Under the pieces are notes generated by a model. The model did not search any database, had not been told where the DNA came from, and was given only the letters and a program-made list of their open reading frames with translations. Positions 1-64,000 of a DNA stretch of 64,000 nucleotides are shown here, piece after piece. A program made the position numbers and the translations under genes. Location of the stretch: NCBI GenBank assembly GCA_015075305.1, contig JABTUS010000006.1, positions 310,001 to 374,000 on the forward strand. The letters run 5' to 3'. Positions within the stretch are counted from its first letter, which is position 1; every line of letters starts with the position of its first letter. The stretch comes from Opitutaceae bacterium. GTDB lineage: Bacteria > Verrucomicrobiota > Verrucomicrobiia > Opitutales > Opitutaceae.

Positions 1-109
1 CGTCAGCGAGCAGGCGGGTGTCGAGTTCGAATGTGACGGGTGACGTGAATTCACCGATCGGATTGGGATCGTCGTCAAGAAACAGCCTGACTGTGCCTTT
101 AGGGTCCAT
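1..109 (-). CDS. Hypothetical protein, 3' part cut by window edge (oxidase operon)
   Basis: Only the first 36 codons are inside the window, starting MDPKGTVRLFLDDDPNPIGE. The ATG lies inside the last codons of the preceding small membrane protein gene, giving an 11-base overlap. That coupling makes it the fourth gene of the ccoN-ccoO operon. The visible part has no signal peptide or membrane segment and reads like the start of a beta-rich domain. I do not recognise the family. The full product cannot be judged from this fragment. Confidence 0.55.
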   Translation of the reverse strand, partial: MDPKGTVRLFLDDDPNPIGEFTSPVTFELDTRLLAD

Positions 110-377
110 AGGAGTCGTGCAGAAGAATGGTTCGTTTGATGTGGGTGGGATTCTGTTCCCCGGGGCGCATGAGGCACTTGATCGCCCAAGCCAGCGCGAA
201 GAACACGATCAAAGCGGCGGCTGCGGCGATGACGTAGTCCAGGCTGCCCTGGGGTCCCGGGCCGTGCGTAAGGCCGCGCAGGAATTTCGGCTGCTCCACG
301 GAGCACATTTCGCAGGCGAACGCCGCGGATTGCACCGCGGGAAGCGTGGAGATCAGAAGGGACAGGCGAGTCTTCAT
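99..377 (-). CDS. Small exported or membrane-anchored protein of the cbb3 oxidase operon
   Basis: The 92-residue product has a signal-like hydrophobic start, then a CEMC motif at residues 22-25 (a CxxC pair), and one strong transmembrane helix at about residues 46-69. The tail is short and charged. Its ATG overlaps the ccoO stop codon (ATGA), and its own end overlaps the next gene, so it is translationally coupled inside the operon. A CxxC pair next to a membrane anchor would fit metal or thiol chemistry during oxidase assembly, but that is inference from context. I do not recognise a named family. Confidence 0.7.
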   Translation of the reverse strand: MKTRLSLLISTLPAVQSAAFACEMCSVEQPKFLRGLTHGPGPQGSLDYVIAAAAALIVFFALAWAIKCLMRPGEQNPTHIKRTILLHDSYGP

Positions 378-1384
378 GGAGCGATGCCCGCAAGGATTTT
401 TGTCACTTCGTCGAGCGGGACTTCGCGGACCTGATTGCCCCAGCTTTGTCGCTCGTGGTTGATGATGGCGTGTATCTGGGCCGGGGTCAGCTTGTTGGTC
501 ACACCAATGGGCGGCATCGCGGGATAACCCTCCTTTTCGCGGGAGGTGTAGCCCTTCATGATGATCGTGAGAATCCGCGTGGGGTCGTCATCCGTCACAA
601 TCGGACTCGCCTTCAGCGGTGGAAATGCGCCCTTCAGTCCCTCGCCGTTCGCCTGATGGCAGGCCTGGCAGTTCGCGGCGTACAGCGTGGTGCCATTGAG
701 GGCTGCGCCTGCACCGGTCCCGCTTGCCGCGGCTTGTGCGCCATTGCCAGGGGATGCCGCGTAGAGGAACGCGGGCGGGGCGGAGCCGTCGGGCAGGGGC
801 GTTTGTTTCAAGGAGAGCAGGTAGGCGACAAGCTGAAGCGCCTCGGGCGAGGCCACAACCTGCCGACCCTCGGGATTGAACGGGGCGGGCACATTGACGA
901 CGGTGTCGCCTGGCGATGTTTCCGTTTTCTCCACAAACAGCCAGGGGTAGGCTGGCATGATGGAGGCGGGCACGACTGAGCGCGGTGCGTAGAGGTGGAG
1001 CAGGTGCCAGACATCGCTGGGCTGACGCGAACCGATTGAGGTGAGATCCGGGCCGGTGCGCTCGGTGCCCATCAAGGTGGCGGTGTTTCGCCAGAGGTCA
1101 GTGCGTCCGATGCCCGCGTAGTCCGCGGCGATGCTCGGGCGCTCGCCCCAGACGCGGTCCATCGCGACATTGCGCACCTGCTGCGTGTGGCAGGCGACGC
1201 ATCCGTTGGCGATGAAGATCGCCTTGCCCTTGAGGGCGTCGCCTGAAAGGGGCTCGGCACCTGGCAGGGGAGCGTAGCTGGCCTGATTGTGAAGGGCCGG
1301 CAGGATGGCGATGGCGATCGTCAGCGAAATGAAGAGTGCGGCGACGGCACTGAAGAGAAGTCTGTGACTGCGATAGAAACTCAT
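374..1384 (-). CDS. ccoO: cbb3-type cytochrome c oxidase subunit II with a second cytochrome c domain (CcoO-like)
   Basis: The protein has 336 residues. An N-terminal membrane anchor (about 9-30) is followed by a CcoO-type haem c site, CVACH at 62-66, with a likely axial methionine in MPAYPW (M143). A Gly/Ala-rich linker (about 205-230) leads to a second class-I cytochrome c domain with CQACH at 239-243 and a likely axial methionine at 290. CcoO normally carries one haem; the second domain resembles one half of CcoP, so this subunit seems to merge parts of CcoO and CcoP. No separate ccoP is visible before the edge. It passes electrons from periplasmic donors to CcoN. The start lies one base after the ccoN stop. 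Confidence 0.9.
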   Translation of the reverse strand: MSFYRSHRLLFSAVAALFISLTIAIAILPALHNQASYAPLPGAEPLSGDALKGKAIFIANGCVACHTQQVRNVAMDRVWGERPSIAADYAGIGRTDLWRNTATLMGTERTGPDLTSIGSRQPSDVWHLLHLYAPRSVVPASIMPAYPWLFVEKTETSPGDTVVNVPAPFNPEGRQVVASPEALQLVAYLLSLKQTPLPDGSAPPAFLYAASPGNGAQAAASGTGAGAALNGTTLYAANCQACHQANGEGLKGAFPPLKASPIVTDDDPTRILTIIMKGYTSREKEGYPAMPPIGVTNKLTPAQIHAIINHERQSWGNQVREVPLDEVTKILAGIAP

Positions 1385-1385
1385 G

Positions 1386-3062
1386 TCAGATCACAGCTCC
1401 TTCCTCGACTGGCGAGGGCGCCTCGTGACGGGCCCCGCCTGCGATCATCTTGTACATGTTATAGGCAAAGATTCCGTGGGAGAGCCACATCAGTGTGCCA
1501 CCGATGGCTCTCCACAGCCAGAACGGCGCCATCAGACTGACCGTCTCGATGAAGGGAACGCCGTCGAGCCAGGCTATTCCGCGGAGTGTTCCGCCCACCA
1601 TCAAAGGAATCGAGTAGAAGAGCAGGCCGATCAGGGCCATCCAGAAGTGGGCGCCGACCGTGGCTTGGGGAGGCTCACGACCGGTCAGCCGGGGTACAAC
1701 GGCATAGATGCAGGCCCAGAGCAGGAAGCTGATGATGCCGTACATCGTCAGGTGGGAATGGGCGACCGTGAAGTCGGTGAAGTGCCAGACGAGATTGGTC
1801 CATCGGAAAGCCTCGGCCGTGCCCTGCAGGGAACCGGTGAAATAGAAGACGACCCCGACAAGGAAGAAGGGCAGGGTGTAGCTGCCACCGATCTTGTGGA
1901 ACGCGCCACGGAAGGTGAGCAGGAAGTTTGCGGTGCCTGCGACGACGGGGATAACCATTCCCATGCTGCCGACGATGGCGATGGTCTGGATCGACCACGG
2001 AATCGAGCTGAACACGAAATGGTGGGTGCCTATGACCGTGTAGAAAAGGATCTGCGTCCAGAAGGCGAGAATGCCCAGGCTGTAGGAGAAGATCGGTGTA
2101 TTGAGCTGCTGCGGGAGGAAGTAGTAGGTCAGGCCCAGCAGGTACATCATGAACCACATGCCCACGCCCTGGTGCATGTAGTAGCCCTGGATGATTGTCT
2201 CGCCCAAACCGTCCTGCCAGAAGGGGAGGTAGGCGACGAGCACGATGGTGATGACGAACATCAGGGCCGCCACCATGTACCAGTTGGAGATGTAGATATC
2301 CGACGTCTGCCGCCGGGCGATTGTCGCGAGGAAATTACAGAGGGCGATGATGATGCCGGAGGCGAACAGAAGCATGATCGGCCAGACATATTCGCGGTAC
2401 TCGCCGCCGCCATTGTTGATGCCGGCCATCAGTGCGAGGCTGCCGAGAACCACGGCGGCGTTCATGAGTCCGAATGTCCACCACCCGGCCTTCATGCTCG
2501 CGAGCCGGACATTCCCCACCCGGGCGACCACATAGTAGCCAAGACCGATCATGGCGAGGGACGCCCAGCCCCAGAAGACGGCGTTGGTGTGCACGGGTCG
2601 CAGGCGTCCGAAGCTCAGCCAGCTCAGATGATCCGCATCGGGAGCGACGAACTTGATGCCCAGGTATTCGCCGACCGTCGTTCCGAAAAGTAGCCAGAAT
2701 GTGGCTGCGCCGAGGTACCAGAGGATCAGACGGGCGAGGGGGGCGTGAATCTCCGGCCGGCGCTGGGCGGCCTTCTTGACCGGCAGGAAACGAATGGTGC
2801 CGCTTTGGTCCACATTGCGAATGAGTGCGGCGGAACGCGTCGATTGATCACCTGCCGATCCGGCCGCCGGTTCGTCCCGATGCAGGTGGTCTCCCGACAC
2901 GCCTCCCGTATGCCGGCGATCGCGCGCGGCGGACAGTTTCAGCCCGATGAGCCAGACGCCCACCGCGAGGGGAATGGCGAGAAGGATTGCTGTGATGACG
3001 ATGCCCGGCTGGCCCCACAGGGGAGGGGCGCTCTGGGCAAGAATGGCTGCGGGATGTGGCAT
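1386..3062 (-). CDS. ccoN: cbb3-type cytochrome c oxidase subunit I (CcoN)
   Basis: This is the haem-copper oxidase catalytic subunit that reduces O2 and pumps protons in the inner membrane. Expected ligand motifs are present: a low-spin haem histidine in RPVHTNAVFWGW, a CuB histidine in YYMHQGVGMWF, the GTHH pair with a tyrosine six residues before it (the cbb3 cross-linked Tyr position), and the haem histidines of FTVAHSHLTMYG. At 558 residues it is about 80 longer than a typical CcoN. The excess is N-terminal: one extra hydrophobic helix (about 18-41) and a polar linker precede the canonical core. It heads the minus-strand operon with ccoO. Confidence 0.93.
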   Translation of the reverse strand: MPHPAAILAQSAPPLWGQPGIVITAILLAIPLAVGVWLIGLKLSAARDRRHTGGVSGDHLHRDEPAAGSAGDQSTRSAALIRNVDQSGTIRFLPVKKAAQRRPEIHAPLARLILWYLGAATFWLLFGTTVGEYLGIKFVAPDADHLSWLSFGRLRPVHTNAVFWGWASLAMIGLGYYVVARVGNVRLASMKAGWWTFGLMNAAVVLGSLALMAGINNGGGEYREYVWPIMLLFASGIIIALCNFLATIARRQTSDIYISNWYMVAALMFVITIVLVAYLPFWQDGLGETIIQGYYMHQGVGMWFMMYLLGLTYYFLPQQLNTPIFSYSLGILAFWTQILFYTVIGTHHFVFSSIPWSIQTIAIVGSMGMVIPVVAGTANFLLTFRGAFHKIGGSYTLPFFLVGVVFYFTGSLQGTAEAFRWTNLVWHFTDFTVAHSHLTMYGIISFLLWACIYAVVPRLTGREPPQATVGAHFWMALIGLLFYSIPLMVGGTLRGIAWLDGVPFIETVSLMAPFWLWRAIGGTLMWLSHGIFAYNMYKMIAGGARHEAPSPVEEGAVI

Positions 3063-3159
3063 GGGTGTGGGAGTGGATCGATTGGAAGGGGCGCTTTGGC
3101 CGTGCGGATTGGAAACAGCTGCTCAGGGTGCGGCGGGCAAATTGGACAAGGAGATCCAA

Positions 3160-3618
3160 TTACTTTCCATCGGACTTCCGGGGCGCCGGTTTCCGTTTCA
3201 GCGCGCCTTCCGCCCGAGGCACCCGCCTGGATCGGGATGGTGCGGCGCCTGGAAGTCTTTCCATCAGGAACGCGCGCAGCGCGACGACATTGTTGTGTTC
3301 GGTGTCGCGCGAACTGAAGAGAAGGGTGACGCGCCCCTTGAGAGCGGCGTTGAGAATCGGCTGCCAGGCTTCCGGGCGGGATTCGAGCTCGATGCGATAG
3401 AGCCGCTGAAATTCCGGCCATCTCACGGGCTGGTGGCTGAACCACTGGCGGAGCGAGGTGCTGGGCGCCACTTCACGCATCCAGCCGTCCAGTTGCGCGG
3501 AATCCTTGCGAAGTCCGCGCGGCCAGAGCCGCTCGGCCAGGATCCTCCGCCCGTCCCCGGGTGAGGCTGACTCGTAGACGCGCTTGATGAGTATTTCGGG
3601 TGGTCGTCCTGGTTTCAT
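3160..3618 (-). CDS. DUF488 family protein
   Basis: The 152-residue protein matches the DUF488 (YeaO-like) family. Its hallmarks are RVYESASPGDGRRILAERLW near the start, followed by LWPRGLRKD, and the later LLFSSRDTEHNNVVALR segment. Family function is not established. The C-terminus is rich in Arg, Lys and Pro. It lies 42 bases downstream of the MarR-type regulator on the same strand and is probably cotranscribed with it. Confidence 0.85.
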   Translation of the reverse strand: MKPGRPPEILIKRVYESASPGDGRRILAERLWPRGLRKDSAQLDGWMREVAPSTSLRQWFSHQPVRWPEFQRLYRIELESRPEAWQPILNAALKGRVTLLFSSRDTEHNNVVALRAFLMERLPGAAPSRSRRVPRAEGALKRKPAPRKSDGK

Positions 3619-3660
3619 GTTTGCGGTGTGGTCCTTGGTGGCCCCTCAATCGGCGACAAT

Positions 3661-4146
3661 TCAATCCTCGATTTCCGGCATGGAGCAGGCCGGGCTGCTG
3701 AACCTGGTCCTCGTGGGAATGCGGGAGGCCGCCTTCTGGAGGAGGGTGGCAAGCTGCGGACCGCATGCACGAAGTTCGTTTCTGTGGACCTGGTACAGCC
3801 TCGCGAGGAGGCGCAGACCCTTTGGCGTGAGCGAAACGTGGACCCGGCGCCGATCCTCCTTTGAGGGCGTGCGTCTGCCCACCTTCATCGCCTCCAGGCG
3901 ATCCACCAGTCCCACCGCGCTGTGATGGGTGACGCGCATGCGCTCGGCGAGTTCGCCGATCGTCACCCAGTCGCGCCCCGGGTGGCCCTGGATGACCAGG
4001 AGCGCCTGGTACTGCTGGGGGGTCACCCCGTGGTTGCGCGCGACATCCGCGCTGAAGCCGAGGAACCTCCGCAGTGCGTAGCGGAATTCCGCGAGCGCCT
4101 CGAGGTCGCGCTTGTTCAGGACTGCAGGTGTCTTTCGGGGAGGCAT
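3661..4146 (-). CDS. MarR family transcriptional regulator
   Basis: The 161-residue protein has a winged helix-turn-helix in the MarR arrangement: a helical start, LAERMRVTHHSAVGLVDRLE as recognition region, and the wing with KEDRRRVHVSLTPKG (the classic DxR wing). The ATG at 4146 gives a normal MarR length; an upstream extension to 4272 would run through the promoter region and is unlikely. It is divergent from the PLP enzyme gene. The 99-base gap holds a perfect inverted repeat next to a consensus -10 box, so it probably represses that operon and possibly itself. The ligand is unknown. Confidence 0.88.
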   Translation of the reverse strand: MPPRKTPAVLNKRDLEALAEFRYALRRFLGFSADVARNHGVTPQQYQALLVIQGHPGRDWVTIGELAERMRVTHHSAVGLVDRLEAMKVGRRTPSKEDRRRVHVSLTPKGLRLLARLYQVHRNELRACGPQLATLLQKAASRIPTRTRFSSPACSMPEIED

Positions 4147-4191
4147 GTGTGGACGGCCGCGCGGATTTGAGGATGATTCGATTTCAATTGC

Positions 4192-4209
4192 ATCGTAATA
4201 CGATATAAT
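4192..4209 (+). promoter_or_regulatory. Palindromic operator overlapping a consensus -10 box, marR / PLP-enzyme divergent promoter
   Basis: Positions 4192-4204 read ATCGTAATACGAT, a perfect 6-1-6 inverted repeat. The perfect -10 hexamer TATAAT at 4204-4209 shares its last base and points toward the gene starting at 4246. A weak -35 candidate lies near 4183-4188. Binding of the adjacent MarR protein here would block RNA polymerase. The site and promoter are seen directly; the pairing with this MarR is inferred. Confidence 0.6.
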
Positions 4210-4245
4210 CAGCATGCAACCACAATCAGCACTCCAGCCAGACAC

Positions 4246-5439
4246 ATGAACGGCATGAAAACCACCCTGCAACCGGCCACGCTGTGCGCGCGGGCCGGCT
4301 CGGAATCACACCGGTCCGGTGCCAATGAGCCGGTACAGCCGCCGATCGTGCAGAGCGCGATCTTCGACCTGGGTGGCACGGAGGATGCGGAGGCCATTTT
4401 TTCCGGGGCGCGAAAGGGGTACGCCTATTCGCGGTTTGGAAACCCCACTGTCGACACGCTGGCAGGCGTCCTCGCGGGATTGGAGGGCGGGGCGGAGGCG
4501 CTGGTGACCAGTTCAGGGAACGCCGCGGCGCTCTGTGCGGTGACGATGGCGATGCACGGGCGGAGCGGCCCGGTGCTGACGCCGCCCGACATTTATGGGG
4601 GAAGCTTTGAGCTGCTGCGCATTCTGGGATCGGCCTACCGCCTTCCCCTGGAGACGGCGGATCCCTCCGATTCGTCCGCGTGGCTCGCGGCTGTCGCGCG
4701 GGCGGGCGTGGTGCTGCTGGAGACCCCGTCGAATCCTGTGATGCGGCTGATCGACCTCGCGGAGACGATAACGCGCGCGCGCCAGGCCGGGGTGCCGGTG
4801 ATCGTGGACAACACGGTGGCGACGCCGCTGGGTCAGCGTCCGCTGGAGATGGGCGCGGACTGGGTGATTCATTCAACCACCAAGTATCTCAACGGGCACG
4901 GCGACCTGATGGGCGGATGCGTTGTTGGCCGCGAGCCGATGACGCGGATGCATCGCTCCATTCACAAGAACCTGGGAGGAACCGTGAATGCCTTCGAAGC
5001 CTGGCTGACCCTGCGCGGGTTGCGGACCTTTGCGCTGCGCATGGAGAGGCATGAGGCGAACGCCCGTGCAATCGCTGAATGGCTGTCGGGGCGGCCGGAG
5101 ATTGCGGCGGTGCACTATCCGGGACTGGCTTCGCATCCCCAGGCATCGTTGTTCCGGCGGCAGATGAGGTCAGCGGGGGGATTGCTTTCGTTTGAATTTT
5201 CGGGTGGCGAGGCGGCGGCGGCCCGATTCATCAACGGTCTCAAACTCGTGATTCATGCTGTGAGCCTTGGAGGACCGGAGACCCTGGTGACGGTCCCGGC
5301 CCGGTCGAGTCATCGCGGCATGACGCCCGAGGCGCGGCGGAGCGGAGGTATCAGCGACGGACTGGTTCGTCTCTCCGCCGGGTTGGAGTCCATCGATGAC
5401 TTGCTGGAAGACATGAGTCGGGCTATTGTCGGCCGCTGA
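4246..5439 (+). CDS. Cys/Met metabolism PLP-dependent enzyme (cystathionine gamma-synthase / beta-lyase / methionine gamma-lyase family)
   Basis: The 397-residue protein is a fold-type I PLP enzyme of the trans-sulfuration family. Visible hallmarks are YSRFGNPT (phosphate and substrate loop, residues 61-68), LVTSSGNAAA (cofactor phosphate loop), D188 in the VDNT motif, and the Schiff-base lysine K213 in STTKYLNGHGD. The C-terminal domain ends with an RLSAGLE motif. Which reaction it runs (synthesis of cystathionine, its cleavage, or methionine gamma-elimination) cannot be settled from sequence alone. A second in-frame ATG lies at 4255. It is divergent from marR and leads a three-gene run with overlapping ends. 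Confidence 0.88.
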   Translation: MNGMKTTLQPATLCARAGSESHRSGANEPVQPPIVQSAIFDLGGTEDAEAIFSGARKGYAYSRFGNPTVDTLAGVLAGLEGGAEALVTSSGNAAALCAVTMAMHGRSGPVLTPPDIYGGSFELLRILGSAYRLPLETADPSDSSAWLAAVARAGVVLLETPSNPVMRLIDLAETITRARQAGVPVIVDNTVATPLGQRPLEMGADWVIHSTTKYLNGHGDLMGGCVVGREPMTRMHRSIHKNLGGTVNAFEAWLTLRGLRTFALRMERHEANARAIAEWLSGRPEIAAVHYPGLASHPQASLFRRQMRSAGGLLSFEFSGGEAAAARFINGLKLVIHAVSLGGPETLVTVPARSSHRGMTPEARRSGGISDGLVRLSAGLESIDDLLEDMSRAIVGR

Positions 5440-5443
5440 CGTC

Positions 5444-5677
5444 ATGAACGCTCTGGATTCAAGCCAATCCCGCCAGTGGCTGCCGCCGCTGCGTCCGCCT
5501 GCGAGGAATGAGGCGGTGGCGTGCGAGCGCTGCGGTGCCTTTGGCACCTATGCGTGGGATGGGATGACGCTTTGTCTGGATTGTTATGCCGCCCAGTGTT
5601 CGTGCTGCAACGAGTTTGAAGATCGCGTCAGCGTCCCGATGGTGCAGAGTGCGCCGTCAAAATCGTCCCATTCATGA
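5444..5677 (+). CDS. Small cysteine-rich (zinc-ribbon-like) protein
   Basis: The 77-residue protein has two Cys groups: CERC at about residues 27-30 and CLDC followed by CSCC at about 47-56, with a conserved-looking YAWDGMTLC between them. That pattern suggests a structural zinc site. The ATG at 5444 lies four bases after the upstream stop, and the stop overlaps the next ATG (ATGA), so all three genes should be translated together. I do not recognise a family and assign no function. Confidence 0.65.
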   Translation: MNALDSSQSRQWLPPLRPPARNEAVACERCGAFGTYAWDGMTLCLDCYAAQCSCCNEFEDRVSVPMVQSAPSKSSHS

Positions 5678-6351
5678 AACCCGTTCTCCATCAGGTTCCC
5701 TACAGCCCGTATTGCATTGCCATAGCAGAGACTCTCAATGCTGCGGGGGTATCCTTTCGCTCGGTGGAGGCACCGCTTCACCGTCGCGAGTCGCTGATCC
5801 GCATCACCGGTGGGAGGTACTATCAGGTACCGACGCTGGTGCACGGGAAGAAGCTTGTGTTTGACGAGTCGCCGGACGGGCTTGATGTGGCCCGTTACAT
5901 CGACAGGGAATTCTGGGGCGGGGGATTGTTTCCGTCTGAGCATGAAGGGATGCAGAGAATCCTCATTCCTCACATTGAGAACGACATTGAGGCGGTGACC
6001 TTTCGTCTGACCGACCCGCTGCGCATACCCAAGATCAAGGATCTCATTGAGCGCACCGAGGCGATACGATTCAAGGAGCGCCGTTTTGGCCGCGGGTGTC
6101 TTGACGCCTGGCGAAAGGAGGCGCCGGCCTTGAAGAAGCAGGCCTATGCGCTTTTCGAGCCCTTCGACCTCATGTTCCGTGGATCACCCTTCATTTTTGG
6201 AATGCGCCCCGTCTATTCCGATTTTGCACTGTCCGGAATCATTGGCGCCTTGACATTTGACGGGCATGTCGCGTTGCCGAAGGGCTTGAAATCCATTGAG
6301 CGCTGGAGGCGGGATTTGAAGCGCTGGCAGCTATGCCGGGCGGTGATTTGA
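5674..6351 (+). CDS. Glutathione S-transferase-like protein
   Basis: The 225-residue protein begins with a thioredoxin-fold GST N-domain: PYSPYCIAIAETLNAAGV as first strand, active-site turn and helix 1, then the YYQVPTLVHGKK cis-proline segment and FDESPDGLDVARYI as the gamma-glutamyl contact region. The C-terminal half is helical, consistent with a GST C-domain. A single Cys sits at the active-site turn (SPYC). Its start overlaps the Cys-rich mini-protein stop. Substrate is unknown; linkage to a sulfur-amino-acid enzyme hints at thiol chemistry. Confidence 0.75.
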   Translation: MKPVLHQVPYSPYCIAIAETLNAAGVSFRSVEAPLHRRESLIRITGGRYYQVPTLVHGKKLVFDESPDGLDVARYIDREFWGGGLFPSEHEGMQRILIPHIENDIEAVTFRLTDPLRIPKIKDLIERTEAIRFKERRFGRGCLDAWRKEAPALKKQAYALFEPFDLMFRGSPFIFGMRPVYSDFALSGIIGALTFDGHVALPKGLKSIERWRRDLKRWQLCRAVI

Positions 6352-6520
6352 AGGGATGACGTACGGCGAGTCTCCGTCCATCTGAACGAATCAGTTGCGG
6401 ACGGCATGTGGCGGAATTCGCCATGCCAAACGAATGGGGGGAATGCAGGCAAAGATGGAGGGGGAATGCATGCAAGGACGGAGGGGCGAACGGGAAACAA
6501 TTTGACCCTTCCACCATCAT

Positions 6521-6548
6521 GGAGGGGCACGCTTTGTCGTGCCCTGGG
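6521..6548 (+). repeat. Hairpin repeat element, copy 1
   Basis: A perfect 7-bp stem GGGCACG / CGTGCCC surrounds a CTTTGT loop, with GGA and TGGGG flanks. It is matched by an inverted copy at 6659-6686 that differs mainly by a C to T and a G to A change on opposite sides of the stem, which keeps the pairing intact. Confidence 0.7.
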
Positions 6549-6658
6549 GACGGTCGGGGAGAAACGGCGTCGGAAGGTCTCACGCGGAGACGCGGAGAAG
6601 AGGGAGTGGGATGTAGGTTTATGAGAAAACTGGCCGGCGTCTTGGCGCGAACCGCGAA

Positions 6659-6686
6659 CCCTGGGCATGACAAAGCATGCCCCTCC
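6659..6686 (-). repeat. Hairpin repeat element, copy 2 (inverted relative to copy 1)
   Basis: Read on the minus strand this has the stem GGGCATG / CATGCCC with the same CTTTGT loop as copy 1. The sixth stem pair is T-A here and C-G in copy 1, a compensatory change. Together with copy 1 it brackets about 110 bases. Confidence 0.7.
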
Positions 6687-6781
6687 AACGGAGGGGGAAT
6701 GCATGCAAGGATGGAGGAGAGAGGGTGCAGGCAAAGATGGAGGGTGCAGGCAACAACGGGGGGGCGTTGCACCGGCGCGGG

Positions 6782-7465
6782 TTAGCGTGAAATGGTGCTT
6801 GGAATTGCGGCCATTACGCGAGCGGTCATGGGATCGCAATGGGCGGCGGAGTAGTCGAAGAGCTCCATTCCCGCCGTCGTTTTCAGAAGCTGCTCCTTGA
6901 GTCCCTCCTTCGCGCGATGAAGGGAGACTTTGACATTGGCAGGTGTTATTCCGAGGCAGGCGGACGTCTCGGCGGTGGAAAGACGCTGGACTTCGCGAAG
7001 TACATAGACGGCGCGGTGGGAACGCGGAAGTTTCCGGATGGCTTGTTCGAGAAGAGCTTTCATTTCTGCCAGGTTGAGGGATTCGGAGGCGGAAGGTTCG
7101 GGCGATTCCTGTTTCTCAAGACCTGCGCACTCCGGGGACGGCTCGGCCTTGAAGCGCCTTTCCCTGCGGATGAGCATGAGGCACTCGTTGATCATGATGC
7201 GCGTGAGCCAGGTCGAGAAGGCGGCGGAGCCTTTGAAGCGATTCAAGTTCCTGAACGCCTTTATGTAGGCATTCTGCATGGCATCCTCGACCTGCGTGTG
7301 ATTGTGCAGGTAGGCCATGCCGACCCTGTAGAGCTGTGGATTGTAGCGTCGGACGATGATGCGAAACATCCCGTTGTCTCCACGGAGGACACCGTTTACG
7401 GCGGCAAGATCGGGGATGTCCGGATGGTACTCCAGGGATTCGGCATTTTGGGCGGCAGCTGGCAT
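6782..7465 (-). CDS. ECF-family RNA polymerase sigma factor
   Basis: The 227-residue product has the two sigma-70 regions of ECF factors. Region 2 contains HNHTQVEDAMQNAYIKAFRN and the FSTWLTRIMINECLMLIRR stretch; region 4 contains LPRSHRAVYVLREVQRLS and a helix-turn-helix ending ITPANVKVSLHRAKEGL. I prefer the ATG at 7465 over a GTG at 7489. About 25 extra residues follow region 4 with one Cys and one His. No anti-sigma gene is adjacent; the divergent neighbour is a DoxX-like membrane protein, which may be in its regulon. Confidence 0.9.
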   Translation of the reverse strand: MPAAAQNAESLEYHPDIPDLAAVNGVLRGDNGMFRIIVRRYNPQLYRVGMAYLHNHTQVEDAMQNAYIKAFRNLNRFKGSAAFSTWLTRIMINECLMLIRRERRFKAEPSPECAGLEKQESPEPSASESLNLAEMKALLEQAIRKLPRSHRAVYVLREVQRLSTAETSACLGITPANVKVSLHRAKEGLKEQLLKTTAGMELFDYSAAHCDPMTARVMAAIPSTISR

Positions 7466-7690
7466 GGTTCGGATTGGATGCAATCGCACGTGAGATGGTT
7501 ACAGCATTTCACGAATCCGGCTGATACCTTTGACACCGCGAATCGCAGTTCTGGGGCGCTGTGCAGTCGAAGGATGGGCAAGCGGTGAAGGCGGCATGCA
7601 TGGCTTCGATGTAACCGGCGCGCAGCATTTGGCATCGAATGTACAGGACAGCCATAACGGCACCATCCACTCAACCATCAAAATCAAATC

Positions 7691-8104
7691 ATGACAACGA
7701 CTCAATCCACAGTCCCGGATTCCGGGACGGCCGAGCATCAGGCCGTCAGGCAGATTCGACTCACGCTGAAGGTTCTTTTTGGAATCGTGCCGATCGTGGC
7801 GGGCGCGGACAAGTTCACCAATATTCTCGCGCGCTGGCCGGACTATCTCAATCCACACCTTGCCTCCATCTCGCCATTTTCGCCGTCGGCATTCATGCAC
7901 GTCGTCGGAGTGATCGAGATTGTTGCGGGCCTGCTTGTTTTCCTGAAGCCGCGGATTGGAGCCTATGTCGTAGCCGCCTGGCTCATTGCGATCGCCCTTC
8001 AGTTGATCGTTCAAGGGCATTACCTCGACGTTGCTGTTCGGGACATCGTGCTTGCGCTCGGCGGTGCCTGGCCGCTCGCACGCCTCTCTTCACTCGACGA
8101 GTAG
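7691..8104 (+). CDS. DoxX-like membrane protein
   Basis: The 137-residue protein has four hydrophobic helices (about 24-41, 63-83, 88-106 and 113-130). GADKF after helix 1 and YLDVAVRDIVLALG before the last helix are typical of the DoxX-like superfamily. These are inner-membrane proteins often tied to redox or thiol stress, but their biochemical role is poorly known. It is divergent from the ECF sigma factor gene with about 225 bases between the start codons. Confidence 0.75.
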   Translation: MTTTQSTVPDSGTAEHQAVRQIRLTLKVLFGIVPIVAGADKFTNILARWPDYLNPHLASISPFSPSAFMHVVGVIEIVAGLLVFLKPRIGAYVVAAWLIAIALQLIVQGHYLDVAVRDIVLALGGAWPLARLSSLDE

Positions 8105-8135
8105 AGCTGCGACCGGCGCAAACCGGTGGGCGTGC

Positions 8136-10154
8136 CTATCGCACGAGGTAGATCTCGAGCAGCACGACACCGGTGTGGCCGGTGGGTCCGGTGATCACGG
8201 CAGTGTAACCGCCTGGCTCCAGTGTTGTGAGTATCACCGCATCCTTGCTGGAAGGGTCGGCAAGTGCAAACGCGCCGACGCTGAGGAATGCCTCGCTCAA
8301 GGCGGATGATCCTCCCCAGTTGTCGTTCTGTGCGACGAGCGTGCCTTTTGTCGAACGGAGAGCGAGGCGGGGATCCTGGAAGAAGTTCGAGATGCCGAGA
8401 TTGTTCAGTCCCGGGCCGATGGCTCGGACAAGGACAGTTCGACTGGTGGAGCCGGTCAGTGTAAATCCACCAATCAGCGTGTCATTGGCCCGAACCAGCG
8501 TGCGGGCAGACAGGTTGACCAGAGTGCCCACGGATGACGGGCCTTCGTAGAGTTCGATGAGCGCCATTCCCTGGGTGTCGCCAAGCCCATTGATGTGCAG
8601 CGTGTTCGCGCCGGAGATGAATGGACTGGTGAGGACCGCGTCCTTGCTCCCGACGGGAAGTGGAAAACCGCCAACGGCGCTGCCGTCGAATTCTGTCCAG
8701 TCATTGTTTGCACCGAGAAGATGCGCGGACGAACCCGGCGACGGCACATTGAAGAGCTTGATCTCAGGGTCCGCCATCACGTTGGGAACGCCGAAACTGG
8801 CGAGTGTCGGACCGATGCCGCGCATCACGAGGTTCACGGTTCCTCCTTCGGTTGCGAACCCCGCGATCAGCGTTTCGTCGCCGTTGCCGCCGAAGGATCG
8901 CACGGACAGGTTGGTGAGGCGGCTCTTTGCCACGCTGTCGCCCACGACGGTGAGACCCGCGATGGCGCTGGTGACCGTCCCAACCGTATTGCTCACTTCA
9001 ACGGAATAATTGCCGGCGTCATCCTGCTCGACGCCGCGGATGAAGAGTGACGGCGAGGTCGCCCCGCTGACCGGGTTTCCATTGTGCAGCCACCGATAGG
9101 AGAGACCGGCACCGATCGCCTCCACATCGAAGAGGACGGCGTCCCCCAGGGCGATGACCTGGCTTCGCGGAGGCCGGGCGATGGAAAGCTCGGAATTGGT
9201 TTCAACCTCGAACTCCGTCGTGATCGTGTCACCCGCCACCTCGGATACCGTGACGGAAACCGTGGTCGTGCCATTGACTGTGCCGGGCTGCAGATTGAGC
9301 GTGGATCCGCTGAGGGAGACCTGCGCCACACCGGGATTCGTGGAATAGGCGGAGAAGTTCAGCACGCTTGTCTCGCCGCCGGTTGGGTAGAGCGGGACCT
9401 CCCTGATGGAACGGATGATGATGAGGTTTTTTTCCGTCAGGATGTTCGGAACCTTGTCGCGAAGTGGTATGGTTTGAAAAGCGGATGTGTTGATGGCGCC
9501 GTCGACCATGTTATAGACGGGGAGCATGCCAACCTGCTTCAGCGCGACACCGCCGCTGCCCACCACCCGCCCGTAGACGGAATAGCGCAAGTCCTGATTC
9601 GTGGTGCTTTGCCCGGGAAAGTAGGTGGTCGTATTGTCAACAAGGTTGAAGAAGAACTGGCTTGTCGCGGAATTTGGGTCGCTCGTCCGCGCCGCGGCGA
9701 GCGTGTAGAGCTCGTGAGGGAGCGGACTTTCGAGCCCGATCGGATCGTAGGTTTGCACCGCGGTGGAGTAGGGCAGTTTGAATCCTCCCGACTGCGCTAT
9801 GGAGGCAACAGTTGAAGTGTTTCCGCCCGCGGTTCGATGGAAGAATATGTTGTCGTAGCGGCCGTCGTGCACGTAGCGCAGAAAGTTCTCCACGTGTTTG
9901 GGAGCCTTCGCACCGCGCAGGATGACATTGAATTTCCCATAGACCGTGTCGAACTGCACGAACTTGTCTCCGGCTTCATTCTGGATCGTGAAATGATTCC
10001 TGAGGTCGATGGGCACGGCTGCGCCACCGGGAGGCACGACCTGCTTGGTGATTGGGGTCGTGGCTTTGGGACGGGCGATGGTGTCTGTTTGGGCGCTCAG
10101 CGATGCGGCACTGAGAAGTGCGAGGGCGAGTCCAAGGCGGCAAAGCAATGGCAT
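8136..10154 (-). CDS. Secreted cyclophilin-type peptidyl-prolyl isomerase fused to Ig-like and C-terminal repeat domains
   Basis: The 672-residue protein starts with a signal peptide (about 1-22, ending LSAQ). Residues about 60-250 form a cyclophilin-type domain: VQFDTVYGKFNVIL, FFHRTAGG and the SQFFFNLVDN strand are recognisable. A beta-rich linker (about 265-325) and an immunoglobulin-like domain (about 328-405, with W, DDAGNYSVEVSN) follow. The last ~260 residues hold two copies of a repeat with the signature LIAGF / VMRGIGPTL and LIGGF / LVRAIGPGL. Its start lies 15 bases after the TonB receptor stop, so both form one operon. It should act in the periplasm or outside the cell. Confidence 0.85.
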   Translation of the reverse strand: MPLLCRLGLALALLSAASLSAQTDTIARPKATTPITKQVVPPGGAAVPIDLRNHFTIQNEAGDKFVQFDTVYGKFNVILRGAKAPKHVENFLRYVHDGRYDNIFFHRTAGGNTSTVASIAQSGGFKLPYSTAVQTYDPIGLESPLPHELYTLAAARTSDPNSATSQFFFNLVDNTTTYFPGQSTTNQDLRYSVYGRVVGSGGVALKQVGMLPVYNMVDGAINTSAFQTIPLRDKVPNILTEKNLIIIRSIREVPLYPTGGETSVLNFSAYSTNPGVAQVSLSGSTLNLQPGTVNGTTTVSVTVSEVAGDTITTEFEVETNSELSIARPPRSQVIALGDAVLFDVEAIGAGLSYRWLHNGNPVSGATSPSLFIRGVEQDDAGNYSVEVSNTVGTVTSAIAGLTVVGDSVAKSRLTNLSVRSFGGNGDETLIAGFATEGGTVNLVMRGIGPTLASFGVPNVMADPEIKLFNVPSPGSSAHLLGANNDWTEFDGSAVGGFPLPVGSKDAVLTSPFISGANTLHINGLGDTQGMALIELYEGPSSVGTLVNLSARTLVRANDTLIGGFTLTGSTSRTVLVRAIGPGLNNLGISNFFQDPRLALRSTKGTLVAQNDNWGGSSALSEAFLSVGAFALADPSSKDAVILTTLEPGGYTAVITGPTGHTGVVLLEIYLVR

Positions 10155-10169
10155 GAGAAAAATTGCGGT

Positions 10170-13100
10170 TTAGAATTCTCGCTTCAGGGACAGGTAGTAA
10201 CTCGCGCGACGCAACTCGCCATTGCCGCTCAGGAAGAGGTCGGCCGGAAGGGATGCGTCGAAGATTGGATCGGAACCGAAAATATTGCGGACGCCGAAAA
10301 GAACCTCAGTCCTGTCGAGGAAACGCAGCGCACCCCGCGCCTGCGTTGAGAAGCGATAGCCGATGAACGCGTCGTGATAGGTCCTGGCCGACATGGCCAG
10401 GTAGTTGATGTCCGGCAACTGGGTGGGGCTGACGCCAGCCGCGGTCGCTCCCTTGTAGCGACTGTGGAATCTGGCAGACCAGCCTGCGCTCAAAGGCCCT
10501 CTTGTCCATGTGAGCGATGCATTCGCCTTGTCGCGAAAGGGTCCTGCATAAAGCGGAGCATTCACCAGATCGACAAAGGATCCTCCTGGCACGAGCTGCT
10601 GCTCGTACCTCGAATTCAAGGTGTACATGGCCGAAAGATCGAATGATCCGATGTCGGCCAGTTCCTTCTTGTAGCCGACGGAAAGGTCCCAGGTCTTCAG
10701 GTTTGCCGCGTAGAGCGTGATGGCGGAGGCGTCGATCTTCGTGATCTTGCCAGCTGAGTAGGTGTCGCCTTCCGCAGGGGCCTCACGAGAAATACGGCCA
10801 GGAATGGAATCCTCGTAGGCCAGGAGCGTCGCGGTGTCCAGGATGTCGATGATGTCCTTGCGACGTGAGTCAGTGTAATCGAGCGAGAGGCGGAAACCTG
10901 GCACGAATTTGGGCTCAATAACCACGCCGGCCGAGTGGGTGTCGGCGTGTTCCGGATTCATCCTTGAGTTTCCTCCCGTCGTGATGCTGGCATCGTAGGT
11001 GGAGTCTCCGCGCTTTGGGTCGGTGATGCTGCCTTTCGCAGTCAACTGGGGAAGCAGCAGATAGTCCGCCGTGGCGGCAAAGCCGGTGGAGTAGGATGCG
11101 CGCAGCAAAACGTCCCGGACCGGCTTGTAACGCACACCGACCACGGGGTTTTCGACAGCGTAGCTGCTTTTCGCCTTCTCGAGTTCGAGCTTGGCGCCGA
11201 GGTCGGGAACGCTCTGGGAGCCGCTGGCCTTCAGGACCGTCGAGTCAACACGCTGCTTTCCGCGTCTTCCAGATGCCACGACTTCAAGCAGTCTGAGGCC
11301 CGGCAGATTTCTCGCCTCGGAGAAAAATGGAAGGGTGACTTCCCCAAACACGTCAAAGGATGCGGTTGTCGACGGCAGTATTCCGGACTGGGATGCGCCG
11401 TCGTGGATGCGGAACGTGTCGCGAATGAGTTTCCGCGATTCATAACCGAAGCTGACCTCGGGCACGACCCGGATGACCGGCACTGCGGGCAGCCGGCCCT
11501 CGATCCTCGCGGTGGACGCGAGAAGTTCCACGTTGCCGCGTCCGGTGCGGGAATCGATATGGTCCTCGAGCAGGTTCGAGCCCACGACCGATGAATCAAA
11601 GACGTTGATCGTCCCATTGTTGATCGCGGCCTGAAAAGCGGAACTGCTCGCGGTTTTCGCCGAGTCGACGGATCGGTGCATGCCGTAGGAGTATTCGATC
11701 CGGGCCTTCCATTCGCGGGGCAGTGTGAACAGGGTGCCAAGGGTGGCCGCCTGATGTTCGCGCGTGCTCCTGTTCGCGCCCGTGGCGGCGTAGGGGAAAC
11801 GCACACGGACCTCCTGGCCGAATGGGTTTGTGGGAACTCCCGCGGGAACGGTCACGTACTGATTGGAACTCAGCACGCCCATCGCCTGATTGCGAATGGT
11901 GCGCTCGTATGAGAGGTCCAGGTAGGCCTCGGCATAGGAGGTGATCGCGTGCCGCGCTTCGGTGCGGACATACTGCGTGCTGGGGCGCCGGTTGAGCAGA
12001 AGTCGGCGCCCAAGATAGGCCTGTGCGGTGTCCGGTGACTCGGTGTCAATTTTCCCAGCGTTGTCGATGAGCGGCTGGGGGCCATCCTGTTCCAGCCCCT
12101 TGTAGCCGGAGGGTATGAAAACGAAGGAGGAGCCAAGAGTGTTCCCCGACTTCAGCACGAGGTTGGAGCCGTCCGTCGTATCGACGCGGGCAGTCCTGCC
12201 GAACAGGATCTCGGTGCCGTTGAGCAGCCCGGGTGTTCCCGCGGTTGCGCGTGCCGTGTAGTCGCGCACGAGGTCATAACGGTCCTGGACCGCCAGCGAA
12301 TTGGCGTTGGTGGCGCCGGCGAAGACCATGATTCGGGTCCGGTTGTCGTTGAACGAGGTCCCGTAGCGGATTTCGAATTTCTTGTTGGCGCTGTCGGTAT
12401 CGAAGGAGTTTTCGTAGCCAAGGGTGATCTCTCCCCCGGAGTAGTCGCGCTTGGTGACGACATTGATGGCGCCGCCGATGGATCCGCCACCCGCCGACAC
12501 GGCAGCGGACTGGGGAATGACTTCGATCCGTTGAATCGAACTGAGCGGCAGGAGTGCCAGTCGGGAGGTGCGATAATTCATTCCAGGCATCGCGTTCGGA
12601 ACATCTGCAACCCGGGATTGTTCGCGACCGTTGACCAGAATCTTGGTCTGGTGAGCGCCCGAGGCCCGCATGCCGACCTCTCCGGCGAGATTCGCCCCAT
12701 TGGCGGAGGGAAGGCGCTCGGCCAGAAAATCGCCAACCGTCAGTGCGCCCGACTGCTCGACGGTCTTTCCCTCAAACACGACATAGGGGGTGGCGTCATC
12801 GGGGGTACGAGGACGATCGATGCTGGAATCACCGACGGGGAGGGAGGGAGGAGGGGGCGGCGGGGGTTCGGGAGGGAGATCAGTGACCCTGACGATGGGT
12901 TTCTGCGCCTCGGCGGCGGCGCGCACCACCATCTGCGGAGACATGATCTGGAAACTGCGAGCGCGGACCGGGTGTCGTTGCACGGCATAGGGCGTGCCCT
13001 TGAGGATGGTCGCCAAGGCTTGTTCGACGGTGAGTTTGCCCGAGATCCTGGGAGCCTGCAGGCCTTTCAGCTCGTCGTAGGAGAAAAGGACCTCAACCTC

Positions 13101-13334
13101 ACCCTGGCGGGCCAGAATCATAAGAGCCAGAGGCAGGGGCTGGGATGCGACATTGAAAGTCACGGTCTTCGGTTTGGCGGCCTGCATGCTTCCAGCCATC
13201 GAAAGGAGGAGGCACATCGCAATGGCAGCAACCCTGGCAAGCCTCGGAGGAGGTGGGATGAGGCGTGCGGGCAGGGAAGGATCCGTGGTCAACGAGTCAG
13301 TCGCGCACTGGCTGGGCAGGATACGGGAAATCAT
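10170..13334 (-). CDS. TonB-dependent outer membrane receptor with N-terminal STN domain
   Basis: The 1054-residue protein has a signal segment (about 35-52), a secretin/TonB short N-terminal (STN) domain at about 58-130 (VTFNVASQPLPLALMILARQ, then KLTVEQALATILKGT), a proline-rich linker with a run of seven prolines, a plug domain (about 185-300, with GAHQTKILVNGREQ and IEVIPQSAAVSAGGGSIGGA) and a beta-barrel ending in the C-terminal signature LSLKREF. STN domains usually signal to an anti-sigma factor, but no fecIR-type pair is adjacent. The ligand is unknown. It heads the operon with the secreted cyclophilin-Ig protein. Confidence 0.92.
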   Translation of the reverse strand: MISRILPSQCATDSLTTDPSLPARLIPPPPRLARVAAIAMCLLLSMAGSMQAAKPKTVTFNVASQPLPLALMILARQGEVEVLFSYDELKGLQAPRISGKLTVEQALATILKGTPYAVQRHPVRARSFQIMSPQMVVRAAAEAQKPIVRVTDLPPEPPPPPPPSLPVGDSSIDRPRTPDDATPYVVFEGKTVEQSGALTVGDFLAERLPSANGANLAGEVGMRASGAHQTKILVNGREQSRVADVPNAMPGMNYRTSRLALLPLSSIQRIEVIPQSAAVSAGGGSIGGAINVVTKRDYSGGEITLGYENSFDTDSANKKFEIRYGTSFNDNRTRIMVFAGATNANSLAVQDRYDLVRDYTARATAGTPGLLNGTEILFGRTARVDTTDGSNLVLKSGNTLGSSFVFIPSGYKGLEQDGPQPLIDNAGKIDTESPDTAQAYLGRRLLLNRRPSTQYVRTEARHAITSYAEAYLDLSYERTIRNQAMGVLSSNQYVTVPAGVPTNPFGQEVRVRFPYAATGANRSTREHQAATLGTLFTLPREWKARIEYSYGMHRSVDSAKTASSSAFQAAINNGTINVFDSSVVGSNLLEDHIDSRTGRGNVELLASTARIEGRLPAVPVIRVVPEVSFGYESRKLIRDTFRIHDGASQSGILPSTTASFDVFGEVTLPFFSEARNLPGLRLLEVVASGRRGKQRVDSTVLKASGSQSVPDLGAKLELEKAKSSYAVENPVVGVRYKPVRDVLLRASYSTGFAATADYLLLPQLTAKGSITDPKRGDSTYDASITTGGNSRMNPEHADTHSAGVVIEPKFVPGFRLSLDYTDSRRKDIIDILDTATLLAYEDSIPGRISREAPAEGDTYSAGKITKIDASAITLYAANLKTWDLSVGYKKELADIGSFDLSAMYTLNSRYEQQLVPGGSFVDLVNAPLYAGPFRDKANASLTWTRGPLSAGWSARFHSRYKGATAAGVSPTQLPDINYLAMSARTYHDAFIGYRFSTQARGALRFLDRTEVLFGVRNIFGSDPIFDASLPADLFLSGNGELRRASYYLSLKREF

Positions 13335-13829
13335 TTGGAGAAACGGGCGATCATGAAGGGCTCCCCAGTGCCCGGGAAGAGGAAATCACGTACGGTCGTA
13401 CAAGGGCGCACCCCTAGAATACGGCTGGCGTGTCTTGATGGAGTCATGAAGGGATCAACTTTCACAGAGTAGCCCGATCGTGTGAAGGGTTAATTTTAGT
13501 CTGCCGAGCCCGCGCGACAGTTCGCGATGTGCATTGAGTCTTGTTTGCAAGATATTGCAGATCAGACAAATGCTCGGAAATTAGTGCCGGAATGCAACGA
13601 CTGGCGGCGGCGAGCATTTGTGGCTGCCTGGATTCCGCAAATTGAAGGTTCTGGCAATTGCCGGTTGCGTAGAATCACTCAGGAAGCACGCGCGTCTGTG
13701 CGTGGGACAACGTAGGGAACGTTTCCCTGCGACATGGGTGAACCAGTTCATGGCGGCTTTTGGCTCGATTCGATAGAGTGATCGCATCGGACCGACAGTC
13801 GTTCCCAAAACTTCCAACCCGCTTCTCCC
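13335..13829. other. Intergenic region upstream of the TonB receptor, no gene seen
   Basis: This 495-base stretch lies between the divergent starts of the TonB receptor and the small membrane protein. I see no convincing gene. The one clear element is an inverted repeat AGGGAA-CGT-TTCCCT at 13714-13728, a possible regulator site for the small gene at 13830. Confidence 0.5.
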
Positions 13830-14075
13830 ATGTTTCCCATCCTCTTCTCGATCATCATCCTGTTCTTCCTCAGCAGCCTGGTTGTTGCGTTCGCCGTCAG
13901 GCGCGCACCTGCGGGCTATCAGGACGCGGACGGGTTTCATTTGGGAATCAAAGGCAGGAGTATCGCTGGCGAGGAAAAGAAGCCGGTTGGTATCGCAGCA
14001 GCAGGTGCGCCGGCAATGGCTGGGTATGGCGCGGGCACGCTGCGCACTGCGCGCGAATTGACTTTGGTTGTGTAG
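13830..14075 (+). CDS. Small single-span membrane protein
   Basis: The 81-residue protein starts MFPILFSIIILFFLSSLVVA, one strong transmembrane helix, followed by a polar, Gly/Ala-rich tail. It is followed after 21 bases by a strong intrinsic terminator, which supports a real short transcription unit. I do not recognise the family. Confidence 0.55.
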   Translation: MFPILFSIIILFFLSSLVVAFAVRRAPAGYQDADGFHLGIKGRSIAGEEKKPVGIAAAGAPAMAGYGAGTLRTARELTLVV

Positions 14076-14096
14076 ACTGCGTTCCGAGGGTGACTG

Positions 14097-14130
14097 AAAA
14101 CCCGGCGGCAACGCCGGGTTTTTTCTTTTT
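14097..14130 (+). terminator. Intrinsic terminator (likely bidirectional)
   Basis: A 7-bp stem CCCGGCG / CGCCGGG with GCAA loop is followed by TTTTTTCTTTTT. The A-tract on the left side gives a short T-run on the other strand, so it can also stop transcripts of the convergent oxidoreductase gene ending at 14181. Confidence 0.92.
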
Positions 14131-14180
14131 ACCTGGCAGGCGCAGGCCACCCCCGGTCTTGTCCTCGGGTTGAGGGCGCT

Positions 14181-15545
14181 TCAGACCATCGGGTATTCGT
14201 AACCCTTGCGATAGTCGCGCCGAAGAAGCTTGTTTGCGGCGTCGTCACCGATGACACGCTCTTTCGCGCCATCCCATTGCAGGCTGCGGCCCAGTTTCAT
14301 CGAGATCATTGGAAGCAGGGACATATTGGTTGAGAAGTGAACCGCTTCGATGTCACAGGCGGGCATGGTTTCCGTTCGGATTGCACGGATCAGGTCCGCC
14401 CAGAGTTCGCGGATATTGTGGAAATCGGGAGGGTCGAAATGCGCCTTTTCCGTGATCAAGGCGTCCTTGGAATTGACCGGATAAAAAGTCCATCCCTCGC
14501 GCCAGGCGAGGTGCAGGATGCCCTTGGTTCCGAAAAAGTAGCAGCCGATGGCCTCGCCCTTGGCCACTCCGTTTCCGGCAAAACGGCGGTTCTCCCATTG
14601 GACGTCGAAGCGGCTGAATCGAAGGGTGGCGAGCTGGTGATCCGGGGCGTCGCTGGTTTGCTCGGTTGCAGACAGGACGGTAGGGCCTGCAATCGGCCGG
14701 CCGCCGGTTGAGTAAATGTGGGTTGGATACTTTTCACCTGTAATCCAAAGCACCTGGTCGAACCAGTGCACACCCCAGTCGGCAATGGTGCCGTTGGCGT
14801 AGTCCAGGTAGTTGCGGAATCCGCGGGGGTGTATGCCCCGGATTCCATTTCCCTCCCTGGGGTTTCGGGGATCGCCGCCGTTGAAAGGACGCAGGGGGGC
14901 CGGCCCGCACCACATGTCCCAATCCAGCTCCCTGGGGACGTCCACGTTGGGCAGTGGAGTTTCGCGACCGCCTCCCTGCGCGACGAAGCAGCGCACCATG
15001 CCGATCTCGCCAATTCCGCCCGAACGAATGAATTCGCGTGCGCTGATGTTGTGCGGCGAGACGCGCCGATGCGTGCCGACCTGCACAATCCTGCCAGCCG
15101 CGCGAGCTGCGTTCACCATGGCGCGACCTTCCATGACAGTGTGGCCGATCGGCTTCTCGACGTAAACGTGAGCCCCTGCCCGAACGGCTGCGATTGCGGG
15201 CAGGGCGTGCCAGTGGTCGGGTGTGGCAACGATGGCGATGTCGGCTTTGCACTCATTGAGCAGATCGCGGTAGTCCCGGTAGGTTCGGGGTGTTTCGCCC
15301 GTTCCCTCGGCGACGTGCTTGAGAGTGGGTTCAAACTGGCGGGCATCGACATCGCAGAGGCCAACGATTTCGCAGGCGCCGCTCGCCATGGCTTCGTGGA
15401 GGATATTGTTGCCCCACCAACCGCATCCAATCAGTGCGGTTCGGAATTTCCTTCCGGCCGGTGAGTCCGCGGACCTGATGACGCTGGGAAGCGATGGCAG
15501 GGCAGTTGCCGCAGCCGATGTGTGAAGGAATTTGCGCCGGTTCAT
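14181..15545 (-). CDS. Gfo/Idh/MocA family oxidoreductase with Tat signal
   Basis: The 454-residue protein starts MNRRKFLHTSAAATALPSLP, a twin-arginine signal. An in-frame start 27 bases upstream would only add residues in front of it. The NAD(P)-binding Rossmann motif is ALIGCGWWGNNI (about 37-48). HVYVEKPIGHT carries the EKP lysine typical of the family, and IADWGVHWFDQVLWITG lies in the substrate-binding half. Such exported oxidoreductases are numerous in Verrucomicrobia and Planctomycetes and are thought to act on sugars; the substrate here is unknown. No sugar operon partner is adjacent. Confidence 0.9.
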   Translation of the reverse strand: MNRRKFLHTSAAATALPSLPSVIRSADSPAGRKFRTALIGCGWWGNNILHEAMASGACEIVGLCDVDARQFEPTLKHVAEGTGETPRTYRDYRDLLNECKADIAIVATPDHWHALPAIAAVRAGAHVYVEKPIGHTVMEGRAMVNAARAAGRIVQVGTHRRVSPHNISAREFIRSGGIGEIGMVRCFVAQGGGRETPLPNVDVPRELDWDMWCGPAPLRPFNGGDPRNPREGNGIRGIHPRGFRNYLDYANGTIADWGVHWFDQVLWITGEKYPTHIYSTGGRPIAGPTVLSATEQTSDAPDHQLATLRFSRFDVQWENRRFAGNGVAKGEAIGCYFFGTKGILHLAWREGWTFYPVNSKDALITEKAHFDPPDFHNIRELWADLIRAIRTETMPACDIEAVHFSTNMSLLPMISMKLGRSLQWDGAKERVIGDDAANKLLRRDYRKGYEYPMV

Positions 15546-15707
15546 GGTGGGTTCGAGTGTATGAGGAGACATTCCGCCTGACGGCTGATATGGCCTGTCG
15601 GGATTTTGAGTACGATGCTGAGGGATCGAGCGAAGGTTTGCGATTCCGCAATTGCAACCGAGGGCGACTTCTCATTCGCATGCCCGCAGATCCGGGATGG
15701 AAAAACG

Positions 15708-16478
15708 CTACTTTCGGTGGCCGGGTGGAAGAAATCCGAAGCGGGAAAACACCGCGCGCGCTTCGGGGCTGGAAAGATGATTGACCCATGCAGCGGCTGC
15801 GGCGGGGTGGCGCGAACCGCTGAGAATCGCGATGGGATAGCTTATCCTTGGTCCTTCGCTTGCCGGAACCTCGCAGACAACCCTGACTTCCTTCGAAATG
15901 AGGGAGTCAGTCTTGTAGACGATGCCTGCATCGGCGTTGCCGGCAACGACTGCGGCGAGTGCGCTGCGAACATTCTCCGCTGGCAGGAGTTTCGGAGCGA
16001 GCTGTTTCCAGAGGCCGATCTTCTGAAGATACTCCCGGGCGTAGATGCCAGCCGGAACCGTATCCGGCTCCGCGATCGCAAGGCGGCGCACGGACGCCAG
16101 CAGAAGATCCAGCGGACGGGCTATGGAAATGTCCGCGTCTATGCGAGTCACGATGACCAGGGTGTTCGAAAGCAGCGTGGCTCGCGTTGCCGGATCGATC
16201 ATTCCCTCCTTGGCCAGATCGCTCATCTTCGCCTCGTCGGCGGAGAAAAACACATCCGCAGGAGCGCCCTCCCTGATCTGACGCGCCAGCATGCTGGATG
16301 CGCCGAAATTGAAGCGAATCCTGTCACCCGAAGCAGGCTCATACCGCCTTGCGATGGCAACGAGCGCGTCCGAGAGACTCGCTGCGGCAAAGACCGTGAC
16401 TTCCGCGGCCCGGGCACCCTGGGGCGCAATGGCGAAACCCCCGAGGATCAAGGCGAGTGAAAGCAGCGGCTGTCTCAT
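15708..16478 (-). CDS. modA: Molybdate-type ABC transporter substrate-binding protein (ModA-like)
   Basis: The 256-residue protein has a signal peptide ending near ARAAEV and the ModA fold signatures [38 protein letters not shown] and [13 protein letters not shown]. These serine- and main-chain-rich loops bind the oxyanion. I chose the ATG at 16478 because it puts the signal peptide at the N-terminus. No modB or modC lies nearby, so this is an orphan binding protein. It could serve a distant molybdate or tungstate importer; substrate identity is not proven. Confidence 0.88.
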
Positions 16479-16610
16479 GGGATCAGGGCACATCCTGCCG
16501 ATCTCGCGGATCAATTCAACAGCCTGGCTTGGGAATCATGCAGGGCGCTCGCCGCGTGTCGCGGGTTGACCGCCGGTGATTCGGCTTCTATGCCTTGGCA
16601 CACTGCAGCG

Positions 16611-17321
16611 ATGAAGAATGACCCGACAAGAGGCAGGTTGGAATTGCCGGACGGACACAAGAAAGTGCTCCTCCATTCCTGCTGCGCGCCCTGTTCCGGC
16701 GAGGTGATGGAGGCGATTCACGCCGCCGGTATTGAGTACACGATATTTTTCTACAATCCGAACATACATCCACGGGAGGAGTACGAACTGCGCAAATCGG
16801 AAAACATCCGCTTTGCGGAAAAGCACAAGGTTCCCTTTGTCGACGCCGACTACGACACGGACAACTGGTTTGAACGGGCGAAAGGACTTGAATGGGAGCC
16901 GGAGCGAGGGGCGCGCTGCACGATGTGTTTCGACATGCGGTTTGAGCGCACCGCGCTCTACGCGCACGAGCACGGTTTTCATGTCATCACCAGCTGCCTG
17001 GGGATTTCCCGCTGGAAGAACATGGATCAGATCAACGACAGCGGGGTGAGGGCGGCGTCGCGGTATCCGGGGATGTCGTATTGGACTTACAACTGGCGGA
17101 AGAAGGGCGGTGCCGCACGCATGGTGGAAATTGCGAAACGGGAGAATTTCTACCAGCAGGAGTACTGCGGCTGTGTCTATTCGCTGCGCGACACGAACAA
17201 GTGGCGTCTGGCAAGTGGTCGGGAGAAGATTGTTCGCGGCGTCAAATTTTACGGGATCGGTGCCGGTGCGGACGATGACCGGCCGCCGCCGCAGCCGGAA
17301 ATTGGATCTGACGCAGGCTGA
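16611..17321 (+). CDS. queH: Epoxyqueuosine reductase QueH
   Basis: The protein (236 residues from the ATG at 16611) carries the conserved cysteine motifs of QueH (formerly DUF208): [13 protein letters not shown] near the start, [14 protein letters not shown] in the middle, and [10 protein letters not shown] near the end, plus [15 protein letters not shown]. QueH performs the last step of queuosine biosynthesis in tRNA, as a non-homologous replacement of QueG. No other que genes are in the window. In-frame starts at 16566 and 16590 would add 7-15 residues. Confidence 0.92.
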
Positions 17322-17377
17322 TCGCGCCTCCGATAAGATCGCCGGCAAGCGTCTGGCTGAGGGTCCCTGCCGGCGGG

Positions 17378-18082
17378 TCACGGCTCCATTCCGAAGCGAA
17401 AGTCCTGGGCGGCCGCGACGACTGCCGGCCTGCCGCGATAGGTGGCGGGTTGAAAACGCCAGGAACGCAGCGCGTCCACCGCGATGTCGGCCAGATACGG
17501 ATGAGAGTTCGATGAGACTGACGGGAGCCGCACCCTGCCGTTTTCGTCGATGTAAAAGCTCACTCGCACGGAACCCCGGATACCGTCGTTTTTCGCGTCG
17601 CGCGGGTAGATTGGATTCACCGTGGAGACCACCCTGGGCGGACTGTCGAGCTGGCTGGCTTCGATCAACCGCTGCGAAAGCCGGTGAGACTGGCGGCCCG
17701 AGATGAAGTTCTTGGTGATGTTCATCCGGTTTGATTCGATGTATCCCGTGCGCTCGAAATTGAAGGTAAGCTCCACCTTCACGCCGACGCTTGCACCATC
17801 AACCTGCGCTGGAGTGAATTTCCATTGCCTGAGCACATCCTCGCAGGCCTTCACGAAGGGTTCGTGGGTGTACGCGAGCGGAAGACAGTCCGTGAGTTTG
17901 CCTTCGGCGCTGACGCCGATGGCCATCACAACCTCACCATGCGAAACCCCATCGCTGATCAGGACGAGTGGAAATTCGGGGAGCGGATTGTCAGGGTGAA
18001 ACTTGATTGAGGTGAAAGCGGCGGCCAGTGGCGTCGAGGCCGCGCCGACAAGGCAGAGAGCGAGGCAGAGGGAGGCTTTCAT
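17378..18082 (-). CDS. Secreted protein with two TonB-C-like domains
   Basis: The 234-residue protein has a signal peptide (MKASLCLALCLVGAASTPLA) and two copies of the TonB C-terminal fold. The first, about 40-120, contains EVVMAIGVSAEGKLTDC and DVLRQWKFTPAQ. The second, about 150-230, contains VVSTVNPIYPRDAKNDGIRG and VDALRSWRFQPA. There is no N-terminal transmembrane anchor or proline-rich spacer as in true TonB, so it is unlikely to energise receptors itself. I chose the start at 18082 over 18142 because of the signal peptide. It lies about 100 bases downstream of the PDH E2 gene. Confidence 0.75.
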   Translation of the reverse strand: MKASLCLALCLVGAASTPLAAAFTSIKFHPDNPLPEFPLVLISDGVSHGEVVMAIGVSAEGKLTDCLPLAYTHEPFVKACEDVLRQWKFTPAQVDGASVGVKVELTFNFERTGYIESNRMNITKNFISGRQSHRLSQRLIEASQLDSPPRVVSTVNPIYPRDAKNDGIRGSVRVSFYIDENGRVRLPSVSSNSHPYLADIAVDALRSWRFQPATYRGRPAVVAAAQDFRFGMEP

Positions 18083-18181
18083 GCGGAAACGGGCTTCCCG
18101 CAGTATAGCAGATTCCGGGCGTGCGGCAACAGGGCGCTGCACTAATGCCGCAGATGCAAACGGTCTCGGCCCCCGGGGCCG

Positions 18182-19531
18182 TCAGAGCAGCAGCAGGGAA
18201 GGCTTCTCCAGAAGCTCGCGAAGTGCGCTCATGAACTGTGCTCCAACCGCTCCGTCGACCACGCGATGATCGCATGACAGGGACAGGGTCATGCGCTGAC
18301 CGACGACGATCTGATCGTTCTCCACAACCGGCTTCTTGACTGTCGTACCAACGGCGAGGATTGCGGCGTTGGGCGGATTGATGATGGCTGAAAACCTGTC
18401 GATGCCCATCATGCCCAGATTGCTTACGCAGAATGTTCCCCCTGTGAACTGGTCGGGCTTCAATTTCTTTTCCTTGGCCAGTTTCCCCAGCGTCTTCGCT
18501 TCCGAACTGATGGCAAAAACGGACTTGAGGTGTGAATCGCGAATGACGGGCGTGATCAGGCCATCCTCGATCGCGACCGCGAATGAGACGTGGGCCGCTC
18601 CGAAATAGCGGATCTGGGTCTGTTCCCAGGAGGCATTGACGGCGGGCACACGGCGCAAGGCCTCAGCCGAGGCCTTGAGTATGAAATCGTTGACCGAGAT
18701 CCTGACGCCTTCCTTTTCGAGCGCGGAGTTGAGCTGCTGGCGCAGGGCAAGCAACGGGCCGACATCGACTTCGACATCGAGGTAGAAATGCGGGATTTGG
18801 GTCTTGGATTCCAGCAGGCGCCTGGCGATGACACCGCGCATCGTGGACACTGTGACGGTGCGTTCCTCCTGGATCGATCCCTTGGCGGAAAGTGAGAATG
18901 CGGCCGGCGTTGACGAGGAACGAGGGGCTGCAGGAGCTCCGGATTTGGTCGAGCCCGATTTTTCTGCTGCGAGAATGTCGGCGCGGACGACTCGCCCACC
19001 GGGACCCGAGCCTGAGACGCGAGCCGGATCTATTCCCTTTTCCGCAGCGAGTTTTCTTGCGAGAGGGGAAATGCGAAGGCGCTGTCCTTCGGTCGGAGCT
19101 GAAGCGGCGGAAGACGTCGGTTGCGCTGGTGCCGAAGTGCTGGCAGCAACAGCGTGAGCTGGAGCGGAATCGGCCGGCGAGGCGCCGGAGGCGGCAGGCT
19201 CCAGCTTTGCCGGGGGCGGTTCAGACTTTTGAGGGGGGGGGGCAACCTCTGCTTTTACCGTGCCCTTGCCGGCGGGTACTTCCACTTTTTCCCCTGCCTT
19301 GCCGATTGCGCAGAGCGGAGCGCCAATTTCGACCTGCGAGCCGGCAGGGGCGAATATCTTCAGAAGTGTTCCATCGAAGAAACACTCCAGCTCCATGGTG
19401 GCTTTGTCGGTCTCAACCTCGGCCAGCATCGTGCCATTCTTGACGGCATCGCCCTCGTTCTTCAGCCACTTGACCAGCGTGCCCACGGTCATGGTGTCGC
19501 TGAGTTTGGGCATGTCGATGATTTGAGCCAT
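18182..19531 (-). CDS. pdhC: Pyruvate dehydrogenase complex E2, dihydrolipoamide acetyltransferase
   Basis: The 449-residue protein has one lipoyl domain (about 1-78, with lipoyl lysine K43 in ETDKATME), an Ala/Pro-rich linker (about 90-145), a peripheral subunit-binding domain (RISPLARKLAAEKGIDPARV) and a catalytic domain with the active-site histidine H422 in CDHRVVDG. It transfers the acetyl group from lipoate to CoA. It is the last gene of the pdhA-pdhB-pdhC run. No E3 (lpd) gene is in the window. Confidence 0.95.
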   Translation of the reverse strand: MAQIIDMPKLSDTMTVGTLVKWLKNEGDAVKNGTMLAEVETDKATMELECFFDGTLLKIFAPAGSQVEIGAPLCAIGKAGEKVEVPAGKGTVKAEVAPPPQKSEPPPAKLEPAASGASPADSAPAHAVAASTSAPAQPTSSAASAPTEGQRLRISPLARKLAAEKGIDPARVSGSGPGGRVVRADILAAEKSGSTKSGAPAAPRSSSTPAAFSLSAKGSIQEERTVTVSTMRGVIARRLLESKTQIPHFYLDVEVDVGPLLALRQQLNSALEKEGVRISVNDFILKASAEALRRVPAVNASWEQTQIRYFGAAHVSFAVAIEDGLITPVIRDSHLKSVFAISSEAKTLGKLAKEKKLKPDQFTGGTFCVSNLGMMGIDRFSAIINPPNAAILAVGTTVKKPVVENDQIVVGQRMTLSLSCDHRVVDGAVGAQFMSALRELLEKPSLLLL

Positions 19532-19594
19532 GGTCTGTAATGAAGAGATCGGTTGCTTTCTGGATGCGGGGTGTGTTGCCGGGAGGCTGCGGTT

Positions 19595-19775
19595 CTAGGC
19601 GACCGCTGCGAGCGCGGCTCTCAGGATTCGCTGGGGATTGGGAAGCTGCTCGATTTCAACGGGCGGGCTGTAGATCGCAGGGGCATCGACTGTGGCCAGC
19701 CTGTGGATCGGGCCATCGAGCTCATCGAAAGCCTCGCGCTGGATCATGAAGGCCAGTTGTGAACCCACACTGGCG
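19595..19775 (-). pseudogene. pdhB: Displaced 3' end of pdhB (after an apparent one-base frameshift)
   Basis: Reading the minus strand in the +1-shifted frame from the break gives the E1-beta C-terminus: FASVGSQLAFMIQREAFDEL, continuing through LPNPQRILRAALAAVA to a TAG at 19595-19597. These roughly 60 residues complete a 325-residue E1-beta of normal length. They are out of frame with the upstream part by one missing base in the AAGGG run at about 19775-19780 (one A short on the plus strand). Confidence 0.85.
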
Positions 19776-20571
19776 AAGGGCTCTGCTCCTCAACAATGAG
19801 CACACGATGTGTGCGAGCCACCGAAGCGAGCACGGTGTCGATGTCGAGTGGCCGAATCGAGCGAAGGTCGACGATTTCGACGGAAATATCGTGCTCCTTT
19901 TCGAGCAGGTCTGCGGCGACCAGGGACTGCATCGCCGAGCGTCCGTAGGTGATGATGGAAAGGTCCGTGCCCGTCCGCTTGATGTCCGCCTTCCCCAGCG
20001 GAATCAGGTATTCGCCATCGGGAACCTCGCCCTTGTCCCCATAGAGCATGGTGTTTTCGAGGAAAAACACCGGATCATTGTCGCGGATGGCGGACTTGAG
20101 GAGACCCTTCGCGTCGTAGGGTGTGGATGGAACGACGACCTTCACCCCAGGGTGATGGGCGAGGACGTTTTCAGGCGTGTGGGAGTGTGTTGCGCCGACA
20201 TTGGTGCCCCCGTTGGCAGGTCCACGGATAACGATCGGGCAGTTGATCTGCCCTCCGGACATGTATCGGACGTTGGCCGCGTTGTTGAGGATCTGGTCAA
20301 AGGCGACGGAGTAGAAGGACCAGAACATCAGTTCCATGACGGGTCGTACGCCGAGCATTGAGGCGCCGATTCCCATGCCGATGAAACCAGCTTCACTGAT
20401 CGGCGTGTCGAGGATTCGTTTGGGGCCGTACTTGGCGAGGAGGGTTTCCGTGACCTTGTAGGCGCCGTTGAATTGGGCGACTTCCTCGCCCATGATGACG
20501 ACGTTGGGGTCACGATCGAGTTCCTCGGTAAGGGCGTGACGCAGGGCTTCGCGGTAGGTGATGACTGGCAC
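19744..20571 (-). CDS. pdhB: Pyruvate dehydrogenase E1 component beta subunit, frameshifted near the 3' end
   Basis: The open frame gives 275 residues of E1-beta: MGEEVAQFNGAYKVTETLL, RILDTPISEAGFIGMGIGAS and HHPGVKVVVPSTPYDAKGLL are diagnostic. After LIVEEQSPS the frame goes wrong and stops after VWVHNWPS. Inserting one T in the CCTTCGCC context (minus strand) restores the family's usual ending, listed separately at 19595-19775. Full length would be 325 residues. E1-beta binds TPP together with E1-alpha. Start is GTG, 36 bases after pdhA. Because PDH genes are usually important, a sequencing or assembly error is as likely as a true mutation. Confidence 0.9.
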   Translation of the reverse strand: MPVITYREALRHALTEELDRDPNVVIMGEEVAQFNGAYKVTETLLAKYGPKRILDTPISEAGFIGMGIGASMLGVRPVMELMFWSFYSVAFDQILNNAANVRYMSGGQINCPIVIRGPANGGTNVGATHSHTPENVLAHHPGVKVVVPSTPYDAKGLLKSAIRDNDPVFFLENTMLYGDKGEVPDGEYLIPLGKADIKRTGTDLSIITYGRSAMQSLVAADLLEKEHDISVEIVDLRSIRPLDIDTVLASVARTHRVLIVEEQSPSPVWVHNWPS

Positions 20572-20607
20572 GGTAAAGTGGGAAAAAGGTGGTGGCTCGG
20601 TGAAAAC

Positions 20608-21708
20608 CTACTCGAAGAAAAGACGGCCTTCTGACGTCCGGCGGTCAGGGTTGTCGGCCTCCCAATAGACATCCTTCTGGATGTCCTCCACGGTTGGGAA
20701 GGGGCTTGCGTCCGCAAAATCTGCGGCGGCGTCGGCTTCCGCCCGGGCCTCGGCATCGATGGATTCAATCAGCGCATCGGTTAGAACCCCCTCGGCACGG
20801 AAAACGCCCTGATTGTGCATGATCGGATCCTTGGTGCGTTGGTATTCCTCGATCTCGGACTTGTCGCGATAGGTCTTGTCTGGATCTGCGACCGAATGTC
20901 CGCGGTAGCGGTACGTCCTGATTTCAACAACCGCGGGTTTCGATTCCTCGCGCGCGCGTGTGAGGTATTCGTTCATGACTGACCTCACCTCGTACAGGTC
21001 GTAGCCGTCGCAGCTTGCCCACTCCATGTGATAGCCCTCGGCGCGCCGGGCGAGGTCGCCGGCCGACGAACGATCCTGGCTGGTGCCCATGGAGTAGCCA
21101 TTGTTTTCAATGACAAAGACGACGGGAAGATCCCAAAGCGCAGCCAGATTGTAGGACTCATGGACAGCACCCTGATTGACCGCACCATCGCCCATGAAAG
21201 CCATGGCGGCACCCTTTTCGCCCTTGTACTTTAACGCAAAGGCGAGGCCGGTGCCAAGCGGCACCTGTCCGCCGACGATGCCGTGTCCGCCCCAGAAGTT
21301 GCGGGAAGGGTCGAAGTAGTGCATGGAACCGCCTTTGCCCTTGGAGCAGCCCGTCACTTTTCCGTAGAGCTCTGCCATCAGCGGCTTTGTATCCATGCCG
21401 ACCGCGATGGCGTGGCCATGATCGCGGTAGGCCGTGATGATGTGGTCATGCCTGCCCATGAGCGAACAGCACCCGACGGCCAGCGCTTCCTGACCGATGT
21501 AGAGATGAAGAAACCCGCCGATCTGCTTCTTCAGGTACGAACGGAGGCTGCGTTCCTCGAATCGCCGGATGCGCACGATTTTTCGGTACATCTCGATCTT
21601 CTGTTCAACCGTCAGCAGTTTGTTGATCGGAGCATTGCGATGCCGCGCGGGATCGGGAGCGCCTGAGGCGTCTTTCTTGTCTTCGAGAACTGTCGGTTTT
21701 TTGCTCAC
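20608..21708 (-). CDS. pdhA: Pyruvate dehydrogenase E1 component alpha subunit
   Basis: The 366-residue protein has the TPP-binding motif GDGAVNQGAVHESYNLAALW ending in IENN, plus the phosphorylation-loop-like segment YRYRGHSVADPDKTYR of the E1-alpha family and FLHLYIGQEALAVG. With E1-beta it decarboxylates pyruvate and acetylates E2 lipoate. The start codon is GTG. It follows the pyrophosphatase gene by 54 bases and precedes pdhB by 36 bases, consistent with one transcript. Confidence 0.96.
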   Translation of the reverse strand: MSKKPTVLEDKKDASGAPDPARHRNAPINKLLTVEQKIEMYRKIVRIRRFEERSLRSYLKKQIGGFLHLYIGQEALAVGCCSLMGRHDHIITAYRDHGHAIAVGMDTKPLMAELYGKVTGCSKGKGGSMHYFDPSRNFWGGHGIVGGQVPLGTGLAFALKYKGEKGAAMAFMGDGAVNQGAVHESYNLAALWDLPVVFVIENNGYSMGTSQDRSSAGDLARRAEGYHMEWASCDGYDLYEVRSVMNEYLTRAREESKPAVVEIRTYRYRGHSVADPDKTYRDKSEIEEYQRTKDPIMHNQGVFRAEGVLTDALIESIDAEARAEADAAADFADASPFPTVEDIQKDVYWEADNPDRRTSEGRLFFE

Positions 21709-21762
21709 GGGAAACGCTGGTAAGGAAGTTGGACAACAAGTCTTCGCCGTCTTCAGGCGAAA

Positions 21763-23493
21763 TCAAGTGTTACTTCCGGCAGCGGATGGAGCTGCGGCGG
21801 CCGCGCCACCCTGCATTTCGCGAAGGATTCCGGAGAGGTAGGGGATGAGCTGCTTCTTGCGGCTGACAATTCCCGGTAGGTCGAAAATCTCGTCCTTCTC
21901 GACATGGGGATAACTGATGCGGGAGATGAAATCGAAGTCGCCCTTCACGAGCAGAAGCGAATTCTGGGTGTTGATGTCGGTGACAAGCAGCGCCGAGAAA
22001 AGGAGAGACTCCTCGGTCTGCACCTTTCCCAAGGCGCTGATGATCGCGCGGGCATGATTCCAGAAATTTCCAAATCCCAGTTCCTCCACCTGGGACACGG
22101 AGAAGCGGACGCTGCTTTCCTCGTAGACCTTGAAATCGGAGCGGATGACGACCTCAGGGGGATTTGCGAGGATGACCGAACCGGAGCTGAAGATGGAGTC
22201 AGCCAGCGCACTTGAATTCACGCCGGCGATCCGACTGAGCCAGGAGAGGATGGACGCATCCTTTTCCGTTGCTGTCGGAGAATTCAGATGAAGCGTGTCG
22301 GCAATGATGCCGCCCATCATGACGCCTGCGATTGAAGCGGATGGCGTCAGTCCCTCCCGACGAAAAAGATCGGCCACAATGGTGCACGTCGAACCGACAG
22401 GTTCATTCAGGAAGAGGATCGGCTGCTGGGTGTTCATTGCGCCGAGCCGGTGATGGTCAATGATTTCAGTGATTGTGACCTCGCCCGCTCCGGGCACGGC
22501 CTGTGTCAATTCATTGTGGTCCACCAGCACCAGCCTCGTGCGCACCGGCTTCAGGATATCCGCCCGGGTGAGAATTCCCTGAAGCCTGCCTTCGTCGTTG
22601 AGCACCATGAAGGTGCCCGTGCTGGACGTGGAGAATTTCCTGCGCAGATCGCTCAGACGCGCATCCGCCGTCACCGAGGAGTATTTCCTGTCAACCAGAC
22701 TGTCTATGGTGGAAGCCGTGCGGATGACCCATGCCGTGTTGGCGGAGTCATGGGGGCTCACGAGCACGGAAACACCGCGGGCCTTCGCCTGGGCGATGAT
22801 CTCGTCGTCGACTCCCAGGTTCCCCGTTACGACGATCGCGCGCACGCCGATCTGCAGGGAGCGCTGCTGGATGTCCCAGCGATCTCCCACTATGATGATC
22901 GACTGCGTTGCGGGGATTCCCTCGTCCTGGGCGACTTTCCAGAAGGATCGGACATCCATGGCACCAACGCGGATGAACATTTCCTCGCAGTCGTCCGGAC
23001 GGACCGAGTGAATCACGCGTGCGCCAAGGGCGCGGGTCAGATTGTTCAGGCTTGTGCGGACCTTTCGCATTTCGCGGGCTTCCTTGACCCGAGGGGTGAA
23101 GAATCCGCCGAGTTGAAAGATAGAAATGGTTCCGACAACGCGACGATCGGGAGTGGCCACGGGCAGCAATCGCACATCGTGCTTGTCGATCAGGGCGAGG
23201 GCTTCCGAGCAAGTTGCATTCTCCGCCACGGAAATGACTTCGGAAACCATGACATCGCGCACGCGAGGCGTGACATCGCTCACATACAGGGGCAGCGGTT
23301 GGTTGAAACGGTTGAGGATCGCATCGATGCGGGCGTTCGAATTCCCACAGCGGGCTGCCTGGAATCCGGTTTCCCCTCTGGTTTCCTTGAAGGCTGCGTA
23401 CGCGATTGCCGAGCAAATGGCATCGGCGTCCGGATTCCGATGTCCGATGACGTAGGTTGAAGTTGTTGATGAGAGACTTGGAAGGACGGACAT
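21763..23493 (-). CDS. ppaC: Manganese-dependent inorganic pyrophosphatase with CBS and DRTGG regulatory domains
   Basis: The 576-residue family II pyrophosphatase has the DHH-domain motifs VIGHRNPDADAICSA (about 15-29), LVDHNELTQ and IIDHHRLG, and a C-terminal DHHA2 domain with SRKKQLIP near the end. Between the first and second motifs sit a CBS half (about 70-125), a DRTGG-like domain (about 130-245) and another CBS half (about 245-310). This CBS-PPase layout is known for adenine-nucleotide control of pyrophosphate hydrolysis. It stands directly upstream of pdhA on the same strand. Confidence 0.93.
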   Translation of the reverse strand: MSVLPSLSSTTSTYVIGHRNPDADAICSAIAYAAFKETRGETGFQAARCGNSNARIDAILNRFNQPLPLYVSDVTPRVRDVMVSEVISVAENATCSEALALIDKHDVRLLPVATPDRRVVGTISIFQLGGFFTPRVKEAREMRKVRTSLNNLTRALGARVIHSVRPDDCEEMFIRVGAMDVRSFWKVAQDEGIPATQSIIIVGDRWDIQQRSLQIGVRAIVVTGNLGVDDEIIAQAKARGVSVLVSPHDSANTAWVIRTASTIDSLVDRKYSSVTADARLSDLRRKFSTSSTGTFMVLNDEGRLQGILTRADILKPVRTRLVLVDHNELTQAVPGAGEVTITEIIDHHRLGAMNTQQPILFLNEPVGSTCTIVADLFRREGLTPSASIAGVMMGGIIADTLHLNSPTATEKDASILSWLSRIAGVNSSALADSIFSSGSVILANPPEVVIRSDFKVYEESSVRFSVSQVEELGFGNFWNHARAIISALGKVQTEESLLFSALLVTDINTQNSLLLVKGDFDFISRISYPHVEKDEIFDLPGIVSRKKQLIPYLSGILREMQGGAAAAAPSAAGSNT

Positions 23494-23657
23494 GATTGCC
23501 GCAGGAGCGAATGGCTTTGAGGACGCGAAACCGTCCGAAACGCAATCGTTTCAGTGGTGCCGGGCAAGGAGTTATCGTCCGACACTTCGTGATTTTACAA
23601 TGTCCCCGAAATCATGGCGCTTTGTCGGGGCAGACGACGTTGATGCCACTTTTGCCG

Positions 23658-24410
23658 TCAGAGGCCGGTGCCGGGAATTCCATCTTCCGCAGCGATGGTG
23701 TTGCCGGAATCCAGTCCGTAGATCCGTCGTGTGCCGCCTGCCTTGACGGTCGAACGAAGATCAGAGGTCAAGTTCCCCTGGGTTCCAACCAGCTTGTTTC
23801 CAACGTCCTTGAAATACTGCACGTTGTTGCCGAGGAACAGGATATGGCCGCCCTGATCGCCGTAGGTGCCCAGGTTTGCAGTTGAGCCGACTCCGTTCCA
23901 GGTTCCTGAGGCGGTCAAGCCGCGGGTGAAGGCGAGGGGGGTGGTGGAGGGATCTGTTACCTTGAGGCCGCCGACAAAATTGATGCTCGGCACCCTTGTG
24001 AGCAGATCAGGGTGGAGGGAGTTTTTCGTGGGATCGGCAGGATCGAGAATCCCGGATGGCGCAAAGCCGTCAAAAAGGCTGTCGTTCTTCGAAAATAAGA
24101 GACTCGCCTCGTTTATGCCGCCATATTTGGCCAGAAGGCCCAGATAGACGAAGTATTTGCTCGGTGCAGTGACGGATGGTGCGGGCACCATGCTTGGGTC
24201 CGGAAGACGGTCATTGTGATCGCTTGCGTAAAGAAGCGCGGCTTTGCCGATTTCGCGGAGATTGCTGGCGTCAACCGCCCTCTGAGCGGTTTCGCGAACT
24301 TTTCCGATTGTTGGAACAATGATGGCCGAGAGAATGCCGATGATTGCTATAACCGTTAGAAGCTCAATGAGCGTGAATGCATTGTGTCTTGAGATGAATT
24401 TGATTTGCAT
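23658..24410 (-). CDS. Type II secretion / pseudopilin-like protein with prepilin N-terminus
   Basis: The 250-residue protein has a short basic leader (MQIKFISRHNA) and the prepilin helix FTLIELLTVIAIIGILSAII with the +5 Glu. The residue before the cleavage site is Ala rather than the usual Gly. After the helix come VRETAQRAVDASNLREIGKA and a C-terminal part with GGHILFLGNNVQYFKD, the Verrucomicrobia/Planctomycete H-X9 pseudopilin style. Such genes occur in many copies in these genomes and their individual roles are unknown. It is divergent from ilvE. Confidence 0.85.
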   Translation of the reverse strand: MQIKFISRHNAFTLIELLTVIAIIGILSAIIVPTIGKVRETAQRAVDASNLREIGKAALLYASDHNDRLPDPSMVPAPSVTAPSKYFVYLGLLAKYGGINEASLLFSKNDSLFDGFAPSGILDPADPTKNSLHPDLLTRVPSINFVGGLKVTDPSTTPLAFTRGLTASGTWNGVGSTANLGTYGDQGGHILFLGNNVQYFKDVGNKLVGTQGNLTSDLRSTVKAGGTRRIYGLDSGNTIAAEDGIPGTGL

Positions 24411-24513
24411 AACGCATCAAGAAATTGGCATTTCAATTGCGATGGCAATTCGAATTCGCGAAATTCGTGCGAAGCTGGACAAAGCTCTGCGCGCCTTTTA
24501 ACCGTGTCGGAGA

Positions 24514-25380
24514 ATGAAGATTTTTCTCGATGGCACGTGGGTGGATGCGGCGGAGGCAAAGATTTCCGTGTTCGATCACGGCCTGCTGTATGGAGACGGA
24601 GTTTTTGAAGGCATCCGCCTCTATGGAGGCAATGTGTTCCGTCTGGACCAGCATCTCGAGCGGCTGGAATATTCGGCAAAGGCGATCCTGCTGGACCTCC
24701 CCTGGAGTCGCCGCGAGTTGAGTGAGGCGGTTTGCGAGACTTGCCGGATCAACAAGCTTCAGGACGCCTACATCCGGCTGGTTGTAACCCGAGGTGTGGG
24801 TGACCTGGGTTTGTCTCCCTGGTTGTGCAGCAAGCCATCGATTTTTATCATTGCGGACAAGATCGCCCTGTACCCGGCAAAGTATTACACCGAAGGACTG
24901 GGGATTGTGACGGTACCCACCCGCCGCGTGAATCCCGCCGCGTTGAGCCCCGCCATCAAGTCGCTCAACTACCTCAACAACATTCTGGCAAAGATCGAGG
25001 CGAAGCAGTTTGGCGCTCTCGAGGCGATCATGTTGAATGACCAGGGATTCGTGGCCGAATGCACGGGCGACAATATCTTCATTGTGCACAAGGGCCGCAT
25101 CATTACCCCCGCTGCCCAGCAGGGTGCGCTCAAGGGCATCACGCGGGATGCGGTGTTTGACCTGGCCCTCCAACTGGGCATCCCAATCGAAGAGCATGAC
25201 CTGACCCGCTATGATGTCTGGAACGCCGACGAGGTCTTTCTCACAGGAACTGGCGCCGAGGTGATACCGGTCGTCAAGCTTGACGGACGACGGATTGGCA
25301 CCGGAGCGCCTGGTCCGATTTTCGCCCGTGTGCTCGAGGCCTTCAGGAAGGCCGTTTTGAGGGACGGTACCCGCCTCTAG
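24514..25380 (+). CDS. ilvE: Branched-chain amino acid aminotransferase (class IV PLP)
   Basis: The 288-residue protein is a fold-type IV aminotransferase: FDHGLLYGDGVFEGIRLYGG (about 20-39), the Schiff-base lysine K149 in SPAIKSLNYLNN, and the family segment AECTGDNIFIVHKGRIITP. It interconverts Val, Leu and Ile with their 2-oxo acids using glutamate/2-oxoglutarate. A D-alanine aminotransferase-like activity cannot be fully excluded from sequence. Unlike most genes here, it has a good GGAG ribosome-binding site just before the ATG. Confidence 0.9.
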   Translation: MKIFLDGTWVDAAEAKISVFDHGLLYGDGVFEGIRLYGGNVFRLDQHLERLEYSAKAILLDLPWSRRELSEAVCETCRINKLQDAYIRLVVTRGVGDLGLSPWLCSKPSIFIIADKIALYPAKYYTEGLGIVTVPTRRVNPAALSPAIKSLNYLNNILAKIEAKQFGALEAIMLNDQGFVAECTGDNIFIVHKGRIITPAAQQGALKGITRDAVFDLALQLGIPIEEHDLTRYDVWNADEVFLTGTGAEVIPVVKLDGRRIGTGAPGPIFARVLEAFRKAVLRDGTRL

Positions 25381-25424
25381 GTTCGAAGGTTCTGGACAAG
25401 GGGCGAATCAGCCGATTCGGAAAG

Positions 25425-25442
25425 GTGCGCCAGTTGGCGCAC
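25425..25442 (+). terminator. Candidate stem-loop after ilvE
   Basis: GTGCGCCA-GT-TGGCGCAC is a perfect 8-bp inverted repeat 45 bases after the ilvE stop. A second small inverted repeat, CGAATC / GATTCG, precedes it at 25404-25419. There is no T-run, so termination is only suggested. Confidence 0.35.
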
Positions 25443-25532
25443 TCCTGCGTCTTTCCTGCACAGTTGAAACTTGAATGGATTGGTGAACTCCCTCCACTCC
25501 CTGCGCTTGCGTCAACGGCGACAACTGGCACG

Positions 25533-25547
25533 TTGCTTGCGAAGCAA
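25533..25547 (+). promoter_or_regulatory. Inverted repeat upstream of mcsA
   Basis: TTGCTT-GCG-AAGCAA is a perfect 6-3-6 inverted repeat about 80 bases before the mcsA ATG. It could be an operator for the stress operon. No ctsR gene or CIRCE element is seen, so the regulator is unknown. Confidence 0.3.
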
Positions 25548-25614
25548 ATCACGAAAATGTGCCTAGTCCGGTCCAATTTTGTATTCGCCGTGTCGATATT
25601 TCCGGCACGTGTGG

Positions 25615-25620
25615 TATCAT
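25615..25620 (+). promoter_or_regulatory. Candidate -10 box of mcsA (possible leaderless transcript)
   Basis: TATCAT lies six bases before the mcsA ATG. If this is the -10 box, transcription would start at or next to the start codon. No clear -35 hexamer and no Shine-Dalgarno sequence are seen. Confidence 0.3.
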
Positions 25621-25626
25621 TGCCTT

Positions 25627-26142
25627 ATGCCCAGCCCACTCAAATGTGATTTCTGCACGAAGTCGGCCACTGTCCATCTTACGCAAATTGTGAATAACAA
25701 GGTGCATAAGGTGGATTTGTGCGAGGAATGTGCGCAGGCAAAGGGCGTCACGGACCCCAGTGGATTCTCGCTGGCGGACTTGCTGATGAAGGCATCGCTC
25801 AACAATGAACCGCCTGTGCCGGCGGGCTTGCGGTGTGAGCAATGCGGATTCACCCAGGCGGATTTCAAGAAGCACGGACGCTTCGGTTGTCCGCAATGCT
25901 ACCAGACATTCTCCCAGATGGTTGAACCGATGCTGGGATCAATGCACAAGGGCACCTCACATGCCGGAAAGGTGCCCCTGCGGGCCATAGCCCGGAAATC
26001 TCTCTATGAAAGACTGACCAAGCTGGAATTCGACCTCGACGACGCCATCAAGTCAGAGCGTTACGAAGACGCAGCCCGCTACCGCGATGAAATCCTCCAA
26101 GCCAAACAAGCCTTTGATCACAAGCCGGCGCAAGAGCGCTAG
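25627..26142 (+). CDS. mcsA: McsA, activator of protein arginine kinase (UvrB/UvrC-motif protein)
   Basis: The 171-residue protein has four CxxC pairs in two zinc-ribbon units: CDFC and CEEC near the start, CEQC and CPQC in the middle. A C-terminal UVR motif follows (LEFDLDDAIKSERYEDAARY, about 138-157). This is the McsA layout; McsA binds and activates the arginine kinase McsB. The gene order mcsA-mcsB-clpC matches the Firmicutes ctsR operon minus ctsR. The ATG at 25627 starts directly at the first zinc ribbon (MPSPLKCDFC). Confidence 0.9.
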   Translation: MPSPLKCDFCTKSATVHLTQIVNNKVHKVDLCEECAQAKGVTDPSGFSLADLLMKASLNNEPPVPAGLRCEQCGFTQADFKKHGRFGCPQCYQTFSQMVEPMLGSMHKGTSHAGKVPLRAIARKSLYERLTKLEFDLDDAIKSERYEDAARYRDEILQAKQAFDHKPAQER

Positions 26143-26146
26143 CGCC

Positions 26147-27235
26147 ATGACGATCGAATCGCTGATCGACACACCTTCCGAGCTCACGAACTCCGTGGGA
26201 AACAGCAAGTGTGCGATCGTGCTGATGACGCGGATTCGCCTTGCGCGGAATCTTGCGGGCCGCTCGTTTCCCGGCTGGGCTGATTCCGACCAGCGCGCGG
26301 AGATCCTCGCCGCGTGCCGCGGCGCGGTGTCCGCCGCCGCGCAGATGAAGCGCAGTCTGAGCGTGGGGATCTCGGAAATGGATGACCTGCAGAAGCAGGT
26401 CCTCGTTGAACGTCATCTCATTTCCCGCGAACTCAGCGGATCAAAGTCGGGCTCCGGCGTGGTCATCAACAAGGACCAGACCATCTCGGTGATGATCAAT
26501 GAGGAGGACCATCTGCGCATCCAGGTCCTTCGCGCGGGCTTCCAGTTGAAAAAGGCGTGGTCGACCATCAATGACCTCGACAGTTCGCTGGAGGAATCAC
26601 TCGACTACGCCTTTTCCCCGCAGTTGGGCTACCTCACGGCATGCCCGACCAATCTCGGCACCGGCCTGCGCGCCTCGGCCATGATGCATCTGCCCGCGCT
26701 GGTGATTTCGGGTCAGATGGAAAAGGTGGTTCGCGCCGTCAACCAGCTCGGCATGGTGGTGCGCGGACTTTTCGGCGAAGGCTCGGATGCCTCGGGCAGC
26801 ATGTTCCAGATTTCCAACCAGACCACACTGGGCGAGGCGGAGGAGGACATCATCAAGCGCCTGCAGAGCGTCCTGCAGTCCATCATCGAGCACGAGCTCA
26901 ACGGCCGGCAGAAACTGCTGGAGGCCGATGCCAGCAAGCTTCATGACAAGATCGGGCGTGCCTACGGCATTCTCCAGAATTCACATGTCGTGAATTCGGC
27001 CGAGGCGATGAACCTGCTTTCACTGCTGAGGCTGGGCGTTGACCTCCAGATTTTTCCCGAGGAGACCCGGGCCGTGATCGACCGCCTCTTCATCGAGGCG
27101 CAGCCGGGTCACATCCAGCATGCCATGAAGCACGGACTCGAGGCGGGCGAACGCGACTGTTCCCGCGCCGCCAAACTCCGCGAAGAATTCGCCAGGTTTC
27201 CCGCGCCGAGTTTTGGCGCGGCTGGAAGGAACTGA
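26147..27235 (+). CDS. mcsB: Protein arginine kinase McsB
   Basis: The product (362 residues from the ATG at 26147) is a phosphagen-kinase fold enzyme: MTRIRLARNLAGRSFPG near the start, the active-site strand ACPTNLGTGLRAS, and EDHLRIQVLRAG. McsB phosphorylates arginine residues on proteins, tagging them for ClpC-ClpP degradation. The start lies four bases after the mcsA stop; an in-frame ATG at 26087 inside mcsA would add 20 basic residues and is less likely. The downstream clpC completes the pathway. Confidence 0.93.
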   Translation: MTIESLIDTPSELTNSVGNSKCAIVLMTRIRLARNLAGRSFPGWADSDQRAEILAACRGAVSAAAQMKRSLSVGISEMDDLQKQVLVERHLISRELSGSKSGSGVVINKDQTISVMINEEDHLRIQVLRAGFQLKKAWSTINDLDSSLEESLDYAFSPQLGYLTACPTNLGTGLRASAMMHLPALVISGQMEKVVRAVNQLGMVVRGLFGEGSDASGSMFQISNQTTLGEAEEDIIKRLQSVLQSIIEHELNGRQKLLEADASKLHDKIGRAYGILQNSHVVNSAEAMNLLSLLRLGVDLQIFPEETRAVIDRLFIEAQPGHIQHAMKHGLEAGERDCSRAAKLREEFARFPAPSFGAAGRN

Positions 27236-27262
27236 TGCAAACCCTGAATCCCTTTACACGCC

Positions 27263-29791
27263 ATGTCTGAACCGATGAACAACTTCACGCCTCGAGCCCA
27301 GCAGGTGCTGGCGCTGGCTCGCAAGGAGGCCGATCGCTTCCATCACAACTATGTTGGAACCGAGCATATTCTGCTTGGACTCATCAAGCTTGGCCAGGGA
27401 GTCGCGGTATCGGTCCTCCAAAAGATGGGACTCGACCTGGAGACGGTGCGCAATGCGGTCGAAAAGCAGGTCGGAACCGGCACCGAGACCAAGACCCAGG
27501 GCAGCATTCCCTATACTCCCCGGGTGAAGAAAGTGCTGGCGCTTGCCGGCAAGGAGGCCAAGGCGCTGAACCACTCGTATGTCGGCACCGAACATATTCT
27601 GCTCGGTCTGCTGCGTGAAGGGGAGGGTGTCGCGGCCCGGGTGCTGAAGTCGCTTGATGTCGACATCGAGCGCACGCGCAACGAAATCCTTCGCGAACTC
27701 GACCCCCAGTTTTCCGGTTCATCCGACACACCTCCCGCCGGTGAGGAGGCTGCGGCGCCGTCTCCCCGCGGGGGAGGGGGCGAGGACGGCAAGAAGGACG
27801 TCAAGACCCCCGCCCTGAAGGCGTTTGGGCGCGATCTGACGGAACTCGCCCGGAAGGGCGAGCTCGATCCCGTGGTCGGACGCAAGAACGAGATCCGGCG
27901 GGTCGTCCAGATTCTCTGCCGTCGCACGAAGAACAACCCCGTGCTCATCGGTGAGGCGGGTGTGGGCAAGACGGCCATTGTCGAGGGACTGGCCCAGGAA
28001 ATTGCCAATGGAATCGTTCCCGAGATACTCTTCGACAAGAAGGTCATCACGCTGGATCTGGCGCTCATGGTTGCCGGAACAAAGTACCGCGGCCAGTTCG
28101 AGGAGCGCATCAAGGCGGTGATGGATGAGATCCGGCGTGCGAAAAACGTCATCCTGTTCATTGACGAGATGCACACGATTGTGGGCGCCGGCGCCGCCGA
28201 AGGCGCCATGGATGCCTCCAACATCTTCAAGCCCGCGCTCTCACGCGGAGAGCTTCAGTGCATCGGGGCGACCACCCTGAACGAGTACCGGAAGTACATC
28301 GAGAAGGACTCCGCCCTGGATCGTCGTTTCCAGTCGGTCAAGGTTGAGCCGCCGTCCGTCGAGGACACCATCACGATCCTCAAGGGCATCCGCGGCAAGT
28401 ACGAGGATCACCACAAGGCGATCTTCAGCGACAAGTCGCTGGAAACTGCGACCAAGCTTTCCGATCGTTACATCACGGGTCGGTTTCTTCCCGACAAGGC
28501 GATCGACGTCATGGACGAGGCGGGTGCCCGCGCCCGCATTGGCGCCCTCAGCCGGCCGCCGGACGTCGAGGACCTCACAAAGCAGATCGAAGTGGTCTGC
28601 GCCAGCAAGGAACAGGCCATCGCCGCGCAGCATTTTGAGGAGGCCGCGAAGTTTCGCGACCAGGAAAAACAGCTGCGGCTCAAGCAGGAGCAGATAACTG
28701 AACAATGGAAGAAGGCCCGTGAGGAGAAACGGGTCGAGATCGACGAGGATCTGATGATGCAGGTCGTCGCCGACTGGACCGGAATCCCCCTCTCGCGGAT
28801 GGAGAAAAAGGAGAGCGAACGCCTGCTTGGCCTCGAGGACGAAATCCGCAAGGTGGTGGTCGGGCAGGAGGCTGCCGCGGTGGCGATCGCCAGGGCGCTC
28901 AGGCGCTCGCGCGCGGACTTGAAGGATCCGCGGCGCCCGATCGGATCCTTCATGTTCGTTGGACCGACCGGAGTGGGCAAGACCGAGACCGCCAAGCAGC
29001 TCGCGGCGCAGATGTTTGGAAACCAGGACGCGCTCATCCAGATCGACATGAGCGAGTACATGGAGAAGTTTGCCGTTTCCCGGCTGATCGGCTCCCCTCC
29101 CGGCTACGTCGGTTACGAGGAAGGCGGCCAGCTGACGGAATCCGTCCGCCGTCGTCCGTATTCGGTCATTCTTTTCGACGAGGTTGAAAAGGCGCATCCG
29201 GACGTTCTCCAACTGCTGCTTCAGATTCTCGAGGACGGCCGTCTGACGGATTCCCTCGGCCGCACCGTGGATTTCCGGAACACGATCATCATCATGACGT
29301 CGAATGTCGGTGCGGCGCTGCTCCAGCGCCAGACGACGATGGGTTTCGGCGCCGCTTCCGGAAGCTTCTCCGATCACGAGCGCATGAGGGAAAAGGTGCT
29401 CGAGGAGGCCAAGCGCATCTTCAAGCCGGAATTCCTGAACCGCATCTCGGACATCATCTTTTTCCGTCCGCTCGACAGGAACGATCTGACCAAGATCGTC
29501 GACATCGAGCTGGTGAAGTTCGCCAGACGCCTCGTCGAGCGCAAGATCGTGCTTGAGTTCACCGAGGAGGCCAAGGCGCTGCTCACGGAGAAGGGCTACG
29601 ACGAAAAATACGGTGCGCGCCCGCTGCGACGCGCGGTTGAGCACTACCTGGAGGATCCGCTGGCCGAGTCGCTTCTGCGGGGGGATGTGAAGGATGGCGA
29701 AACCGTCCTCGTCATTCGCAACGGCGACAAGCTGGAGTTCAAACAAAAGGAGCCGAGCCCGTCCGCCGCGGACACCGGCGTGGCCACCTAG
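27263..29791 (+). CDS. clpC: ATP-dependent Clp protease ATP-binding subunit ClpC
   Basis: The 842-residue Hsp100 unfoldase has a double Clp-N domain (about 5-150, two [11 protein letters not shown] repeats), the first AAA+ module with Walker A GEAGVGKT (about 230-237), a middle domain with a UVR motif ([19 protein letters not shown]), and the second AAA+ module with Walker A GPTGVGKT (about 567-574) and the D2-small domain. A C-terminal tail follows. The UVR-bearing middle domain marks it as ClpC rather than ClpB or ClpA. It unfolds arginine-phosphorylated proteins for ClpP. A strong terminator follows 20 bases after the stop. Confidence 0.96.
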
Positions 29792-29810
29792 GGCCACGGA
29801 TCCCCACTCG

Positions 29811-29837
29811 AAGGCCGCCTGAATGGCGGCCTTTTTT
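29811..29837 (+). terminator. Intrinsic terminator after clpC
   Basis: A 9-bp stem AAGGCCGCC / GGCGGCCTT with TGAAT loop runs into TTTTTT. It ends the mcsA-mcsB-clpC operon and lies just before the next gene, ruling out a start at 29823 for that gene. Confidence 0.9.
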
Positions 29838-29852
29838 GCAGCCGGCACCGTG

Positions 29853-31679
29853 ATGCTTTCGCGTTTCAAATCCCCAATCCGGATTGCGGTTCTTGCGCTG
29901 GCGGCGGGAGCATGCCGCGTGCCGGCCTGGCAGATTCCGGAAACCTGGCTCGCCAGGGATCCGGGACCGCGCGAGGTTGCGGCGATCGTCCAGACCGGCG
30001 CGACGGAATCGTGGAGCGCCGCATCCGACTTGATCGAATCGCAGGTGCTGGCGCTCTACCAGCGCGAGCCCGGGCGTGCTGATCGCCTGAATGGCTGGCT
30101 TCTGGCCGGCCGCTGGGCGGGTCTGATGGGGGAGAGCGAGGAGACTTTCCTTCGGCGCTGGGTCGATGCAATCAACCGTGCCGGCGTCGGGCACGCCGGC
30201 ATGCAGGCATCCCGGGTTCCGCAGGATCGGGTGATCGGCGCCGCGCTTCAGACGGATTTTGTTTCCTGGGTGCTCGCGAATAGAAGGTTCATGGAGGTGT
30301 TCTTCGATCAGCTTTCGCCGTGTGACAACCTGCCGCGCGTGTTTGAAATACTTGATCTGCTCTTTCACGCCGGTCAGGACACGTTTGCGGCATACTCGCA
30401 ACTGGCGCTGGCGATCGCGCTTGTCTACGACGTGCCGCCTCCGCCCGGCTGGCCTCACGCGCAGGTGCCTTCCGGCGCTTTGAAAAGGAGGCTTCCACCC
30501 CCGCTTGAGGCATTTCAGTTTTTTGTCCGATCGGATCGACAGGGGAGATGCCTGCAGCGCATTTCGTCACTCGGCGTCGGAGAGCTCCGGTTTCTGGTGG
30601 ACCTGGCGGCGCCGTTCGAGGAACTGGCCTGGGCTCAGGCGAACGTGCGCACGCCGATCAACCGGCTTGAAGAGACGTATTCAGAAATCAACTACCGCCG
30701 GGACCGGGCCGAGTCGGGAGCCTACGTATGGGGGGAGGAGAAGTACACGCTTCCAGGCATCCGGATCGCCGGCGGCATCTGTGTGGACCAGGCCTATTTC
30801 GCCACGCAGTGCGCAAAGGCGCGCGGAGTGCCCTGCATGATCTTTCGCGGCGCGGGACTGGACGGCCGCCACGCGTGGTTTGGGTACCTCGACGCCGGGG
30901 GGCGCTGGGAGCTCGACGCGGGACGCCTGGCGGAACAGAAGCTCGTGACCGGCATGGCGCACAACCCGCAAACCTGGGCCGACCTTTCCGATCACGAGCT
31001 GCGGTTCCTTTCGGAAGCCTTTCGAAAGACACCGCGCTTTCGGCAGGCGCGCATTGAGGACGGCTATGCGCAGGTTCTTCTGGAACGCGGCAATGCCAGG
31101 GCGGCGGCGGTGGCTGCACGACGATCGGTGAATTTCGAGCCGCGGTTTCTTGCAGGGTGGGAAACCTACCTCGCGGCGGGCGAGGCGGCTTTCCTCGCGC
31201 CCGCAACAATCGAAGCCGCGCTTCGCGAGGCTTCGCTGGCCTTTCGGCAGTACCCGGATTTGAACCAGCATTTTTCATCGCTGCTGGCCCGCCGGTTGAG
31301 GGCTCGGGGTGAATCGAGCGCCGCCGACTATCAGGATCGACTGAATGCACGCAAGTTTCAGGCTCAGCGGGCTGACCTTGTTTATGGACAGGCGACGGAA
31401 GAGTTGTCGAGGGCCGCCGGCTCGGAACCCCTTTCGCAGCAGATGCGCCTCTTCCACGACATTGTGAATCAACATGCCCGGGGTGCAGGCGTCGCGTTTC
31501 TTGACCAGGTGGTTCGGCCCTTCTCCACCCGGCTTGCCGAAGGCGGGCATGCTCGGGAGGCCAGGCAGGCCGTGGAGTACGCCGGCAGGGCGCTTGCGGC
31601 GGCACCAGGAAGCCAGTTGGCGAAGGAGATCAATGAACTCGGGCGCAGCTTGAGGGATTTCGGCGCGGACGGTCGGTGA
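29853..31679 (+). CDS. Secreted transglutaminase-like protein with C-terminal helical (TPR-like) region
   Basis: The 608-residue protein starts with a signal-like hydrophobic segment (about 8-22). Residues about 300-360 look like a transglutaminase-like cysteine protease core: GGICVDQAYFATQCAKARGV (C310), then GLDGRHAWFGYL (H340) and WELDAGR (D355), the Cys-His-Asp order and spacing of that superfamily. The parts before and after are mostly helical; 400-600 looks TPR-like (VLLERGNARAAAVAARRSV). I do not know a named family for the whole protein. It follows the clpC terminator, so it should have its own promoter. Confidence 0.65.
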   Translation: MLSRFKSPIRIAVLALAAGACRVPAWQIPETWLARDPGPREVAAIVQTGATESWSAASDLIESQVLALYQREPGRADRLNGWLLAGRWAGLMGESEETFLRRWVDAINRAGVGHAGMQASRVPQDRVIGAALQTDFVSWVLANRRFMEVFFDQLSPCDNLPRVFEILDLLFHAGQDTFAAYSQLALAIALVYDVPPPPGWPHAQVPSGALKRRLPPPLEAFQFFVRSDRQGRCLQRISSLGVGELRFLVDLAAPFEELAWAQANVRTPINRLEETYSEINYRRDRAESGAYVWGEEKYTLPGIRIAGGICVDQAYFATQCAKARGVPCMIFRGAGLDGRHAWFGYLDAGGRWELDAGRLAEQKLVTGMAHNPQTWADLSDHELRFLSEAFRKTPRFRQARIEDGYAQVLLERGNARAAAVAARRSVNFEPRFLAGWETYLAAGEAAFLAPATIEAALREASLAFRQYPDLNQHFSSLLARRLRARGESSAADYQDRLNARKFQAQRADLVYGQATEELSRAAGSEPLSQQMRLFHDIVNQHARGAGVAFLDQVVRPFSTRLAEGGHAREARQAVEYAGRALAAAPGSQLAKEINELGRSLRDFGADGR

Positions 31680-31744
31680 CACATGCCCGCCGCAGCACAT
31701 TGGGAAAACGGACCTTCGGACGAGAAGCACCCCGGTTTCTGAAA

Positions 31745-31769
31745 GGACCGCGAACTCGGAACGCGGTCC
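31745..31769 (-). terminator. Candidate stem-loop between convergent genes (lgt side)
   Basis: GGACCGCG-N9-CGCGGTCC is a perfect 8-bp inverted repeat between the convergent ends of the transglutaminase-like gene and lgt. Read in the lgt direction it is followed by TTTC only, so it is a weak terminator candidate. Confidence 0.45.
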
Positions 31770-31772
31770 GTG

Positions 31773-32594
31773 TCACGCGTGCCTGCGACGGCTCCGCAGA
31801 AGGAAGGTGGCGCCAACAAGCATCACAAAAATCGAATAGAATGTGCCGCGACTGAGCCCGAGGACAAGGGTCGCGTCCGGCTCGCGGAACATCTCGCAGA
31901 CGATTCTGGCGACACCGTAGGCGAGCAGGTATTCACCGCAGAGGCGACCAGGGGCTCTTGCAACGACGTCGGTTTTCCAGAATCGCCACTGTGCGAACAC
32001 CAGCAGGACCAGTCCTTCAAGAAAGGCCTCGTACAACTGCGAAGGGTGGCGCGGGAGAATCCGTTCAACGTCGGTGGCCGTGGGATCGCTGGCAGGGAAA
32101 ATGACAGCCCAGGGCACGGAGGTGACGCGACCCCAGAGCTCACCGTTGATGAAATTGGCGATACGTCCGAAAAGCAGGCCCAGGCTTGCAACTGAACTGA
32201 CGACGTCAGCCAGGTGGCTGAACTGAATTTGCTGTCGCCAGGCAGTCCAGGCGATTGCGGCGGCGACACCGATCAACCCCCCATGGAAGGCCATGCCGCC
32301 CTGCCAGACCTTGAAAAGGACGAGTGGATTGGCTGCCAGTTCTCCGAAGTGGTAGAGGAGAAAGTAGCCGAGGCGTCCGCCGATCACAACTCCGAAGACC
32401 ATGCCCATCATCAGGTCGCTGACCTGCGCCTCGGTCATGCGGGTGCGTCCTCTTTTTGCGTAGCGGATCATCATCCAGGCTGCGCCGACAAATCCGAGAA
32501 CATAGGCGAGGCCGTAGTACCGGATGCCAAAATTATCGGAGAACTTTATGAGAAAGGGGTCCCACGTGTGAACCCAGGTTGCCATCGGGATCAT
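31773..32594 (-). CDS. lgt: Prolipoprotein diacylglyceryl transferase
   Basis: The 273-residue polytopic membrane protein has the Lgt signature GRIANFINGELWGR, the YYGLAYVLGF segment near the start, VFGVVIGGRLGYFLLYH, and RHPSQLYEAFLEG with the conserved Arg/His. It transfers diacylglycerol from phosphatidylglycerol to the lipobox cysteine, the first step of lipoprotein maturation. The ATG at 32594 overlaps the stop of the upstream CNNM gene (ATGA), which favours it over the ATG nine bases further in. Confidence 0.95.
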   Translation of the reverse strand: MIPMATWVHTWDPFLIKFSDNFGIRYYGLAYVLGFVGAAWMMIRYAKRGRTRMTEAQVSDLMMGMVFGVVIGGRLGYFLLYHFGELAANPLVLFKVWQGGMAFHGGLIGVAAAIAWTAWRQQIQFSHLADVVSSVASLGLLFGRIANFINGELWGRVTSVPWAVIFPASDPTATDVERILPRHPSQLYEAFLEGLVLLVFAQWRFWKTDVVARAPGRLCGEYLLAYGVARIVCEMFREPDATLVLGLSRGTFYSIFVMLVGATFLLRSRRRHA

Positions 32595-33694
32595 TGGTCT
32601 TTAAGGTGATCCTTGGGGTTGACGGCTGGCGCAGGAGGCTGGAGCGGGGAGGGCGACCGGCGCGTCGGGAATTGTCCCTGCCGATTCACCTTTGATCGGG
32701 CAAACTCCCGCATGTCCACAGCCACATCATCCCGGTCGAAAATCTCCCGTCCAAGGATGTGCTCCATGACATCCTCCATGGTGATCACACCCGCAGTCGC
32801 CCCAAATTCATCCACGACAACCAGCAATTGCTGGTGCTTCTTGAGCAGGACTTGAAGCGCGTTCTCGGCGGAGGCGGTCTCTGGAATGAAATGAACCTCC
32901 TGCATGAGGTGCTGCACTGTCAGAGGGTCCCTGTCCTCGGCCTTGGCCTTGAGAAGATCGCGCCGCCGCACAACGCCCACGACATCGTCGAGGCTGCGAC
33001 CGTACACGGGCATCCGGCCAAAGGGTATGTTGGTGTAGGTGTTGAACACTTCGCCGATGGTCGCTGATTTCGGCAGGGCGGTGACCACCGTGCGGGGCGT
33101 CATGATGTCGGCCACGCGAACATCGCTGAGAGCCAGTGTGTTCGTGATGATGTCCGACTCGCTGGGTGTGAGCACGCCCTGTTGCGCACCGCGCTCGGCC
33201 AGCAGGATGATTTCCTCGTCGGGATTGTCCTGTTCCTGGCGCGGGCCGGTGAAGGCGCGAATCAGCCGGGAGCTGAGGAAATTGACGGGCCTCAGGATCC
33301 GGCAGGCCGTGTGCAGCGGATAGGCGAGCACGGGCTGAAGTTTTCGCCGGTAGCTGACACCGATGCTCTTTGGTAGAAATTCGGCGAATATGAGCACGGC
33401 GATGGTCAGAATGGCGGATATCGCCCCGAGCGCTGCGTCGCCATAAATGCGTGTGGCCAGTCCTCCGATGACGACGGAGCCCAGTGTATTCGCCAGTGTG
33501 TTGAGCGTCAGGATCGTCGACATGGTCTCCTCGAAACCATTCTTCAATCGCTCCAGACAGGCACCCCTGGCGGGCCTTTTCCGCTTGAGCACCCCAATGT
33601 CCGCACCGGTCGTGCTCAGCATCATGGCTTCCGCAAGCGAGCAGAGGAATGAGATGCCCACTGTCAGAACGATTGCGATGAAGAGACTGACCAT
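32591..33694 (-). CDS. CNNM / HlyC-CorC family membrane protein with CBS pair
   Basis: The 367-residue protein has an N-terminal CNNM domain with three to four hydrophobic helices (about 1-25, 60-80, 90-110, then FLSSRLIRAF) and GVLTPSESDII before a CBS pair (about 190-310: ADIMTPRTVVTALP and VVVDEFGATAGVITMEDVME). The usual C-terminal CorC/HlyC domain is missing; a Pro/Arg-rich tail takes its place. Family members are linked to Mg2+ or Co2+ transport. It is coupled to lgt by a stop-start overlap. Confidence 0.85.
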   Translation of the reverse strand: MVSLFIAIVLTVGISFLCSLAEAMMLSTTGADIGVLKRKRPARGACLERLKNGFEETMSTILTLNTLANTLGSVVIGGLATRIYGDAALGAISAILTIAVLIFAEFLPKSIGVSYRRKLQPVLAYPLHTACRILRPVNFLSSRLIRAFTGPRQEQDNPDEEIILLAERGAQQGVLTPSESDIITNTLALSDVRVADIMTPRTVVTALPKSATIGEVFNTYTNIPFGRMPVYGRSLDDVVGVVRRRDLLKAKAEDRDPLTVQHLMQEVHFIPETASAENALQVLLKKHQQLLVVVDEFGATAGVITMEDVMEHILGREIFDRDDVAVDMREFARSKVNRQGQFPTRRSPSPLQPPAPAVNPKDHLKDQ

Positions 33695-33980
33695 GTTCCC
33701 AGTTTACGGGGGATTGCGAAGAGGCGAATAAAAAGTCCCGGTTCGTGCATCGGCAATGCCCGGTGGTGCGAGCCGGGCCGCCGGGTTTGCAGGAAATCGG
33801 ACTGTCTGAAGTGCCAGCCGGTTGAGTGCGCCAATCAGTTGGATCTAGGTAGCAAGCGTTACGACTTCCTACCAACCCGCGCCCCTCCCGGCCTCTTGTC
33901 CACCCAAGCCGCCGGCATCAGACGTGAGCACATCCACGGTCTTTTTTCCAATCCTTCATCAACCCTGAACCCATCGACTC

Positions 33981-36900
33981 ATGACCCCGAACCCGTTTCT
34001 TCAAATGTCTCACGGCCGCCTGGCCTTTTCCTGTCTGGCAATCGCATGCGCGGCCGGGCTGTCCGCACAGCAGGTCGATGATCCTGCGAAGCTCAAACCT
34101 GATGCGGCCGAGTCCGAGCAGGTGATCAAGCTCTCGCCCTTCACGGTATCGACGGAGAAGGATTCGGGATATTTCGCCGCGAACACGCTGGCCGGCAGCC
34201 GCATGAACACGAATCTGGCGGACCTGGGAGCTTCGGTTTCCGTGGTCACCAAGCAGCAGTTCGAGGACACGGCCTCCACGGACATCAATGACATCTTTCG
34301 CTACGAGGTGAACACGGAAGGCTCGCTGACCTATACGCCGGGTACGCAGAGCATGCGCAATGACGGCGTGCTGGACGTCAACGCCGGTGGCACCCAAGGC
34401 AACAATATCACGCCCTACACCAATGCCGGTGCCAATCGCGTGCGCGGGCTCGGGGCGCCCAGCTCAGCGCTCAACTACTTTCCCGCCATCGGCGCGGTGC
34501 CGTTTGACTCCTACAATACCCAGACCGTCGAAATCAGCCGTGGACCAAACTCGATGCTCTTCGGACTCGGCAGCCCCGCGGGCATTGTCAACCAAAGCAC
34601 GGCGCAGGCCAGGCTGGGCAGGCGGTCCGCGCAGGTGTCGGTGCGCACTGACCAGTACGGATCGTTCCGGACCGCAATCAATTTCAACGAAGGACTCATC
34701 TCCAACAAGCTCGCCATCTATGGTGCCGCGGTTTTCGACAACAGGAAATTTGATCGCGAGCCATCCTACGACAATACGAAGCGCTACTACGGCGCCCTGA
34801 CGTTCAAGCCCTTCAGCAAGACCACGCTCAAGGTGAATGTGGAGAAGTATGACAACGACAACCGCCGGCCGAATACGCTGACTCCGCGGGATTTTGTTAC
34901 CGAATGGAATCTTGCGGGCCGCCCGTACTATGACCCCACAACGAAGAAGGTCTACAGTCTCAATACGCGGGCGGAGCTCAGCATGCTGGTGAACGACGCA
35001 GCGTCCCCCTTTGCGAATTCACTGCGCTCGTTCATTGAATCGCGGCCGGGCTTCGACCCCACCAAGTGGAATGCGGCAAAAACGCAGTACAATGGGATCA
35101 ACATTTTCGGCAATGCGCGTTGGGCCATCCCGGCAAACTGGGTGGCGGGCACGCCGTCGCCCAACATTCTTTTTGTGCCTGGAATCGGCGAAGTGAATCA
35201 GGCTCGCAGCATCATGCAGATCGCGGATGGCCAGCTTGTAAACTGGTTCCAGCCCACGTACCAATACCGGTATCTTCCCGGATTCGGCACGTCCACGAAT
35301 CCCGCGGCAAATCCCGCGGTCTACCCGACTGTGGCGGCAATCAATGCCAGTTCCACCTGGGCAGACATCTATAATCGCACCTTCACTTCGTCGGCGGCCT
35401 GGACGGGCGCGGGCAATGGCATTGCTGCCGGCAGCTATCGCTACCCGGGCGTGACGGATTCATCGATCTACAACTGGCGCGACATCAACATCAATTCGAT
35501 GAATTTCGGCAGCGCCAAGAACACGAATTTCAACGTGGAGTTCGAGCAGGATCTCCCGGGAAACCTCTTCTTCAGCGCAGGCTGGCTGCGGCAGGACTAC
35601 TCGCAGCGTGTCAACTACACGGTGGCCCAGCTCAATGTCGCCACGCTTTTCATCGACACCAACCTGAAGCTTCCCGACGGCACCAACAACCCCTATTTCG
35701 GCAAACCCTATCTCGAGGACCAGGATCCCGACAGCTATGTGAACGAAGAGGTGGACGACCATTACCGCGCCATGCTCGCGTGGACGCCCGACTTCACGGT
35801 GAAGGATGGATGGGTGAGGTGGCTGGGACGGCATCAGGTCCTGGGTCTGGCGTCGAGGGACGACTATCTCACCACTACCCTCCGCCAGCGCCTCCACTAC
35901 GTGAGCGCTGCGAACGACGCAGGACGTTTCAGATATCTGCGGAATCCCAACAACAATGCCGATGGATCGCCAACCGGCTACAATCGGAACACGACCTCTC
36001 TGCGCCGCATCTACTACCTCGCCACTCCGGGCTCTCCTGATGGCGTCGTGACACGGGCTGCAGGCTCATGGGATTACATGACCTATGCGGGAGACATTCG
36101 GGCGTACAACTACGACACATCCAGTTTCATCCCGGTGGGAGTGACGACGGAGTTCATCGACTTCGATGCAAGTACCGGACGAAATCACAGGCTGGTGGAC
36201 TCGATCAGCGCTGGCATTACGAGTCACTTCTGGGATGACCGGCTCATCACCACCTTCGGAGTCCGGAAGGACAAGTACAAGGCACGAGTCACGAACACCG
36301 GCACCAGTGCCGTTCTTGATCCGGCTGGTAATATTGTCGCCCCGGCGATCACGAATGCGCAGAAATGGGTGAACGGCGAATTTCAGCGCGACTTCCTCTT
36401 CAATCGTTGGGGGCCTTACAACAAGGTTGAGGGCACCACACGAACGATGGGCGGGGTCCTCCGTCCGTTCCAAGGTTGGGGAGCGATCGAGAACAGGGCC
36501 GACAATGGATCGCGGGTCTGGCAGTTCGTCCGCAATCTGGGGTTCAGTTACAACCAATCCGACAACTTCAATCCGCCATCGGCAGCATTGGGCGACTTTT
36601 ACGGAAATCCGCTGCCCAAGCCCACCGGTGAAGGCAAGGATTACGGCATTCAATTCACCCTGTTTGAAAACAAGCTCTTTGGTCGGATAACCTGGTTCGA
36701 GGCTTCCAACCTCAACGAGAATCTGGCCGCGCCCGTGGTGTTTGGTCGCCTGTCAAACAACGTCGATCAAACCATCTTCCGCAACTGGGCTCGCACAATC
36801 TCATTGATCAACATGGGCAGGGATCCGACAGCGGATGGATTCGGGGACAATCTCAGTGCGACCGAGGAGGATGCCGTCCAAGCCGCTGCGGAACAGATCT

Positions 36901-37742
36901 GGAAGCTGCCCTACGAGTACTACAGCTCGCTCCCCTATTCAATGGGCGCGACGCGCAATGCCGAGGCCAAGGGTATCGAGGCGGAGATCAACTACAATCC
37001 GACGCGCAACTGGACGATGAAGTTCACCTTCGGCAAACAGGACACGAAGTACGCAAGCGTGCTCAAGGAGTTTCTGCCTTGGGAGGCGGAACGCATGGCA
37101 GTTTGGACAACGGCCAAAGCCAGCACCTACCTCAAGCCGGAGTACCAGCGTTTTGCCACGTACACCACGTCCGGCGGACGTGCCGTCAATCTCACCAACT
37201 TCTGGAGTTCCTACGGCTATCAAAGCTCAGTGTTTCCCGACACGGCAAACAGCTACGCCAATCCCGAGGCCTACTACGCTGCGATTGTGATGCCGCAGCT
37301 TGCCCTTGACCGCGATCTTCAGGGGCAGTCGGTTCAGGGGCAGCGAAAGTATCGCTGGTCCCTGCTGAGCAGTTACAATTTCACCGCGGGCAAGCTGAAG
37401 GGTTTCACCGTCGGTGGCAGCCAGCGTTGGGAGGACAAGGCCGTCATTGGCTATCGTGGAAAGGCCAGTGGCATCAATCTGTACAATGGAAAGCCGGTGA
37501 TGGATATCGCGGACGTCTCGCAGCCGATCTACGACGATGGCAACACCTACACGGATCTGTGGATCGCCTACCGGCGAAAAATTCTTGATGATCAGGTGGG
37601 AATGAAGATCCAGCTCAATGTCTCCAACGTCTTTGAGGGCGGGCGGCTTCGTCCTGTCGGTGTCAATTACGACGGATCGCCCTACGCGTTTCGCATCATC
37701 GATCCGCGCCAGTTTGTCCTGACGGCGACTTTCGATTTCTAA
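33981..37742 (+). CDS. Large TonB-dependent outer membrane receptor
   Basis: The 1253-residue protein has a signal peptide (about 1-29, ending LSAQ), a TonB-box-like segment with LSPFTVSTEKDSGYFAANTL, a plug domain (about 75-230, with SVVTKQQFEDTASTDINDIF and VEISRGPNSMLFGLGSPAGI) and a long beta-barrel ending LTATFDF. It has no STN or carboxypeptidase-like N-domain. The LSPF-V-EKDSGY start is typical of the receptor family expanded in Opitutaceae. The ligand is unknown and no degradative enzyme cluster is adjacent. The 286 bases upstream show no clear riboswitch. Confidence 0.92.
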   Translation: MTPNPFLQMSHGRLAFSCLAIACAAGLSAQQVDDPAKLKPDAAESEQVIKLSPFTVSTEKDSGYFAANTLAGSRMNTNLADLGASVSVVTKQQFEDTASTDINDIFRYEVNTEGSLTYTPGTQSMRNDGVLDVNAGGTQGNNITPYTNAGANRVRGLGAPSSALNYFPAIGAVPFDSYNTQTVEISRGPNSMLFGLGSPAGIVNQSTAQARLGRRSAQVSVRTDQYGSFRTAINFNEGLISNKLAIYGAAVFDNRKFDREPSYDNTKRYYGALTFKPFSKTTLKVNVEKYDNDNRRPNTLTPRDFVTEWNLAGRPYYDPTTKKVYSLNTRAELSMLVNDAASPFANSLRSFIESRPGFDPTKWNAAKTQYNGINIFGNARWAIPANWVAGTPSPNILFVPGIGEVNQARSIMQIADGQLVNWFQPTYQYRYLPGFGTSTNPAANPAVYPTVAAINASSTWADIYNRTFTSSAAWTGAGNGIAAGSYRYPGVTDSSIYNWRDININSMNFGSAKNTNFNVEFEQDLPGNLFFSAGWLRQDYSQRVNYTVAQLNVATLFIDTNLKLPDGTNNPYFGKPYLEDQDPDSYVNEEVDDHYRAMLAWTPDFTVKDGWVRWLGRHQVLGLASRDDYLTTTLRQRLHYVSAANDAGRFRYLRNPNNNADGSPTGYNRNTTSLRRIYYLATPGSPDGVVTRAAGSWDYMTYAGDIRAYNYDTSSFIPVGVTTEFIDFDASTGRNHRLVDSISAGITSHFWDDRLITTFGVRKDKYKARVTNTGTSAVLDPAGNIVAPAITNAQKWVNGEFQRDFLFNRWGPYNKVEGTTRTMGGVLRPFQGWGAIENRADNGSRVWQFVRNLGFSYNQSDNFNPPSAALGDFYGNPLPKPTGEGKDYGIQFTLFENKLFGRITWFEASNLNENLAAPVVFGRLSNNVDQTIFRNWARTISLINMGRDPTADGFGDNLSATEEDAVQAAAEQIWKLPYEYYSSLPYSMGATRNAEAKGIEAEINYNPTRNWTMKFTFGKQDTKYASVLKEFLPWEAERMAVWTTAKASTYLKPEYQRFATYTTSGGRAVNLTNFWSSYGYQSSVFPDTANSYANPEAYYAAIVMPQLALDRDLQGQSVQGQRKYRWSLLSSYNFTAGKLKGFTVGGSQRWEDKAVIGYRGKASGINLYNGKPVMDIADVSQPIYDDGNTYTDLWIAYRRKILDDQVGMKIQLNVSNVFEGGRLRPVGVNYDGSPYAFRIIDPRQFVLTATFDF

Positions 37743-37937
37743 AATCGCGGCAGAGTGCTTGGAAGCGCCAACTGTTGTCGAGCGGTGACACCCTGTCGCC
37801 GACTCGATGAGGTTGAAGCTCCTGGGTACCGGGGACTTGGCGAAGGGCTGCGGAGCCAGCCAGGATCAGGAAGAGTTGATTCAAGTTTGAGGGTTTTGCC
37901 TGGCTCAGGGGTAGGGTGGGTGAATATCCACTCTACC

Positions 37938-38348
37938 ATGAAATCATTGCTCTCAGTTTTCACACTTTCCGCACTGCTCTCGCTGGCGTCTTCAGTGGTG
38001 GCTGCGGACAATAAATCTTCGCCAGCGGCAGGCGCGAAAAATGTCGCGGTCGGCAAATTGATCAGGGTGGCTGACAACGACGCTGCCTGGGCGGCGAAGG
38101 AGCGAAAGGCATACCCGCTCACCGTGTGTGTCGCTTCCAACGAGGACCTCGGAAGCATGGGAGACTCGCCTGAATACATCTATCGCGTGGACGGCCAGCG
38201 CGACCGCTTTGTTGTTTTTTGCTGTGAGGGTTGCGAGGAGGATTTTCTCAAGGAACCCGCGAAATACCTCGCCAAGATAGACGCGGCGAAGGCCGCCCAG
38301 CGCGCTCCCAGGAAGGGAGCACCCGGCGCACATAGCGAACATCACTGA
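37938..38348 (+). CDS. Exported protein with TRASH/YHS-like metal site
   Basis: The 136-residue protein has a signal peptide (MKSLLSVFTLSALLSLASSV) and a short YHS/TRASH-like core ending VVFCCEGCEEDFLKEPAKYL, with C-C-x-x-C as a likely metal site, and a His-bearing tail (HSEHH). I chose the ATG at 37938 because it puts the signal peptide first. It is the first gene of the Cus-type efflux run and may hand Cu(I) or Ag(I) to the pump or scavenge it; that role is inferred. Confidence 0.75.
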   Translation: MKSLLSVFTLSALLSLASSVVAADNKSSPAAGAKNVAVGKLIRVADNDAAWAAKERKAYPLTVCVASNEDLGSMGDSPEYIYRVDGQRDRFVVFCCEGCEEDFLKEPAKYLAKIDAAKAAQRAPRKGAPGAHSEHH

Positions 38349-38396
38349 GGCAACAGGATCACGCAGTCCTGCATTGTCACTTGCCGCCTCGATCCG

Positions 38397-39638
38397 ATGG
38401 GAACCGTTGGAACCTCACTCAGCCTGACCCTGATCCTCCTGCCTGGAATTGCCTTCGGCGCGGAGTTGGCGGGCGGCGTCACGGGAAGACCTGAATTTCT
38501 CCGCGCGATCGCCGATGCTCCGGTGCTCGGTGCGGCGTCGCGGCGGACGGATGCCGCCCGGGAACGCCTTGGATCGGCCGGCCGCCTCGCGGATGTCGAG
38601 GTCGAGGGAATGGCCTCCCGCATGGTCGGGCCCATGAACGAGCGTTCAACGATGTGGGAGATGAATGTCATGCAGCCGCTGCCAAGGCGCGGCGAGCGAT
38701 CGGCGGATCGCGACCGCGCGCGCGCTGATGTTTCCATGGCGGAGGCGGAACATGCGATGCTCGCGGGCGAACTCGCCGCAGACGTCGCGACGGCGATCGC
38801 CGAGGCCGGGGGTGCGGAGGCGCAGGCGAAACTCCTGGAGGCGCAGATTGAGCGTCTCAACGCCGTGCTGCGCAGCGTCGAGGCGCGCATTGCCACGGGG
38901 GCCGGCCGTCTTTCAGACCGGCTGACCGTCCAGGCGCGGCTCGCCTCCATGCGATTCATGATCGAGGAGGAGCGACGCGATGCCGCCGACGCCCTGTCCG
39001 AAGCGCGCGGTCGCCTGGGGTACGCGCCCGACGCCCGGCTGCCTGGGTTTGCAGCGCCGATTCCCTCTGAAATCAATGCTGAGGATGCAGCGGCGGTTCG
39101 ACTCGCCTCCGCGCGGGGAGTGCAGGCGCACGCGCGGGTGAGGATGGCGCTGGCGTCCGGCAACCCGATGACTGCGGTGGGCGTGCGTTTCGAACAGGAG
39201 CGGCGTTCCATGGGCAGCGAGAACACCCTTGGCCTTGCATTTTCGACCGACCTTCCCTTTCGCAACCGCTCCTATGCGCGAGCCGAGAGTCGTGCGGCGG
39301 AGGCCGAGCGGGCCGCCGCCCAGACTGATGCAACAGCCGTCCGCTTCCGCGTCGAGGCCGCACTGGGACGTGTGGAACGCGCCGAGCATCTGGCGGGCAT
39401 CGCGCGGCGCCTGAGCCAGGAAACCGTGGGCCGTCTTGAGGCCGAATACGAGAGCATGCTCCGCGCAGCCGCAACGGGAAGCGGGCAGTCCTCGACCGTA
39501 CTGGAGGTTGTCGAGCTTCTCGAAAAGACGACGGAGGCCGAAATCCAGATCATTCGCGCCGACACCGCGGTGCGCACGGCGCGCGCCGAACTCTGGCGCT
39601 ACTACTCCGCAACGGAGTTCATCAACCGGCAACCCTGA
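38397..39638 (+). CDS. TolC/CusC-type outer membrane efflux protein
   Basis: The 413-residue protein has a signal peptide (about 1-22) and long Ala/Glu/Arg-rich helices typical of the TolC periplasmic barrel, in two repeats (for example EAQAKLLEAQIERLNAVLRS and ERAEHLAGIARRLSQETVG). MQPLPRRGERSADRDRARAD matches the start of the first repeat. In the pump complex it forms the outer-membrane exit duct. It is followed after six bases by the next gene. Sequence between family members is divergent, so the assignment leans partly on context with cusB- and cusA-like genes. Confidence 0.85.
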   Translation: MGTVGTSLSLTLILLPGIAFGAELAGGVTGRPEFLRAIADAPVLGAASRRTDAARERLGSAGRLADVEVEGMASRMVGPMNERSTMWEMNVMQPLPRRGERSADRDRARADVSMAEAEHAMLAGELAADVATAIAEAGGAEAQAKLLEAQIERLNAVLRSVEARIATGAGRLSDRLTVQARLASMRFMIEEERRDAADALSEARGRLGYAPDARLPGFAAPIPSEINAEDAAAVRLASARGVQAHARVRMALASGNPMTAVGVRFEQERRSMGSENTLGLAFSTDLPFRNRSYARAESRAAEAERAAAQTDATAVRFRVEAALGRVERAEHLAGIARRLSQETVGRLEAEYESMLRAAATGSGQSSTVLEVVELLEKTTEAEIQIIRADTAVRTARAELWRYYSATEFINRQP

Positions 39639-39644
39639 TTCATC

Positions 39645-40082
39645 ATGATCAAGAACATCTTTCTATTCCTTGGCACCTTTGTTGTTGGAGCGCTTGTTTC
39701 GCTGGTCGTCCGGGCCGCCCTGCACAATCCCCACGAGGGTCATGAGGGCCACGCCGCCGGCGGAGGCGACTACCTTCCCATGGTGAGCAATCCAACGGCG
39801 CCCGCCAGGTCCGCGACCGAACCGCCACCCGCTCCGGCCGCCGAACCGAAGGCTGCGGATCCGCACGCGGGTCACGGGAAAATGGATACAACCTCGGTCG
39901 GCGACAAGCCGGTGAACACCGTCTGCGCCATCTGCGGCATGGAGGTCGATCCGTCCCTGCCGACGCTTGAGTACATGGGCAGGAAGATCGGCTTTGGCTG
40001 CAAAATGTGCCCGCCGAAATTCAAGGCGGACCCGGATCGCTACGGTCCGTACTACCTGCGCAACGAGGTCATCAAAAAGTAG
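39645..40082 (+). CDS. Membrane-anchored protein with His-rich stretch and YHS/TRASH-like domain
   Basis: The 145-residue protein has one N-terminal helix (about 4-26), a His-rich region (HNPHEGHEGH, then DPHAGHGKM), and a C-terminal Cys cluster CAICGME...GFGCKMCPPKF of YHS/TRASH type. These are soft-metal binding features. It sits between the outer-membrane and adaptor genes of the efflux operon with six-base gaps on both sides. A periplasmic Cu/Ag chaperone or sensor role is inferred. Confidence 0.75.
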   Translation: MIKNIFLFLGTFVVGALVSLVVRAALHNPHEGHEGHAAGGGDYLPMVSNPTAPARSATEPPPAPAAEPKAADPHAGHGKMDTTSVGDKPVNTVCAICGMEVDPSLPTLEYMGRKIGFGCKMCPPKFKADPDRYGPYYLRNEVIKK

Positions 40083-40088
40083 TCCGTG

Positions 40089-41420
40089 ATGCGCTCGCAA
40101 TCCCTCCTCATCGCCGCGGCCGGGCTGGTTATCGGCGCCGGCCTGATCGCCCTGCTTCCCCGTGAGAGACTTTTCGTCGACACCCGCGTGGACAGCCCTG
40201 AGGACGAGGCGTCGGCCGCGGGTGAGCGCTGGGCCTGCCCGATGATGGACTTCATCGGCACGAAACCGGGCAAGTGCCCCGTGTGCGGCATGACGCTGAC
40301 AAAAGTCACGGCGGGCGAACTCACACGGGAGCAGCAGCGGCGCATGGACGTGCAGCTCTCCCAGGTGACGGAGGGCCCGGCGCGCAGCCTGGTTCGCGCG
40401 TATGGAATTGTCCGATACGACGAGCGCACGCTTCAGGTTGTCATTCCCCGACTCGGCGGACGGGTCGTGAAGCGGCACCATGCCGCGCGCCACCTCGGCA
40501 TGCTTGTGGAGGCGGGTGATCCGATCGTGGATCTGTACAGCCCCGAGGCATTCGCCGCACAGGGGGAGCTGGCGGCCGCGGTGAAGCTGGGTGACCAGCG
40601 GACGATACGCGCGCTGTCCGATCGCTTCGATCGCTGGAACCTCGCCGGCGTCGCCAGGGCCATTGTCGATGGCGGCGGGCCGGTGGACACCGTCACGATC
40701 ACAAGTCCTTTTTCAGGACGGGTGGTTCGTGCGCTTGAGGACGGTGAGGCCCTGCCGGGCATCTCCCTGCCTCAGGTCGGGCAGGAGGTGACGGCGGATG
40801 CACCGCTCGTGCGCCTGGTTGAGCCGTTCGCCTACATGCTTGTGGTCAATGTGCCGGAGCTGCGTGCACACTGGGTCAAGGTCGGCCAGCGCGTGCGTCT
40901 CTCGTCCGACGATTGGGGGGAACTTCCGGAAATTGACGCCGACATCGCGTGGGTCGCTCCCGAGCTCGATCCGGAAATTCGGGCGCGAGAGGTGCACATT
41001 CACCTTCGCGATCCCAAGGGCAGGCTGCTGCCGGGAAGTCTTGTGAATGCCCGCATTGAATCGGTGCTGGGTCCCGATCTTGAGGCGGCGGATCCTTCGA
41101 ACCGTGAAACCTGGGGGACGTTCACACTTGTGCCCAAAACAGCGGTGCTTTCGACCGGCGTGCGCAACGTCGCCTGGCGCGTCGCCGAACACCAGCGCGA
41201 CGGTCGCATCCGCTTTGAACTCGCCCCGCTTGCGCTTGGTCCGAGGCTGGAGGACGAATCCGGCAACGACCTCTATGTGGTTCGCGCGGGCTTGAAGGCG
41301 GGCGACGAGGTGGCGACGCAGGGGGCTTTCCTGATCGACAGCCAGGCGCAGCTCGCCGGGACGCCCAGCCTGCTTCATCCCACGGGGGCGGTCGCTCCCG
41401 CAGGAGGGCACCAGCATTGA
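40089..41420 (+). CDS. cusB: RND efflux periplasmic adaptor, CusB-like, with N-terminal heavy-metal-binding domain
   Basis: The 443-residue protein has an N-terminal anchor (about 5-24), then a heavy-metal-binding motif: WACPMMDFIGTKPGKCPVCG (about 49-68). The rest is a membrane-fusion protein: lipoyl/barrel-sandwich strands (VVIPRLGGRVVKRH, ITSPFSGRVVRALEDGE), a short helical hairpin (about 155-185) and beta-barrel domains. The C-terminus is His-rich (GGHQH). It links the CusA-like pump to the outer-membrane duct. The ATG at 40089 follows a GTG at 40086. Confidence 0.9.
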   Translation: MRSQSLLIAAAGLVIGAGLIALLPRERLFVDTRVDSPEDEASAAGERWACPMMDFIGTKPGKCPVCGMTLTKVTAGELTREQQRRMDVQLSQVTEGPARSLVRAYGIVRYDERTLQVVIPRLGGRVVKRHHAARHLGMLVEAGDPIVDLYSPEAFAAQGELAAAVKLGDQRTIRALSDRFDRWNLAGVARAIVDGGGPVDTVTITSPFSGRVVRALEDGEALPGISLPQVGQEVTADAPLVRLVEPFAYMLVVNVPELRAHWVKVGQRVRLSSDDWGELPEIDADIAWVAPELDPEIRAREVHIHLRDPKGRLLPGSLVNARIESVLGPDLEAADPSNRETWGTFTLVPKTAVLSTGVRNVAWRVAEHQRDGRIRFELAPLALGPRLEDESGNDLYVVRAGLKAGDEVATQGAFLIDSQAQLAGTPSLLHPTGAVAPAGGHQH

Positions 41421-41475
41421 ACACCGCGGACGCGCGCCCTCACGCGGGCCGGCGGAGCTGACTGAATCCGGCACC

Positions 41476-44400
41476 ATGCTCTCGTTTGTCATCCGCAATT
41501 CCTTCCTGACACTGGCCGCATCGCTCCTTCTGGCGGTCGCCGGGTTCTGGGCGTGGCATCATGTGCCGGTCGACGCCATTCCCGACCTCAGTGACAACCA
41601 GGTGATCGTCTGGGCGGAGTGGCCCGGGAAGAGTCCGCAGGACATGGATGCGCAGATCACCGCGCGTCTCGCCCGCGAACTGCAGGGGCTTCCGGGCGTT
41701 GAAACGGTGCGCGGGATGTCACTCTACGGCGCCAGCTATCTCTATGTGATTTTTCAGGAGAAGCGCGATCTGTACGAATGCCGGACGCGCGTGCTCGAAC
41801 GACTCTCCCAGCTTCAGGGAATCCTGCCTGCCGGCGTTGTGCCGCGCCTTGGCCCCGATGCCACCGCGATGGGGCAGGTGTACGCCTTCACGCTGCAGGG
41901 GGCCGCGAGCCTGGAGCAGAAGCGATACGTGCTCGATCAGATAGTCGTGCCCGCGCTGCGCGCTGTGCCGGGCGTGGCCGAGGTTGCGCCAGCCGGAGGC
42001 GTCGTGCGGGAGTACCAGATCGACGTCGAGCCCACGCGGCTCGAGGCGCAGGGCATCACGCTCGACATGCTGATGATGGCGGTGCGGAATGCGGGGCGCG
42101 ATGTGGGCGCGATGAGCGTCGAGCAGTCGGGTATTGAGACGATGATTCGCGGCGTGGGCTTCGTCCGCTCCGTGCACGATGTTGAGAACGTCGTCATCCG
42201 CGGCGACAGAATGAAGGGGGCGGGCGTTCGGCTGGGCGACATTGCCAATGTGCACCTCGGCGGGGAGTTCCGCCAGGGTGTGCTCGCCGATGGCTATCAG
42301 GAGCACGTCGGCGCCATCATCGGCATGCGCGTGCGGGAGGATCCGAAAACCGTCATCGGCGCGGTCAAGCGGCGCCTGCTCGATCTGCAGCCCGCGCTCG
42401 ATCGCGATGGGCTGACGGCGGTTGCATTCTACGATCGCTCACAGCTCATTCAGGAGACCACCGAGACGGTCACCGACACGCTGATCGAGGCGGTCATCAC
42501 GACGGTGATCGTGGTTGTGGCGTTTCTTCTCCATGTGCGCGGCAGTCTGGCTGTCGCCGTGAGCCTTCCGCTCGGAATGCTGTTCACGTTCCTGGTAATG
42601 CATTTTTTCGGTGTCGGCGCGAACATCATGAGCCTCGCCGGCATCGCGATCGCAATCGGCGTGATGGTGGATTTCGGAATCATCATGACCGAAAACATCA
42701 CGCAGCACCTCGTGGACCTGCAGGAGAAATGCCGGCGCGAGGGGCGCGCGATGCCGACATCTCCCTTCAATCCTGAGATCACGGAGACCGTCGTGAACGC
42801 CGCGCAGGAGGTGGCGCGACCGCTGCTCACCTCCGCTGCGACGACAATCATCGGTTTCCTGCCGATTTTTGCGCTGACGGACCAGGCCGGGCGTCTTTTC
42901 GAGCCGCTTGCGCTGACCAAGTCGCTTGCGATCAGCGGCGCTGTGCTGTTCGGCACGCTGCTTGTGCCGGTGCTCTGCCGCCTGCTGCTGCCGCCCTGGC
43001 ATGTGCGTCGCGGCATACTGCTCGCCCTCTCCGGAGCGGCGGCGGGAATCACCTTTGGATGGTTTGTGCGCGATGGATGGGTGCTGCCGATGGACTACGG
43101 GCGGTGGGAGTTGGCGATTCCCGGCTGGCTCTTCGCCCCGCTGGCGGCTGTTCTCGCCGGCTCGGTGATCTGGAGGCTGGGCCGCGAGCGCCTCGTGAAC
43201 TACGAGGAGAATCCGATGAGCCACGCGATTCACGTTGCCTACGAGTGGGCCTACGAACGGATCATCCGACACAAGGTGGCCTTCACCGTCACGATTTCGA
43301 CGATGGCGGTGGGCGGATATCTGCTCGGCGCGGGATGGCAGACCGTAAGCTGGCCGTTGCGCAAGCTGTTCACCGCGGCCGGAGCTGATCTGGCTGAAAC
43401 GCGCATGGATGCGGCGATGACACGGTGGTTTCCCGGGGCGGGTTCAAGTTTTCTCCCTCCCCTCGATGAAGGATCCTTTCTATTCATGCCGTCGCTTCCG
43501 GCCACCGGCGGTCTTGGGGAAACGCAGCGGATCATGATGACGCAGAACCGGCTCATGGAAGCCGTTCCGGAGGTGTCCTCCGTGATGGGAAAGATGGGGC
43601 GCGCGGAAACGGCGCTCGATCCCGCGCCGCTGGGGATGATCGAGACGGTCGTTGCCCTGAAGCCCTACAAGGAGTGGCCGGTTCATGAGATCACCCGGCC
43701 GGATGGCAGCGTCGAACACCGGCCGCGCACCTTGGAGGAGGTGCGTTCCGCACTGGCGGCGATCACGGACATTCCCGGTGTGGCGCCGAGCTGGCTCCAG
43801 CCGATCGAGACCCGCGTGGTCATGCTGTCGACGGGCATTCGCAGCCTGATCGCCCTGCAGGTGCTCGGCGATGACACGGAGGCGTTGGAGCGATTCGCCG
43901 AGGCGGCGGAGAAGGTCATTCAACCGACACCCGGCGCCGCCGATGTCCAGATGCAGCGCGAGGGAGGCAAACCCTACGCCGAGATCCGGCTCGATCCGGC
44001 GAAGCTGGCCCGCTTCGGACTCAGCAACGAGCAGGTCATGACAGCGGTCGAGACCGCCTTTGGCGGCATGGCGCTGACCTATTCGGTGGAGGGAGCGCTT
44101 CGTTATCCGGTGCGCATCCGCTACCTGCGCGAACGCCGCGACGATGCCGATGAACTGGTGCAGCTTGAGATTCCAACCACCGATGGACGCGGTGCGATTC
44201 CCCTTTCAAACCTCCTCGCGGCGCCGACCGTGCACACGCTTGAGTTCACCCAGGGGCAGCCGGATGCCCATGCGATGCTTGCGCGGCTGCCGCTGACCGC
44301 GCAGCGAAACTTCACGATCCTTTCTCCGCGACGTGCTGAAATCACGATTCCCGCCGGTGAAGCTCTGCCTGCGGTAATCCGCAAGGCGGTTTCGGCCGGA

Positions 44401-45207
44401 CAGGTGACTCTTTCCGCGGTGCGGCCGAGCGAGGGTGGGCTGACTTACACGATCGGGCCGATGGCGATCCGGTCCGAGGGAGGAAAACGGACGCAGTACG
44501 TGCTCCTGAATGCTCGCGGACGCGGCGAGGTCGAGGTTGTCCACGACGCCGACGCCAGGCTGCGCAGCGCGCTTGACGAGGGGCGGCTTGAGCTGCCGGC
44601 GGGCGCGACCTATCGCTGGGTGGGACGTTACGAGCAGAAGATCAAGGCGGACGAGACGCTGCGCTGGATCATCGCGGCGTCGATGGTCGTCATGGTTTTC
44701 CTCATCTATGTCGGCACACGCTCGTGGCTCATCACGAGCATCATCATTCTTTGCAACGCGACCGTCACCACCTCGGGCGGGTTCTTTTTCGTCTGGCTGT
44801 GGGGGGCCGAGATGACGACTGCCGTCGTTGTGGGATTCCTGGTTCTCCTGGGCGTGATGTTCAACGACGGCATTCTGCTGGGCACCTACATTCAGGAGCA
44901 GTTCAGGACCCATCCCGGCACGATGGACGAGGTGCACCGGCGCGTTTTCCTCGCGGGATTGCGCCGCCGCCGGCCCGCCATCATGACGAATGCGACGGCG
45001 ATGCTGTCGCTGATACCCGTCCTGTGGTCGACCGGCCGCGGATCGGAGTTGATGCAGCCGATGGTGCTGCCGGTTGTGGGCGGAATGATCTTCGACGTGA
45101 TCTCGCTGTTTTCCGTGCCGGTCTTCTACACCTGGTACTGGGAGAGGCGGCTGGCGCGCGAGGCGCGAGCCGGCGCGGCGCAGACGGCGACCGCGCTGAC
45201 GCAATAG
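41476..45207 (+). CDS. cusA: Heavy-metal RND efflux pump, CusA-like, with extra membrane segments
   Basis: The 1243-residue protein is an HME-type RND pump: VPVDAIPDLSDNQVIVWAEW at the start, the TM4 motif SLAGIAIAIGVMVDFGIIMTEN, FLPPLDEGSFLFMPSLPATG in the second porter half, and the TM10-12 block ending VPVFYTWYW. It exports Cu(I)/Ag(I)-type ions from periplasm or cytoplasm by proton antiport. It is about 200 residues longer than E. coli CusA. Part of the excess is a segment at about 505-578 with two extra hydrophobic helices (GILLALSGAAAGITFGWFV and a second at about 545-563), and part an insert before the DEG motif. Confidence 0.92.
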   Translation: MLSFVIRNSFLTLAASLLLAVAGFWAWHHVPVDAIPDLSDNQVIVWAEWPGKSPQDMDAQITARLARELQGLPGVETVRGMSLYGASYLYVIFQEKRDLYECRTRVLERLSQLQGILPAGVVPRLGPDATAMGQVYAFTLQGAASLEQKRYVLDQIVVPALRAVPGVAEVAPAGGVVREYQIDVEPTRLEAQGITLDMLMMAVRNAGRDVGAMSVEQSGIETMIRGVGFVRSVHDVENVVIRGDRMKGAGVRLGDIANVHLGGEFRQGVLADGYQEHVGAIIGMRVREDPKTVIGAVKRRLLDLQPALDRDGLTAVAFYDRSQLIQETTETVTDTLIEAVITTVIVVVAFLLHVRGSLAVAVSLPLGMLFTFLVMHFFGVGANIMSLAGIAIAIGVMVDFGIIMTENITQHLVDLQEKCRREGRAMPTSPFNPEITETVVNAAQEVARPLLTSAATTIIGFLPIFALTDQAGRLFEPLALTKSLAISGAVLFGTLLVPVLCRLLLPPWHVRRGILLALSGAAAGITFGWFVRDGWVLPMDYGRWELAIPGWLFAPLAAVLAGSVIWRLGRERLVNYEENPMSHAIHVAYEWAYERIIRHKVAFTVTISTMAVGGYLLGAGWQTVSWPLRKLFTAAGADLAETRMDAAMTRWFPGAGSSFLPPLDEGSFLFMPSLPATGGLGETQRIMMTQNRLMEAVPEVSSVMGKMGRAETALDPAPLGMIETVVALKPYKEWPVHEITRPDGSVEHRPRTLEEVRSALAAITDIPGVAPSWLQPIETRVVMLSTGIRSLIALQVLGDDTEALERFAEAAEKVIQPTPGAADVQMQREGGKPYAEIRLDPAKLARFGLSNEQVMTAVETAFGGMALTYSVEGALRYPVRIRYLRERRDDADELVQLEIPTTDGRGAIPLSNLLAAPTVHTLEFTQGQPDAHAMLARLPLTAQRNFTILSPRRAEITIPAGEALPAVIRKAVSAGQVTLSAVRPSEGGLTYTIGPMAIRSEGGKRTQYVLLNARGRGEVEVVHDADARLRSALDEGRLELPAGATYRWVGRYEQKIKADETLRWIIAASMVVMVFLIYVGTRSWLITSIIILCNATVTTSGGFFFVWLWGAEMTTAVVVGFLVLLGVMFNDGILLGTYIQEQFRTHPGTMDEVHRRVFLAGLRRRRPAIMTNATAMLSLIPVLWSTGRGSELMQPMVLPVVGGMIFDVISLFSVPVFYTWYWERRLAREARAGAAQTATALTQ

Positions 45208-45228
45208 TCGCCTCGGCGCAACCGGCGG

Positions 45229-45669
45229 TCAAAGGTAGAACATGCCCTTGGCCAGCAGCACGATTGCAAGCATGAGGATGCCGACGATCCGGTGTGTGTA
45301 GCGAAAGCGGCAGAGGTCCATCGTTCCCTTGAACGAGGCGCGGATGGCCGAGACAAAGACGCCGAGGACAATGAACGCGAGCGCGACCTTGATCGACAGC
45401 AGGATGCCGAAACGCGAGTGAAAGAAGTCGGGCCGGGTGGAGTAGTGCACCCAGAACATGGCTCCACCCGTGATGAAGAGAGTCGCCACGACCACCGGCA
45501 TGAAGCGCCGCACGCGCTTGGGAATCTCCTCCGCAAGCAGCTCGCCCATGCCCGGCGGCAGGCGCTTTTCCAGCGGCTCGATCACTAGCACCTCGAAGAA
45601 AACGGCACCGACAAAGGTGATGGCGCAGAGCAGATGAAGGACGAGGAGGAGACCGTAGTAGGATGCCAT
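45229..45669 (-). CDS. CopD-like four-helix membrane protein
   Basis: The 146-residue protein has four transmembrane helices (about 3-22, 54-76, 84-104 and 124-144). Histidines sit in helix 1 (LVLHLLCAITFVGAVFFEVL) and before helix 4 (YTHRIVGILMLAIVLLAKG), resembling CopD / DUF2269-like proteins. I chose the ATG at 45669. It is convergent with cusA, 21 bases from its stop. Copper association comes from the resemblance and the neighbourhood and is not proven. Confidence 0.65.
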   Translation of the reverse strand: MASYYGLLLVLHLLCAITFVGAVFFEVLVIEPLEKRLPPGMGELLAEEIPKRVRRFMPVVVATLFITGGAMFWVHYSTRPDFFHSRFGILLSIKVALAFIVLGVFVSAIRASFKGTMDLCRFRYTHRIVGILMLAIVLLAKGMFYL

Positions 45670-45893
45670 GTGAGAAGAAATGCACGGACAGGCGTCCACC
45701 GGGCGCAAATCCGCGCGATTCGTTTTGCGGATGAATGTGCGGGGAAACGATAGCCTCCTGTCCGGTCCTTGCCGAATCTTTCAACCGGCGGAATTGATCT
45801 GTGTCAAAGGCGGGTCGTGTTTCCCGGGCGGCCAGGGCGTACGCATGGCGGCTGCACCTGTTTATATCGCACTCCGAGATATCTCGGACCCCT

Positions 45894-47183
45894 TCAAACG
45901 CGGCTGCGGGAGGGGGAGGCTGTGCCGTGGAGTTTTCCGGGGAGCCACTGGGCGCGCGGGATGCTCATGATGTCGGCGGGGGGGCGTCGGCTTGCGAGCA
46001 ATGCCGCCATGGTGCTCATCGCCGGGGCGATGTGCGTGAAGAAGCGCTTGTATGCGGCGCAGAGATAGTTCAGCCCCGCTTCGCCGTCGGGAGTCCGCAG
46101 GAAACGATGCTTGGGACACTCGCCGTGGCAGGCGAAACGCACCGAACATTGGCGGCAGTAGCGGGGCAGCGTGGAGGATTTCGCCGTGCCGAACGCCGTC
46201 TGCCGCTCGGAGTCGACCATGGCACCCAGGGATTGGTTGAGGATGTTTCCGAGCTTGTACTTGGGGTAGACGTAGTGGTCGCAGCTGTAGACGTCGCCAT
46301 TGTGCTCGATGGCGAGCGCGCGGCCGCAGTTCTCGGAAAAGATGCAGATGCCCGCGGGTTCGCCCAGCCAGTTGGCGAGCGCGGCGTCGAAGTGCTGAAC
46401 GAAGACCCGGCCGACGTCGCGCGCGACCCACTCATCGAAGATCGAGCAGAGGAAGCTGCCATAGTCCGCCGGGCGCACGCTCCATTCGGTGACCTGCGCA
46501 TCGAGTCCGGCGGCGTCCTCATGATCGGGAGGCGGGGCGAGCCACAGGCCGTTGGCCTCGGCGGCGCGGGCGGAGGCGTTGCGCTCGACGATCGGAATGA
46601 ACTGCATGTAGCCCGAGCCGATGTTGCGAAGAAATCGGTAGACCTCCAGCGGCTGGGTGGAGTTGCGGCGGTGGACGGTGGTGAGCGTGTTGAAATCCAC
46701 ACCGTGCCTCTTGAGCAGCTCGATGGCGGCCGCGACTTCGGCGAACGTGGCGCGACCGGAGCGGTCGACACGGTAGGCGTTGTGCAGGTGCGCGGGACCA
46801 TCGATGCTGACGCCGACGAGAAACTGGTTTTCGCGCAGAAACTCGCACCAGGCATCATCGAGCAGCGTGCCGTTCGTCTGCAGCGCGTTCTCGATGCGGC
46901 GCCCGTTGGCGTACTGTTTCTGCAGTGCAACCGCGGACTTGTAGAAATCGAGCCCCATGAGCGTGGGCTCGCCGCCCTGCCAGGCGAAGTTCACCGTGTC
47001 GCCCGGTTGCGCGGCTATGTAGTCGCGCACATAGGACTCCACCGTTTCGGCGGACATCCGGGGGGATCCGCCGTCGCCATAGAGTTTCTCCTTTTCAAGG
47101 TAGAAGCAGTACGTGCAGTCGAGATTGCACTTGGAGCCGATGGGCTTCGTGAGCAGGTGGAAGGGAGCGCGGGCGGCAGGCAC
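45894..47183 (-). CDS. Anaerobic sulfatase-maturating enzyme-like radical SAM protein (SPASM)
   Basis: The 429-residue protein has the radical SAM motif CNLDCTYC (C19, C23, C26), the WQGGEPTLMGLDFY segment and the anSME C-terminal SPASM cysteines in CIFSENCGRALAIEHNGDVY, YCRQCSVRFACHGECPKHRF and NYLCAAYKRFF. anSMEs convert an active-site Cys or Ser of sulfatases into formylglycine. No sulfatase gene is in the window, so the target must be elsewhere or the substrate differs. Start is GTG at 47183. Confidence 0.92.
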   Translation of the reverse strand: MPAARAPFHLLTKPIGSKCNLDCTYCFYLEKEKLYGDGGSPRMSAETVESYVRDYIAAQPGDTVNFAWQGGEPTLMGLDFYKSAVALQKQYANGRRIENALQTNGTLLDDAWCEFLRENQFLVGVSIDGPAHLHNAYRVDRSGRATFAEVAAAIELLKRHGVDFNTLTTVHRRNSTQPLEVYRFLRNIGSGYMQFIPIVERNASARAAEANGLWLAPPPDHEDAAGLDAQVTEWSVRPADYGSFLCSIFDEWVARDVGRVFVQHFDAALANWLGEPAGICIFSENCGRALAIEHNGDVYSCDHYVYPKYKLGNILNQSLGAMVDSERQTAFGTAKSSTLPRYCRQCSVRFACHGECPKHRFLRTPDGEAGLNYLCAAYKRFFTHIAPAMSTMAALLASRRPPADIMSIPRAQWLPGKLHGTASPSRSRV

Positions 47184-47290
47184 GGAAGGCCCAGGTTATC
47201 CGTTTAGTGCCTGTCGAGTCAACGCGCTGCGGCGTTTTTTGGAGCCAGGGCAGGCGAAAGACGGGAAACGATAGACTGAACCGAAGCAGA

Positions 47291-48880
47291 TCAGCCTTCG
47301 CCCCGTTGCACTTCGACGAGGTGAAACACGGTGCGCCCGCTGGCGGAAAGCGAGACGTCCCCCGGATCGGCTGCACCGGTGAAGCCTGGATTGGGCGCGT
47401 CCACCAGGGCTTCCCGCCATTGGCCGGAGTCGTGTTTGGTGACGGTCCTTCGGCGTGAGGCGCCGGGGTCGCCCCAGGACACGACAAAATCATTGGTGCC
47501 GTCGTCGAGATAGACGATGCGGATGCGGGCATTCTTCAGCGAGCGCGCGAAACGGGGATCGAGCTGGAAGGTCATCCTTCCGCCCGTGTCGATAGCGCGG
47601 GCCCAGCCGCCGAACCGCTGACGAGGCGGGCCCTGGTCGTTGAGCGCAACGTCGGTGCTGCTGGCGCCCACGCGCTGCATGAGAAAGGTGTAGTCGCCCT
47701 TCAGTGTATCGCCTTCCCGCATGGCGACCCAGGCTCCGGGAGAAACGGAGGGACTTGCGTGGTAACCGACATATTTTGCTGCGAACAGGAACGCATCTCG
47801 AAACTCCGGATCCTTCTCCAGGAGAATGTCGGAGCCCTTGAGCGCGATGTAGGAGATGCCGCAGTTCATGTCGAGCAGCAGGCGCCAGTAGTTGTACTGG
47901 GATGGGCTCACACGCGATGGCAGGTGCTGCTGGCGCGGGGCGCCGGTGAAGCCCTGTTCGCTGGTGGTAAAGGGCTCCGTGTAGCCCGGGGCCAATCCCG
48001 TGCGGCAATAGTCGAGAAAGGCCTGGTATTTTGGCTCGCTGTTGCGCGGCTGGTGCTCCGAGGAGGTGTGAAACAGGCCTACGATGCCGTCGTCGAGGAG
48101 TTTGAGCTGGGATGCGGTGAGGATGTTGTCGACGAATACATTGTTGCGCAGAAAGAGAGTGATCCCGGGGACAAAGGCCGCGATGTGGGCGGCGATCACG
48201 CGGCGCCTGTAGTCCTGGTAGATTTCCTTCGTCCAAGGCACCCGGTAAAGATGTCCGTTGGGGGCGGGTTTCCAGTCCTCGATCTTCAGTCCACGTTCCG
48301 CACGTGCAAAGCTGCCGTGTTCAGTTCCGACCGCATTAAAATTCTGCCGCACACCCAGAACCGCGGTTCGCAGCGGAGATCCACGCAGGTGATCGCCGAA
48401 GGCCCGAATGAATTGCAACCAGGCGTTGACGTAGATGGGATCCCAGTACTGCAGCGTGCCCTCCGGATCCTTCACCTGGATTTCCTTGACCGGGAGGACG
48501 GCCACCCGCTGGAACAGCCAGCGCGGTTTTCGTCCGCCATTGACCTGGACCGCCGCCTTGCGTCCGTCTGCGCGGAATTCCTCCAATGCGTGGTCGAGTG
48601 CGGAAAAATCATAGCGACCTTCACCGGTTTCGAGGTCGGCCCACTGAAGCAGGATGCGCCCGCCCTTGATGTAGGGAAGACCCTTGATGACGCCGTCGTC
48701 GTCGTATCCCAGCGTGTAGAGTCCACGATCCGGCAGCGGTGCGTGTTCGGGGAAGGGTGAAGGGAAGGGAACTCCTGCAGTGGCGGTGTTTGCCGGTGAG
48801 AATAGCGGCAGCAGCAGAAGAAAAGCCGACACGAGTGGCAAACTGGCTGGCCGGGGATGAGAGCGAGAGAAACGGAGCAT
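47291..48880 (-). CDS. Secreted TIM-barrel-like protein, possibly a glycoside hydrolase
   Basis: The 529-residue protein has a signal peptide (about 5-35) when started at 48880; an upstream start at 49102 would bury it. Residues about 55-130 resemble the start of a clan GH-A barrel: GGRILLQWADLETGEGRYDF, then LDHALEEFRADGRKAAVQVN. Candidate acidic residues lie in NFNAVGTEHG and FTTSEQGF. A beta-rich C-terminal part (about 420-529) follows. I cannot place it in a numbered family, and catalytic activity is only inferred. It is upstream of the radical SAM gene on the same strand with a 107-base gap. Confidence 0.6.
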   Translation of the reverse strand: MLRFSRSHPRPASLPLVSAFLLLLPLFSPANTATAGVPFPSPFPEHAPLPDRGLYTLGYDDDGVIKGLPYIKGGRILLQWADLETGEGRYDFSALDHALEEFRADGRKAAVQVNGGRKPRWLFQRVAVLPVKEIQVKDPEGTLQYWDPIYVNAWLQFIRAFGDHLRGSPLRTAVLGVRQNFNAVGTEHGSFARAERGLKIEDWKPAPNGHLYRVPWTKEIYQDYRRRVIAAHIAAFVPGITLFLRNNVFVDNILTASQLKLLDDGIVGLFHTSSEHQPRNSEPKYQAFLDYCRTGLAPGYTEPFTTSEQGFTGAPRQQHLPSRVSPSQYNYWRLLLDMNCGISYIALKGSDILLEKDPEFRDAFLFAAKYVGYHASPSVSPGAWVAMREGDTLKGDYTFLMQRVGASSTDVALNDQGPPRQRFGGWARAIDTGGRMTFQLDPRFARSLKNARIRIVYLDDGTNDFVVSWGDPGASRRRTVTKHDSGQWREALVDAPNPGFTGAADPGDVSLSASGRTVFHLVEVQRGEG

Positions 48881-48891
48881 ATGTCTGAAGG

Positions 48892-49290
48892 GTGGACGCG
48901 CGGCGAGTGGATGTGCGAAAAGTTGATCAGAATTCAGGTGGGCTGGCTCGGCGAATGGGCAGGCGACAAATTGTTGAGTCCATCGTAGGCAGGCCGCCGG
49001 TGCGCGTCTTGAGCCCGGACGGAATATTCCATGCTTTCGATGGAACGGGTGGTGGACGGAAGGGAGAGGGGCTTGGACTTCCGAGGCTGCGGGCGCTGGC
49101 ATTCAAGCGTCGCAACATTTTCACTCCATCCGTGGATCTTCCGCTGCGGCTCCGGCCGGGCCGGCCCAGGAAGTCGGCGGAGGAGAAGAGACGATCCAAT
49201 GCGGAACGCCAGCGGCGGTTTCGCAAAGCTCGAAGAGACGAACTAACCAGGCTGCGCAAGCGGGCGGCCGGCGTGCCGCGTTCAAAGTGA
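48892..49290 (+). CDS. Possible small basic protein with GRPR motif
   Basis: The open frame codes for up to 132 residues. The last 45 are convincing as protein: RLRPGRPRKSAEEKRRSNAE followed by RQRRFRKARRDEL, an Arg/Lys-rich helical tail resembling nucleic-acid-binding proteins. The first 60 residues look like random high-GC translation, so the true start may be internal (for example 48955). It is divergent from the secreted TIM-barrel-like gene. Function unknown. Confidence 0.35.
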   Translation: MDARRVDVRKVDQNSGGLARRMGRRQIVESIVGRPPVRVLSPDGIFHAFDGTGGGRKGEGLGLPRLRALAFKRRNIFTPSVDLPLRLRPGRPRKSAEEKRRSNAERQRRFRKARRDELTRLRKRAAGVPRSK

Positions 49291-49530
49291 GAAACGTGGA
49301 ATTCGGCGGATACGGTCGTTGTGCATTCGCTGCCCGCGGGCGCGAGCGCGGGCGGCACGGGGGTATGGTTTGACACCTGGTCTGGTTGAAGAGATTAGAG
49401 ACAGCTCCGCGATCAAGTAGTTTATCATGCGTAAAAATAGAAGCTTAGCGTAGACCTAAACTCATGATTTGATTCATAAGAGCGTTTCATGTTGAAAAAG
49501 CGACATTAAATAGCTATTTCTGGACACAGA
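49291..49530. promoter_or_regulatory. AT-rich leader upstream of the abiE pair with inverted repeats
   Basis: From about 49390 to 49530 the composition drops sharply in GC compared with the neighbours. It contains an imperfect inverted repeat CTCATGAT-TTGA-TTCATAAG (49462-49481, two mismatches), TTTCA-TGT-TGAAA at about 49486-49498, and a possible -35 TTGAAA at 49493. AbiEi antitoxins bind inverted repeats in their own promoter, so these are operator candidates. The composition suggests DNA of foreign origin. Confidence 0.4.
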
Positions 49531-50367
49531 ATGACAAGGAAAACTAAGGCTCGTTTCATCACATTTGTGGAAAAACTCCTGGCCTCGGGGAGAATTGCAT
49601 TCTCGCGTGCGGATGCAGAGAAGGAATTGGGACTCCCTCGATTGTCGGTTCTCAAGAGCGCCCGGTTGCTGGAGAAACAAGGCAAACTCTACTCTCCCCG
49701 CAATGGCTACTACGTTGCTGTCCCTCCCCAGTTTTCCTTCTGGGGATCGCCGCCGCCCAGTTGGTTCATCGACGACCTGATGCGGTTTGAAGGCCTTGCC
49801 TACTATGTTGGGCTGCTGAAGGCCGCGGAACTTCACGGGGCTGCCCATCAGGCGGTCATGGAGTTCCAAGTCATCACGAGTGGGCGCCTTCCCAAGCTGC
49901 GGGCAGGACGCTCCATCGTTTGTTTCTATTTTCGTCGAGAGATTGAGGAAGTGGCAGGCGGCACCGAACGACGCAATACCGAGGCAGGCACCATGCGTAT
50001 TTCATCCCCGGAACTCACCGCACTGGATCTTGTGCGCTATGTCCATGCCACGGGCGGCCTCGATCAAGTTCTTACCGTGCTTATTGAGCTGGGTGCAAAG
50101 ATCGACGGCGGCAAACTCGCGATTCTGTGCCCCAAATTCGAGGCGGCAGTCCGACAACGTCTCGGCTACCTCCTTTCCCGTGGTGGCCATGCCCATGCCG
50201 CTGAGGTGATCCACGCGAGCTTGTCCAACGATCCCACGTTTCGCTGGGTCGAGCTTGATCCCTCGACAAAGGCGCAGGCCGATCCGGACCTTTGCATTGA
50301 GCCCATAAAGCGAGATTCCCGCTGGCGGCTGATCGTTCGCCGCGAGCCGGAGGCCGACCAACAGTGA
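49531..50367 (+). CDS. AbiEi-like antitoxin (type IV toxin-antitoxin)
   Basis: The 278-residue protein starts with a winged helix region (ASGRIAFSRADAEKELGLPR, then LEKQGKLYSPRNGYYVAVPP) and continues with the AbiEi-type domain (FEGLAYYVGLLKAAELHGAA, RISSPELTALDLVRYVHATG). AbiEi antitoxins repress their own promoter and counter AbiEii without direct binding. The stop overlaps the toxin's GTG start (GTGA). Confidence 0.88.
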   Translation: MTRKTKARFITFVEKLLASGRIAFSRADAEKELGLPRLSVLKSARLLEKQGKLYSPRNGYYVAVPPQFSFWGSPPPSWFIDDLMRFEGLAYYVGLLKAAELHGAAHQAVMEFQVITSGRLPKLRAGRSIVCFYFRREIEEVAGGTERRNTEAGTMRISSPELTALDLVRYVHATGGLDQVLTVLIELGAKIDGGKLAILCPKFEAAVRQRLGYLLSRGGHAHAAEVIHASLSNDPTFRWVELDPSTKAQADPDLCIEPIKRDSRWRLIVRREPEADQQ

Positions 50368-51224
50368 TTCCCTACCTGAACATCATCGCATGGGGGCAGG
50401 TGGTGCCTTGGGGCACGCAACGACAGGTCGAGCAGGATCTGATCGTTTGTCGCGCGCTCGTTGCTCTTTTTTCGGATGCCTTTCTTCAGCGGGAGCTTCG
50501 GTTTCGCGGTGGCACTGCGCTCAACAAGCTCCACTTTCCCGCACCCTTGCGCTACTCCGAGGACGTCGACCTGGTGCGCACAACAAGCGGGCCGATCAAG
50601 CCTGTCATCGACCGGATTCGCGATGTGCTCGAACCCTGGCTTGGTAAACCGAGTTATGAAAGCAGCCCCGTCGCACCGAAGCTGCGTTTCCGGGTATCTG
50701 CCGAGGACGGCTCTGGTCCGATCCGCCTCAAGATCGAAATCAATACCTGGGACATTGAGGTGTTCGATCGGCCCGTGCAGATTCCGTTCAGGGTCGAAAA
50801 CCCATGGTTCATGGGAGAGGCGTCCATCGCAACATTCTCCCGCGAGGAAATCCTGGCGACCAAACTGCGAGCGCTCCTCCAGCGGGACAAAGGCCGCGAT
50901 CTTTACGACCTCGGCCATGCACTTGAGGTCTTTGAGGGACTCAATATCGGCCGCATGATGGAATGTTTCGGCTGCTACCTGGTGAAATCCAACCACGAAC
51001 TCTCCCGCGCAGAGGCGGAGCGCCGCATGTTCGCCAAGTATGCCAATCCGACATTCCTCACGGATATGCGGCCACTGCTTTCGGCTCAAGCAGCCCAAGA
51101 CCTTGATGAGGCCGCGACGAAACGGATGTTTGAAAGGGTGTTTTCCAAAGTCATTGTTCGCATACCCGGAAAACCATGGGCTCGCAGTGACGAGATGAAG
51201 GAAAGATTGGGAGTCCTGCTGTAA
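50364..51224 (+). CDS. AbiEii-like nucleotidyltransferase toxin
   Basis: The 286-residue protein has the four motif blocks of the AbiEii / DUF1814 nucleotidyltransferase family: FRGGTALNKLH (G-S/T loop), RYSEDVDLVR (metal-binding D-x-D), IRLKIEINT, and EEILATKLRALLQRDKGRDL. The toxin transfers nucleotides and causes growth arrest unless the antitoxin is present; relatives act on tRNA. It starts with GTG inside the antitoxin stop codon, so the two are coupled. The pair lies between an AT-rich leader and a tRNA gene, a usual setting for acquired defence genes. Confidence 0.9.
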   Translation: MIPYLNIIAWGQVVPWGTQRQVEQDLIVCRALVALFSDAFLQRELRFRGGTALNKLHFPAPLRYSEDVDLVRTTSGPIKPVIDRIRDVLEPWLGKPSYESSPVAPKLRFRVSAEDGSGPIRLKIEINTWDIEVFDRPVQIPFRVENPWFMGEASIATFSREEILATKLRALLQRDKGRDLYDLGHALEVFEGLNIGRMMECFGCYLVKSNHELSRAEAERRMFAKYANPTFLTDMRPLLSAQAAQDLDEAATKRMFERVFSKVIVRIPGKPWARSDEMKERLGVLL

Positions 51225-51375
51225 GCCTGACCATCAGGCCGTCAAACTCACATGCGATCGGATGTACTGAGCGTGGTGTGTCCATGTGAGCGGGAAGCCG
51301 GAGACAAATTCTCCAACCGGCAATGTCCGAATCAGTATTCTGGGTTTCGCGGAATGCACAGTAAGCATCCAAAAA

Positions 51376-51452
<77 letters not shown>

Positions 51453-51621
51453 ATTCATTTTCCCGGACGGGAACCCGCCGGGGATGGGGAGACATACCTT
51501 TCAACAGACTGGCCGCAAGTGCAAAAGCTGAAGCCGCGAACTTCGTCGTTCGGTGACATCGGAATTGCCAGGAATCGCTCCCAATTGCTTCCCCTGCATT
51601 CCAATGGCTTTTCGCGGGACT

Positions 51622-53550
51622 CTATTGCTGCAATCCGTTTGGTTTCAGGCGGCGCAGCTCCCAGGCACCTTCCGTCAGGACGTGTTCTGAAATTCGGTCG
51701 AGGTAGGCGATGTCGATGTGTTCGAATTCGGTGCGCTCCATGGGACCGATGACGAGCCAGCCGGGTCGGTAGTGGGCGAGGAGCGCGCCGGCATCGGGTG
51801 AGCCCGAATAGATTTTTTCGACGTCCGCTGCGCGATCGAACGCGTGGGGCATGCCGTGCAGGGTCATGCCGGAGGGGTTCGCGGCGACAACACGACGGCC
51901 GGCCAGAACAAGCACAGGGTGGTTGAGCTGGGTGCCGGTGAGGATGAGCGCATCGCGGGGTGTTGCCGCGGTGACGGCCTCTGCGAATCGGCGTTCATCC
52001 GCATTCGAAACCACAGCCGGTGCGCGGGCTTCTGAGACGATCGACTGGACGCCTGAAATTGTCATCAGGCCAAACAGAATGACAGAAGCCAGCCTTCCTC
52101 CGATCCGATGTCGCCACAGCTCCGCAAGCATCCATGCACAACCCGCGGCGGCGGCGAGGCCGGCGGCGGCGAAGAGTTTGATATTGTCGAAGACGTACGG
52201 CTGAAAAACGAAGAGATAACCAACCGAAAGGATCAACCACCAGCCGATCGTCTCCCGGCGAAACCGGCGACCCGCAAGACACCAGGCCAAGAATCCAAGC
52301 GTCACCCAGAGTCCGGTGTTCCAGACCCAGTGCTCGAGCAGTTGCCAAAGTGCATTCGGCCGCCAGTCGCCAATCATCCAGCCCGGGGCGAATCTCACGA
52401 ATGCCGGCTCCGACTGCGACAACTGGTGACGCATCCAAAGGATTTGGGGAACGGCGAACACGGCGCCAGCAATGACGGCGGCGATCCAGGTTTTGAGGCG
52501 TTCCAATGGTCGGTTGAGCAGCGCCCATGGAGTGACAACGCAGGCCAGCACGACGAGACCGTGGGCCCCGATCAGCGGCAGGGTCCCGGCCAGAGCGCCG
52601 GCAAAAACAAATCCGCGAATGGATGTGTCGCGCGCAGACAGCAGCGCGCGTATCAGGACCGCGATTGCGCAGGACAGGGCGAGTCCGAAAAGTGCGACAC
52701 GCATTGGCCAGACGATCGCGGTGACAAGGTTGTGAAAGTGAAGCTCGAGCGCCCAGTCGTTCGCATAGTCATGGGCCCACAGCGCCGAGACCAGCGATCC
52801 GCTGTCCTTCCATTCGTGCAAGAGATAGAGAAAGCCCCAGCCGGCTGCAAGGTGCCAGACGGCCAGTGCTAGAAAGGCGCGGGCTCGCGACTCGAGCCAT
52901 CGCTTCAGAAGACTCCACGCGGCGAGCAGAAAAACAGCGGAGGCGAGAATGTTGCCGAGACGAAAGGCGACCGGCAGCGAGAAACCCTGGGCGTGAAGCC
53001 AGCCAGCCTGAAAGTCGGGGAGAAAGGGGTAGCCCAGAGGCCAGTTCGGAACATGCGGATAGCTGAGGCGAGAAAGATTGTCGCCGGACGAGAACGATGT
53101 CGCGAGCGCCGTGTGGAATGATTGATCCTCCCAGCCCGCGCCGGCGCTCCAGTATGAACCATCGGCCTCGCGCAGGCAGTGCCAGTAGTGTCCGGCGGCG
53201 TGAAACAGAAGCAGCACGAACGCGCCCGCAAAGACACCGCGATTGCCGCGAGCGCACCAGCGCCGCAGCGAGGTGCACAGGGCGATCCAGGCGTCGATCG
53301 GACCGCGGCGATCGAGAAAAAACTCCAGCAGAAACAATGCGATGAAGATGGCGATCGACAGGTAAATTGACGACTCCATGCCAACGGCCCGTGCGCTCAG
53401 GAAAGGCACCCAGCAGAGTGCGGCGAGCCAGGCGGCGCCGCTCACCGCGAGCCACTGGACCGTACCGCCCAGGCGCACGATGCGACGAACAAGGAGCGCC
53501 GACCACAGCCCGCTGACCACCAGCATCGAGCTGAGCAGGGCGAGGCTCAT
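51622..53550 (-). CDS. Polytopic membrane protein of unknown function
   Basis: The 642-residue protein has about 12 hydrophobic helices over the first 500 residues and a soluble C-terminal part (about 530-642). The first loops carry conserved-looking polar residues (DGSYWSAGAGWEDQSFHTAL; SYPHVPNWPLGYPFLPDF). The layout resembles GT-C type glycosyltransferases or related lipid-linked sugar enzymes, but I see no diagnostic motif and leave it unassigned. Its ATG overlaps the rdgB stop (ATGA), making it the last gene of a four-gene minus-strand chain. Confidence 0.75.
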   Translation of the reverse strand: MSLALLSSMLVVSGLWSALLVRRIVRLGGTVQWLAVSGAAWLAALCWVPFLSARAVGMESSIYLSIAIFIALFLLEFFLDRRGPIDAWIALCTSLRRWCARGNRGVFAGAFVLLLFHAAGHYWHCLREADGSYWSAGAGWEDQSFHTALATSFSSGDNLSRLSYPHVPNWPLGYPFLPDFQAGWLHAQGFSLPVAFRLGNILASAVFLLAAWSLLKRWLESRARAFLALAVWHLAAGWGFLYLLHEWKDSGSLVSALWAHDYANDWALELHFHNLVTAIVWPMRVALFGLALSCAIAVLIRALLSARDTSIRGFVFAGALAGTLPLIGAHGLVVLACVVTPWALLNRPLERLKTWIAAVIAGAVFAVPQILWMRHQLSQSEPAFVRFAPGWMIGDWRPNALWQLLEHWVWNTGLWVTLGFLAWCLAGRRFRRETIGWWLILSVGYLFVFQPYVFDNIKLFAAAGLAAAAGCAWMLAELWRHRIGGRLASVILFGLMTISGVQSIVSEARAPAVVSNADERRFAEAVTAATPRDALILTGTQLNHPVLVLAGRRVVAANPSGMTLHGMPHAFDRAADVEKIYSGSPDAGALLAHYRPGWLVIGPMERTEFEHIDIAYLDRISEHVLTEGAWELRRLKPNGLQQ

Positions 53551-54167
53551 CGCGATTGAGTGCCGCCGATGCGGGCGCGGAGGAAGTCGGCCAGCTGAGC
53601 CCACGCGCGGCCGCGATGGCTCGCCTCATTTTTCCCGGCTTCGCTCAGTTCGGCGAACGTGAGCGAAAATCCCGCCGGCACAAACAGCGGATCGTAACCG
53701 AAGCCATGGCCGCCACGGGGGGAAACAATCAGATGTCCAGGTGTCCGTCCTTCAAACACGTGCTGGATTCCGTCTGGATCGACGAGGGCCAGGACACAGG
53801 TGAAATATGCGCCGCGTTGCGCTGCGGGCACCCCCTTCATCACCTGGGCCAATTTTTGAAGGTTGGCCGCGGAATCACCCGAGGGCCCCGCGTAATACGC
53901 GGATTCGACACCCGGCGCGCCATTCAGGTGGTCGACGCAAAGGCCGCTGTCATCGGCCAGCACCCAGCTCCCCGCGGGAAGCCGGGCTGCGAGGGCGTGC
54001 ACCTTTTTTGCGGCGTTTCCCCGGAATGTCCCGGTGTCCTCGATCACGGCGGGCATGCCACCGGCCTCCCTGGCTGACACGATCGTGACGGGCAGGCCCG
54101 AAGCGTGTGCGAGCGACTGGAATTCCGCGACCTTGTGGGCGTTACCCGAGGCTAAATGTAGCTTCAT
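53547..54167 (-). CDS. rdgB: dITP/XTP pyrophosphatase (RdgB/HAM1 family)
   Basis: The 206-residue protein has the HAM1 signatures LHLASGNAHKVAEF at the start, EDTGTFRGNAAKKV, VLADDSGLCVDHLNGAPGV and GFGYDPLFVPAG, ending with the SHRGRAWAQL helix. It hydrolyses dITP, ITP and XTP to monophosphates, keeping deaminated purines out of nucleic acids. The start at 54167 lies inside the end of ribD (26-base overlap), and its end overlaps the membrane protein start. Confidence 0.95.
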   Translation of the reverse strand: MKLHLASGNAHKVAEFQSLAHASGLPVTIVSAREAGGMPAVIEDTGTFRGNAAKKVHALAARLPAGSWVLADDSGLCVDHLNGAPGVESAYYAGPSGDSAANLQKLAQVMKGVPAAQRGAYFTCVLALVDPDGIQHVFEGRTPGHLIVSPRGGHGFGYDPLFVPAGFSLTFAELSEAGKNEASHRGRAWAQLADFLRARIGGTQSR

Positions 54168-55308
54168 CGACCTGCAGGGTGGGAGGGTAGATGACGTTTC
54201 CCCGGACGAGTGCGTCATCGCCGAAGGTTTCGTGTCGCACGCCGGCCAGCTTCACCGCGTTCGCAAGCTTCTCGCTGCGCAGTCCGCTGAACGCGCTCTT
54301 CGCACGATCGTCGGCTAGCAGCATCGACGAGCGGTAAATGAACAGGTAGTCGAGTTCGCGGAGCTGCACGAGTTCGCTGAGCAACTGCGCGCCACCCTCG
54401 AAATAGACGCCGCTGATCTTTTCCGCGACGCACCGGGCGCGAAACGCCGACATGCTTACTCGCACCGTGGGAGATTCGAGCGTCCAGACATTGACCCCGA
54501 GGTCGATCAGCTTGCGCACGTAGCCGACGCCGCCGTGCTGCGTGGTCACCACGATGGTGCGTTCGCGAAAGCGGTCGGTGAAAACGCCGGGCAGCGAGCG
54601 GTCGTTCCAGAGTCGCAGGCGTCCATCGAACACAAAGCGCCAGGGACACCATTCCTCTTTGTCGCCACATCGGGCGGTGAGGCGGGGATTGTCGGCGGCG
54701 ATGGTTCCGGCGCCGACGGCGATTGCCGGGAACAGCCGGCGCCAGCGATGCACGTCGGCGCGCGACTGCTCGTTGGTGATCCAGCGCGAGTCGCCGACGC
54801 GAGTGGAGATCCGGCCGTCGAGCGTCATGGCGGACTTTCCCGCGAGCAGCGGCGTCCGGCGTGACGCCCAGTGGTTGTAGATGAGGTTGATGTCGGCGCA
54901 CGCGTCCGCGAGCACGCCGCTGGTCACCTCGATTCCCGCCTCCCGCAGCACGGCGAATCCACTGCCGGCGTGGGCAGGGAAGGGATCCGTCGCTCCGACC
55001 ACGACGCGCCGGATGCCGGCCTCGCGGATGGCATCGCAGCACGCTCCGGTGCGGCCATGTGTCGAGCAAGGCTCGAGGGTGACGTAGAGCGTTGCGGTCG
55101 GCTTTGGCGGGCGACCGAGCGACTGAAGCGCGACGCGTTCCGCATGGGGTCCGCCATCGCGGGCGTGGAAACCCTCGGCGACAATTCGCCCGTCCTCGAC
55201 AATGACGGCACCGACCATGGGGTTGGGACTGGTTTCGCCCCAGGCCTCCTGCGCCAGAGCGAGGGCGCGTCCCATGAACTCCTCGTCGCGTGGAGACACC
55301 GGGCTCAT
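54142..55308 (-). CDS. ribD: Riboflavin biosynthesis bifunctional deaminase/reductase RibD
   Basis: The 388-residue protein has an N-terminal cytidine-deaminase-like domain with zinc ligands in GGPHAERVAL and LEPCSTHGRTGACC, and a C-terminal reductase domain (about 155-388: PLLAGKSAMTLDGRIST, AVGAGTIAADNPRLT, VYFEGGAQLLSELV). It performs two successive steps of riboflavin synthesis, deamination and ribose reduction. Other rib genes are absent here, and no FMN riboswitch is seen. Its ATG overlaps the stop of the upstream hydrolase (ATGA). Confidence 0.95.
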   Translation of the reverse strand: MSPVSPRDEEFMGRALALAQEAWGETSPNPMVGAVIVEDGRIVAEGFHARDGGPHAERVALQSLGRPPKPTATLYVTLEPCSTHGRTGACCDAIREAGIRRVVVGATDPFPAHAGSGFAVLREAGIEVTSGVLADACADINLIYNHWASRRTPLLAGKSAMTLDGRISTRVGDSRWITNEQSRADVHRWRRLFPAIAVGAGTIAADNPRLTARCGDKEEWCPWRFVFDGRLRLWNDRSLPGVFTDRFRERTIVVTTQHGGVGYVRKLIDLGVNVWTLESPTVRVSMSAFRARCVAEKISGVYFEGGAQLLSELVQLRELDYLFIYRSSMLLADDRAKSAFSGLRSEKLANAVKLAGVRHETFGDDALVRGNVIYPPTLQVDEATFSLG

Positions 55309-55955
55309 GCGCGAACGAAGGGGTTGGAGGATTTTTCGACGTTCACGGTGGTGGCCGGGCCATGTCCCGGATAGATTGCGGTGTCGCCCGGCAGCGTGTA
55401 GATCTGCGATCGTATTGAATTCATCAATACCGATGTGCTTCCACCGGGCAGATCGGTCCGCCCGACGCTTCCGGCGAAAAGGGCGTCTCCGACGAAGGCG
55501 GATTTGGATTTGGCGAAATAGAAGAGGACGTTGCCAGCGCAGTGGCCGGGCACATGCCGGACCTCGGCCGGCATTCCAAGCGCGTGCAGGACGTCGCCCT
55601 GCTTGAGCCAGGCATCGACGCGGATGGGTTCGATGTTGAAGGATCGTCCCATGAATCGTCGCATGACCTCCGGGTTTTCGATGAGCTCGCGATCATCCGG
55701 GTGGGCGAGCACGCGCGCCTGGGTGTTTCTCACGACTTCGGCGCCCCCCTGCGTGTGGTCCCAATGGCCGTGAGTGAGCCAGAGCTCATTCAGTGCCACC
55801 TTTTCAGCGGAGAGAATGGGTTGCACCTGATCCCAGATGTCGCCTGGTGCGTCGATGAGAATCGCATGGCCGCTGGCGGGATCGGTCAGCAGGTAGGCGT
55901 TGGTCAGTATCGGGCCGGCCGGCAGGACATGCAAGTGCATCGCGGCCGATGACAT
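55305..55955 (-). CDS. Metallo-beta-lactamase-fold hydrolase (glyoxalase II-like)
   Basis: The 216-residue protein has the binuclear metal motif WLTHGHWDHTQGG (HxHxDH), a third ligand in RHVPGHCAGNV, the aspartate in FVGDALFAGSVGRTD, and the last histidine in IYPGHGPATTV. The GRTD and PGHG features match the glyoxalase II / YcbL-like group, so a thioester hydrolase is likely, but the substrate is not fixed. I chose the ATG at 55955; 55940 (MHLHVLPAGP) is an equally good start. It leads the minus-strand chain to ribD, rdgB and the membrane protein. Confidence 0.88.
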   Translation of the reverse strand: MSSAAMHLHVLPAGPILTNAYLLTDPASGHAILIDAPGDIWDQVQPILSAEKVALNELWLTHGHWDHTQGGAEVVRNTQARVLAHPDDRELIENPEVMRRFMGRSFNIEPIRVDAWLKQGDVLHALGMPAEVRHVPGHCAGNVLFYFAKSKSAFVGDALFAGSVGRTDLPGGSTSVLMNSIRSQIYTLPGDTAIYPGHGPATTVNVEKSSNPFVRA

Positions 55956-56049
55956 GTTCCCCGCGCGGATCGGCAATCACAAAGGGCGTTTCCGGGAGTG
56001 AATCGCCACTTGCCAGCGGCGGGGGGCGTTTGGCAGGCTGGCGGGCTTT

Positions 56050-57159
56050 ATGTCGACGCTTACGTTTGCCGTTCTTCCCGGAGACTACATTGGACCGGAG
56101 GTTATGAATGCCGCCATGCGGGTGCTCTCGCATGTCGCGAAGCAGGAGCGGCTCACGCTGGAGTACAAGTTCGCGGACGTGGGTGGCGCCGGCATCGACA
56201 ATCATGGCAAGGCGCTGCCGGATTCCACGCTGGAACTGTGCAGGAAGAGCGACGCCATTTTGTTCGGTTCGGTTGGCGGTCCCAAATGGGAGAAGCTGCC
56301 GCCCAAGGAGCAGCCCGAGCGCGCGGCCCTGCTGCCGCTGCGCAAGGCCTTCACGCTGTTTGCCAACATCCGCCCGGGTCTGCTCTACAAGGATCTCGTC
56401 GACGCGTCGCCGCTGAAGGCGGAACGCATTCCCAATGGCATCGACATCGTCTGCATCCGGGAACTCACGGGCGGGATCTATTTCGGCCAGCCGAAGTCAA
56501 CAACGACGCTGGAAAATGGCGAACAGGAGGCGGTCGACACGATGATCTACAAGACATCGGAGATCGAACGCATCGCTGAGGTCGCCGCGGTGACAGCACG
56601 CGCGCGCGGGAAACGGGTGACTTCCGTCGACAAGGCCAATGTGCTCGAGACGTCGGTCCTCTGGCGCAGGACGGTCACGGAGTATTTCGCGAAAAAGCAT
56701 CCGGACCTTTCGCTGTCCCACATGTATGTCGACAATGCCGCGATGCAGCTTGCGCGCGACCCCAACCAGTTCGACGTGCTGTTCACCGAGAACATGTTTG
56801 GCGACATCCTTTCCGATGAGATGGCCGTAATCTGCGGCTCGCTCGGCATGATGAGCAGCGCGTCCCTCGGCGTCGGGCACAATCGCTTCGGCAAGCCGTT
56901 CGGCCTGTACGAGCCCGCGGGCGGCACTGCGCCGGACATCGCCGGGAAGGGCGTCGCCAATCCCTGTGCGCAGATTCTTTCGGCGGCGCTCATGCTCCGC
57001 TACAGCTTCGGACTCGACGCCGTGGCCGCGCGCATGGAGGCGGCGGTGCGCCGGACGGTGACCATCGACGGTGTGCGCACCGGCGACATCGCTTTCGGCC
57101 GGCCGAGCGTCGGCACGGAGGCGATGGCCGATGCTGTCATCGCCAATCTGAAGCATTGA
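56050..57159 (+). CDS. leuB: 3-isopropylmalate dehydrogenase
   Basis: The 369-residue protein has the expected motifs: VLPGDYIGPEVMNAAMRVL, LLPLRKAFTLFANIRPG with substrate arginines, RELTGGIYFGQP, the lysine of SVDKANVLETS, NQFDVLFTENMFGDILSDEM with metal-binding Asp residues, and EPAGGTAPDIAGKGVANP for NAD binding. It oxidises 3-isopropylmalate in leucine biosynthesis. leuA and leuCD are not in the window. It is divergent from the metallo-beta-lactamase-fold gene. Confidence 0.96.
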   Translation: MSTLTFAVLPGDYIGPEVMNAAMRVLSHVAKQERLTLEYKFADVGGAGIDNHGKALPDSTLELCRKSDAILFGSVGGPKWEKLPPKEQPERAALLPLRKAFTLFANIRPGLLYKDLVDASPLKAERIPNGIDIVCIRELTGGIYFGQPKSTTTLENGEQEAVDTMIYKTSEIERIAEVAAVTARARGKRVTSVDKANVLETSVLWRRTVTEYFAKKHPDLSLSHMYVDNAAMQLARDPNQFDVLFTENMFGDILSDEMAVICGSLGMMSSASLGVGHNRFGKPFGLYEPAGGTAPDIAGKGVANPCAQILSAALMLRYSFGLDAVAARMEAAVRRTVTIDGVRTGDIAFGRPSVGTEAMADAVIANLKH

Positions 57160-57216
57160 AGCCCGGTCCAGTCCGTTCACGGGTGCCGCAGTTGAACACC
57201 AATTCCAGAATTTTCC

Positions 57217-59922
57217 ATGACATCCGCTGAGGTTCGCCAGTCGTTTCTCGATTTCTTTGCGAGCAAGGGACACACGATCGTGCCGTCGTCGTCGCTGCTC
57301 CCCGATTCGCCCGGCCTGCTTTTCACCAATGCCGGGATGAACCAGTTCGTGCCGATTTTCCTCGGCGACCGCGCACCGGACGTGTCGACCTGGGCGGGTG
57401 TGCGTCCGGGCATGAACACCCGCGCCGCGGACACGCAGAAATGCATCCGCGCCGGGGGAAAGCACAACGACCTCGAGGACGTGGGCTTCGACACGTACCA
57501 TCACACGATGTTCGAGATGCTCGGGAACTGGTCCTTTGGCGACTATTTCAAAAAGGACTCGCTCACCTGGGGCTGGCACCTGCTGACGAAGGTCTGGGGC
57601 ATTCCGGCCAAGCGGCTGTTCGCCACCGTCTATGCTCCAAACAAGGCGAAGGGAGATCCGGCGGAGTTCGACCAGGAGGCCTATGATATCTGGGCCGGGC
57701 TGTTTCGCTCGGAAGGGCTCGATCCCTCAGTCCATATTGTCCACGGAAACAAGAAGGACAACTTCTGGATGATGGGCGACACGGGTCCCTGCGGCCCGTG
57801 TTCGGAGATCCATTTCAACCTGCTTCCGCGCGACGATGAGGCGGCGGGTAGGGCCAATGTAAATCAGTCCAGCCCGCGCTGCATCGAAATCTGGAATCAC
57901 GTCTTCATCCAGTTCAACGCCAATGCCGACGGAACCTTCTCGCCCTTGGCGGCGAAGCACGTCGACACGGGCATGGGCTTCGAGCGCGTCGCTGGCATTC
58001 ATGCGACGACACGCGGCTTCAAGGATTTTTCGGCGGAGCCGTCGAACTACGAGGCGGATGTCTTCGCCCCGCTGTTTGCAAGAGTGGCGGCGCTTTCCGG
58101 CAGGACCTATGGACGCACCGTTCCATCGAAACGCGAAGGCCTGAGCGAGCAGGAGGAGACCGACATTGCGTTCCGCGTGCTCGCCGATCACGCTCGGACG
58201 ATCAGTTGCGCCATCGCCGATGGCATTCTTCCCGGCAACGAGGGGCGCAACTATGTCATTCGCCGCATTCTGCGGCGCGGCATTCTCTACGGGGCGAAGA
58301 TCGGACTTCGGACGGGCTTCTTCGAGCAACTGGTCGCGCCTGTGGTTGAGAGCCTCGGAAAGGTGTTTCCCGAGCTGGTCGCCCAGCAGGATGTCGTGCG
58401 ACGCGTGATACGCAGCGAGGAGGAAAGCTTCGGTCGCACGCTCGAGCGCGGCCTGGTGGAGTTCAAGCGCGCGGCCGGAGCGTCGCGCATTTCCGGCGCG
58501 GACGCCTTCCGGCTGTACGACACGTACGGGTTCCCCCTCGACATGACGCAGCTCCTTGCGGCCGAGCGCGGGATTTCCGTGGACGCCGCGGAATTCGAGG
58601 TCGAGATGGAGAAGCAGCGTGAACGCGGGCGGGCGGCGCAGAAAAAGGAGATCGTCGTTGCGGCCACGGAAGGTGAATCCACGGATTTCACGCCGACGCG
58701 CTTCCTTGGTCATGCGGAGACGCATGCCCGCGCGACGCTCGAGGATGTTGTCGCTTCCGGTGGCGACGTGTTTCTGGTCTTCGATCGCACGCCGTTCTAC
58801 GCGGAGATGGGTGGCCAGGCCGGAGACACGGGCTCGGTGCTGATCGACGGCAGGCTTGTGCCTGTGGCCGACACGGTGAAGGACAAGGCGGGACGCTTTT
58901 TGCACAAGCTGTCGGTCCCGGCGGACGGCGCGCTGGATGCAGCGACATTCGTGAAGGGCGCGCATGCGGAGCTGTCGATCGACGTTGTCCGCCGCCGCGC
59001 CATTTCCCGCCACCACTCGGCGGCGCACCTGATCCACTGGGCGCTGCGCAAGGTGCTGGGCACTCATGTGCGCCAGGCGGGTACGTCAAAGACGCCGGAT
59101 CGCATGCGTTTCGACTTCAGTCACTTTGAGGCGACGACGCCCGAGCAGTTGCGCGAGGTCGAGCATCTCGTGAACGAACGCGTGATCGACAATGCGAAGG
59201 TAGAGACTTACGAGACCGATTTCGACAAGAAGCCCGAGGGGACGCTGGCCTTCTTCGGAGAGAAGTACGGCAAGGTTGTGCGCGTGGTCGACATCGGCGG
59301 ATTCAGCCGCGAACTGTGTGGCGGCACGCATGTGACCACGACAGGAGAGATCGGCATCATCAAGATTGTCGCGGAAATGGCGATTGCCGCGGGCACTCGA
59401 CGCATCGAGGCGGTCGCCGGGCAGGCTGCGATCGACAGCATAACGCATCACGACGCGCAGTTGAAGGCGCTCGGCGCCAGGCTCAACGCTGGTCCGCTCG
59501 ACATCGTGGCGAAGCTCGACTCCCTGCTTGCGGCCAAGTCGGAGGCGGAGCGCAGATTGAAAGCCTTTGAACAGAAGGCGGCGGCGGGGCTGGCGGATGA
59601 ATTGATTGCCGGGGCAACGCGCGAGGACGGTCTGGCCTTCATTTCCGCGGTGGTTGCCGCTGAGAGTCCGGAGGCGCTTCGCTCGCTCGGATCCCAGATC
59701 AGCGCGCGCCTCGGAGAGGGCGTGGTGCGCCTGGGCGCGGCGATAGGGGACAAGGCGACGGTGGTCGCGTTCTGCTCGCCCGCGGCGATCAAGGCGGGAC
59801 ACCAGGCGGGAAAGATCATTTCTGAACTTTCGGCGAAACTGGGAGGCAGGGGCGGAGGAAAGCCGGACTTTGCGATGGGCGGCGGCAAGGATGTCGCCAG
59901 GATGGCCGACGCCTTCCGCTGA
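57217..59922 (+). CDS. alaS: Alanine-tRNA ligase
   Basis: The 901-residue protein has the class II aminoacylation core (FFASKGHTIVPSSSLLPDSP, TFHHTMFEMLGNWSFGDYF-like DTYHHTMFEMLGNWSFGD, GDTGPCGPCSEIHF), the tRNA-recognition region, an editing domain with zinc ligands (SRHHSAAHLIHWALRKVLGT and ELCGGTHVTTTGEIG), and the C-terminal C-Ala domain ending GGRGGGKPDFAMGGGKD. It charges tRNA-Ala and clears misacylated Ser/Gly. It follows leuB by 57 bases. Confidence 0.97.
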   Translation: MTSAEVRQSFLDFFASKGHTIVPSSSLLPDSPGLLFTNAGMNQFVPIFLGDRAPDVSTWAGVRPGMNTRAADTQKCIRAGGKHNDLEDVGFDTYHHTMFEMLGNWSFGDYFKKDSLTWGWHLLTKVWGIPAKRLFATVYAPNKAKGDPAEFDQEAYDIWAGLFRSEGLDPSVHIVHGNKKDNFWMMGDTGPCGPCSEIHFNLLPRDDEAAGRANVNQSSPRCIEIWNHVFIQFNANADGTFSPLAAKHVDTGMGFERVAGIHATTRGFKDFSAEPSNYEADVFAPLFARVAALSGRTYGRTVPSKREGLSEQEETDIAFRVLADHARTISCAIADGILPGNEGRNYVIRRILRRGILYGAKIGLRTGFFEQLVAPVVESLGKVFPELVAQQDVVRRVIRSEEESFGRTLERGLVEFKRAAGASRISGADAFRLYDTYGFPLDMTQLLAAERGISVDAAEFEVEMEKQRERGRAAQKKEIVVAATEGESTDFTPTRFLGHAETHARATLEDVVASGGDVFLVFDRTPFYAEMGGQAGDTGSVLIDGRLVPVADTVKDKAGRFLHKLSVPADGALDAATFVKGAHAELSIDVVRRRAISRHHSAAHLIHWALRKVLGTHVRQAGTSKTPDRMRFDFSHFEATTPEQLREVEHLVNERVIDNAKVETYETDFDKKPEGTLAFFGEKYGKVVRVVDIGGFSRELCGGTHVTTTGEIGIIKIVAEMAIAAGTRRIEAVAGQAAIDSITHHDAQLKALGARLNAGPLDIVAKLDSLLAAKSEAERRLKAFEQKAAAGLADELIAGATREDGLAFISAVVAAESPEALRSLGSQISARLGEGVVRLGAAIGDKATVVAFCSPAAIKAGHQAGKIISELSAKLGGRGGGKPDFAMGGGKDVARMADAFR

Positions 59923-59955
59923 TCGCGACACGCGCGCATTCCGGCCCGGTTCCCG

Positions 59956-61062
59956 ATGCCAGCCGCATCACCACCTGCTGATTCCGCGTTCAAGCACTGG
60001 TTCAATGAGGCCCGGTATCGCGGCATAGCCGACCTACTTGGTTCGGCATCGCGGGGTTTCAACCGGCGGAGGTTTCTTGCGGTCACCCTCACGGGTCTCG
60101 ACGAGTGTTCGCTCATGGAGCGGCTCCGCCGCACGGCCATGGCGTATCAGGCCTCGCTGCCCGGCGCGTACCGGGACAAGCTTGAGGTGCTGCGCGGGGT
60201 GGCGCCACAGATGGGCCATGCGTTCGTTGTGATTTCGATCGGAGATTTTGTGGCGAGGGAGGGACTGGACGATGCCGTGCATTCCCTCGAGGCGCTGCGG
60301 GAAATCACGCGCCATGGCTCATCGGAGTTCGCCGTGCGTCCCTTTCTTCAGCGCGACCTGAAGGGCACGCTGGCGATCATGGACAGGTGGGCGCATGACG
60401 AGGATGAGCATGTCCGTCGCCTCGCTTCGGAAGGAAGCCGCCCACGACTGCCCTGGGGACTTCGATTGACCGAACTGGTGAAGGACCCGGGCCCGACTGC
60501 GCCGATCCTCGAGGCGCTGAAGCGGGATTCGTCTTTGTATGTCCGCAAGTCGGTCGCCAACCACCTGAATGACATTACCAAGGATCATCCCGAGGCGGTG
60601 ATGGATCGGGTGGAAGGCTGGGACCGTTCAAACGCCGGGACAGCATGGATTGTGCGTCACGCCCTGCGAACCCTGGTCAAGCGCGGTGACGGGCGCGCGC
60701 TCGCGATCATGGGAGTCGAGCCGAAGGCGGCGGTCAGCGTGGAGACTTTTTTGGTGAAACCGCTGCGGGTTCGCCTTGGCGGAAGACTGGAACTGCTGGC
60801 GGAAATACGCTCAAGGTCACGCAAGGAACAGGCGCTGATCGTCGACTATGTCATTCACTACGTTAAGGCGTCGGGAGAACCGTTTCCGAAAGTCTTCAAG
60901 TGGAAAGCCACGAAGCTGAAGCCGGGGGAAACAATCTGTCTTTCCAAGAGCCAGGAGATTCGGGATTTCTCGATTCGACGGCACCATGCCGGACGCCACA
61001 AGGTGGAGCTGCAGGTCAACGGCGCCCGGCTGGCGTCAGGTGAATTTTTTCTGTTGCGCTGA
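59956..61062 (+). CDS. AlkC-like DNA glycosylase with C-terminal Ig-like domain
   Basis: The 368-residue protein is a HEAT-like repeat protein of the DNA alkylation repair superfamily. The segment DEHVRRLASEGSRPRLPWGL (about 155-174) is the AlkC-type signature, followed by YVRKSVANHLNDITKDHPEA. From about residue 255 a beta-rich domain (VKPLRVRLGGRLELLAEIRS to the end) matches the Ig-like domain known from a subset of AlkC proteins. AlkC removes 3-methyladenine without base flipping. It lies 34 bases after alaS. Confidence 0.85.
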   Translation: MPAASPPADSAFKHWFNEARYRGIADLLGSASRGFNRRRFLAVTLTGLDECSLMERLRRTAMAYQASLPGAYRDKLEVLRGVAPQMGHAFVVISIGDFVAREGLDDAVHSLEALREITRHGSSEFAVRPFLQRDLKGTLAIMDRWAHDEDEHVRRLASEGSRPRLPWGLRLTELVKDPGPTAPILEALKRDSSLYVRKSVANHLNDITKDHPEAVMDRVEGWDRSNAGTAWIVRHALRTLVKRGDGRALAIMGVEPKAAVSVETFLVKPLRVRLGGRLELLAEIRSRSRKEQALIVDYVIHYVKASGEPFPKVFKWKATKLKPGETICLSKSQEIRDFSIRRHHAGRHKVELQVNGARLASGEFFLLR

Positions 61063-61147
61063 AGCTGTGCCAGCGTGGAGCGGACGCTTGAGAAGTTGCG
61101 CAACCCCCGTAAGGTGACGACACGAGATTTTTCGAAAAACCATTGCC

Positions 61148-61606
61148 ATGCCGACGATTTCCTACAGCGCTCCCGACCTGACCCAGCACCCCCCGCGCAG
61201 TGCGCGGGTGAGACTCGCTGGATTTGTCCATCTCTGCCGTCTCCTCGACAAATGCCGGGCGCATGCGCATGGCAAGCTGGGCGAGTACGTCTTCCCGTGT
61301 CCGCTGGACAAGCGATTCTTTTCCTTCACCGGCATCGATGCGCAGGCGTTCCTTGATGCGGTCAAGGCGGGACGAAACGACACGGAGATGGCGGTTTGGG
61401 TTAATGAGCACATGAAACCCCTGCGCCTGCCGCACGAGATCGAAGCCTGGTCGCGATGGCTGGAGAATCTGGCTCCCGGGGACAGGCAGCGGCACCTGGG
61501 ATTCTCCGAGGGCATCGAGAAACTTGCGCCGGGGCGCGATGACATTCGCACGACGTTTGACCGTCTTGACCTCGACGACTACGTGAGTTTCGGCGGCAGG
61601 GGCTGA
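61148..61606 (+). CDS. DUF5069 family protein
   Basis: The 152-residue soluble protein has the DUF5069 pattern: PPRSARVRLAGFVHLCRLLD followed by KCRAHAHGKLGEY, then LDKRFFSFTGIDAQAFLDAV and WLENLAPGDRQRH. The function of the family is unknown. It sits between the AlkC-like gene and ispH, with only four bases to the ispH start. Confidence 0.85.
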   Translation: MPTISYSAPDLTQHPPRSARVRLAGFVHLCRLLDKCRAHAHGKLGEYVFPCPLDKRFFSFTGIDAQAFLDAVKAGRNDTEMAVWVNEHMKPLRLPHEIEAWSRWLENLAPGDRQRHLGFSEGIEKLAPGRDDIRTTFDRLDLDDYVSFGGRG

Positions 61607-61610
61607 GGCC

Positions 61611-63377
61611 ATGACATCCCCGCCGCTCCTCCACGCCGTGCTGGCGTTCGATGCGAACAACCGCCTTGCGGTGCGCCGCCTCGGCAGCAGGAACGGCCTG
61701 GCATTTTCGGGCACGGACATTGCGATGGCGACGCAGCGGCTGGAAGGCTCCTTCACGGAGCACACGGTGCCGGTTGAACGCTTCTCAGTTGATGCTGGAG
61801 GCAGGAGCCATCGCGCCTGGCTGACACAGGTTTGCGGCGAACCGGCGGATTCCGAGATCAAGTTCGCATCCATTGATGCACTGCTGGCGGTGCCGGACTC
61901 ACTGGCGCCTTCATTGAAGGCGATGCTCGAGGGTCTCGATCCGCATCTGGTCGAGATTCCCTACCTGCATCTCGGCGAGGCCGATTTCATCTACAAGTTT
62001 CGTCCCGAGAAGGAGCGCAACCCCGGCAGCTATGCGCGCGACGATCGTTCAAGCGCGCTGTACCAGTCGAAGCTATGCGATGCGATCAAGCTGCTGACCC
62101 GCCGGCATGAGCGGACGGCGACAACGCCGGTGACGCTTGATTTTGGCCCGGTGGAGTACGTGATTCCCAGCCACTTCGGCTTCTGCCTCGGGGTGAAGAA
62201 TGCGATCGAGCGCGCCTACGAGACCCTGGCTGCGAATCCCGGACGCCGGGTGTTCATGCTGTCGGAGCTCATTCACAATCCGTTTGTGAACGAGGACCTG
62301 CTGGCGCGCGGCCTGCGCTATCTCCAGACCGACAAGGGCGTGCCCTACACCGCGCGCGGGCGCCCGCATTCGCCGGGGGAGACAGCGCCGCTTCTGTGGG
62401 ACACGCTGACGGCGGATGACATCGTCATCATCCCCGCGTTTGGCGCGACGGACGAGGACAAGGCCCGTCTGGTGCGGAAGGGCATCGCGGTGTACGCCCA
62501 CGACGCCACCTGCATGCTCGTGGAGAAGGTGTGGAAGGCGGCTCGAGCGTACGGGAGAAGTGGATACACGGTGGTGATCCATGGGAAGCACGAGCACGAG
62601 GAGACCAAGGCGACGTTTGCGAACACGCGCCGCCACGCGCCGGCGGTGATTGTGCGCAATCTTGAGGAGACGCGCCTGCTGGCGGAGATCATCGAGAGCC
62701 GCGATCCCGCGGTGCGCGCGCGCTTTCACACGGTGTTCGCGGGCAAGCACACGCGGGGATTCGATGTGGACCGCGACCTTCAGCGCGTCGCCGTCGTGAA
62801 CCAGACGACGCTGCTCATGAACGAGACGCGCGAGATCATTCAATTCCTTCGGGACACGTACCTTCGCGCGCACGGGCCTGATGTGCCCGGGCAGCCGGCG
62901 AGGGTGGGGGGCAGCGGCAGGAACGACACGCTCTGCTATGCGACGCAGGTGAACCAGGACGCACTGGCGCGCGCGCTGGAGCAGCCGCTTGACGCGGCGT
63001 TTGTCATCGGAGGGAGAAATTCGTCGAACACCTATCAGCTTTACCGCGTGTGCGAGCAGCGCCTGCCCGGACGCGCCTTCTTCATCCAGAGTGAAACCAG
63101 CATTGTTTCCCGTTCGGCCGTGGAGCACTACGTGTTTCCATCAAGCGGCCCAATCGCGGGCAGGGGCGGCCATGTCGAGAAGCACCGCCTGTGGGCCAAT
63201 GACGATCTATCACCAAAGCGCGTCCTGGTCACGGGCGGGGCGTCCTGCCCCGATGGGATCATCCAGCAGGTCGTGGCCCGCATAAACGCGCTCTGGCCTG
63301 ATGCCTCGATCCGACCGATTGATGATGTGCTGGCGGATCTGCGTGCGCGAATCGGAGACGAAGCGATAGAAGCCTGA
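61611..63377 (+). CDS. ispH: 4-hydroxy-3-methylbut-2-enyl diphosphate reductase with N-terminal extension
   Basis: The 588-residue protein carries a full IspH/LytB core from about residue 165: Fe-S cysteines C192 (FGFCLGVKNAIERA), C301 (HDATCMLVEKV) and C442 (TLCYATQVNQ), plus IGGRNSSNTYQL and GGASCPDG (C546). It is the larger plant/cyanobacterial-like type. IspH makes IPP and DMAPP in the last MEP-pathway step. About 150 residues precede the core; they are colinear, without internal stop, and do not look like IspH (LLHAVLAFDANNRLAVRRLG; LVEIPYLHLGEADFIYKF). Their function is unknown. Confidence 0.93.
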   Translation: MTSPPLLHAVLAFDANNRLAVRRLGSRNGLAFSGTDIAMATQRLEGSFTEHTVPVERFSVDAGGRSHRAWLTQVCGEPADSEIKFASIDALLAVPDSLAPSLKAMLEGLDPHLVEIPYLHLGEADFIYKFRPEKERNPGSYARDDRSSALYQSKLCDAIKLLTRRHERTATTPVTLDFGPVEYVIPSHFGFCLGVKNAIERAYETLAANPGRRVFMLSELIHNPFVNEDLLARGLRYLQTDKGVPYTARGRPHSPGETAPLLWDTLTADDIVIIPAFGATDEDKARLVRKGIAVYAHDATCMLVEKVWKAARAYGRSGYTVVIHGKHEHEETKATFANTRRHAPAVIVRNLEETRLLAEIIESRDPAVRARFHTVFAGKHTRGFDVDRDLQRVAVVNQTTLLMNETREIIQFLRDTYLRAHGPDVPGQPARVGGSGRNDTLCYATQVNQDALARALEQPLDAAFVIGGRNSSNTYQLYRVCEQRLPGRAFFIQSETSIVSRSAVEHYVFPSSGPIAGRGGHVEKHRLWANDDLSPKRVLVTGGASCPDGIIQQVVARINALWPDASIRPIDDVLADLRARIGDEAIEA

Positions 63378-63456
63378 CCCAGGGCTGGGGACGCCGGATC
63401 CGCTGATGCTCCATCAAGAGCGCACGGGGACGGCCCCGCGACCGATGGACATGAAC

Positions 63457-64000
63457 CTACCAGTGAGCGTAGTCGCCTTTTTCCAGACCTGAGGCGAATT
63501 CAACCAGCAGCTGGACGCAGCGCTCCACGTCCTCAAGATCGACCATCTCGCTTGGCGTGTGCATGTAGCGCAGCGGAATGCTGACCAGACCGGTGGCAAC
63601 CCCGGCGCGACCGACTTGTATCGCGCGCGCGTCGGTCCCGGTCGGGCGGGGATCAGCCTCGATCTGGTGGGGAATCTTCAGGATCTCTGCTGCCTTCAGG
63701 AGTCGGTCGAAGACCCGGGGATTGATGTTTGCCCCGCGGCACAGGATCGGCCCGCCGCCGAGTTTGGTCTCCCCGTACTTGCGGTTGTCGCAGTCGGGGT
63801 GATCGGTGGCGTGTCCGACATCGACCGCGACGGCGATGTGGGGATTGGCTGCGTACACGGCGGTGGTGGCGCCACGCACGCCAATCTCCTCCTGGGTAGT
63901 GGCGACGCTGACGACTTTGGCTGCGAGTTTCTTCCGGCGTTTGGAAAGTCTGATGAGTGTTTCGCCGACGATGTAGGCGCCCACCTTGTCATCGAATGCC
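63457..64000 (-). CDS. M42 family metallopeptidase (aminopeptidase), 5' end cut by window edge
   Basis: About 180 C-terminal residues are present. Signatures are AFDDKVGAYIV at the cut edge (metal-bridging Asp), SVATTQEEIGVRGA with the catalytic Glu pair, AVDVGHATDHPD, and the final RYMHTPSEMVDLEDVERCV with the last metal histidine. These are the features of the M42 glutamyl/deblocking aminopeptidases (FrvX/YsdC type). It is convergent with ispH. The start lies beyond 64000. Confidence 0.93.
   Translation of the reverse strand, partial: AFDDKVGAYIVGETLIRLSKRRKKLAAKVVSVATTQEEIGVRGATTAVYAANPHIAVAVDVGHATDHPDCDNRKYGETKLGGGPILCRGANINPRVFDRLLKAAEILKIPHQIEADPRPTGTDARAIQVGRAGVATGLVSIPLRYMHTPSEMVDLEDVERCVQLLVEFASGLEKGDYAHW

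Follow-up and report, generated by a model that had tools for sequence, protein, structure and literature searches.

The window, which is the whole 64,000-nucleotide stretch of DNA analyzed here, contains two convergent genes, one encoding a protein with a glutathione S-transferase (GST) N-terminal domain (PF13417; positions 5674-6351, plus strand) and the other an ECF-type RNA polymerase sigma factor (6782-7489, minus strand), and the interval between them holds a 168-nt element composed of two REP-like hairpins arranged head to head (6520-6687, plus strand) with a GGAG tag on the outer side of each. Similar A-to-B dimers are found elsewhere in the genome. End A (6520-6544, plus strand), which was aligned with 58 other arms, comprises the tag TGGAG and the hairpin GGGCACG-CTTTGT-CGTGCCC (6525-6544, plus strand). 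End B (6663-6687, minus strand), read on the minus strand, comprises the same tag and the hairpin GGGCATG-CTTTGT-CATGCCC, whose plus-strand letters are GGGCATG-ACAAAG-CATGCCC (6663-6682). Between the ends lie the body of arm A (TGGGGACG...CGTCGG; 6545-6576, plus strand), which is alike in many copies, a spacer module, CTCACGCGGAGACGCGGAG (6579-6597, plus strand), which is present in 61 copies in the window's own genome and in none in that of the sister G082, and the body of arm B (AGGGTTCG...ACGCCGG in the minus-strand reading; 6628-6662, minus strand), both bodies being recognized from the alignment of arms. The inverted arms (6520-6548 and 6659-6687) are 29 nt long, 90% complementary, and separated by 110 nt, which bears out the description in an earlier note of two inverted hairpin copies around about 110 bases. 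On the left, minisatellite units of about 23 nt (6434-6489, plus strand) contain one copy (6457-6484) of a 28-base direct repeat; on the right, a ACGGAGGGG-like extension of end B and further minisatellite units (6688-6767, plus strand) contain the other (6690-6717), which differs by one mismatch.

A degenerate hairpin pattern allowing up to three mismatches matched twice in the window, where 0.23 matches were expected, and none of 100 shuffles reached two; the single-strand fold of the element was better than those of 200 of 200 shuffled sequences (z -6.5 as RNA and -5.6 as DNA). In both the RNA and the DNA fold, arm A is predicted to pair with arm B, not each arm with itself as its own hairpin. 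A further sequence, CCCCTCCGTTGGAGGGG (window 6680-6696), shares bases with end B and could fold into a competing hairpin, to the exclusion of the REP hairpin. Covariance models of Rfam gave no match over the gathering score at the five loci searched (L001, L002, L003, L061, and L063).

The hairpin is highly repeated in its own genome (G000). The exact stem-loop, with the swap of one pair allowed, occurs at 49 places (25 forward and 24 reverse), a wider hairpin pattern gives 170 matches, and the wider pattern with up to two mismatches gives 246 hairpins; the reversed-pattern control of the exact search and the control of the mismatched search each gave 0. When the element and its surroundings (351 bases) served as a DNA query, 135 matches were returned with E values up to 1, the query locus among them. 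The wider pattern was found in five of 200 genomes of the taxonomic family, all from the genus of the window, and in none of 190 genomes outside that genus. The tag GGAG was written into the wider patterns that yielded the counts of 170, 246, and 5/200, but not into the exact stem-loop pattern that yielded 49. Within the genus, five of 10 genomes carry the hairpin, in 170, 96, 81, 73, and 4 copies, the four-copy genome being 78% complete; G082 has 96 hairpins, and G123 and G105 have none. Plasmids and viral contigs gave no match to the hairpin, and a scan of named genomes, from which records very near the own genome may be omitted, gave one record, a Verrucomicrobiota metagenome-assembled genome (MAG). 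The hairpin is thus neither confined to one locus nor absent from related strains, and the proposal in the earlier note that it belongs to a REP-type or small mobile repeat is supported by the high copy number, the mostly intergenic location, and the matched changes in the stem. In the literature covered, with subscription-journal papers mostly outside its scope, no description of a GGAG hairpin family was found.

For a closer view we analyzed 189 hairpins, which form 91 groups and are spread over 11 of the 17 contigs, taken from stretches fetched around the matches and around Y1 genes; 179 of them fit the 246-place pattern, and 67 of those 246 places lie outside the set. Single hairpins make up 37 of the 91 groups, and 64 distinct 25-mers occur among the 189. 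Head-to-head pairs 100-260 nt apart number 31, and their extent from tag to tag is 138-231 nt. Outside a cluster at C1:299-362 kb, neighbors less than 300 nt apart are arranged as +- (tags outside) in 19 cases, -+ (tags inside) in 21, ++ in seven, and -- in three, and the head-to-head dimer is therefore not the sole arrangement because -+ is as common as +-. The -+ neighbors there, separated by 11-100 nt, resemble places where one element abuts the next, and PMC3733652 reports tail-to-tail pairs for REPs as well. The cluster itself holds 68 of the 189 hairpins, in arrays or singly. When hairpins were grouped at 330 nt, 12 of the 13 cluster arrays with both orientations had all + hairpins before all - hairpins, an order that none of 20000 permutations matched (best 8), and grouping at 300 nt gave 10 of 11, again matched by 0 of 20000 (best 7); the exception to the nested order is the array ++-+-+-. 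Because insertion of a dimer into a dimer results in all + before all -, the hairpin order in this roughly 60-kb cluster looks like that of elements inserted into each other. Two other repeated structures were seen by eye: a stretch of about 346 nt with one hairpin, present twice in tandem at G000:C1:500000-500900 (L096), and recurrent composites of about 600 nt at G000:C3:203000-211100 (L104 and L105), with hairpins at their bounds and other repeats (TTGAGCCCTGAAGGGGCG) inside.

The tag at the hairpin foot is GGAG in 154 of the 189 hairpins, any NNAG in 174, and GT[AG]G in one, in a set of which nearly all members were fetched because they match the search pattern. Stem pair 6 is C-G in 143 hairpins, T-A in 39, T-G in four, and otherwise composed in three, and pair 5 is A-T in 179 and G-T in 10. 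Pair 3 is broken, G facing A, in 113. In an alignment (A1) of 59 arms, hand-picked from the 104 listed, 93.5% of the cells of the seven-pair stem are paired; pair 6 is C-G in 36 arms, T-A in 21, T-G in one, and unpaired in one, and 24 arms have pair 3 unpaired. Both the count of cells changed on two sides and the covariation score exceeded those of 500 of 500 shuffles, with two-sided changes restricted to one of the seven pairs and with the pair count and the pair-type count at the shuffle level. The covariation score of 0.159 was nearly equaled (0.146) when the partner was slid by -3 columns, and RNAalifold recovered six of the seven pairs, pair 3 being the missing one. Reading the 96 places of the sister G082 by eye, we found three with G-C at pair 5 on both sides and one with T-A at pair 6 and a different loop, and such readings suggest that matched changes occur beyond pair 6 of the own genome. 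The stem is for the most part preserved. The alignment cells are not independent events because copies inherit their hairpin state. The claim that covariation here marks selected structure consequently stands in a weaker form: the two matched changes are real, but they concern one pair of seven, their states are inherited by sub-families, and pair 3 is broken in the majority of copies.

The distribution of the two states of pair 6 further changes the meaning of the swap. Among 18 isolated head-to-head dimers, 15 combine a C-G with a T-A hairpin, two have C-G at both ends, and one is half changed, in a sample that was partly fetched by likeness to the window element and so favors that form. Since this pair of states recurs in most isolated dimers, the swap from C-G to T-A is not a change made at the window locus; it distinguishes the two ends in the isolated form of the element but not in all forms. 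The idea of two fixed ends for the whole family was dropped because T-A hairpins, which occupy 39 of the 121 places outside the cluster, occupy none of the 68 inside, where 13 of 13 head-to-head dimers carry two C-G hairpins. Heterodimers are described as frequent in published REP families (PMC3733652). A matched pair change between neighboring hairpins, then, need not mean compensatory evolution at the locus, as the states are paired in most isolated copies.

The direct repeat that brackets the hairpins at the window locus was present as first described, with its single mismatch, but the outer bracket that it forms is part of a degenerate minisatellite: five degenerate copies start at 6434, 6457, 6690, 6716, and 6735, and the 28-base repeat, the pair of units that match best, is for that reason best regarded as a small minisatellite. 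Of 42 T-type hairpins, 19 have the ACGGAGGGG-like extension immediately on their outer side and 10 have a minisatellite unit no more than 90 nt outward; among the 147 others the numbers are four and one. A target-site duplication was accordingly ruled out as the origin of the 28-base repeat, which is one of five degenerate copies and goes with T-type hairpins. More generally, identical flanks of 3-10 nt were found in 0 of the 18 isolated dimers, as they were in shuffled flanks, and 2-nt identity occurred in three against 1.2 expected. The lack of a visible target duplication fits Y1-class enzymes better than DDE enzymes. Elements of the IS200/IS605 family insert without target duplication.

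For two copies with neighbors of good gene score, the corresponding places were compared in three sister genomes, of which G082 offered no usable match for either copy. Between conserved flanks at C7:226790, the own genome has 285 nt where G169 has 46 nt, and 330 nt where G055 has 97 nt; at C7:33102, the own gap of 562 nt corresponds to 214 nt in G169, and one of 570 nt to 90 nt in G055. None of the four shorter gaps contains a hairpin in alignments read by eye, with flank identity of 74-86%. Gain in the own lineage is the simpler reading at both loci, although loss in the sister genomes could also account for the difference. For the window locus, a GST orthologue was found in three of nine relatives, with no hairpin beside it and a different following gene, so that the comparison gave no clean empty site. 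The interior of the element is less constant than its ends. With up to one mismatch, the spacer module TTCACGCGGAGRCGCGGAG occurs 61 times in the own genome, 11 in G169, five in G123, three in G055, two in G105, and none in G082, and it was ruled out as an essential part because it is missing from G082 with its 96 hairpins and present in the hairpin-free G123 and G105. Two dimers of G082 enclose unrelated spacers between the same hairpins, and the hairpins are therefore the conserved part. One contig of G055 has arms, an end B extension, and a minisatellite resembling those of the own genome.

Gene context was derived with a simple codon-usage gene caller, by which 55 of the 91 groups could be classified: 29 lie between co-directional, 20 between convergent, and six between divergent genes, the numbers outside the cluster being 16, 18, and six. 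In the remainder, 28 groups have no called neighbor on one or both sides, and eight of the 91 overlap a called gene. The location between convergent genes had been noted as fitting REP sequences, and it does, as the GST and sigma factor genes are convergent and the family shares the bias toward convergent or co-directional gaps that PMC3733652 gives for REPs in general. Only two of the 189 hairpins have at least four T in the 8 nt after the stem, and a terminator scan found one against 0.8 expected, which is the chance level.

A REP-associated tyrosine transposase (RAYT) gene, whose search had been suggested together with the REP interpretation, did not emerge as a partner. The own genome has five Y1_Tnp places over the cut-off and a sixth below it at C5:227170, and the hairpin is at the ends of none of the five. 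The Y1 domain on C8 has a hairpin at a distance of 1.3 kb, and that on C11 has one at 4.3 kb; the remaining three were each fetched with 10-12 kb of surrounding sequence, in which no hairpin occurs. Three own Y1 genes (G000:C8:44384, C11:90406, and C2:110390) lie between inverted repeats of their own, 18-34 nt long and about 1 kb apart, and these terminal repeats (such as AAAGGGTCAGTCCTTACT) are by eye unlike the GGAG hairpin. The C8 protein scored 58.4 bits with the REP-associated tyrosine transposase model, below the cut-off of 80. When 27 Y1 loci in the genus (26 of relatives and L064, a set in which some Y1 matches of the relatives are not represented) were scanned, one (L152 of G055) had hairpins with up to three mismatches in its flanks, beyond what appears to be its own terminal repeat, and L153 had a single six-mismatch match; by a rough estimate from copy numbers, one flanked locus is about what chance would give. 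High-scoring IS200-like Y1 genes (69-86 bits; G000:C12:72489, G055:C128, G082:C62, and G169:C75) are present in the four genomes of the genus that are rich in hairpins and absent from the other six. Three of them are full, with a diverged identity of 38-49%, and the own one at C12 is a short frame of 126 aa; other palindromes lie beside two, none was found beside the other two, and the GGAG hairpin flanks none. A RAYT partner among these Y1 candidates was therefore rejected, given the own inverted repeats of three and the divergence of the IS200-like ones that lack flanking hairpins. At G000:C2:41025-41255 (L068), a Y1 domain lies inside a much longer frame (799 aa) with repeat-like peptide stretches nearby. 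Genes for PDDEXK_3 (GxxExxY) nucleases were also seen amid hairpins at G000:C1:336647-336997 (L063, about 4600-5013) and G082:C45:8832-9176 (L184). One of the two own PDDEXK_3 genes and the one of G082 are within 1.5 kb of hairpins, and no hairpin lies within that distance of the four matches of G055, the three of G105, and the one of G123. A CGCGGAG module lies within 1.5 kb of four other PDDEXK_3 loci in the genus (L183, L186, L188, and L189).

The explanation we consider probable is that the repeat is a REPIN-like (REP-doublet) miniature element moved in trans by a transposase that is probably of the Y1 (HUH) class. Each hairpin would serve as a single-strand recognition site, at whose GGAG tag a trans-acting enzyme, most probably a Y1 (HUH) transposase of the IS200/RAYT kind, would cut; the two-ended unit would be taken out as single-stranded DNA and would insert without target duplication. 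The inverted pairs, the restriction of the high-copy hairpin to one genus in the genomes searched, its absence from two loci in sister species, the lack of a visible target duplication, and the nested arrays are as observed; the chemistry of cutting, the class of enzyme, and its action in trans are inferred, and the element may or may not still be moving. Against this explanation stand the failure to find a cognate transposase, a tag that is not GT[AG]G, the frequent break of pair 3, the groups that are single hairpins, and the nested order, which could come from recombination instead of insertion.

The strongest alternative, to which we give somewhat less than an even chance, is that the family is a relic whose transposase has since been lost, so that the hairpins no longer move but decay and are reshuffled through recombination and slippage. 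It overlaps the Y1-driven element and differs from it in whether movement continues, so that belief in the one does not exclude belief in the other. The lack of a linked transposase, the 37 groups of single hairpins, the many distinct 25-mers, and the shortness of the 126-aa frame at C12 are all as a relic would have them, but the species-specific presence at two loci and the different spacers in the sister suggest spread after the species split. An unlikely reading, though a wider departure, is that GGAG marks a third tagged REP superfamily beside GTAG and CGTC in Verrucomicrobiota, whose dimers insert into each other without a classical RAYT by way of an unrecognized enzyme, for which the PDDEXK_3 (GxxExxY) nuclease would be one candidate. 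Similarly improbable is recombination alone, in which palindrome-driven template switching during replication would multiply the hairpins without a transposase and could also produce matched changes on both sides of the stem. The palindromic order of the arrays, the minisatellite beside end B, and the differing spacers agree with it, but local slippage does not explain hairpins on 11 of 17 contigs, nor unlinked loci with clean flanks. A non-autonomous miniature inverted-repeat element (MITE) of a DDE-type insertion sequence, with terminal repeats that are palindromic by chance, would account for the inverted arms, the spacer with no recognized gene, and the sister sites lacking the element; we think it very unlikely because target duplication is missing from all 18 dimers, each end is itself a hairpin, and no larger element with these ends was noticed in an unsystematic look for DDE transposases. 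Equally hard to credit is a terminator or mRNA stabilizer kept by selection at transcript ends, for which the convergent and co-directional groups speak, since T-runs are rare, the terminator scan finds no more than chance would give, sister species have the same genes without the element between them at the two C7 loci, and the gene-order bias is reported for REPs at large (PMC3733652).

The Y1-driven, REPIN-like element that we favor places the family near several known systems. It shares with the GTAG REPs and REPINs that accompany RAYTs in Pseudomonas, Escherichia, and Opitutus terrae, as treated in PMC3733652 and PMC3686654, a short hairpin whose foot bears a four-base tag, a high copy number, head-to-head dimers with tags outside that are often heterodimers, tail-to-tail pairs, and a preference for convergent and co-directional gaps. 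It differs from them as portrayed there in its GGAG tag, the lack of a hairpin-flanked RAYT, the wide pair (138-231 nt in 31 dimers), and a spacer bearing another repeat, and because the tag is of another kind and no linked gene was found when looked for, the family cannot be assigned to the RAYT-linked GTAG class. The Y1 transposases with unrelated terminal inverted repeats, called TIRYT elements in PMC3733652, resemble the three own Y1 genes whose repeats differ by eye from the GGAG hairpin. Ends of IS200/IS605 likewise have a hairpin, whose foot is preceded on the 5' side by a tetranucleotide guide (PMC6006769); here, in contrast, no transposase gene lies between the ends, and both ends are inverted copies of one hairpin. 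The CGTC-tagged REPs, a published case without a linked RAYT (PMC3733652), also form head-to-head dimers without a dedicated transposase gene, but their stem is 8-9 and their loop 4-5 nt versus 7 and 6 nt here, and their CGTC adjoins the stem, whereas here it lies 4 nt off in 66 of 189 copies and is absent in the G082 dimers inspected, so that the GGAG hairpin was not assigned to that class. REP elements are known from many bacteria, and the GGAG family is a fairly ordinary repeat family save that the expected moving enzyme was not found attached to it. It bears on how REP families without a linked RAYT originate and persist, as an instance that combines a non-canonical tag, element-free sister loci, and arrays in which one insertion after another may be recorded.
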